From: a virus
Direction: 5' to 3' (one strand)
IMG/VR virus record: IMGVR_UViG_3300021363_000020
Span: 1 to 22,684 of that record
DNA length: 22,684 bases
Positions 1-22,684 of this stretch are shown here, piece after piece (the stretch's first letter is position 1; each line of letters opens with the position of its first letter). Both the position numbers and the translations under genes were made by a program. The notes beneath the pieces were generated by a model, which saw only the letters and a list, made by a program, of their open reading frames with translations, made no database searches and was not told where the DNA came from.

Positions 1-36
1 TGTCTCATATTATACTCTCTATAGAGGTTATTAAGA

Positions 37-90
37 ATTACTTACTTAACAAGTAATAAAATTAGTGCGAGCATTTAAAGCCAGCTCGCG
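37..90 (-). terminator. Hairpins downstream of the leftmost minus-strand gene
   Basis: Seen: just past the stop codon at 111, reading leftwards, an inverted repeat (GCGAGC at 67-72 with GCTCGC at 84-89, 11-nt loop) is followed on the minus strand by the U-rich stretch ACTAATTTTAT. A second, AT-rich stem (ATTACTT 37-43 with AAGTAAT 51-57) follows, then a 10-bp palindrome (CTCTATAGAG, 17-26). Inference: a transcript end or processing region for the head operon. The first stem is short and the T tract imperfect, so this is a moderate call. No gene is seen in 1-110. Confidence 0.4.
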
Positions 91-110
91 AGGCTAGTTA
101 TTTCTAACTA

Positions 111-965
111 TTAAGCACCATAAGAACCAGAAGATAATTGAGCTGAGATCTTATTTCCATTTGGTAATACTAAAACTAAGTAACTAGTTTGTTTACCTGC
201 ATCTAAAAGACTCAAAACGCAACCACCAGTAGCACTAGACATTGCAGTAATTTGAGTTGTAACTGCTGTTGCATTAGCAAGACTTAAACCACCTGAAGCA
301 ACTGAAAAACCAGTTGATGCAGCAGAAGCTAAAGTTAAACCATCAGCAGCAGATGAAGCATAAACTTGAAATCTCATACTACGTGCTAAGTTAGTGCCAG
401 CACCATCTTTTAATTGGACTGTAACTGTTGAAGTATTAGATGCACCAGCAGCAGCAGTAATTGTACAGCTAGTTGGATCTGCTTGTGCTACAGGAGTCGC
501 ACCATATTTAAGATTAGTGATGTTTGCTGTAGTAACATTATCTGTCGTAATATTTGCAGTCGTAAGAGTTGCAGTTGTACTTCCTAAAGTAGTAATAGTA
601 CCTGTTGTAGAACCTAATGTAGTAATTGTACCTGTTGTAGATGTTAAAGTAGTAATAGTAGCAGCAGTAAAAGTTGCACTAGCATTAGTACCCGTATCTA
701 AAATAAAATTAGCAGTAGCCGCACCTGGATCTGGAATTGTGACTGTAGAAGCTTGGCCTAATGCAGCATTAGTTACTGTCATTTTATTAGCAGCTAATGT
801 ATTTGCTGTACCTATAATAATAAGAGCATCAGTAGGAGGACTAGAAATTGAACCTAAAGTTCCTGATTGACATACGAATCCATTATTAGGACTACCAACT
901 GCATTGTTGCCGACATGAACATTTGGATTTGAAACTGATCGAACTGGACCTGAAAATCTTGACAT
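111..965 (-). CDS. Repeat-containing virion structural protein (head decoration or fibre-like)
   Basis: A 284-residue protein. I start it at the ATG at 965 because GAGG lies 6 nt upstream; an ATG at 1007 would add 14 residues but has no good ribosome site. Residues about 100-150 hold roughly three copies of a ten-residue Thr/Gly/Leu repeat (units like TTLGSTTGTI), suggesting an extended beta structure. The C-terminal ~120 residues, starting near the DPTSCTITAAAG motif, look like an Ig-like or beta-sandwich domain often seen at the end of phage head-decoration and surface proteins. It sits directly after the capsid gene, beyond a strong terminator hairpin, so it may be expressed at a different level. 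There are no enzyme motifs. The virion role is inferred from position and composition; a short tail fibre or capsid decoration protein are equally possible. Confidence 0.55.
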   Translation of the reverse strand: MSRFSGPVRSVSNPNVHVGNNAVGSPNNGFVCQSGTLGSISSPPTDALIIIGTANTLAANKMTVTNAALGQASTVTIPDPGAATANFILDTGTNASATFTAATITTLTSTTGTITTLGSTTGTITTLGSTTATLTTANITTDNVTTANITNLKYGATPVAQADPTSCTITAAAGASNTSTVTVQLKDGAGTNLARSMRFQVYASSAADGLTLASAASTGFSVASGGLSLANATAVTTQITAMSSATGGCVLSLLDAGKQTSYLVLVLPNGNKISAQLSSGSYGA

Positions 966-1035
966 AATATACCTCATTATTAAAATAAACTGTTCGCTAT
1001 CCGTCATCCAGCTATTTTATTAGAATTTATAATCC

Positions 1036-1065
1036 ATTAAAATGTGTCCCTTTTACAAGAGACAC
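1036..1065 (-). terminator. Intrinsic terminator after the capsid gene
   Basis: On the minus strand, immediately after the capsid stop codon, a 9-bp stem (GTGTCTCTT with AAGGGACAC, one G-U pair) closes a GTAA tetraloop and is followed by ATTTTAAT. This has the form of a Rho-independent terminator or attenuator. A terminator just downstream of the capsid gene is known in T7 (T-phi after gene 10); the analogy is mine. It would reduce transcription into the repeat-containing virion gene at 111-965. An 8-bp palindrome CCTTAAGG (1067-1074) lies between the stop and the hairpin. Confidence 0.6.
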
Positions 1066-1079
1066 GCCTTAAGGGTTAA

Positions 1080-1988
1080 TTATGCATTAACGCCATAAAT
1101 TGAACGCCAATCTGACCAACCACATGAAAAACGCATAATACCTTTGAACTTTGCATTCTCGGTATCAAATTCGTTATCATCAGTTAGTTCCATGTCTTTA
1201 CGATTGAAGAAGTTCAAGCCTTCTTGATCCGTACGAACAAACCAATTGGTTGTTGATGTTAAGTAATGATCAACGACGACATTTTGGATAATACCCATGT
1301 CACGTAAAGCATTAATATCATTATCAGCACTACCACTACGTAATGGCGAAGCGAGAATACGCTTGGCTTGAAACGCTAACTCTTTAGGAATTACTAGAGT
1401 TTTTGGTAACACTTTAATGATTATACCACGAGCATCTTGGAACCCACCGATATCGATCGCTGCTTGTTCAAGACCTGCTTCACTTAAGGAAGCTGCCGTT
1501 GAAGGGACATTTGATTGATTGCCAGCTGGAGTTGGGTGAGTTGAAGCGCATAATTGCACACCATCACCACCTTCCATAAGAGCCGAAGATGAAAATGCAT
1601 TAACATAAACGTTAGCTGCGATAATTTCTCTTGTTCTTAACATTGATTGTTTCAAAGATCTAGTATAAATCTCTGCTTTCTTCAATGCAATACCATCTTC
1701 CAACATTTCCATAGTAATGGCAAAGCCAAGACCATAAGTAATGTGTGGATAACGAGTAGAAAAGAGTTGGTTTCCGGAATCATAAAGCACCGGAGCACCT
1801 TGTGTTTTAACGGGAGTCAGACCAAGCCCTGAAAGGGTGGCATCTTCTTCATATGCACGATCTTCTGGAGTTTTTACATCCAAAATCTTGTCATATTCCG
1901 TTTGATATGTATCATACGCTGCACCGAACCACATCCTTATTCCAGGACGTAAATCTTGGGGAAACGTACCAGTACTCATTGTACCCAT
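1080..1988 (-). CDS. Major capsid protein (HK97-fold, gpT-like)
   Basis: A 302-residue protein, the expected size for Mu gpT-like major head subunits. Features matching that family as I know it include the N-terminal segment with DKI and DVKTPEDRAYEED, the LPKTLVIPKELAFQAKRIL strand-helix (about residues 190-210), NDINAL, and the C-terminal region in which FDTENAKFKG leads to FSCGWSDWRSIYG, typical of the end of these coat proteins. AGAGG lies 9 nt before the ATG at 1988; an internal ATG three codons later is possible but less well spaced. It follows the small MANLNAPFG protein by 19 nt, with the scaffold-like gene further upstream, which is the usual head order. It should assemble the icosahedral shell. 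No extra domain or truncation is seen. Confidence 0.82.
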   Translation of the reverse strand: MGTMSTGTFPQDLRPGIRMWFGAAYDTYQTEYDKILDVKTPEDRAYEEDATLSGLGLTPVKTQGAPVLYDSGNQLFSTRYPHITYGLGFAITMEMLEDGIALKKAEIYTRSLKQSMLRTREIIAANVYVNAFSSSALMEGGDGVQLCASTHPTPAGNQSNVPSTAASLSEAGLEQAAIDIGGFQDARGIIIKVLPKTLVIPKELAFQAKRILASPLRSGSADNDINALRDMGIIQNVVVDHYLTSTTNWFVRTDQEGLNFFNRKDMELTDDNEFDTENAKFKGIMRFSCGWSDWRSIYGVNA

Positions 1989-2007
1989 AATAATAAACCT
2001 CTAAATA

Positions 2008-2583
2008 TTAAGTACCACTGGTTGATTTGAGTTCGTGAGCATTAATAGCACATTCCAAAACTGCATTAGCGCCAAGCGCATTATTAGCAACAGGAAGTAC
2101 ACGAATGATACGAAGGACATTTGTAGAACCTAAAGACGCTTCATGAGCGACATAAGCTGAAAGACCAGTAACAGTAGAACCTGAAGCTGCTGTGATTGCA
2201 ATGTTACCACTGACATCACCGACAACAACCGTACCATCACTCATGATCTCATATAACTGATACGGATCATCAGATACTAAGATTTGCAGATTGACAGAAG
2301 CGGGGCAATACTGAAGACTTAAGTTTGTAAGTGTAGGAGCTACGCCCACAACTGCACCACGGATCGCGGTAGTCGTAATTGTTCCAGAAGCGGCAACAAT
2401 AGGAGTACCAGGAGCAATACCAGCAACGGTAGCTGCTGTAGAAGTGCCAGTCGTAATGACTGAATCACCAATAAACAGAGCTACGTTATCACCAGAATCG
2501 TGTGCATAACTGTTGACTTGGAGATTAGATCTACCAAGACTACGTGAGGGACGTAAACCAAAAGGAGCGTTTAAATTCGCCAT
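2008..2583 (-). CDS. Small head protein, MANxNAPFGLRP family (possible decoration protein)
   Basis: A 191-residue protein starting MANLNAPFGLRPSRSLG. This N-terminus is one I recognise from phage proteins encoded beside major capsid genes, often annotated simply as structural. The body is rich in Thr, Ala, Gly and Val with alternating hydrophobic residues, consistent with an all-beta domain, and it has a DDPYQLYEIMSDG segment mid-protein. It has no enzyme motif, signal peptide or membrane segment. It lies just upstream of the capsid gene on the same transcript. A role on the capsid surface or as a capsid-stabilising protein is likely from position, but it is not proven by any motif. Confidence 0.6.
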   Translation of the reverse strand: MANLNAPFGLRPSRSLGRSNLQVNSYAHDSGDNVALFIGDSVITTGTSTAATVAGIAPGTPIVAASGTITTTAIRGAVVGVAPTLTNLSLQYCPASVNLQILVSDDPYQLYEIMSDGTVVVGDVSGNIAITAASGSTVTGLSAYVAHEASLGSTNVLRIIRVLPVANNALGANAVLECAINAHELKSTSGT

Positions 2584-2616
2584 ATTTGTTTACCTTAAAT
2601 TGTTAAAGATGTGGAA

Positions 2617-3042
2617 TTAACCACGCGTTATTTTTATATCACCAGTCAAATTATTTTGATCGATTCCCGGAGGATTATAGATACTTTGTTGTTGGGCTTG
2701 AACTTCTTCTTGTTGTTCTGCCTCAAGTTCATCATACATTTCTTGTGTGATTTTCATTAAAAGTAACTCTTGACCACATTTTGATTGGACAGTAACACAA
2801 CTACCATGCGATGAAGATGTAGAAGTATTTTGATCTCCAGCTTTGATATCTGCTCTAACTGGAGTGTACCCTAATCGTTCATAATAAGCTAATACACCTG
2901 GAATAGTCGTAGTTACAAAACAATAATGAAACCCGGTTTGTATATGTTTTGGATCTACATATAGGGGACCAAGTCTAGCAGCACTTCTTCGGCTACGTTT
3001 TACTTGTGTTCTTGAATCTCTCTTTGTGTTCTTGTCTGTCAT
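2617..3042 (-). CDS. Small phage head-module protein of unknown function
   Basis: A 141-residue protein with a very basic N-terminus (about residues 3-24, many Lys and Arg), a central region with GFHYCFVTT and YERLGYTPVRAD, and a Gln/Glu-rich helical C-terminal part (about residues 98-122). The pattern of an aromatic strand, then a GY-x-PV strand, then a late LLLMKITQEMYDE helix resembles short proteins found between scaffold and capsid genes in other phages; I cannot assign a name. AGAGAG lies 9 nt before the ATG. The neighbours on both sides are head genes, so a role in head assembly is inferred. Three Cys residues are present but not in a metal-binding arrangement. Confidence 0.55.
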   Translation of the reverse strand: MTDKNTKRDSRTQVKRSRRSAARLGPLYVDPKHIQTGFHYCFVTTTIPGVLAYYERLGYTPVRADIKAGDQNTSTSSSHGSCVTVQSKCGQELLLMKITQEMYDELEAEQQEEVQAQQQSIYNPPGIDQNNLTGDIKITRG

Positions 3043-3085
3043 GGTTGTATTCTCTCTAATTAATTATTAATAATTGATTACGAAT

Positions 3086-4057
3086 TTATTTAAGTCTGCC
3101 CATTCTTTCGAGATCTTTAGCATACGCGTCTAATGTATACTTAGGATTACTTCTCATAAAATGTTCACCGATTTTTCTTTGTTCAGGTGTTAATCTTCCT
3201 ATTAGAGTTCCAGTCTTCGATGCTTCTTTTGACGAAGTTGAAATTCCAACCATAGGAGTAATAGGTGTAGAAGGTTCTTTCTTAGAAACTTCTTGTTTTA
3301 CAGCCTCAAAACGATGCGGAAAGTTGCGTCTTACACTTTCCTCTACCATTTTAAGATGTTGTACAGGATCTAATACTAAATCGCGTTCATGTGCTTGTTC
3401 AGCTAATTGCCTATCAGCAAGGTGTGCAGCTTCCATCATTCTACGATTTTCAGTAGTATTTACATTATACCAATTAGCATTTCTATGTACAAAACTTTCT
3501 GTTTCTGGATGAATAGTAGACTGTTGTTGCTGTACTGCTTGTCTTTGTTGGATTAAAGGATCATTTTTCTGACGTGTTTCAGTATCTTTAATTTGTCTTT
3601 CAATATGAAGTGCTTTATTACTATCACCTTCATTAATTGCTTGTATACGCTTAGACTCAAGATCAAGAGCTGCTTGATTATATGCTTCTTCTCTTAATGA
3701 ACCTAAATGTTGAGCAATAGCTTGGTTCATTTGTTTAAGATCTCGAAGTTCTTTACTTTGACGATCAATACGTTCAAATAAAGGTTGTCTACGAACATAC
3801 TCATCTGCATCTACAAAATGATTATTATTTTTACCTTCAGATAGACGCTCTTCTTTAGTTTTCCAACCAAGAGCCCTAGCTTGTTTTTCAGTCTCCGACA
3901 TTTCAGGAGTTTGTAATAAAGTTTGCTCTGGGGTACTTTGTTCTGAAACTGCTCCCGAATTAACTTCCGAGGTTTCTTTCTTTGAAACTAAAGCATCAAC
4001 TTTTAATTTCAACTCTTCTCGATTTTTATCGTAATTACTTTTTAAATTATTGCTCAT
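3086..4057 (-). CDS. Scaffold-like head assembly protein
   Basis: A 323-residue, highly charged and mostly helical protein with no catalytic motif. The order is: a Lys/Glu-rich N-terminus; a short conserved-looking segment (EKQARALGWKTKEE, about 56-69, with FVDADEYVRRQP shortly after); long coiled-coil-like helices (about 95-180) ending in a Gln-rich tract; then a Pro/Ser/Thr linker and a C-terminal helix ending DAYAKDLERMGRLK. The ALGWxxKEE and EYVRR pattern followed by coiled coil is typical of scaffolding proteins in podovirus-type head operons. AAGG lies 6 nt before the start. It sits between the co-chaperonin gene (1-nt gap) and head proteins. Scaffolding proteins template procapsid assembly and leave or are cleaved. 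The call rests on composition, position and that short motif. Confidence 0.6.
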   Translation of the reverse strand: MSNNLKSNYDKNREELKLKVDALVSKKETSEVNSGAVSEQSTPEQTLLQTPEMSETEKQARALGWKTKEERLSEGKNNNHFVDADEYVRRQPLFERIDRQSKELRDLKQMNQAIAQHLGSLREEAYNQAALDLESKRIQAINEGDSNKALHIERQIKDTETRQKNDPLIQQRQAVQQQQSTIHPETESFVHRNANWYNVNTTENRRMMEAAHLADRQLAEQAHERDLVLDPVQHLKMVEESVRRNFPHRFEAVKQEVSKKEPSTPITPMVGISTSSKEASKTGTLIGRLTPEQRKIGEHFMRSNPKYTLDAYAKDLERMGRLK

Positions 4058-4058
4058 T

Positions 4059-4439
4059 TTACACCTTCTCTTTGTGTTTAGTTATTTGTTTTATTATATC
4101 TACTGCAAATAAATCTTTATCTTCAACAACCCAATACTCATCTACTTCTTTTTCTTTAAAGTTTAATCTTACTGCCCCATATCTTTGGAAATGTACCTTA
4201 TCTCCAAGTTTAACAGGTCTTTCTTGACCACCCAATAAAGAACCGTCATCATTTAAATAAGCTAATTCTCCCAATCCTATTATTTCTCCAACAGTTTGAG
4301 TAGCTGTATGTAAATCAGCATCGTCATGTGTTTTATCCGGGGCCAATATTAAACTAGATCCTTCTACATGTTTTAACTCTTCCTTTTTAAATCTTTTAAC
4401 TTTTAATAGAACTCTACGTCCTAATACTTTATACTTCAT
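4059..4439 (-). CDS. GroES-like co-chaperonin
   Basis: A 126-residue protein. The ATG at 4439 is chosen because GGAG lies 7 nt upstream; an upstream start would add nine residues. The opening KYKVLGRRVLLKVKRF matches the first GroES strand (the family pattern is P-L-x-D-R-V-L-V-K). Later elements also fit: VGEIIGLGE in the middle, VKLGDKVHFQRYGA (the family G-D-x-V-x-F-x-x-Y-x-G strand) and the terminal DKDLFAVDII. An extra loop at residues 22-45 occupies the place of the mobile loop that contacts GroEL. T4 gp31 is the known precedent: a phage GroES substitute that lets the host GroEL fold the capsid protein. Its place beside scaffold and capsid genes supports the same role here. It overlaps the previous gene by 11 nt. 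Confidence 0.75.
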   Translation of the reverse strand: MKYKVLGRRVLLKVKRFKKEELKHVEGSSLILAPDKTHDDADLHTATQTVGEIIGLGELAYLNDDGSLLGGQERPVKLGDKVHFQRYGAVRLNFKEKEVDEYWVVEDKDLFAVDIIKQITKHKEKV

Positions 4440-4692
4440 TTTTATTCTCCTCTTGGTAATCTTCACCTAACTCTAGTAAAGCTTCTTTTATATTTATAAC
4501 TTTTTCGAAAGCTAAGACTTGTCCTTTTAATTGAGCTAGATCTTGCATCTGAATCGGATCTATTGTTGTTCCATATAAAACTCTATTAGTTAAATCAGTT
4601 CTATTTGCTTCTAAATGTTCTTTAAAGAGTCGAAGCATCTCCTGAGTTACCGGGTGTTCCATCCATTGATTTATTTGCGTCTTGAGCAGCAT
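4429..4692 (-). CDS. Small helical protein overlapping the portal gene
   Basis: An 87-residue, mostly helical, acidic protein without known motifs (contains HPVTQEMLRLF, DPIQMQDLAQLKGQ and a Glu-rich tail). The ATG at 4692 has AGAGG 9 nt upstream, so I keep the longest form; its first 71 nt are also the last 71 nt of the portal gene, in another frame. Its end overlaps the co-chaperonin start by 11 nt, suggesting coupled translation. Small helical proteins between portal and scaffold genes are common in phages, but the function is unknown. Internal ATGs at 4662 and 4638 would give a shorter overlap, but no better ribosome site is seen. Confidence 0.55.
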   Translation of the reverse strand: MLLKTQINQWMEHPVTQEMLRLFKEHLEANRTDLTNRVLYGTTIDPIQMQDLAQLKGQVLAFEKVINIKEALLELGEDYQEENKNEV

Positions 4693-6844
4693 TATCTTGT
4701 GCCTCTTGTTGTTGATCTAATTGTTGTTGACCCTGGTGCAATTCTATAGCGTTGTGTTCAGTAGCAATAGCCTGTTTTTTGGCTTGTAAATGAGTTTGAA
4801 CATCTGCACGATTTGAATCTGTCATTTGTTTATGGGCTTTAGTAGTAGCATCTATTTGAGTTTTTACTGCATTTACATGACTATTAAACTCTTCTGTATG
4901 ACTATCGTGTGCTGCTTTTGAAGCCTGACTTACTAAATTAATAGCTTTTGCTTGCAATTCATGAATTTCAGCTTCCATTTTAGCTAATTTAGCAACAAAT
5001 TCTTTCTCTTTTAGATCTTGAGCACGGCTTTTAAGTTGTAATTGCCCTTGTTTATCTACTGCTTGAGCTTGCATATGAAGCATTTTAGGATCTGGTGGAG
5101 GAGGAGTCATACTCAATAAAGGAGCTGGATTAGGCATATTTATTGCAATAAAGGCTCTTTTTAAACACTCTTGCATATTTAAGTGCTGTCCAGTTGCAGG
5201 TTGATTCATAAGATTCATTAAAAATTGAACCTTAGCCATTCTTTGAGCATCACTGCTTAAATTTGGATCAGCTATAGGAATAACTCTTATTGATTCATCT
5301 TCATAATCATTTTGACTAATTGGAACACCAACAACTTCTTGTTCTGCTTCAGTAGGTAAATACATTTTATTTAATCTAAAGATCTTTTGATATTCAGATT
5401 TAAGAGAACTATACAATCTTCTTTGAATACCATTAAAAACTTTCATACCTTGCTCAACTAAAGCCATTACAGTAGTAGCTGGAACATTCTGAGGATTAGC
5501 TTGACCACTCATTACTTCTGTAGAACTGCTCAGTTCTTTTCCAGATTCAATTAACATTCCTAGTAACTGAAATAAAGTTTGACTTGGTTCTTTATAATTA
5601 ATGGGCATTACACCATCTTTAAGAGTTTGTCCAATAACACCTTTAACTCTATTCCATTGTCCTGGATCACATTGAGTTTGTCCGCCCATGATCTTTAATC
5701 TTGAATCTATAAACCCTGTCTGCATATTAGCTAGGGTTCCGGCGTCAATAAGTTGATTAAGAATTGTATTTACTGTTTCATTAAGATGTAACATAAGTGT
5801 TCCGAAACCAACACTCATAAAACTTCCATCAGTAGATCGTAAAAAGTGAAAATCTGTAAAGAATTGTATAGGAGTAATACAAATTACTTCTCCATTATCT
5901 CCAATAGATATGTCATCTTCTGTATAACGAGCAACTATACGTAAAACTTTATTTGTCCCATCTTCTATTGTTACTATATATGGTTCTTCATAGCCATCGT
6001 GATCTAAATCTAAGTATCTATGCTGTTCATGTAATATTATTGAATCATCAGTAATATTTATAGACATTCTATGGCATATTTCATCGACTACATTCTTTTT
6101 AAATAATCCATAACGAGTAGCTTCAACTAAATCATTTACATGATAATATAAATCATGTGTAATACGTCTTAAATCATCTAAACATTGTACATCAGACGCA
6201 TTGCGAATAACTATATCTTTGTAATTACAAACTAAACTTGAATTGCGTTTTTTAACAGTGTCATAATAGGTTTTCTTAATTAAAAATCCAACATTGGGTA
6301 AGACTGTTAATAATTTATCTGTAGAGGCTTCCCAATCATTATTAGGCCCTAATAATTGATAACTCATGTGTGTGGAAACTCGATCAGCTTTGTCACTTAG
6401 AGTTCCATCTGCATCTCTTCCAATAACTTCACACTTTACAACTTTCCCATCTTGAATAAGTTCTGGGTAGGTTCTAGCAGCAAATTGATAACAAGCATTT
6501 GTAATCAGTGGAAATTTAATATTAGCTGATTGAGGCAATGGAGTATTTTTAGGTTCTTTAGTTAATCTAGCTAATCGTTGTGCATCCTCAACATTAGATA
6601 ACCAAACTTTTTGGGTTTGTTTGTCTTCCATATACCCAGTTATACAACGCATACCAATCATAGCAAGTTCATCTTCTTCTAACATATCAGCTATATTAGA
6701 AGCTTTAATAAAAGCTTTTAAACGCTCTGGTATTTTAGCTTCATTCGCATAATCATCAGCTTCTTTAACATAGTTTACAGAAGTTTGATCATCTAAATTT
6801 TTAGAGTCGTTAGAATCACTTTGTTGAGAATTATATGTATTCAT
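4622..6844 (-). CDS. Portal protein (large podovirus-type)
   Basis: A 740-residue protein. I use the ATG at 6844 (AGGA 3 nt upstream, tight spacing); a TTG at 6886 would overlap the upstream gene and is less likely. The N-terminal ~580 residues form the expected portal body: an early helical region, an acidic strand-rich middle (LDLDHDGYEEPYIVTIED, about residues 280-297), and a helical crown and stem section with the repeated GTLMLHLNETVN and LANMQTGFID helices. The length fits the large portals of P22-like and related short-tailed phages. The last ~150 residues are a long Gln/Lys/Ala coiled coil after a poly-Pro stretch, likely a barrel or scaffold-binding tail. It lies next to terminase, the conserved neighbourhood for portal genes. 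It would form the dodecameric DNA gate of the head. Confidence 0.75.
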   Translation of the reverse strand: MNTYNSQQSDSNDSKNLDDQTSVNYVKEADDYANEAKIPERLKAFIKASNIADMLEEDELAMIGMRCITGYMEDKQTQKVWLSNVEDAQRLARLTKEPKNTPLPQSANIKFPLITNACYQFAARTYPELIQDGKVVKCEVIGRDADGTLSDKADRVSTHMSYQLLGPNNDWEASTDKLLTVLPNVGFLIKKTYYDTVKKRNSSLVCNYKDIVIRNASDVQCLDDLRRITHDLYYHVNDLVEATRYGLFKKNVVDEICHRMSINITDDSIILHEQHRYLDLDHDGYEEPYIVTIEDGTNKVLRIVARYTEDDISIGDNGEVICITPIQFFTDFHFLRSTDGSFMSVGFGTLMLHLNETVNTILNQLIDAGTLANMQTGFIDSRLKIMGGQTQCDPGQWNRVKGVIGQTLKDGVMPINYKEPSQTLFQLLGMLIESGKELSSSTEVMSGQANPQNVPATTVMALVEQGMKVFNGIQRRLYSSLKSEYQKIFRLNKMYLPTEAEQEVVGVPISQNDYEDESIRVIPIADPNLSSDAQRMAKVQFLMNLMNQPATGQHLNMQECLKRAFIAINMPNPAPLLSMTPPPPDPKMLHMQAQAVDKQGQLQLKSRAQDLKEKEFVAKLAKMEAEIHELQAKAINLVSQASKAAHDSHTEEFNSHVNAVKTQIDATTKAHKQMTDSNRADVQTHLQAKKQAIATEHNAIELHQGQQQLDQQQEAQDNAAQDANKSMDGTPGNSGDASTL

Positions 6845-6873
6845 TCGTCCTGCACAATATGATAAAATAATGT

Positions 6874-7623
6874 TTAATAACCGCAAATACCACTTTGACC
6901 TGTTTTATATAGGTGTATTTTTCTATCTGGATCATCATTATCATCGCTCGGTGGTAGTTCTAAAACAGACATCCCGGACATAATAAGATAACGAGTCGCA
7001 TCCATTAAATGGTCATTTTGCTTTTGAGCTATGTGACCATTAAGATCTCTTCGATAAACTCTAAATTCTGATAACCAATTTTGTAAATGAGTAAATATTT
7101 TTAATCTTCCACTAGAGAGTCTCTGGTATACTTCAAGGAGTCCGGATTCAACTGCTTTATTTGCATTAGCTAATTGTAATCCTAAATCTGTATATTGAGT
7201 CATTAAACTAATACCATCTGATTGACTAGCTCCATGAGCTGCAGAATCTATTACTCCATTAATCCAAGTACCTCTAGCTTTTATTCCACTCGCGTGAACT
7301 GAAGGTTCTGCATATCCTTTATAATATTCACTATAAAGATACCATATATCTGATTTCTTATCGTAAGCACCCCAGATACATGCTGTCTTCTTCCAACCAA
7401 CATCCATTCCATAAGCTCGTGGCCAATGCATAGGAAGTTCAAAAGGACTTACTATAATATCATCTTCAACTACTGGATAAATAGCTCCAGATCCTAATTG
7501 GGGTATTCCGCGACTTCTGGCATCTCTTTCATGTGGAGAATAGCCTGCTAAAAGTTCTTCCTTGCTTTCTTTAGTTAAATGGGGAGCATCTTGCCATGTA
7601 AGATTACAAACCCACTTACTCAT
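6874..7623 (-). CDS. Terminase large subunit, C-terminal nuclease part (split gene)
   Basis: A 249-residue protein matching the second half of a terminase large subunit. It starts KWVCNLTWQDAPHL, the segment that normally follows the ATPase domain, continues through RDARSRGIPQLGSGAIYPV, then the RNase H-like nuclease with candidate metal-binding acids in YGMDVGW (D74), GVIDSAA (D126) and DHLMDATRYL (D204, D208). All expected nuclease motifs are present, so the domain looks active: it should cut concatemeric DNA during packaging. It has its own ATG with GGGAG 7 nt upstream and an in-frame stop two codons before that ATG, so it is translated as a separate protein. It overlaps the previous small gene by 8 nt. 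The ATPase half is encoded at 7972-8754; the two together (509 residues) equal a normal-sized TerL. Confidence 0.85.
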   Translation of the reverse strand: MSKWVCNLTWQDAPHLTKESKEELLAGYSPHERDARSRGIPQLGSGAIYPVVEDDIIVSPFELPMHWPRAYGMDVGWKKTACIWGAYDKKSDIWYLYSEYYKGYAEPSVHASGIKARGTWINGVIDSAAHGASQSDGISLMTQYTDLGLQLANANKAVESGLLEVYQRLSSGRLKIFTHLQNWLSEFRVYRRDLNGHIAQKQNDHLMDATRYLIMSGMSVLELPPSDDNDDPDRKIHLYKTGQSGICGY

Positions 7624-7795
7624 TAGTTATCTCCCAATCATTTTCATTGATCTTACCAAATATAAACGGGTGTATTTGTATTACTAATTCTTTAGGGTGT
7701 TTTGGATCCTGAATTACAATTCCTAAACAGCCCAAACTTTTAGAGATTACTAAATCTCCAAGTTTAAATTTATTGATTTTTTCTATCTTTTTCAT
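7616..7795 (-). CDS. Small SH3/KOW-like protein inserted between terminase halves
   Basis: A 59-residue protein (ATG at 7795; a GTG two codons earlier is possible). The core FKLGDLVISKSLGCLGIVIQ followed by a VIQIHPF strand has the look of a small SH3- or KOW-like beta barrel, as in many short phage proteins of unknown role. There is no strong ribosome site, but the start lies inside the end of the previous gene (26-nt overlap), so translational coupling is likely. It ends by overlapping the nuclease start. It is one of two genes lying inside what should be a continuous terminase gene; whether it helps the two halves to join is unknown. Confidence 0.5.
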   Translation of the reverse strand: MKKIEKINKFKLGDLVISKSLGCLGIVIQDPKHPKELVIQIHPFIFGKINENDWEITNE

Positions 7796-7979
7796 ATGCA
7801 CTTAAAAGTTCTTCAAGATATTCTATCTGCGCATCTAGACTTCGAATAGCTTCTTGATTTTTCCAAGATCTATAGGGAAGATGTATTAATCTTAAAATTT
7901 CAGAAGATAAAAGCCTAATAGCATCTTGTGTAGCATTTGCTTGATATTCGTGTTTTAATTCCATTAATGGTTTATTCAC
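7770..7979 (-). CDS. Small helical protein inserted between terminase halves
   Basis: A 69-residue protein with a GTG start, chosen because GGAGAGG sits 9 nt upstream, inside the end of the terminase ATPase gene; an ATG five codons later has no such site. It is predicted to be helical, with heptad-like spacing in AIRSLDAQIEYLEELLSAYEKD (given in part), so a short coiled coil is likely. There are no known motifs. It overlaps the stop of the ATPase gene by 8 nt and the next gene by 26 nt, which ties all four ORFs of this segment into one translation unit. Function unknown; a bridge between terminase halves is a possibility with no direct evidence. Confidence 0.5.
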   Translation of the reverse strand: MNKPLMELKHEYQANATQDAIRLLSSEILRLIHLPYRSWKNQEAIRSLDAQIEYLEELLSAYEKDRKNQ

Positions 7980-8754
7980 GTCTTATTACCTCTCCGAACC
8001 CATTATTAGGAAATTTACCATCTGGTAAAAAACTTAAGACAACCTCACTTAACCCTAATAATGGAGTAAATGTACAAATAACAATACCATCTGTAGTCAT
8101 TGTACGAGTTAAACATTCTGAATATATGCCATTAACATCTGGTTCTTCATCTAACTGAATAACATGTACTTGAGTTCCCATAAAGGCTTCAACGCCTTGT
8201 ATATAACTTTTAAATGTAAGTTGACTAGCACTTTTACCGTCCCAACTCCCATCTGGATTATGCCACCTTACTCCTACGTCTAAAATAGCATCTGGAACAC
8301 CTGGTTTAGTCGTAGTTCTTATTATATCATTTTTAGGAATCATTCCAGTTCCTAAATCGTATCTATTACCCATTAATTCTTGTTGTAAAATATCTCTTGT
8401 GGTTTCGTGAGTCTTTCCAGCAGACCAGACTTTTATAGGACCATTAAACCTTTTTCCTTTCCACCAAATAGGGTATTTACCATTAAGGTGAAAAGATAGT
8501 TCAGCACAAGATGCATATGTTTTCCCAGTACGATTACCAGCTATTAAAGCTCTTTCCTTATATGAGGCACCGGCTTCAAAAAAGAGCATGTGTTTTGGGT
8601 ATAAGTCTCGTCTAAATGGACCGGTTTCTGGAAACAAAAACTGTTGTTTATCATAAGTAGCTCGATCATCTATAATACTTAAAGTTTCTGCTAGTTTTAC
8701 TAGTTCTTCTCTAGATAAATCATTCAGATTGACTTGGTTCTTCTGGGTTGACAT
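7972..8754 (-). CDS. Terminase large subunit, N-terminal ATPase part (split gene)
   Basis: A 260-residue protein carrying the complete packaging ATPase: Walker A AGNRTGKT (72-79), Walker B HVIQLDEEP (197-205) with the catalytic Glu, and the coupling motif CTFTPLLG (227-234). It ends GFGEVIRRE and then stops, exactly where the linker to the nuclease domain would follow in a normal TerL. The nuclease is encoded separately 348 nt further on. The motor should still be able to hydrolyse ATP and drive DNA into the head; the nuclease would have to be recruited in trans. The ATG at 8754 is preferred over the TTG one codon earlier. It overlaps the terminase small-subunit gene by 35 nt. Confidence 0.85.
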   Translation of the reverse strand: MSTQKNQVNLNDLSREELVKLAETLSIIDDRATYDKQQFLFPETGPFRRDLYPKHMLFFEAGASYKERALIAGNRTGKTYASCAELSFHLNGKYPIWWKGKRFNGPIKVWSAGKTHETTRDILQQELMGNRYDLGTGMIPKNDIIRTTTKPGVPDAILDVGVRWHNPDGSWDGKSASQLTFKSYIQGVEAFMGTQVHVIQLDEEPDVNGIYSECLTRTMTTDGIVICTFTPLLGLSEVVLSFLPDGKFPNNGFGEVIRRE

Positions 8755-9217
8755 CAATAATCTGCTCTTTAGGTATAAGATTTATTAATTCTAATTCTAA
8801 CTTATCTTTATGTTTATCAGCTAAAAGTTTTATCGATTCTAATAATTGTGTATTATTCTGATTCTGTAAAACATTCAAATTACCAATATGAATAGTATTA
8901 TTGGTCTGACTATCTGGTTGTTTATTTCCTGGAACCCATCCAAATTTATTATTCATAAAGGCTACCCAGGTCTGAAAATTAAACCCTTTAACTTCTCCTT
9001 TCATCCCTTTCATGCCCCAATCTATCCACCAAGACTCACATTGAGGTTTTCCTACCTCATAAGCTTCTTTAAGTTCTGAGTGATCATACATCCATTGATA
9101 GAAGGTATCTTTGTGTATTCCCCATGCTGCAAAAATATGACAATTAAGTTTCCCATCTGCCATCATCTTTTTAAGTTCTTCTGGGTATGTGTCTTTATAT
9201 TTTGAAGAGGCGCCCAT
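8720..9217 (-). CDS. Terminase small subunit
   Basis: A 165-residue protein. The N-terminal part has a helix-turn-helix-like segment (HIFAAWGIHKDTFYQWMYDH, about 28-47, followed by SELKEAYEVGK), the usual opening of phage small terminase subunits that bind the packaging start site. The middle carries KGFNFQTWVAFMNNKFGW, also typical, and the C-terminus is a helical, acidic oligomerisation or TerL-binding tail. AGG lies 6 nt before the ATG. It lies immediately upstream of, and overlaps, the large-subunit ATPase gene, the standard order. It should form a ring on DNA and regulate the packaging motor. Confidence 0.75.
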   Translation of the reverse strand: MGASSKYKDTYPEELKKMMADGKLNCHIFAAWGIHKDTFYQWMYDHSELKEAYEVGKPQCESWWIDWGMKGMKGEVKGFNFQTWVAFMNNKFGWVPGNKQPDSQTNNTIHIGNLNVLQNQNNTQLLESIKLLADKHKDKLELELINLIPKEQIIDVNPEEPSQSE

Positions 9218-9231
9218 ATATTACCTATATA

Positions 9232-9255
9232 CGGAGATTATGTTTCTATTCTCCG
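9232..9255. repeat. Inverted repeat just upstream of the terminase small subunit gene
   Basis: CGGAGA (9232-9237) and TCTCCG (9250-9255) form a 6-bp stem with a 12-nt loop, 15 nt before the terS start codon on the minus strand. There is no following T run, so it is not an obvious terminator. Its place invites comparison with packaging recognition sites or a processing hairpin protecting the terminase mRNA, but neither can be shown here. Confidence 0.35.
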
Positions 9256-9262
9256 CAAATTA

Positions 9263-9517
9263 TTATTTCTTTAAAAGGATATCATAAACCTTATCTACTT
9301 TCTCTTTCATTTCCTGAACCCCTTCTTTCAAGGGATCTAATTTATCTCTCATAGCTATTTCAAAATCAATTTTCGTAAGTTTATCTAGTTCTCTTTCTTC
9401 TAGTGCATCTAATCTATTTAACATTGATGAAATACCTGTTTTAAATAAAAAACCCATTATCCCAATTATTATAGGGATTGCCATATAAATTGTTATTAAT
9501 GACATATCTACATTCAT
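9263..9517 (-). CDS. Small membrane protein with coiled-coil tail, lysis-region type
   Basis: An 84-residue protein with one N-terminal membrane segment (about residues 6-27, ITIYMAIPIIIGIMGFLF) followed by a long charged helix with heptad spacing (about 32-84). AAGG lies 9 nt before the ATG; a second ATG four codons later is possible. The architecture, and its position next to a holin gene, resemble holin-associated proteins such as XhlA-like or other accessory lysis proteins, but the sequence alone does not decide. A structural anchor for packaging proteins is another option. Confidence 0.5.
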   Translation of the reverse strand: MNVDMSLITIYMAIPIIIGIMGFLFKTGISSMLNRLDALEERELDKLTKIDFEIAMRDKLDPLKEGVQEMKEKVDKVYDILLKK

Positions 9518-9528
9518 TCATAAATACC

Positions 9529-9933
9529 TTATCGTTTATTACTTTGTTTATCATAAGATCGCATAGCGCCAATGCCCAACATGCCAAATAAAACAGTACT
9601 CATTGTAGCAAAATCTAAAGTTGGCATAGGTGGTACTTGATGTCCGGAGATTGTAATTAAATAAGTTAATATAGGTTGTAATAAATATTGCCAACTAAAA
9701 GCTAAAGCACATACCCAACCTACTGCCGGTCGCCACCCAGACACAAATAAACTTTCATTAGTAGCTTCTGCAGCATTGACGTCTAGTTGACCTTTAAGTA
9801 AATCATTAGATAGTGTATCTTCTTGAATTTGAAGTCTTAGAAGATCTAATTTATCTTGTGGAGTATTTGGCAATAAGCTTTGGACAGCTCTCATAGCAAT
9901 ACTAGCAATAGCTTCTGCAAAAATAGGTATCAT
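9529..9933 (-). CDS. Holin, 3-TM superfamily
   Basis: A 134-residue protein. After an amphipathic N-terminus and a helical linker it carries the hallmark GWRPAVGWVCALAFSWQYLL segment (about residues 66-85), leading into hydrophobic helices ending LFGMLGIGAMRSYDK. This matches the holin family with three membrane segments seen in gene-transfer-agent and phage clusters (Pfam Holin_3TMs, as I recall it). Holins form the timed membrane pore that starts host lysis. No endolysin gene is recognised in this window, so it must lie elsewhere. The neighbouring 84- and 36-residue membrane proteins may belong to the same lysis group. Confidence 0.75.
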   Translation of the reverse strand: MIPIFAEAIASIAMRAVQSLLPNTPQDKLDLLRLQIQEDTLSNDLLKGQLDVNAAEATNESLFVSGWRPAVGWVCALAFSWQYLLQPILTYLITISGHQVPPMPTLDFATMSTVLFGMLGIGAMRSYDKQSNKR

Positions 9934-9974
9934 AATAGATTCTTTTAAAAGAGTTAGACTTTTTATTTCTAATA

Positions 9975-10085
9975 TTACTTTAATAAATCCTTTTGGATTT
10001 CATTATCAACCCATTTAACAAATAAACTTGATAAAATACAACAAAGTATAAGAAAACCACCTAATAAATAAACTGCTATAACCAT
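9975..10085 (-). CDS. 36-residue single-pass membrane protein
   Basis: A short ORF starting at the ATG that overlaps the previous stop codon (TAATG). It encodes MVIAVYLLGGFLILCCILSS (residues 1-20) and then a charged tail ending KDLLK. This is one membrane helix with a short positively and negatively charged C-terminus. The TAATG junction suggests translation by re-initiation. Its position beside the holin suggests an accessory lysis or membrane role, which is inference. At this length it could also be a chance ORF, but the start overlap and membrane character argue for a gene. Confidence 0.45.
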   Translation of the reverse strand: MVIAVYLLGGFLILCCILSSLFVKWVDNEIQKDLLK

Positions 10086-10282
10086 TATTTAGTTTCCTTA
10101 TTGTTTAACAATTGAGCTCTAGTTATCTGTTTAATGTGAAGATTTTTATATGTTTTTGCTCGAGTTTTTAAAACTTCTTCTGCATCTTCTTGATTCTTAC
10201 ACACAAGTTGAATAGTTACAGAAGATCTAAGTCCATTCAATATAGTATCAAATTCTCCTTGAACTATCGTTAATGTACCCAT
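10085..10282 (-). CDS. Small protein of unknown function
   Basis: A 65-residue protein without recognisable motif. The predicted pattern is strand-helix-strand (TLTIVQGEFDTILNGLR, then SVTIQLVCKN, then a helix EDAEEVLKTRA, then a strand with LHIKQI), so a small alpha-beta fold is possible. Its ATG overlaps the stop of the gene before it (TAATG), and its own stop overlaps the next start in the same way. It is co-translated with the lysis/packaging group; function unknown. Confidence 0.5.
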   Translation of the reverse strand: MGTLTIVQGEFDTILNGLRSSVTIQLVCKNQEDAEEVLKTRAKTYKNLHIKQITRAQLLNNKETK

Positions 10283-10419
10283 TATTTTTTCTTCTTCTTA
10301 GACTTGCCTGCATTTGAATATGCAATAGCAATAGCCTGAGATGGTTTATAACCTGAATTACGAAGTTCAGCTATATTTTGTCCAATTGTTTTTTTTTTTG
10401 TTCTTTTTTTTTATGGCAT
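10282..10419 (-). pseudogene. Lys-rich small phage protein with an in-frame stop at codon 3
   Basis: The frame reads M-P-stop-KKRTKKK followed by TIGQNIAELRNSGYKPSQAI and AIAYSNAGKSKKKKK, then a stop that overlaps the next ATG (TAATG). I recognise this as a common small phage protein type (MPKKK... TIGxNIxEL... QAVAIAxSxAGK). Everything is intact except the TAA at 10411-10413, where AAA would be expected. The start has AGG 6 nt upstream. The sequence has 9-A and 11-A homopolymers here, so a base-call or assembly error is quite possible; a real nonsense mutation is the other reading. Related proteins are basic and short; their role is not established to my knowledge. Confidence 0.55.
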
Positions 10420-10459
10420 AAAGTACCTAAAAAGAGTTATAATTCATTTAATCAATGAA

Positions 10460-10675
10460 CTACGCCGCATTGTTATTGTCGCCACCCTTGTTTGACTTAT
10501 CTTCTAATAACTTATTGTTTGTAGTATTAATTCCATCAAATCTAGGACTGTTCTTATTTAAATCAACTCCCTCGTTCTCTGCCTGTACTGTCCTTTTAGG
10601 GACAGTTAACTCAGTTAGAGAGTCTAAACGTTTATCAGCCCCATGTGGGGGTGTGAATGATTCTATTCCGGCCAT
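10460..10675 (-). CDS. Small hydrophilic protein of unknown function
   Basis: A 71-residue, Asn/Lys/Asp-rich protein with little hydrophobic content, starting MAGIESFTPPHGADKRLDSL. It is probably largely disordered; no motif is seen. AAGG lies 6 nt before the ATG, giving good support for translation. It lies in the accessory block upstream of the lysis genes. Disordered short proteins of this kind sometimes belong to the virion, but nothing here shows that. Confidence 0.5.
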   Translation of the reverse strand: MAGIESFTPPHGADKRLDSLTELTVPKRTVQAENEGVDLNKNSPRFDGINTTNNKLLEDKSNKGGDNNNAA

Positions 10676-10689
10676 ATTACACCTTTTAG

Positions 10690-10905
10690 TTATTTATCAA
10701 TTAGTTGTTGCGTGACTCCTTTGCATCCTGCATTTTGTAATTCCTTAATTGTAGCTGTCATTCCTGGCCATAACTTAGAAAGTTTAAACCAGTCTGTCTT
10801 TAATAAGCATAAACCAAACAAATAATACTTCCGTCTTATTTCATTATCAAATAACCCATAAGGAGATACTTGACGGTAATCTAGTTTAACTTCTAGAAAT
10901 TTCAT
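10690..10905 (-). CDS. Small protein of unknown function
   Basis: A 71-residue protein beginning MKFLEVKLDYRQVSPYGLFD, with a hydrophobic centre (YLFGLCLLKTDWFKLSKLW) and a helical C-terminus. No family is recognised. The hydrophobic stretch is interrupted by charges, so a soluble helix is more likely than a membrane segment. Its ATG overlaps the upstream stop (TAATG). Confidence 0.5.
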   Translation of the reverse strand: MKFLEVKLDYRQVSPYGLFDNEIRRKYYLFGLCLLKTDWFKLSKLWPGMTATIKELQNAGCKGVTQQLIDK

Positions 10906-11138
10906 TATTTCTTAAATGTCTTATTGACATTCCTTAATTTACACGGGTTAGATGTTCCGGTGACTTTCCCAGCAGGCGCCCCGTCTAAAGTTACTATAAT
11001 CTGATTCTTAGTCTTATCATGCCATATACAAGCACTACATAAGTATAGGGGGTGTGTGTCTCTGTCAGACATTACTTCCCGGATCTCAAGACATCTGCAA
11101 CAAGTAAACTTTTTACATGTTTTTGTAGAATTATTCAT
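10905..11138 (-). CDS. Small CxxC zinc-ribbon-like protein
   Basis: A 77-residue basic protein. C12 or C13 with C16 (in CCRC) and C33-x2-C36 (LCSACIWHD) form two CxxC-type knuckles about 17 residues apart, typical of a small zinc ribbon. The rest is Lys/Asn-rich without clear secondary structure. Its ATG overlaps the upstream stop (TAATG) and its stop overlaps the next start. Such proteins often bind nucleic acid or host transcription proteins; the target here is unknown. Confidence 0.55.
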   Translation of the reverse strand: MNNSTKTCKKFTCCRCLEIREVMSDRDTHPLYLCSACIWHDKTKNQIIVTLDGAPAGKVTGTSNPCKLRNVNKTFKK

Positions 11139-11677
11139 TATTCCCCAGTATAATCTTTATACGGTTGTATTACCATTACCCACTGTATATAACTATTTAT
11201 CTTATTGTCGGGACCGTTACTTATCTTCCAGCCCATTCTGAATCTAAGACATTTCGATCGGTTCCATTTATATATTAAATAATACTCGTAAATATTATCT
11301 AAGGTATTATATTGGTACCCAGAAACATGTCCAATAGTATCTCCAATATTAGGAGTCCCAGATTGAATTCCTTTAGTATTATCAATGACTTTATGACCTA
11401 ATACTTTATATCCGAAATAATTCAAGGGGTTACGTATAGCTAACCAATAATATCTAGTCCAAAATCCCTCTACACTAATTGTTTCTATTATTTCAGTATC
11501 TCGACCTGTATACCAATCAGCTGAATCAAACCATCTTAAATAAGTAGGTAATCTATAACTATAAGTAGGTATTAATAAAGCGATAGGTACTAATATTAAC
11601 CCTATTAATTCTAGGGGGAGACATATTACTAATAGCTTTGTTAGATTGAATAAAAATCGTAATAAAAATATTAGCAC
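11138..11677 (-). CDS. Phage membrane protein with hydrophobic N-terminus (DUF7338-like)
   Basis: A 179-residue protein with a GTG start, chosen because AGG sits 6 nt upstream. The first ~40 residues are strongly hydrophobic (one or two membrane helices, LLVICLPLELIGLILVPIAL), followed by LPTYLRWFDSADW, FWTRYYWLAIRNPLNYFGYKVLG and a soluble domain of about 80 residues. The WFD...W...RNPxxxFGYxxLG layout is one I associate with a widespread uncharacterised phage family (I believe DUF7338). It is the first gene of the leftward block after a 666-bp gene-poor stretch. Function unknown. Confidence 0.6.
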   Translation of the reverse strand: MLIFLLRFLFNLTKLLVICLPLELIGLILVPIALLIPTYSYRLPTYLRWFDSADWYTGRDTEIIETISVEGFWTRYYWLAIRNPLNYFGYKVLGHKVIDNTKGIQSGTPNIGDTIGHVSGYQYNTLDNIYEYYLIYKWNRSKCLRFRMGWKISNGPDNKINSYIQWVMVIQPYKDYTGE

Positions 11678-11805
11678 TGTGTACCTGTTTATATTGATTA
11701 TTCTTAATTAATTATACTTAGTAAAAACACTGTAAGTACTTGATAGTTCGTAAAACTTATTGCTCTTAGAAAATCCTTAAAAATCTATGTAAAAACCAAT
11801 ACCCC

Positions 11806-11879
11806 AGTCGGATTATTACTTCGTTAACAATGAATTACTTACAGAGTAATCCTACCCCGTCCCTATAGTCGGATTATTC
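11806..11879. repeat. 12-bp direct repeat AGTCGGATTATT
   Basis: Two perfect copies at 11806-11817 and 11868-11879, 62 nt apart start to start, in the gene-poor segment. A related inverted fragment AGTAATCC lies between them (11845-11852). Possible protein-binding iterons; two copies are too few to be sure. Confidence 0.5.
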
Positions 11880-11925
11880 TTAATATTTAACCTTATTTAA
11901 TAGTATCTTAAGGCAGGGATTTTAT

Positions 11926-12018
11926 ATGGCTTTGAACAAAGTAAGTACCGGTACCCATCTTCGTAGCTTAGATAAGAATTCTTTTCCCCCCTCCCCTAGT
12001 AATTCTTTAAGGGCCTAG
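11926..12018 (+). CDS. Possible 30-residue ORF on the plus strand
   Basis: The ORF starts MALNKVSTGTHLRSLDKNSF and continues to residue 30, with AGGG 7 nt before the ATG. It is the only plus-strand candidate in a leftward-transcribed half, has no known motif, and covers the unusual C-tract. I list it because of its ribosome site, but a chance ORF is more likely. Confidence 0.2.
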   Translation: MALNKVSTGTHLRSLDKNSFPPSPSNSLRA

Positions 12019-12343
12019 CCCTAGCCAGCTGAAGGGGTGTGCTTTAAATCATAGTTAAGTAATAGATATCTTATAGTATTAAGATAAAGCTTATACTATC
12101 TTATCTCTTTTGTACGGGGGTGTAGAGCTGTTAGATAATAGTATAACTACAATATACTTAGATAATTTAAAATACAATTAAACAGAAACTCGGCCAGATA
12201 CTCTATGAATCGCCCCAAGCTTTAATGTCTTATAAAAGATATATAGCATATAATATACAAATGTCAAGGAATAATTTATGAAAAGTAATTTAAAAGTATG
12301 AAATATGCTTTAAATCATTAATTATATATGAAATATAGTTATA

Positions 12344-12550
12344 TTATTCTTCATATCCAGTCATAGGAGGTGGAAAATACCCATTAATAATAGTTTCTTG
12401 GCTGTAAATAACTGGTTTATATAGTTTATTGTTATTTAAATAAGCCATTAAGAATTCACGATAACAATCAAGAGCATGTTTAAAGCTATTAAAGACTCTA
12501 ATATCATTACTATTAGCTTTACAATACCATTGTACTCTAATATTATTCAT
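12344..12550 (-). CDS. Small protein, distant paralogue of the ORF at 18326
   Basis: A 68-residue protein. It contains VQWYCKANSNDIRVFNSFKH (residues 6-25) continuing ALDCYREF, which resembles IHWYVRTITESIRFDNFISA continuing LEFF in the 59-residue protein at 18326-18505: shared W-Y, I-R, F and A-L spacing. AAGGA lies 5 nt before the ATG, which overlaps the end of the upstream zinc-ribbon gene. No known family. The resemblance suggests a small phage-specific fold duplicated in both arms of the genome. Confidence 0.5.
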   Translation of the reverse strand: MNNIRVQWYCKANSNDIRVFNSFKHALDCYREFLMAYLNNNKLYKPVIYSQETIINGYFPPPMTGYEE

Positions 12551-12674
12551 CTTTCTTTGTCCTTAAAATAAGACGATTATGGCAACTAAAGCAAAGAGAT
12601 ACAAAAGGATCATTTAAATTAGCTAGAATAATCTGACAATCAGCTGGATTATGACATATCTCACACAGATCCAT
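12543..12674 (-). CDS. 43-residue zinc-ribbon-like protein
   Basis: A short ORF: MDLCEICHNPADC, then a 15-residue linker, then FVSLCFSCHNRLIL and a basic tail. Two CxxC-H units (CEICH and CFSCH) would bind one zinc ion. GGAG lies 5 nt before the ATG, and the stop overlaps the next start, so it looks like a true gene. Short zinc-binding proteins of this kind are frequent in phage early regions, often with unknown targets; the CxxCH spacing is also seen in HNH-type and ribosomal zinc fingers, but no catalytic part is present. Confidence 0.6.
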   Translation of the reverse strand: MDLCEICHNPADCQIILANLNDPFVSLCFSCHNRLILRTKKDE

Positions 12675-12709
12675 ATACTCTCCAAGAATCAATAAGTTAT
12701 ATAAGGCTT

Positions 12710-12814
12710 TTAGACATAATTACCCCGGAGATGATGATGAGAGTTTAAAAGCCCATGATCATCTTTATCCCTTCTTTTACGAGAGCACTCAATAAAAATA
12801 TATTGAGATTCCAT
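12710..12814 (-). CDS. Possible 34-residue basic/His-rich ORF
   Basis: The ORF reads MESQYIFIECSRKRRDKDDH, then GLLNSHHHLRGNYV. The frame is open further upstream to a TTG at 12859, which would give 49 residues. The ribosome site is weak (AAAGA). The preceding small frame (12844-12906, 20 residues with CPKHQVWAYP) ends just where this one opens, so the two could be pieces of one decayed gene. An inverted repeat (GGCTTTTA 12705-12712 with TAAAAGCC 12746-12753) spans its end. Low confidence. Confidence 0.3.
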   Translation of the reverse strand: MESQYIFIECSRKRRDKDDHGLLNSHHHLRGNYV

Positions 12815-13082
12815 GAGTATTGTTTCTTTTAACTTAGGTGGCTTTATGGATAAGCCCAAACCTGATGTTTAGGACAACCTAAAATAAGATCTCTTTTATA
12901 ATCCATTGTACCCGAAGATTAGCGGGTTTTAATCCTTATCAAATCCTAAGATAGTTTATTCGGTAAACAGCCCTCGGGGTTGTAGGCGAACAATACTGTT
13001 AGTGCGGTGTTTTGACATTTCTGCTAAGGCAGAGCATACTAACGGATGCTTTATACATTATATATACACTATATTATCTATA
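12815..13082. other. Gene-poor, structured segment downstream of the RNase H gene
   Basis: More GC-rich than its surroundings, with several stems: ACAGCCC/GGGGTTGT (12967-12983), TTCTGC-TAAG-GCAGAG (13019-13034), and CTGTTAGT (12996-13003) complementary to ACTAACGG (13038-13045), the latter lying in the loop of AGCAT/ATGCT (13033-13050). Smaller stems lie at 12840-12867 and 12910-12927. Only very short frames exist (for example 12956-13018 minus, 20 residues). A plus-strand TTGACA (13012-13017) with CATACT 17 nt later brackets one stem. It may be a small RNA, a processed 3' region or a decayed gene; I cannot assign it to a known RNA family. Confidence 0.4.
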
Positions 13083-13511
13083 CTACACTTTATATTTATA
13101 ACTAGCAAGCTCATCAGCTCTATCATTCCACTTATGGTTATTATGGCTTTTAACCCACTCATAAATAGGTTTTATAATTCTATTTAACTTAATAAGCTTA
13201 TTAATCAAGTCTCTATTCTTTGTTCCAATACCTTTAGAACTAAATTGAACAATAAGTTTACTATCACTATGAATTACAGGAGATAATATATTGAATTTAT
13301 TGCAATACTCTAATGCTTTTATACAAGCTATTGTTTCCATTCTATTATTTGTATTTGGGTAAGATGTCGTAAGATTTGTCATAAGATTGTCACTAATCTT
13401 TCCAGATTCTTCATAAAATACTAAGTTATTGTGAATAATTATAAAAGCCCAACCACCATTACCACCTGGATTTGGATAACAACTACCATCTGTATAAATA
13501 TCAACTATCAT
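13083..13511 (-). CDS. rnhA: Ribonuclease HI
   Basis: A 142-residue protein, the normal size for bacterial-type RNase HI. The first catalytic Asp lies in IYTDGSCYPNPGGNGGWAF, the Glu in NNRMETIACIKAL, the second Asp in VIHSDSKLIV, then the handle-region WVKSHNNHKWNDRADELA with the conserved His and the last Asp. All four DEDD residues and the His are present, so it should be active, cutting the RNA strand of RNA-DNA hybrids (primer removal in phage replication). Its start overlaps the stop of a small upstream ORF (ATGA). It belongs to the leftward transcript from the promoter at 13720-13747, away from the main replication genes, which are on the other strand. Confidence 0.9.
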   Translation of the reverse strand: MIVDIYTDGSCYPNPGGNGGWAFIIIHNNLVFYEESGKISDNLMTNLTTSYPNTNNRMETIACIKALEYCNKFNILSPVIHSDSKLIVQFSSKGIGTKNRDLINKLIKLNRIIKPIYEWVKSHNNHKWNDRADELASYKYKV

Positions 13512-13624
13512 ATAATCCTAAGCCATGAGATAAGTGGCAGCTTTTCGGCGCTGCCTTTCCGGCCTGTTTTATTATTATTTTTACAGGTCTTACAAATAAC
13601 TACATCGTTCTTTAGTATAATCAT
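13508..13624 (-). CDS. Possible 38-residue CxxC protein upstream of RNase H
   Basis: The ORF reads MIILKNDVVICKTCKNNNKT, then GRKGSAEKLPLISWLRII. It has one CxxC (CKTC) and a basic middle. Its stop overlaps the RNase H start codon (ATGA), typical of coupled phage genes, and it is the first ORF after the leftward promoter. The ribosome site is weak. A GC-rich stem (GGCAGC/GCTGCC, 8-nt loop) lies within its second half, unlike the surrounding AT-rich DNA, so part of the region may act as RNA structure instead. Confidence 0.4.
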   Translation of the reverse strand: MIILKNDVVICKTCKNNNKTGRKGSAEKLPLISWLRII

Positions 13625-13719
13625 TGATTTATACAAAATAAAGTAGAGGAAATAGTTACATTAGATACTTAATTTAAAGAATAGAACACCACTAATTATA
13701 TTTTTATAATTCTATTTAT

Positions 13720-13747
13720 ATTATAGCATAAAATAAGAAAAAATCAA
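13720..13747 (-). promoter_or_regulatory. Leftward sigma70-type promoter (extended -10)
   Basis: On the minus strand: TTGATT (13747-13742), 16-nt spacer, perfect TATAAT (13725-13720) preceded by TGC, i.e. an extended -10. It lies about 100 nt upstream of the 38-residue ORF and the RNase H gene. In an AT-rich genome single matches are common, but the perfect -10, the TG extension, good spacing and position in the divergent region support it. It would start the leftward transcript towards 12344 and possibly further. Confidence 0.6.
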
Positions 13748-13782
13748 GTGTAAAATCAATAATAATTAGAAGTATTTATAAG

Positions 13783-13801
13783 TTATTAATTAAATTAATA
13801 A
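13783..13801. promoter_or_regulatory. 19-bp perfect palindrome between divergent promoters (candidate operator)
   Basis: TTATTAATT-A-AATTAATAA, nine-base arms around one central base, midway between the leftward and rightward promoters. AT-rich DNA makes palindromes more likely by chance, but this position is where a repressor would control both directions. No repressor gene is recognised in the window. Confidence 0.4.
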
Positions 13802-13819
13802 TATAATTCATAATTTTAA

Positions 13820-13847
13820 TTGACAAATATAATAACTATGCTATCAT
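13820..13847 (+). promoter_or_regulatory. Rightward sigma70-type promoter (consensus -35, extended -10)
   Basis: A perfect TTGACA (13820-13825), 16-nt spacer, TATCAT (13842-13847) preceded by TGC, an extended -10. It is the only clear promoter before the long plus-strand gene series starting at 13931 and probably drives the early/replication operon. The leader to the first start codon is about 75 nt. Confidence 0.7.
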
Positions 13848-13930
13848 TAAGTATGAGGATAAGATTAGTTCAGCTTTATTAAGGATGATAAATGGGGGCT
13901 AATCACAAATTATGTAAATTAGAGGTAAAT

Positions 13931-14125
13931 ATGAAAAATAACTGTATTAAATGTAATATAACTTTAGATTTTAATAATACTTATAAAAACACAAGCAAAA
14001 CACGAATAAATTACTGTATTGAATGTTGGACTTTATATAATAAATTAATACAACGAGAAAAAAAGATAATAAAGGGAAATAATAAAATGGGAGGGTGGAA
14101 AAATCCAATAAAGTGTAATAATTAA
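13931..14125 (+). CDS. Small CxxC zinc-ribbon-like protein, first gene of the rightward operon
   Basis: A 64-residue protein. The ATG at 13931 has GAGG 5 nt upstream and is preferred over an earlier ATG at 13892. It has two CxxC units (CIKC near the N-terminus and CIEC about 22 residues later), then a very basic C-terminus (REKKIIKGNNK...). This fits a small zinc-ribbon nucleic-acid or protein-binding factor. As the first gene after the strong rightward promoter it may be an early host-takeover protein; that is inference. Confidence 0.55.
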   Translation: MKNNCIKCNITLDFNNTYKNTSKTRINYCIECWTLYNKLIQREKKIIKGNNKMGGWKNPIKCNN

Positions 14126-14211
14126 TAATTATTACTTGCAATTTAGAGAATATGCTTTATACTTAAATAAAACGGATTTATATAAACAATATTGAAATAT
14201 ATGGAGTAAAT

Positions 14212-14385
14212 ATGGTTAATTTAATAAGTTTAATTATTATAAGTTTATATGTTTTATTTTTTCTTGGGGTTGTTGTTTATGAACTTAAATTAAGCACTCC
14301 AGAATGTAATGAAGATTTATACAAATATTTACAAGGGTTAAAAGAAATACAACAAAACATTAAAAATTTACTGAGGCAAATATGA
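14212..14385 (+). CDS. 57-residue single-pass membrane protein
   Basis: The ORF begins MVNLISLIIISLYVLFFLGV, one N-terminal membrane helix (residues 3-23), followed by an acidic then helical tail ending NIKNLLRQI. GGAG lies 5 nt before the ATG. Its stop overlaps the start of the large DUF6745-like gene (ATGA), so the two are probably translated together. It may be a membrane anchor for its neighbour or an independent early membrane protein; no family recognised. Confidence 0.55.
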   Translation: MVNLISLIIISLYVLFFLGVVVYELKLSTPECNEDLYKYLQGLKEIQQNIKNLLRQI

Positions 14386-16172
14386 AGAAATATAAATTAA
14401 CTCCTGAACACAAACAAGAATTAAAGACTTATAAAGATAAATGGATTAAAAATGCATTATCTACTAAGCCTATGAACGATAAAGAAAAACAAATATGTAA
14501 AGAAAATGTAATTAATATGTATAAATCTAATAATTTAGTTCCACCAAAAAATATAGTGTTTGTCTCTAGTCCATTTATTTTAAGATTTGCTAGTGGATTA
14601 GCGATAGCTTTATTAAAAAGAAAAGTCTCTAATAATTTTACTAATAATGCAACCAATACTGCAATTTATGATATAAATTATGATATAACCTATGATGGAA
14701 CTTATACTGCAACTCGTACTGCAACTTATGCTGCAATTAGTAATATAACTCATAAAGCAGTTAACGATGCAACTCATAATGCAATTAACGATGCAACTTA
14801 TGATGCGACTTATAGTGTAACTAATGCTGCAACTTATGCTGCGACTTATGATGCAGTTCTTAATACACCCCTTAATGCAACTAATGATATAACTCATACT
14901 GCAACTCGTACTGCAACTTATGCTGCAATTAGTAATATAACTCGCACCACGACCTCTTTCTTGGAAAGATCAATTAATGATACAGCTCATACTGCACCTT
15001 ATATTGCAAACAATGATGCAACTCATGTTGCAACTATTGATGCAACCTATTCTGCAACCCATACTCCAACTCATGCTGTAATTCTTGATGCAACTTACGT
15101 TAAAACTCATGATACAACCCGTATCGCGACTTATGATCCAACTCTTGATGCAACTTATGCTGCAACTTATGCTGCAACTAATGATACAACTTTTCCCACA
15201 CCACAATTTGTTACTAATAATAATAATTTAAATACATCCAATCTTAAGAATTGTTATGTAATAAATAATTGTTTAAAAGAATTAGATAAAGAATTTAATT
15301 TAAATAAAGATGGGATTACTGAAGCAAATAGTGTTTATAATAGGTGGCAAGGAGGTAATCAATTATCAGGATGGTGTTCTTATATATCTTTTTTCAAAGA
15401 TATAGTAAAACTTAATAAAACTCATAATGTTGATTATACTAATTATAATTATTGGGAACAACTTTGTTTACATAGCGGCCCAAGAGTTGTACATGAAAAT
15501 TTTTGTATGATTAGTGATAGACCAGAATTGTTGTTATTAGATAGTGATAATAGACCACATTCACTTACAGGACCCTTTTGTAAGTGGAGAGATGGGAGTG
15601 CTTTATATGCAGTACACGGTACAAATGTTCCGGCTTGGATTATAGAACGAAAACAAGATATTACACCAGCTTTGATTGATAAAGAAGAAAATATTGAAGT
15701 TAGACGAGCTATGTTACAAATTTATGGAGAAGAAAAATATTTAATAAAGGGAAATTATGAAGTTTTAGATATAGATAAAGATCAATTTGGACGTAAAAGA
15801 CGGTTACTTAGAAGTAAAGCTCCCTCTAACGGCTCAGATACAGGGAAAATTGATGAGGATATTGTTAAAGTTGAAGTTATTAATAGTACACAAGAACCAG
15901 ATCGAACTTATAATATTTATTATCTTAGTGTTGATCCAGAACTTAGACCTTTATTAAAAGATGCAGATGAAAAGTCATTAAATATGACTAGACAAGAACT
16001 AATTAATAAGCTATACTTAGGAAAACCTCAGAATATGAGTTGTCACAATGCAGTAGCAAGTACATTTGGTAAGTATGGAGAGGAGTATGGGAAAAACGGA
16101 CAAATAAGACAGGGAGATGTCTTTATTGAGTTTAAAGATGGTACTAACCAACGGAAATTTAGGGAGAGTTAA
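14382..16172 (+). CDS. DUF6745-like protein with long tetrapeptide-repeat insert
   Basis: A 596-residue protein in three parts. Residues 1-85: LTPEHKQELKTYKDKWIKNA, LSTKP, a helix, VPPKNIVFVSSPF; this N-terminal pattern (LTPEQ...RWxxxxLST(E/K)P...PP(R/K)xVxxxSP) is one I know from bacterial proteins labelled DUF6745. Residues about 87-270: some 45 tandem four-residue repeats of the type A-T-Y-D. Residues about 285-596: the conserved C-terminal domain with YWEQLCLHSGPRVVHENFCM, DRPELLLLDSDNRPH, GPFCKWRDGSALYAVHG, VPAWIIE and RRAMLQIYGEEKYL. Bacterial members carry SVWD-type tetrapeptide repeats at the same place. The biochemical function is unknown. GAGG lies 5 nt before the ATG, which overlaps the upstream membrane-protein gene. 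It is followed by a small His-rich gene that I believe is its usual partner. Confidence 0.7.
   Translation: MKKYKLTPEHKQELKTYKDKWIKNALSTKPMNDKEKQICKENVINMYKSNNLVPPKNIVFVSSPFILRFASGLAIALLKRKVSNNFTNNATNTAIYDINYDITYDGTYTATRTATYAAISNITHKAVNDATHNAINDATYDATYSVTNAATYAATYDAVLNTPLNATNDITHTATRTATYAAISNITRTTTSFLERSINDTAHTAPYIANNDATHVATIDATYSATHTPTHAVILDATYVKTHDTTRIATYDPTLDATYAATYAATNDTTFPTPQFVTNNNNLNTSNLKNCYVINNCLKELDKEFNLNKDGITEANSVYNRWQGGNQLSGWCSYISFFKDIVKLNKTHNVDYTNYNYWEQLCLHSGPRVVHENFCMISDRPELLLLDSDNRPHSLTGPFCKWRDGSALYAVHGTNVPAWIIERKQDITPALIDKEENIEVRRAMLQIYGEEKYLIKGNYEVLDIDKDQFGRKRRLLRSKAPSNGSDTGKIDEDIVKVEVINSTQEPDRTYNIYYLSVDPELRPLLKDADEKSLNMTRQELINKLYLGKPQNMSCHNAVASTFGKYGEEYGKNGQIRQGDVFIEFKDGTNQRKFRES
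14643..15190 (+). repeat. 12-bp tandem repeats coding tetrapeptides, with a 48-bp perfect duplication
   Basis: The region is built from degenerate 12-bp units such as GCAACTTATGCT, coding A-T-Y-(D/A/T/S). A 48-bp stretch at 14704-14751 is repeated without change at 14896-14943, 192 bp (16 units) apart, which implies a recent duplication of a block inside the array. The reading frame is kept throughout. The array also leaves long antisense frames open, which are not genes. Confidence 0.85.
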
Positions 16173-16225
16173 GCTTTACTAAAAGTAAATCCTGAAGATT
16201 GTAATTAATAACTAAAAGGTGATAT

Positions 16226-16504
16226 ATGAGCAATAAAAAGACGTTAGAGGAGAAGTTAGCACCGAGCGGTAAAATGATTTTTAAAGGCAAGCAGGCCGTT
16301 GTACTAGCACATGGAGAATCTGGCCACGCACATGCTTTTTATGGCGATGATACAGTAGAACTAGAAAATAATAGATTATTTGTCAAACAAACAGATACTC
16401 TGACCCACGAAGAACACACTGCACACGTTGTTGAGCCAGGTATAGGAGAAGTAACTATACAAAGAGAGTATATAATGGGAAAAGTTAAAAGAGTTATTGA
16501 TTAA
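16226..16504 (+). CDS. Small His-rich protein, probable partner of the DUF6745-like protein
   Basis: A 92-residue protein. Motifs: AHGESGHAHAF (residues 28-38), LTHEEHTAHVV (59-69) and TIQREYIMGKV (77-87). From memory, bacterial DUF6745 genes are often beside a short protein with the same GExxGHAH...HEEH...QREY series; the match and the gene order support a conserved pair. The clustered His residues could bind a metal. AAGG lies about 6 nt before the ATG. It follows the DUF6745-like gene by 53 nt. Function unknown. Confidence 0.65.
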   Translation: MSNKKTLEEKLAPSGKMIFKGKQAVVLAHGESGHAHAFYGDDTVELENNRLFVKQTDTLTHEEHTAHVVEPGIGEVTIQREYIMGKVKRVID

Positions 16505-16524
16505 AAGTATATAGAGGAACCAAT

Positions 16525-16728
16525 ATGAAACAAGAATATGGGAAGTTAATGAAAATATTTATAGAGCAATTAGACAAAGTATTATTAGAAAAGTACTCTG
16601 ATATGATAAGCCCTGCAACTGCTTTAAACGAAGAGTTTCCCCATATATTTAATATTATGTATAAAGAATTTTGTGAACATGTAGATTCTGGACTAAGTAA
16701 CTTAGAGAGTAATTATGACAATGACTAA
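16525..16728 (+). CDS. Small helical protein of unknown function
   Basis: A 67-residue, mostly helical protein (MKQEYGKLMKIFIEQLDKVL...), with acidic C-terminus. No motif recognised. AGAGG lies 7 nt before the ATG, so it is likely expressed. The next gene starts inside its 3' end (14-nt overlap). Confidence 0.5.
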   Translation: MKQEYGKLMKIFIEQLDKVLLEKYSDMISPATALNEEFPHIFNIMYKEFCEHVDSGLSNLESNYDND

Positions 16729-16858
16729 TTTATTTAATATAATATTTATAATATTTTTTACATTTGGATGTTTTACATTATTTATGTTTTCTATAATAAT
16801 ATTAGTTTTATTTAAAGGATTTTATGACATTAAAGATTTAAATAGCAAAAAGTATTAG
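16715..16858 (+). CDS. 47-residue membrane protein
   Basis: The ORF begins MTMTNLFNIIFIIFFTFGCF; residues 5-33 are hydrophobic (one long or two short membrane helices), followed by a charged tail ending NSKKY. A second ATG two codons in is possible. AGAG lies about 7 nt upstream. It overlaps the previous gene by 14 nt. It resembles other tiny phage membrane proteins by architecture only. Confidence 0.5.
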   Translation: MTMTNLFNIIFIIFFTFGCFTLFMFSIIILVLFKGFYDIKDLNSKKY

Positions 16859-16867
16859 GGGGCGGAT

Positions 16868-17317
16868 ATGATTAATATTAAACCAAATCTAGACCGTGTG
16901 TTACAGTTACATATAAGATGGGTAATGGGTAAATGCGAAGGAGTTAAAGCTGACCTCTCTGGAGCTGATCTCTCTGGAGCTAATCTACCTGCAACTAATC
17001 TATCTAGAGCTTGCCTTTCTAAAGCTAATCTATCTGGAGCCAATCTCTCTGGAGCTAATCTATTTGGAGCTGATCTATCTGGAGCTAATCTATCTAGAGC
17101 TGATCTAAGTAAAACTATATATGAAAACGATATACCTATTATTATCAATACAGAGTTTTATTCAATAGTTAAATGTAAAGCATATATTAAGATTGGGTGT
17201 AAGATACACACACCCAAAGAATGGGCGAAGTTCACGAATAAAGAAATAAATCAAATGGATGTAAATGCCTCGAAGTTTTGGGAGAAATATAAGAAATTAA
17301 TTTTAATGAAAATATAG
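16868..17317 (+). CDS. Pentapeptide-repeat protein
   Basis: A 149-residue protein. Residues about 27-85 are about 12 pentapeptide repeats of the A-(D/N)-L-S-G type, which fold as a right-handed quadrilateral beta helix. The C-terminal ~60 residues ([31 protein letters not shown] and a final helix) match a tail I know from prophage and phage pentapeptide proteins. A GGGGGCGGA site precedes the ATG. Some pentapeptide proteins mimic DNA and bind gyrase (MfpA, Qnr); whether this one does is unknown. The repeats are regular at DNA level too (GGAGCTAATCTATCT-like units). Confidence 0.75.
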
Positions 17318-17325
17318 GGGGTATT

Positions 17326-18324
17326 ATGATTAATTATAAATCTCCAGATGAACTTTATAATGAAGTTATAAAATATGTAGTAGGGCAAGACAAAGCGGCA
17401 AAAGAACTTTCAGTATTTATATTTAATTATTTCTTATATCATTATTCTAAATATTCAAACCATATAATAGAAAACAACCCATTATCATTATTAATGGGTG
17501 AAAGTGGGTCAGGTAAAACATTTTTAGTTAAAACTATAGCAAAACTATTAAATTTTAAACTTATTGAAATAAATTCAAAAGGTATTTCACAAGAGGGCTG
17601 GCATGGAACTAGTTTTAAAGAATTAGTACTAAATGAATTTAATTTATTACCCAAAGAAGCAAATAATTCTATTAATAAAATATTGTTTATTGATGAAATA
17701 GATAAATTCTGTATCCCACAAGCTAGTACTAATTCTAACGACCATTCTCCGCATATGCAAAGCTCTTTATTAAAGTATTTAGAAGGATTTAAAATAACAG
17801 ATAAGAAATTTAATATAGATTTAACTAATTGCTGTATAATATTAGCTGGGAATTTTCAAAGCATTCGCGACACACGCATTGAAAACAGTCAAAGCATTGG
17901 ATTTATTAATAAAAGTAAGATTAAAAAAGATCGTATTATTCAAGAACTTGAGACATTTGGGATGATTCCAGAATTTATTGGAAGAATCTCTAATATAATC
18001 GAACTAGATGAAATTTCTGAAGAAACATATAATCATTTGATAAATAATGAGAATTTTTATTTTCAAAAATATAAAAAATTATTAAATAATTTAAACATCG
18101 AAATACCCTTTACAAGCGGGATGTTATCTGCTATAATAAATAAGTCAAAAGATTTAAAAATAGGAGTTAGAGGATTTATACAAGAGTTAAATAAATTAAT
18201 TAGTAAAGCACTTGTAGAAAATCAAACTAATTTAAACTTAATGGTAGAATATTTAAATTATCTAGAAGATACAGAAACAAAACATAATGAATGGAAAAAT
18301 AAAATAATAGGTAGAAAAATATAA
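17326..18324 (+). CDS. ClpX-like AAA+ unfoldase without zinc domain
   Basis: A 332-residue AAA+ ATPase. Order: VVGQDKAAKELSVFIFNYF (18-36, as in ClpX VIGQ...), Walker A GESGSGKT (58-65), pore-loop region with GWHG (91-94) where ClpX has GYVG, Walker B ILFIDEID (119-126), an SIGF loop (190-193) in the place of the ClpX IGF loop, FGMIPEFIGRI (211-221, nearly as in ClpX) and GVRGF (280-284, sensor 2). The N-terminal zinc-binding domain of cellular ClpX is missing. It should form a hexamer that unfolds and threads proteins. It starts 8 nt after the pentapeptide gene with AGGGGG upstream. The same transcript encodes a proteasome/HslV-like peptidase, a possible partner; the host ClpP is the alternative partner suggested by the IGF loop. 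Confidence 0.8.
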   Translation: MINYKSPDELYNEVIKYVVGQDKAAKELSVFIFNYFLYHYSKYSNHIIENNPLSLLMGESGSGKTFLVKTIAKLLNFKLIEINSKGISQEGWHGTSFKELVLNEFNLLPKEANNSINKILFIDEIDKFCIPQASTNSNDHSPHMQSSLLKYLEGFKITDKKFNIDLTNCCIILAGNFQSIRDTRIENSQSIGFINKSKIKKDRIIQELETFGMIPEFIGRISNIIELDEISEETYNHLINNENFYFQKYKKLLNNLNIEIPFTSGMLSAIINKSKDLKIGVRGFIQELNKLISKALVENQTNLNLMVEYLNYLEDTETKHNEWKNKIIGRKI

Positions 18325-18325
18325 A

Positions 18326-18505
18326 ATGGATAATAGAAATACAAAAAAAGAAGGGTTTGAGATAACAAGCACTATGATTATACATTGGTATGTTAGAACT
18401 ATTACTGAATCTATACGTTTTGATAATTTTATTTCAGCTTTAGAGTTTTTCAATAGGCAAGAAAGTGCAATTATATTTCCAATTGAAGAAGTAACACACA
18501 AATAA
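18326..18505 (+). CDS. Small protein, distant paralogue of the ORF at 12344
   Basis: A 59-residue protein (MDNRNTKKEGFEITSTMIIH...), with HWYVRTITESIRFDNFISAL matching the spacing of WY, IR, F and AL in the ORF at 12344-12550. It starts 1 nt after the AAA+ stop with no clear ribosome site, so coupled translation is likely. No known family. It lies between the unfoldase and the peptidase genes with five other tiny ORFs, any of which could be an adaptor; that is speculation. Confidence 0.45.
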   Translation: MDNRNTKKEGFEITSTMIIHWYVRTITESIRFDNFISALEFFNRQESAIIFPIEEVTHK

Positions 18506-18516
18506 TAGGAGGGTAT

Positions 18517-18702
18517 ATGTTTAATAATATAGAATTACGGTTCGAAGTAGATGAGACTAAGTATAGTTATGTATTTGGGACTCATTTAAAGAATACAAAA
18601 AATAGAGAGTTTGTTAATTTAAATCTTTCAGAAACAGAGATATTAAATATAAAAAAAGAATTGTTTATAGTATTAGATAAATTGATAGAAAAGTCATTAT
18701 AA
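18517..18702 (+). CDS. Small protein with a consensus ribosome site
   Basis: A 61-residue protein (MFNNIELRFEVDETKYSYVF...), predicted as two to three strands and a C-terminal helix (ETEILNIKKELFIVLDKLI). A full AGGAGG lies 5 nt before the ATG, among the best sites in the window, suggesting high expression. No family recognised. Confidence 0.55.
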   Translation: MFNNIELRFEVDETKYSYVFGTHLKNTKNREFVNLNLSETEILNIKKELFIVLDKLIEKSL

Positions 18703-18718
18703 AAACGGAGAGTTTGAA

Positions 18719-18844
18719 ATGAATTTAACAGAGAAAATTATACAATTAGAAAAACTTAATTTTAAGTTAATGAAAGAAATATATGAATTAAGAAAATTAA
18801 TAGAAAGCTTAAAGAAAAAGCCCAATTATATTAATATGTGTTAA
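18719..18844 (+). CDS. 41-residue coiled-coil-like protein
   Basis: The ORF reads MNLTEKIIQLEKLNFKLMKE, then a continuing helix with Leu/Ile heptads to KKKPNYINMC. GGAG lies 8 nt upstream of the ATG. It is probably a short oligomerising helix; function unknown. Confidence 0.45.
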   Translation: MNLTEKIIQLEKLNFKLMKEIYELRKLIESLKKKPNYINMC

Positions 18845-18853
18845 GGAGATGTT

Positions 18854-18973
18854 ATGCACAGCTTATTAAAAGAACTTAATGAATTTTTATTTGGACACTT
18901 TAGAAAATCTAAAACTAAAAAAATATCTAAACCTATAAAGAAAAGTAAAACTATAAAAAGCAAAGTAACATAA
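18854..18973 (+). CDS. 39-residue Lys-rich protein
   Basis: A helical first half (MHSLLKELNEFLFGHF) and then a very basic tail with K-S-K-T repeats. AAGGAG lies about 5 nt upstream. It could bind nucleic acid or be a small host-interfering protein; no family known. Confidence 0.45.
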   Translation: MHSLLKELNEFLFGHFRKSKTKKISKPIKKSKTIKSKVT

Positions 18974-18974
18974 T

Positions 18975-19280
18975 ATGAAATTTATATTGAAATTAGAACC
19001 AGAATATACAGGATATCGTATTACACAAGAAGAATATAATAATACAGGATCTATAGTATTACATACTTTTTTAATCCCTTTATTATCATATACGCACGGT
19101 AGAAAAGAAGCTGAAGATTTTTTTCATAAGGTTAGAATAAATATTATATCTAAAAATTGGTTTGATATGGTAGAATACAGCTCTTTTACATTTAATAACC
19201 GTAAGAAAAAATGCTACGCTGTATTTAAACTTAAAAAAGAAATAAATATTAAAAAATATTTAGGATTTGATAAGAGGTAA
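18975..19280 (+). CDS. Unknown protein, 101 residues
   Basis: A mixed alpha-beta protein (MKFILKLEPEYTGYRITQEE, a central helix with GRKEAEDFFHKVRI, then strands to KKCYAVFKLKK). It starts 1 nt after the preceding stop without a clear Shine-Dalgarno site, so coupled translation is likely. No motif or family recognised. It is the largest ORF between the unfoldase and peptidase genes. Confidence 0.5.
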   Translation: MKFILKLEPEYTGYRITQEEYNNTGSIVLHTFLIPLLSYTHGRKEAEDFFHKVRINIISKNWFDMVEYSSFTFNNRKKKCYAVFKLKKEINIKKYLGFDKR

Positions 19281-19282
19281 TT

Positions 19283-19411
19283 ATGACTCAAGACGAAAAG
19301 AAAAAAGTAAAAGAACTTATTAAATTAGAAACTATGAATCAAGAAGATTATAGTAGCATTGAAGAATTAAACGCTAAAAAATATCAACTTAAAAGAGAAT
19401 TAGGATTGTGA
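19283..19411 (+). CDS. 42-residue acidic/basic helical protein
   Basis: The ORF reads MTQDEKKKVKELIKLETMNQ, then EDYSSIEELNAKKYQLKREL, then GL and a TGA stop that overlaps the GTG start of the peptidase gene. GAGG lies 5 nt before its ATG. The overlap means it is probably translated in step with the peptidase. Two short helices are likely; function unknown. Confidence 0.5.
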   Translation: MTQDEKKKVKELIKLETMNQEDYSSIEELNAKKYQLKRELGL

Positions 19412-20034
19412 ACAGAGAAAAAAAAGTTTCAAACACATGTATAGCTATCTGTCGTAATAGGCGAGGCAAACTTATGATAGCTGGGGACCGAAGGTGTTCC
19501 TGGGGATATGGATTTGCACAATCTATGGAATTCCCTAAAATAAATAAAAAAGAAGGTATATTATTAGGAGCTACTGGATCAGGAGACATGTGTAGTTTAT
19601 TTGTTGAAGATGGAGGATTTAAATTTCCAGAAAAGAAAACAAAATGCCTTAATACTTATATGTACCATACAGTAAAGCCGGCAGTTCATAGATTCTTAAT
19701 TGGGCAAAAATTTGGTAAAAAAGATGAACTAATGCTGCCTCCAGATTGTTATGTCGAACTAGTTATAGGAATCGAGGGGCAAGTTTGGTCTTTAATAGTC
19801 CAAAACCCTTTAGAAGGAACTAAAGAGCACTTTGCTGGGACTATAGATATAGGAAGAATTCCTAGTATTCCTTATGTTACTGGTTGTGGAAGATCTACTG
19901 CTTATGGTATTCTTTTATATGAACTTAAAAAAACAGGTTATTTAACTAAAGACATTTTAAAAATAGTATTTGAAATTACTGGACAAGTAAGTCCCGGTTG
20001 TGATAGTGTGTGTGATATATTAACGGAGGATTAG
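19408..20034 (+). CDS. Proteasome/HslV-like Ntn-hydrolase
   Basis: A 208-residue protein with a GTG start overlapping the previous stop. It aligns by eye with HslV and proteasome beta subunits: NTCIAICRNRRGKLMIAGD (residues 9-27) against the N-terminal strand pair T-T-I-V...V-I-A-G-D; then PKI (43-45) with the Lys before the hydrophobic residue; LLGATGSGDMCSLF (52-65) against the GxxGxxAD...LF helix start; and VTGCGRSTAYGILLYEL with ...TKDILKIVFEITGQVSPGCD, as in the HslV G-S-G-G...A...I-A-x-D-I. The catalytic residues Thr10 (Thr1), Asp27 (Asp17) and Lys44 (Lys33) are all present. Nine residues precede Thr10, so N-terminal processing would be needed to expose it. The length fits one subunit. 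It lies in the same operon as the ClpX-like unfoldase. It could also be a related non-proteolytic Ntn-hydrolase. Confidence 0.72.
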   Translation: MNREKKVSNTCIAICRNRRGKLMIAGDRRCSWGYGFAQSMEFPKINKKEGILLGATGSGDMCSLFVEDGGFKFPEKKTKCLNTYMYHTVKPAVHRFLIGQKFGKKDELMLPPDCYVELVIGIEGQVWSLIVQNPLEGTKEHFAGTIDIGRIPSIPYVTGCGRSTAYGILLYELKKTGYLTKDILKIVFEITGQVSPGCDSVCDILTED

Positions 20035-20043
20035 TAAGTAATT

Positions 20044-21660
20044 ATGAATAAAACTATAGAAAAATTACCATGTAATGAGTGTGGTTCTAAAAATAACCTT
20101 AGAAAATTTTCTAATGGCTCTAGTTATTGTTTTACTCCAGAGTGCAATTATAATAAAAATAATAAACGAGCTTTAAAAATTGATTTAATTGGAGAATTTA
20201 AAGAATTTCGAGGAATCAGTATTGAAGCTTGTAAAGAATATCTATATCAAATAGCTAAAGTAGGCAATGAAGAAGTACATATAATGAACTATTCAGATAA
20301 AGAGGGAAATTTAGGTGTCCAAAAAATTAGAAAAGAAAACAAAGAATTTGCATGGATCAATAGAAATGGCGAGAATCAGCACATGTATACATTATTCTCA
20401 AGAAAATGGGATTATAATAAACCCATTATTATTACAGAAGGAGAAATTGATTCTTTGTCGTGCTTTGAAGCTGGTTTCCAGGCTGTTTCACTCCCGGATG
20501 GAGCTGCTTCTGCGGAAAAAGTGTGGGAATTGGACAAAAAAGAACTCCTTAAATTTAAAAACATAGTGTTATTTTTAGATAATGACGAAGATGGCCAATT
20601 AGCTACAGAAAAATTAAAAAACTTAGTGCCTATTGAGAAATGCAGGTTTATTGGGGACTATTATGGATTTAAAGATGCTAATGACTTATTACAAGTAAGT
20701 GGAGACTGTTTACCTACGCAATTAAAACAATGCTTAGAAGAAGAGATTAAAGAATATATCCCAGATGGTATTATTTTTGGAAATAATATAAAACAAAGTA
20801 ATCTCCTTAAAAAGAAACCAGCCGGTCTTGAATTGCCGTGGCCAAAAATAACAGAAATGCTTAGGGGGCTTAGAAAAGGAAAACTTATATTATTAGGGGG
20901 TGGTAGCAATATAGGAAAAACCCCAGTAATGAAAGAAATAGCTTATTATTTAAGAACTAATTATTTAGATCTTAAAATAGGAAACATATATTTAGAAGAT
21001 GAGGATTATGAAGCTGAAAATAGTTTTATAGCTTTAGCAGCAGGAGTGCCACAACAAGACTTTATTCAAGATCCTTTAAAGTATATAACTAAAGATAAAT
21101 ATGATTTTTATTTTAATGAATTAGTAAATACAGATAAACTAATGTTTATTAGCTTAGATGAAATTTCAGAATATAATGCTAATAAGTTATATAAAACACT
21201 TGAATATTTAGGAACTATTAAGAAGTTTGACATAGTATTTATTGATCATTTATCTTGGATTGTTACTAACACATCTGAAAATATAGACGAAAGAAAAGCC
21301 ATTGATAAAATGATGCAAAAACTTAAAGGAATTTGTAGAAAAACAGGAATGATAATATTTGCAGCAAACCATCTTAATCAGCCAACACAAGGCATTGATT
21401 GGGCCGATGGAAAACAAGTAGAACAGAGAGACTTTAGAGGATCTGGAAGTCTTAGAATGGTTCCAGATATTCTTTTAGGAGTTGAAAGAAATTCTAAAAA
21501 TTCATATACAAGAGATAAAAGTATTATAAGAGTAGTGAAAAACAGAGGTTATGGAAGTAGTGTAGGAGAGGCCGATAGTTTACATTTCGATAGTAAAACA
21601 GGCCGTTTAAAAACCTTGAATCAGATGGGCTTTGGGGGGACTAATGACACCGAAGAATAA
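20044..21660 (+). CDS. DNA primase-helicase (T7 gp4-like)
   Basis: A 538-residue two-enzyme protein. Zinc-binding domain: C10, C13, C29, C34 (CNEC ... CFTPEC). TOPRIM primase core: TEGEIDSLS (131-139) and FLDNDEDGQ (177-185). RecA/DnaB-type helicase: Walker A GGGSNIGKT (285-293), FIDHLSWI Walker B-like strand, the HLNQPTQG region, and a DFRGSGSLRMVPD segment, as in T7-type helicases. It should make primers and unwind DNA ahead of the phage polymerase. The length is close to T7 gp4 (566). It follows the peptidase gene by 9 nt; the nearest GGAGG lies about 12 nt before the ATG. An acidic C-terminal tail (NDTEE) is present, as in T7 gp4, where it binds the polymerase. Confidence 0.88.
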   Translation: MNKTIEKLPCNECGSKNNLRKFSNGSSYCFTPECNYNKNNKRALKIDLIGEFKEFRGISIEACKEYLYQIAKVGNEEVHIMNYSDKEGNLGVQKIRKENKEFAWINRNGENQHMYTLFSRKWDYNKPIIITEGEIDSLSCFEAGFQAVSLPDGAASAEKVWELDKKELLKFKNIVLFLDNDEDGQLATEKLKNLVPIEKCRFIGDYYGFKDANDLLQVSGDCLPTQLKQCLEEEIKEYIPDGIIFGNNIKQSNLLKKKPAGLELPWPKITEMLRGLRKGKLILLGGGSNIGKTPVMKEIAYYLRTNYLDLKIGNIYLEDEDYEAENSFIALAAGVPQQDFIQDPLKYITKDKYDFYFNELVNTDKLMFISLDEISEYNANKLYKTLEYLGTIKKFDIVFIDHLSWIVTNTSENIDERKAIDKMMQKLKGICRKTGMIIFAANHLNQPTQGIDWADGKQVEQRDFRGSGSLRMVPDILLGVERNSKNSYTRDKSIIRVVKNRGYGSSVGEADSLHFDSKTGRLKTLNQMGFGGTNDTEE

Positions 21661-21860
21661 AGTAGAAATCAAAAAATGGCAACGAGATCTTAGGCTATGT
21701 GCTTTCTATAAGTTATAACACAAAAGAAGCAGCTCAAAGGGTAGCTTTTAATATGTCTGGTCCATTAAATAGAATTTTAAATGATGTAGCTTTGGGTATT
21801 GAAGATGCTAATCAAAAAATAAAACTATTAAAAATAAACAATAAGAGCACTAAACAATAA
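21644..21860 (+). pseudogene. Small gene broken by a frameshift at a six-A run
   Basis: The ATG at 21644 (G-rich site upstream, overlapping the helicase gene) opens a 24-residue frame, MTPKNKVEIKKWQ..., that stops at 21718. From 21671-21676 (AAAAAA) the frame one base later is open to 21860 and reads KNGNEILGYVLSISYNTKEA, AQRVAFNMSGPLNRIL, NDVALGIEDANQKIK and on. If one A is removed the two join into one protein of about 71 residues, MTPKNKVEIKNGNEILGY... . This may be an assembly error, a real mutation or programmed slippage. An internal GTG start for the second part alone is another option. No family recognised. Confidence 0.5.
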
Positions 21861-21918
21861 CTTTCTTAATAATAGGTTTAGAGTTGTTTAAATATAATTT
21901 AAATAGAGAGATATACTA

Positions 21919-22608
21919 ATGAATATTCCAAAATTTCTCGTAATAGATTTAGAAACTCAATCAAAAGAAATGTTTAACAGAAAAGGGCATTTTCGGAATA
22001 ACAGTATAGTAGCGATCGGATTAAAAAGCTCTTCTGGAGAAGAAAAGATTGATTATATATACCCAAATAAACTTAAAAATTTAGAAATTGATGAGGATAT
22101 TTTAATAGGTCATAATCTTAAATTTGACTTATTACATTTGTGGTCTATCTCTGGAATTCAAAAGTTTTTAAAGAATAAAGGGAAAGTCTATGACACTATG
22201 TTAGCCGAGTATTTTATGTCTGGGCAAACACATAAATTTCCAGGCCTTAGAGAATTAGCAGTCAAATATGGAAGGCCGGAACGGTCTAAATATATGGAAG
22301 AGTATTGGGATAAAGGTATTGATACTTCAAAAATCCCTGTAAATATAGTTTTACAAGATTTAAAAGAAGATGTTTTAGATACAGAAGCTGTTTATTTAGG
22401 ACAACAGGCTTTATTAACAGAGCAGCAAAAGAAGTTATTAGAAATTCAAAACGATCTTCTTTTAGGACTTACAGAAATGGAGTTTAATGGTATTTATTGT
22501 AATCGAATTATACTAGAGCAAAATCAATTAGAATTAGAAGCTCAACTAGAAAGAAACGTTAATGAACTAGAAGAACTCATTAAACCCTACTGGAAATTAG
22601 AATGTTAA
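21919..22608 (+). CDS. DNA polymerase A, 3'-5' exonuclease part
   Basis: A 229-residue protein: VIDLET with D10 and E12 (Exo I), IGHNLKFDLLHLW with D70 (Exo II), VYDTMLAEYFMSG, and LKEDVLDTEAVYLG (about 148-161, Exo III region). After this it continues into the first polymerase helices (LLEIQNDLLLGLTEMEFNGI), then stops at LEC. In T7-like polymerases the protein would go on with an N-x-x-S...LLFGG segment, which here is found in a different frame directly after. The proofreading domain looks intact. GAGAG lies upstream of the ATG. It is in the replication operon after the primase-helicase. Confidence 0.8.
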   Translation: MNIPKFLVIDLETQSKEMFNRKGHFRNNSIVAIGLKSSSGEEKIDYIYPNKLKNLEIDEDILIGHNLKFDLLHLWSISGIQKFLKNKGKVYDTMLAEYFMSGQTHKFPGLRELAVKYGRPERSKYMEEYWDKGIDTSKIPVNIVLQDLKEDVLDTEAVYLGQQALLTEQQKKLLEIQNDLLLGLTEMEFNGIYCNRIILEQNQLELEAQLERNVNELEELIKPYWKLEC

Positions 22609-22684
22609 ATAAATTTAATTACTCAGGATCAGCGCCAGATACAAGTTTATTATTATTCGGTGGTAAAATTAAGATTAATACTAA
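22602..22684 (+). CDS. DNA polymerase A, polymerase part (partial, runs off the window)
   Basis: It starts at an ATG that overlaps the exonuclease stop (ATGTTAA) and reads MLNKFNYSGSAPDTSLLLFG, then GKIKINT, to the end of the window. This matches the N-x-(N/S)-S-x-x-x-x-x-LLFGG region that leads into the polymerase fingers/palm in family A enzymes. A weak GGA lies about 7 nt upstream. The two parts of the polymerase are therefore in different frames (-1 relative), joined either by re-initiation, frameshift, or a base-call error. The remaining domain lies outside the window. Confidence 0.65.
   Translation, partial: MLNKFNYSGSAPDTSLLLFGGKIKINT

Follow-up and report, generated by a model that had tools for sequence, protein, structure and literature searches.

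Introduction

Phage proteasome homologues were described in 2021 by Fuchs et al. as PPH and AAH, the latter being the other class besides PPH reported in many phages (PMC8665760), and phages with HslV but without HslU were reported in 2020 (PMC7823757). Among bacterial relatives, the beta-proteobacteria proteasome homologue (BPH) has no known dedicated unfoldase. ClpX docks ClpP through its IGF loop (PMC7112951), and the genes for ClpP and ClpX are adjacent in phage G. We found no paper that assigns phage proteasome homologues a function or a partner ATPase.

Here we analyzed a 22,684-nucleotide window, the IMG/VR virus record IMGVR_UViG_3300021363_000020 from an uncultured phage, in which an AAA+ protein and a proteasome-like peptidase had been read as possible parts of a protease for which no characterised phage counterpart was known. 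This statement of novelty stands for the paired system but not for its components, since phage proteasome homologues and ClpX/ClpP have each been described; ClpX-type and proteasome-type proteins are already known in phages, and it is the present variants that are new. The explanation we favor, with moderate confidence, is that the locus holds two separate protein-turnover genes in a replication cluster, the AAA+ protein being a trimmed ClpX and the peptidase a proteasome homologue of the longer type.

Gene organization of the locus

The AAA+ gene (17326..18324, + strand) encodes a ClpX-type unfoldase core of 332 aa, as assessed by profile, fold and alignment, and the peptidase gene (19408..20034, + strand, GTG start) encodes a 208-aa HslV/proteasome-like Ntn-hydrolase of phage type (phrog_1040). 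The latter lies 1083 bp downstream of the former, in agreement with the predicted placement of the pair about 1.1 kb apart on the same strand, and this spacing by itself favors a link between the two genes. The interval is filled by six small co-directional open reading frames (18326..19411, + strand; 18326-18505, 18517-18702, 18719-18844, 18854-18973, 18975-19280 and 19283-19411), with the GTG start of the peptidase gene overlapping the stop of the preceding one. Searches with two of them (18517-18702 and 18975-19280) gave no convincing family match. Replication genes follow immediately downstream of the peptidase gene (20044..22608, + strand), comprising a T7-type primase-helicase (20044-21660) and a DNA polymerase (21919-22608), such that the AAA+ and peptidase genes sit in the DNA-replication gene cluster of the phage. 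Close co-directional spacing is consistent with a single transcript carrying both genes, whereas calling the locus one operon, as in the original prediction, goes slightly past the data. There was no HslU gene in the record and no ClpP gene within its 22.7 kb, which probably represent about half of a genome.

GC content was 24% in the AAA+ gene and 35% in the peptidase gene, as might occur if one or both were host DNA or an assembly artefact in which bacterial contamination had been joined to a phage contig, and some public ‘phage’ ClpX records are plainly bacterial contigs. However, small open reading frames nearby are as low in GC as the AAA+ gene, the nearest homologues of the peptidase are from phages, and both genes are flanked at continuous close spacing by phage genes (a pentapeptide protein with PHROG matches, the primase-helicase and the polymerase). 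Contamination or a chimera was rejected on the basis of gene order and composition, and we consider it extremely improbable.

A GroES-like gene elsewhere in the window (4059-4466) had been counted with the pair as part of a protein-quality set. The gene is real (Pfam Cpn10, 1.9e-5), but in 4/4 of the closest portal relatives it follows the portal gene either immediately or with a single small gene intervening, and it therefore looks like part of a head-morphogenesis module. This position behind the portal gene removed it from the proteolysis set.

The AAA+ protein is a ClpX-like core

Profile searches matched the AAA+ protein to Pfam AAA (E = 1.5e-16) and to NCBIfam ClpX more strongly than HslU (4.5e-38 vs. 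6.3e-18), at levels that exclude chance. ClpX also gave the best PDB sequence matches (2e-26) and occupied all top 50 positions in a fold comparison against the PDB. Bit scores of 131 (NF003745) and 112 (TIGR00382) did not reach the curated ClpX equivalog cut-off of 359-371, and judged by sequence the protein is ClpX-like, not an orthologous ClpX. Each of the motifs originally cited for this assignment was found: Walker A GESGSGKT (residues 58-65; 17497..17520), Walker B ILFIDEID (residues 119-126; 17680..17703), FGMIPEFIGR, whose Arg aligns with the arginine finger R307 of ClpX (17956..17985), and GVRGF, within which lies the sensor-2 GVRG (residues 280-283; 18163..18174), all on the + strand.

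Identity to ClpX of bacteria and jumbo phages (phage G gp258, Atu_ph07 gp2, PA5oct and SCTP-2) was 25-32%. Features in common are Walker A and B, the arginine finger, sensor 2 and an IGF tripeptide (residues 191-193; 17896..17904, + strand), which aligns with the ClpP-docking IGF loop of ClpX and whose Phe was invariant in 39/39 viral relatives. Unlike ClpX, the protein begins at the AAA+ core and thus lacks the N-terminal C4 zinc-binding domain, its RKH segment is shortened in the alignment with loss of the RKH loop, and its IGF-to-FGMIPEF segment has 18 residues compared to 22-28 in relatives. Its pore-1 loop is GWHG (residues 91-94; 17596..17607, + strand), at a position where all 39 viral relatives of ClpX type have GY[VI]G. 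The window protein also comes from a small-genome phage, whereas the four phage ClpX proteins named above are from jumbo phages. HslU (ClpY) shares the AAA+ core and likewise has no zinc domain, but it has an I-domain and an HslV-docking C-terminal tail and no IGF segment, while the window protein shows the reverse, both HslU elements being missing in alignment with E. coli HslU.

A stricter form of our favored explanation is that the AAA+ protein binds host ClpP and thereby directs ClpXP toward substrates chosen by the phage, with the peptidase unrelated. We hold this possibility tentatively: IGF is kept at the aligned position and ClpP accompanies viral ClpX both at 27/80 loci (a proteasome homologue being present at none of the 80) and in phage G, but the IGF loop is short and the position of ClpX V274 is Ser. 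Shortened IGF loops and V274 changes each weaken ClpP binding (PMC7112951), so that docking of ClpP by the window protein is not assured.

The peptidase is a longer phage proteasome homologue

The peptidase matched phrog_1040, ‘peptidase HslV family’ (hmmscan, 2e-5), and had zero matches to Pfam Proteasome or NCBIfam profiles. Full-length BLASTP alignment with the homologue from Aeromonas phage 2L372X gave 25% identity (E = 9e-7), and a custom HMM made from 58 viral homologues, with the window peptidase left out, scored it at 37 bits, compared to 4.8 for the best of 2000 shuffles, which rules out a chance match. The family profile matched HslV (4e-10) and also BPH in the PDB. An AlphaFold2 model of the peptidase alone (pLDDT 86.2, pTM 0.84) had HslV (6e-8), BPH (4e-7) and 20S beta as top Foldseek matches (probability 1.00), and its Thr, Asp, Lys, Gly and Ser align with identical residues in all 58 viral homologues. 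The predicted nucleophile is Thr10 (= Thr1 of HslV/proteasome; 19435..19437), accompanied by Asp27 (= proteasome Asp17; 19486..19488), Lys44 (= proteasome Lys33; 19537..19539) and Gly54 (= oxyanion-hole Gly47 of the proteasome; 19567..19569), all on the + strand. Profile, fold and active site thus bear out the predicted Ntn-hydrolase of HslV/proteasome type.

Members of phrog_1040 (T5-like EPS7, Aeromonas phage 2L372X, Escherichia phage 121Q and others) are homologous to the window peptidase over the full length, are likewise phage-encoded and have the same Thr/Asp/Lys/Gly/Ser positions, but identity is only 18-32%. Unlike these relatives, PPH and AAH, the window peptidase carries a nine-residue leader and a short extra stretch ahead of the GCG motif. 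PPH proper has about 140 residues and no second helix H2, whereas the 208-aa window peptidase is modeled with two helices (59-66 and 81-99) between the strands flanking the first helix pair; it belongs to a longer type of phage proteasome homologue with a core of about 180 aa, not to PPH proper. Bacterial HslV (ClpQ) has the same fold and catalytic set, but the window peptidase is nearer in sequence to the phage family. The fold is also common with BPH (TM 0.62-0.64 of query), which is bacterial, lacks a propeptide and is 13-18% identical.

The leader, MNREKKVSN (19408..19434, + strand), precedes the predicted nucleophile with no alternative start codon between its start and Thr10, and residue −1 is Asn, whereas Gly is the usual residue before a processed proteasome Thr. 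Leader removal is a prediction, and Asn instead of Gly at −1 counts against it. According to Fuchs 2021, propeptides are known in beta and HslV subunits and in no other homologue (PMC8665760). These observations would fit a peptidase that is not an active protease, either with a retained leader that blocks Thr10 or with another N-terminal-Thr reaction like that of connectase, a ligase. We regard this as unlikely, however, given that comparable leaders are removed by proteasome beta subunits and that all active-site positions invariant in the 58 relatives are kept, which would argue against loss of catalysis.

Co-occurrence of the two genes in other viruses

A phrog_1040 gene was present in 0/80 IMG/VR viral ClpX records and in 1/9 ClpX phage records, where it was not nearby, while a clear Clp-type AAA_2 occurred in 4/74 phrog_1040 viral records, always at least 24 kb distant; these counts rest on divergent relatives, the close clade of the window being absent from the collections. 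As a positive control, the phrog_1040 search recovered the peptidase from the window’s own record (1.2e-7). Single-protein scans of IMG/VR yielded no close relatives of the peptidase, the AAA+ protein or the primase, and a scan of genome contigs yielded none of the peptidase. DSL-LC04, a portal-related phage, carries only one of the two genes, a proteasome homologue of the shorter type without ClpX. The original prediction had named single carriage of this kind in related phages as an outcome that would refute it, although the difference in type qualifies the comparison. Conserved pairing in related phages, which would be expected of a working protease, did not emerge.

Several candidates were discarded. 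Several jumbo contigs with phrog_1040 gave weak AAA_2 matches of ~370 aa, but these were other AAA ATPases, not Clp unfoldases. In 6/50 records PhoH lay no more than 7 kb from the proteasome homologue, but most of these were T5-like, Aeromonas or 121Q-like phages, and the proximity probably reflects lineage. Searching with a degenerate DNA pattern based on the peptidase motif AGDRR.SWG yielded five chance matches and no homologue, and a protein of Alcaligenes phage QDWS535 annotated as ‘peptidase’ is a glutamine amidotransferase.

These results bear on the original prediction of a phage-encoded ATP-dependent protease, in which a ClpX-type motor feeds an HslV-type chamber. The genes are co-directional and separated by 1.1 kb, the AAA+ motifs and the peptidase active site are intact, and the short IGF loop, together with the altered pore-1 and RKH regions, could mean that ClpP was left for another partner. 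However, the AAA+ protein is of the ClpX type, for which the known partner is ClpP, it keeps the IGF tripeptide and lacks the HslU I-domain and C-terminal docking tail, and genomes that encode both a viral ClpX and a phrog_1040 protein are rare, with the two never close. A functional link is therefore not supported, and the single gene in DSL-LC04 and reports of phage HslV without HslU (PMC7823757) also count against it. We consider such a protease improbable, a judgement drawn from collections that lack close relatives. In a more specific form, a divergent ClpX-like motor would have given up ClpP and, with its short IGF loop and GWHG pore and without the RKH loop and zinc domain, become adapted to capping a self-processing phage proteasome-type ring, which we regard as a long shot; if true, this would be the first fully phage-encoded hybrid ‘ClpX-HslV’ protease.

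Discussion

If the two genes are separate, as we favor, the AAA+ protein would assemble into a hexamer and act on specific proteins by unfolding or remodeling them, most probably in connection with the initiation of replication or with takeover of the host. It may either dock on host ClpP through the kept IGF loop or remodel alone, in the latter case analogous to host ClpX acting on the Mu transpososome. Removal of the nine-residue leader, probably by the peptidase itself during ring assembly, would make Thr10 the N-terminal nucleophile, and the ring may work with no ATPase of its own, as BPH does when uncapped, or receive substrates from a host partner.

Phage proteasome homologues are common, with at least 387 viral contigs matching one pattern for them, of which 357 are confirmed relatives, and a phage with such a homologue near an unfoldase is a cheap test case. 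The leader ahead of the catalytic Thr makes self-processing directly testable in this family. If the AAA+ protein and the peptidase cooperate, they would constitute an ATP-dependent protease of a new kind, and the phage proteasome-homologue family would have its first partner. Otherwise, the ClpX-like core would represent a minimal unfoldase of viral origin, which may steer host ClpP.

Layout of the plus-strand and head modules

The 22,684-base window (G+C 32%) carries a minus-strand morphogenesis module with major capsid, scaffold-like, GroES-like, portal and terminase genes, and a plus-strand module that runs from 14382 to the window end, contains the genes for a ClpX-like AAA+ protein (332 aa; 17326-18324, +) and an HslV/proteasome-type peptidase (208 aa; 19408-20034, +), and closes with replication genes for a T7-type primase-helicase (20044-21660, +) and a DNA polymerase (21919-22608, +). 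The first plus-strand gene encodes a 596-aa DUF6745 protein (14382-16172, +), whose N-terminal half holds a long degenerate repeat of the NDATYAATYD type; Cys-rich ORFs on the opposite strand were rejected as mirror artefacts of this repeat. A pentapeptide-repeat protein (16868-17317, +; Pfam 1.5e-18) is encoded directly 5′ of the AAA+ gene. Six small co-directional ORFs fill the 1083 bases between the AAA+ and peptidase genes, and the GTG start codon of the peptidase, with TTAGGATT just upstream, overlaps the stop of the last of them. This layout suggests that the AAA+ gene, the small ORFs and the peptidase gene are arranged as in one transcription unit.

Within the head module, the large terminase (6874-8757, −) consists of two ORFs (7972-8757 and 6874-7623) separated by about 350 bases with two small ORFs. 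The gene is a single intact ORF (1139-2593) in the portal-related contig L002, and a similar split is annotated in phage MW202785; an intron or a gene split is possible, and an Rfam search found no known intron. The GroES-like (Cpn10) gene (4059-4466, −) closely follows the portal gene, from which no more than one small gene separates it, and since the same order recurs in the relatives MW202796, OK172329, MW202785 and L002, its product appears to be a conserved co-chaperonin for head assembly.

The peptidase is a phage HslV-family protein with a leader

Pfam and NCBIfam profile searches of the peptidase gave no match; in PHROGs it matched phrog_1040 (‘peptidase HslV family’, 2e-5), and full-length pairwise alignment with a phage 2L372X protein gave 25% identity (E = 9e-7). 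A custom HMM built from 58 viral homologues, with the window peptidase left out, scored it at 37.0 bits compared to 4.8 for the best of 2000 shuffled copies. Thr10, Asp27, Lys44, Gly54, Thr56, Ser58, Gly159 and Gly161 matched all 58 homologues in the sequence alignment. The family profile found HslV (4e-10) and the beta-proteobacteria proteasome homologue (BPH) in the PDB, and the structural matches of the peptidase model, which was good (pLDDT 86.2, pTM 0.84), were HslV, BPH and 20S beta subunits.

The Thr comes after a stretch of nine residues (MNREKKVSN), with no alternative start codon between the peptidase start and this residue. In 56 of the 58 viral homologues it directly follows the start residue, and the remaining two begin with a short MKTT-type sequence. 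An Asn is unusual at position −1. According to Fuchs et al. (PMC8665760), propeptides are restricted to proteasome beta and HslV subunits and are found in none of the other homologues, and peptidase activity would therefore need removal of the leader. The phage class PPH proper measures about 140 aa and lacks H2, whereas the window peptidase has 208 aa and two predicted helices in the first pair and thus does not fit that class; it is a member of the longer phage type.

The AAA+ protein is a stripped ClpX-like core

Among NCBIfam profiles, ClpX was far ahead of HslU for the AAA+ protein (4.5e-38 vs. 6.3e-18). ClpX also gave its best PDB sequence matches (2e-26), and a structure search with its AlphaFold2 model (pLDDT 75.6, pTM 0.74) had nothing but ClpX chains among the top 50 matches. 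Its score of 131 bits is far under the ClpX equivalog cut-off of 359, which makes it a ClpX-like core and not a ClpX orthologue. Aligned with E. coli ClpX, E. coli HslU and phage ClpX proteins, it retains Walker A, Walker B, the arginine finger (FIGR) and sensor 2 (GVRG), and the zinc domain, HslU I-domain and HslU C-terminal tail are all missing.

An IGF tripeptide is found at the position of the ClpX IGF, which packs into ClpP clefts (PMC7112951), and its phenylalanine was invariant in comparison with 39 viral ClpX relatives. The segment from IGF to FGMIPEF is 18 residues long, compared to 22-28 in these relatives, the ClpX V274 position is Ser, and the pore-1 loop reads GWHG, where every one of the 39 has GY[VI]G; the RKH loop is missing, as it is in 11 of them.

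Rare co-occurrence speaks against a joint machine

The original prediction was that the AAA+ protein feeds the peptidase chamber as a phage-encoded ATP-dependent protease. The analysis shows the families, the folds, the conserved active sites and the gene order, but the two kinds of gene rarely share a viral record. With records searched whole and a positive control run, phrog_1040 was absent from all 80 IMG/VR records that contain ClpX-like genes. It was present in one of nine phage records with ClpX, that of Salicola phage SCTP-2, where over 145 kb separate it from the ClpX gene. Of 74 viral records with phrog_1040, four (121Q, one of 578 kb and two others) had a clear Clp-type AAA_2, with families checked, at a distance of at least 24 kb. 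Many records are fragments, so these counts are lower bounds, and near relatives of the window proteins are absent from the collections, so the counts cover more distant ones. A ClpP gene was found no more than 10 kb from 27 of the 80 viral ClpX genes, and none of the 80 had a proteasome homologue nearby. Among 12 portal-related phages, DSL-LC04 has a proteasome homologue, of the short type (150 aa), and a ClpX-like gene was found in none (control run). A joint machine would be compatible with the retuned AAA+ loops, but we consider it improbable; the best-supported reading is that the AAA+ protein and the peptidase are two separate tools.

Other records showed further arrangements. SCTP-2 (MF360958) has two phrog_1040 matches, one with internal stop codons, and a ClpS-like gene in the same genome as its ClpX. 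In 6 of 50 records (L115, L119, L120, L121, L122 and L133), PhoH is encoded no more than 7 kb from the phage proteasome homologue, and in the L122 record the PhoH domain match stops about 30 bases short of the homologue. In several large contigs that encode the proteasome homologue, an AAA ATPase of roughly 370 aa, perhaps of the MoxR type, recurs at a distance of tens of kb (L195, L196, L197; records G107, G093, G116). Alcaligenes phage QDWS535 (L004) has a cluster of ATP-grasp, amidotransferase, amidoligase and COOH-NH2 ligase genes (35678-41800), and its annotated ‘peptidase’ was rejected as a glutamine amidotransferase (PHROGs). In ‘Acinetobacter phage MD-2021a’ (L024, CAKLQH020000005), tig-clpP-clpX are arranged as in bacteria, and this entry of the phage collection appears to be a misfiled bacterial contig.

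Novelty and proposed roles

The phage proteasome homologues PPH and AAH were described in 2021 (PMC8665760), Salmonella phage pSal-SNUABM-04 has an HslV gene without HslU (PMC7823757), and ClpX and ClpP genes were already known in jumbo phages (phage G; Atu_ph07, PMC6102473). What is new is an ordinary-sized phage that has a ClpX-like gene and a proteasome homologue only 1.1 kb apart, together with the peptidase leader and the stripped ClpX core.

We infer assembly, processing, partners and substrates for both proteins. As separate tools, the AAA+ protein would serve as an unfoldase or remodeller, either on its own or together with host ClpP, and its place of action is probably close to replication because replication genes lie directly downstream; a similar guess was made for the Atu_ph07 ClpX, which is encoded beside topoisomerase genes (PMC6102473). 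The peptidase, by analogy with BPH, for which no unfoldase is known, may form a self-processed threonine peptidase ring with no dedicated ATPase.
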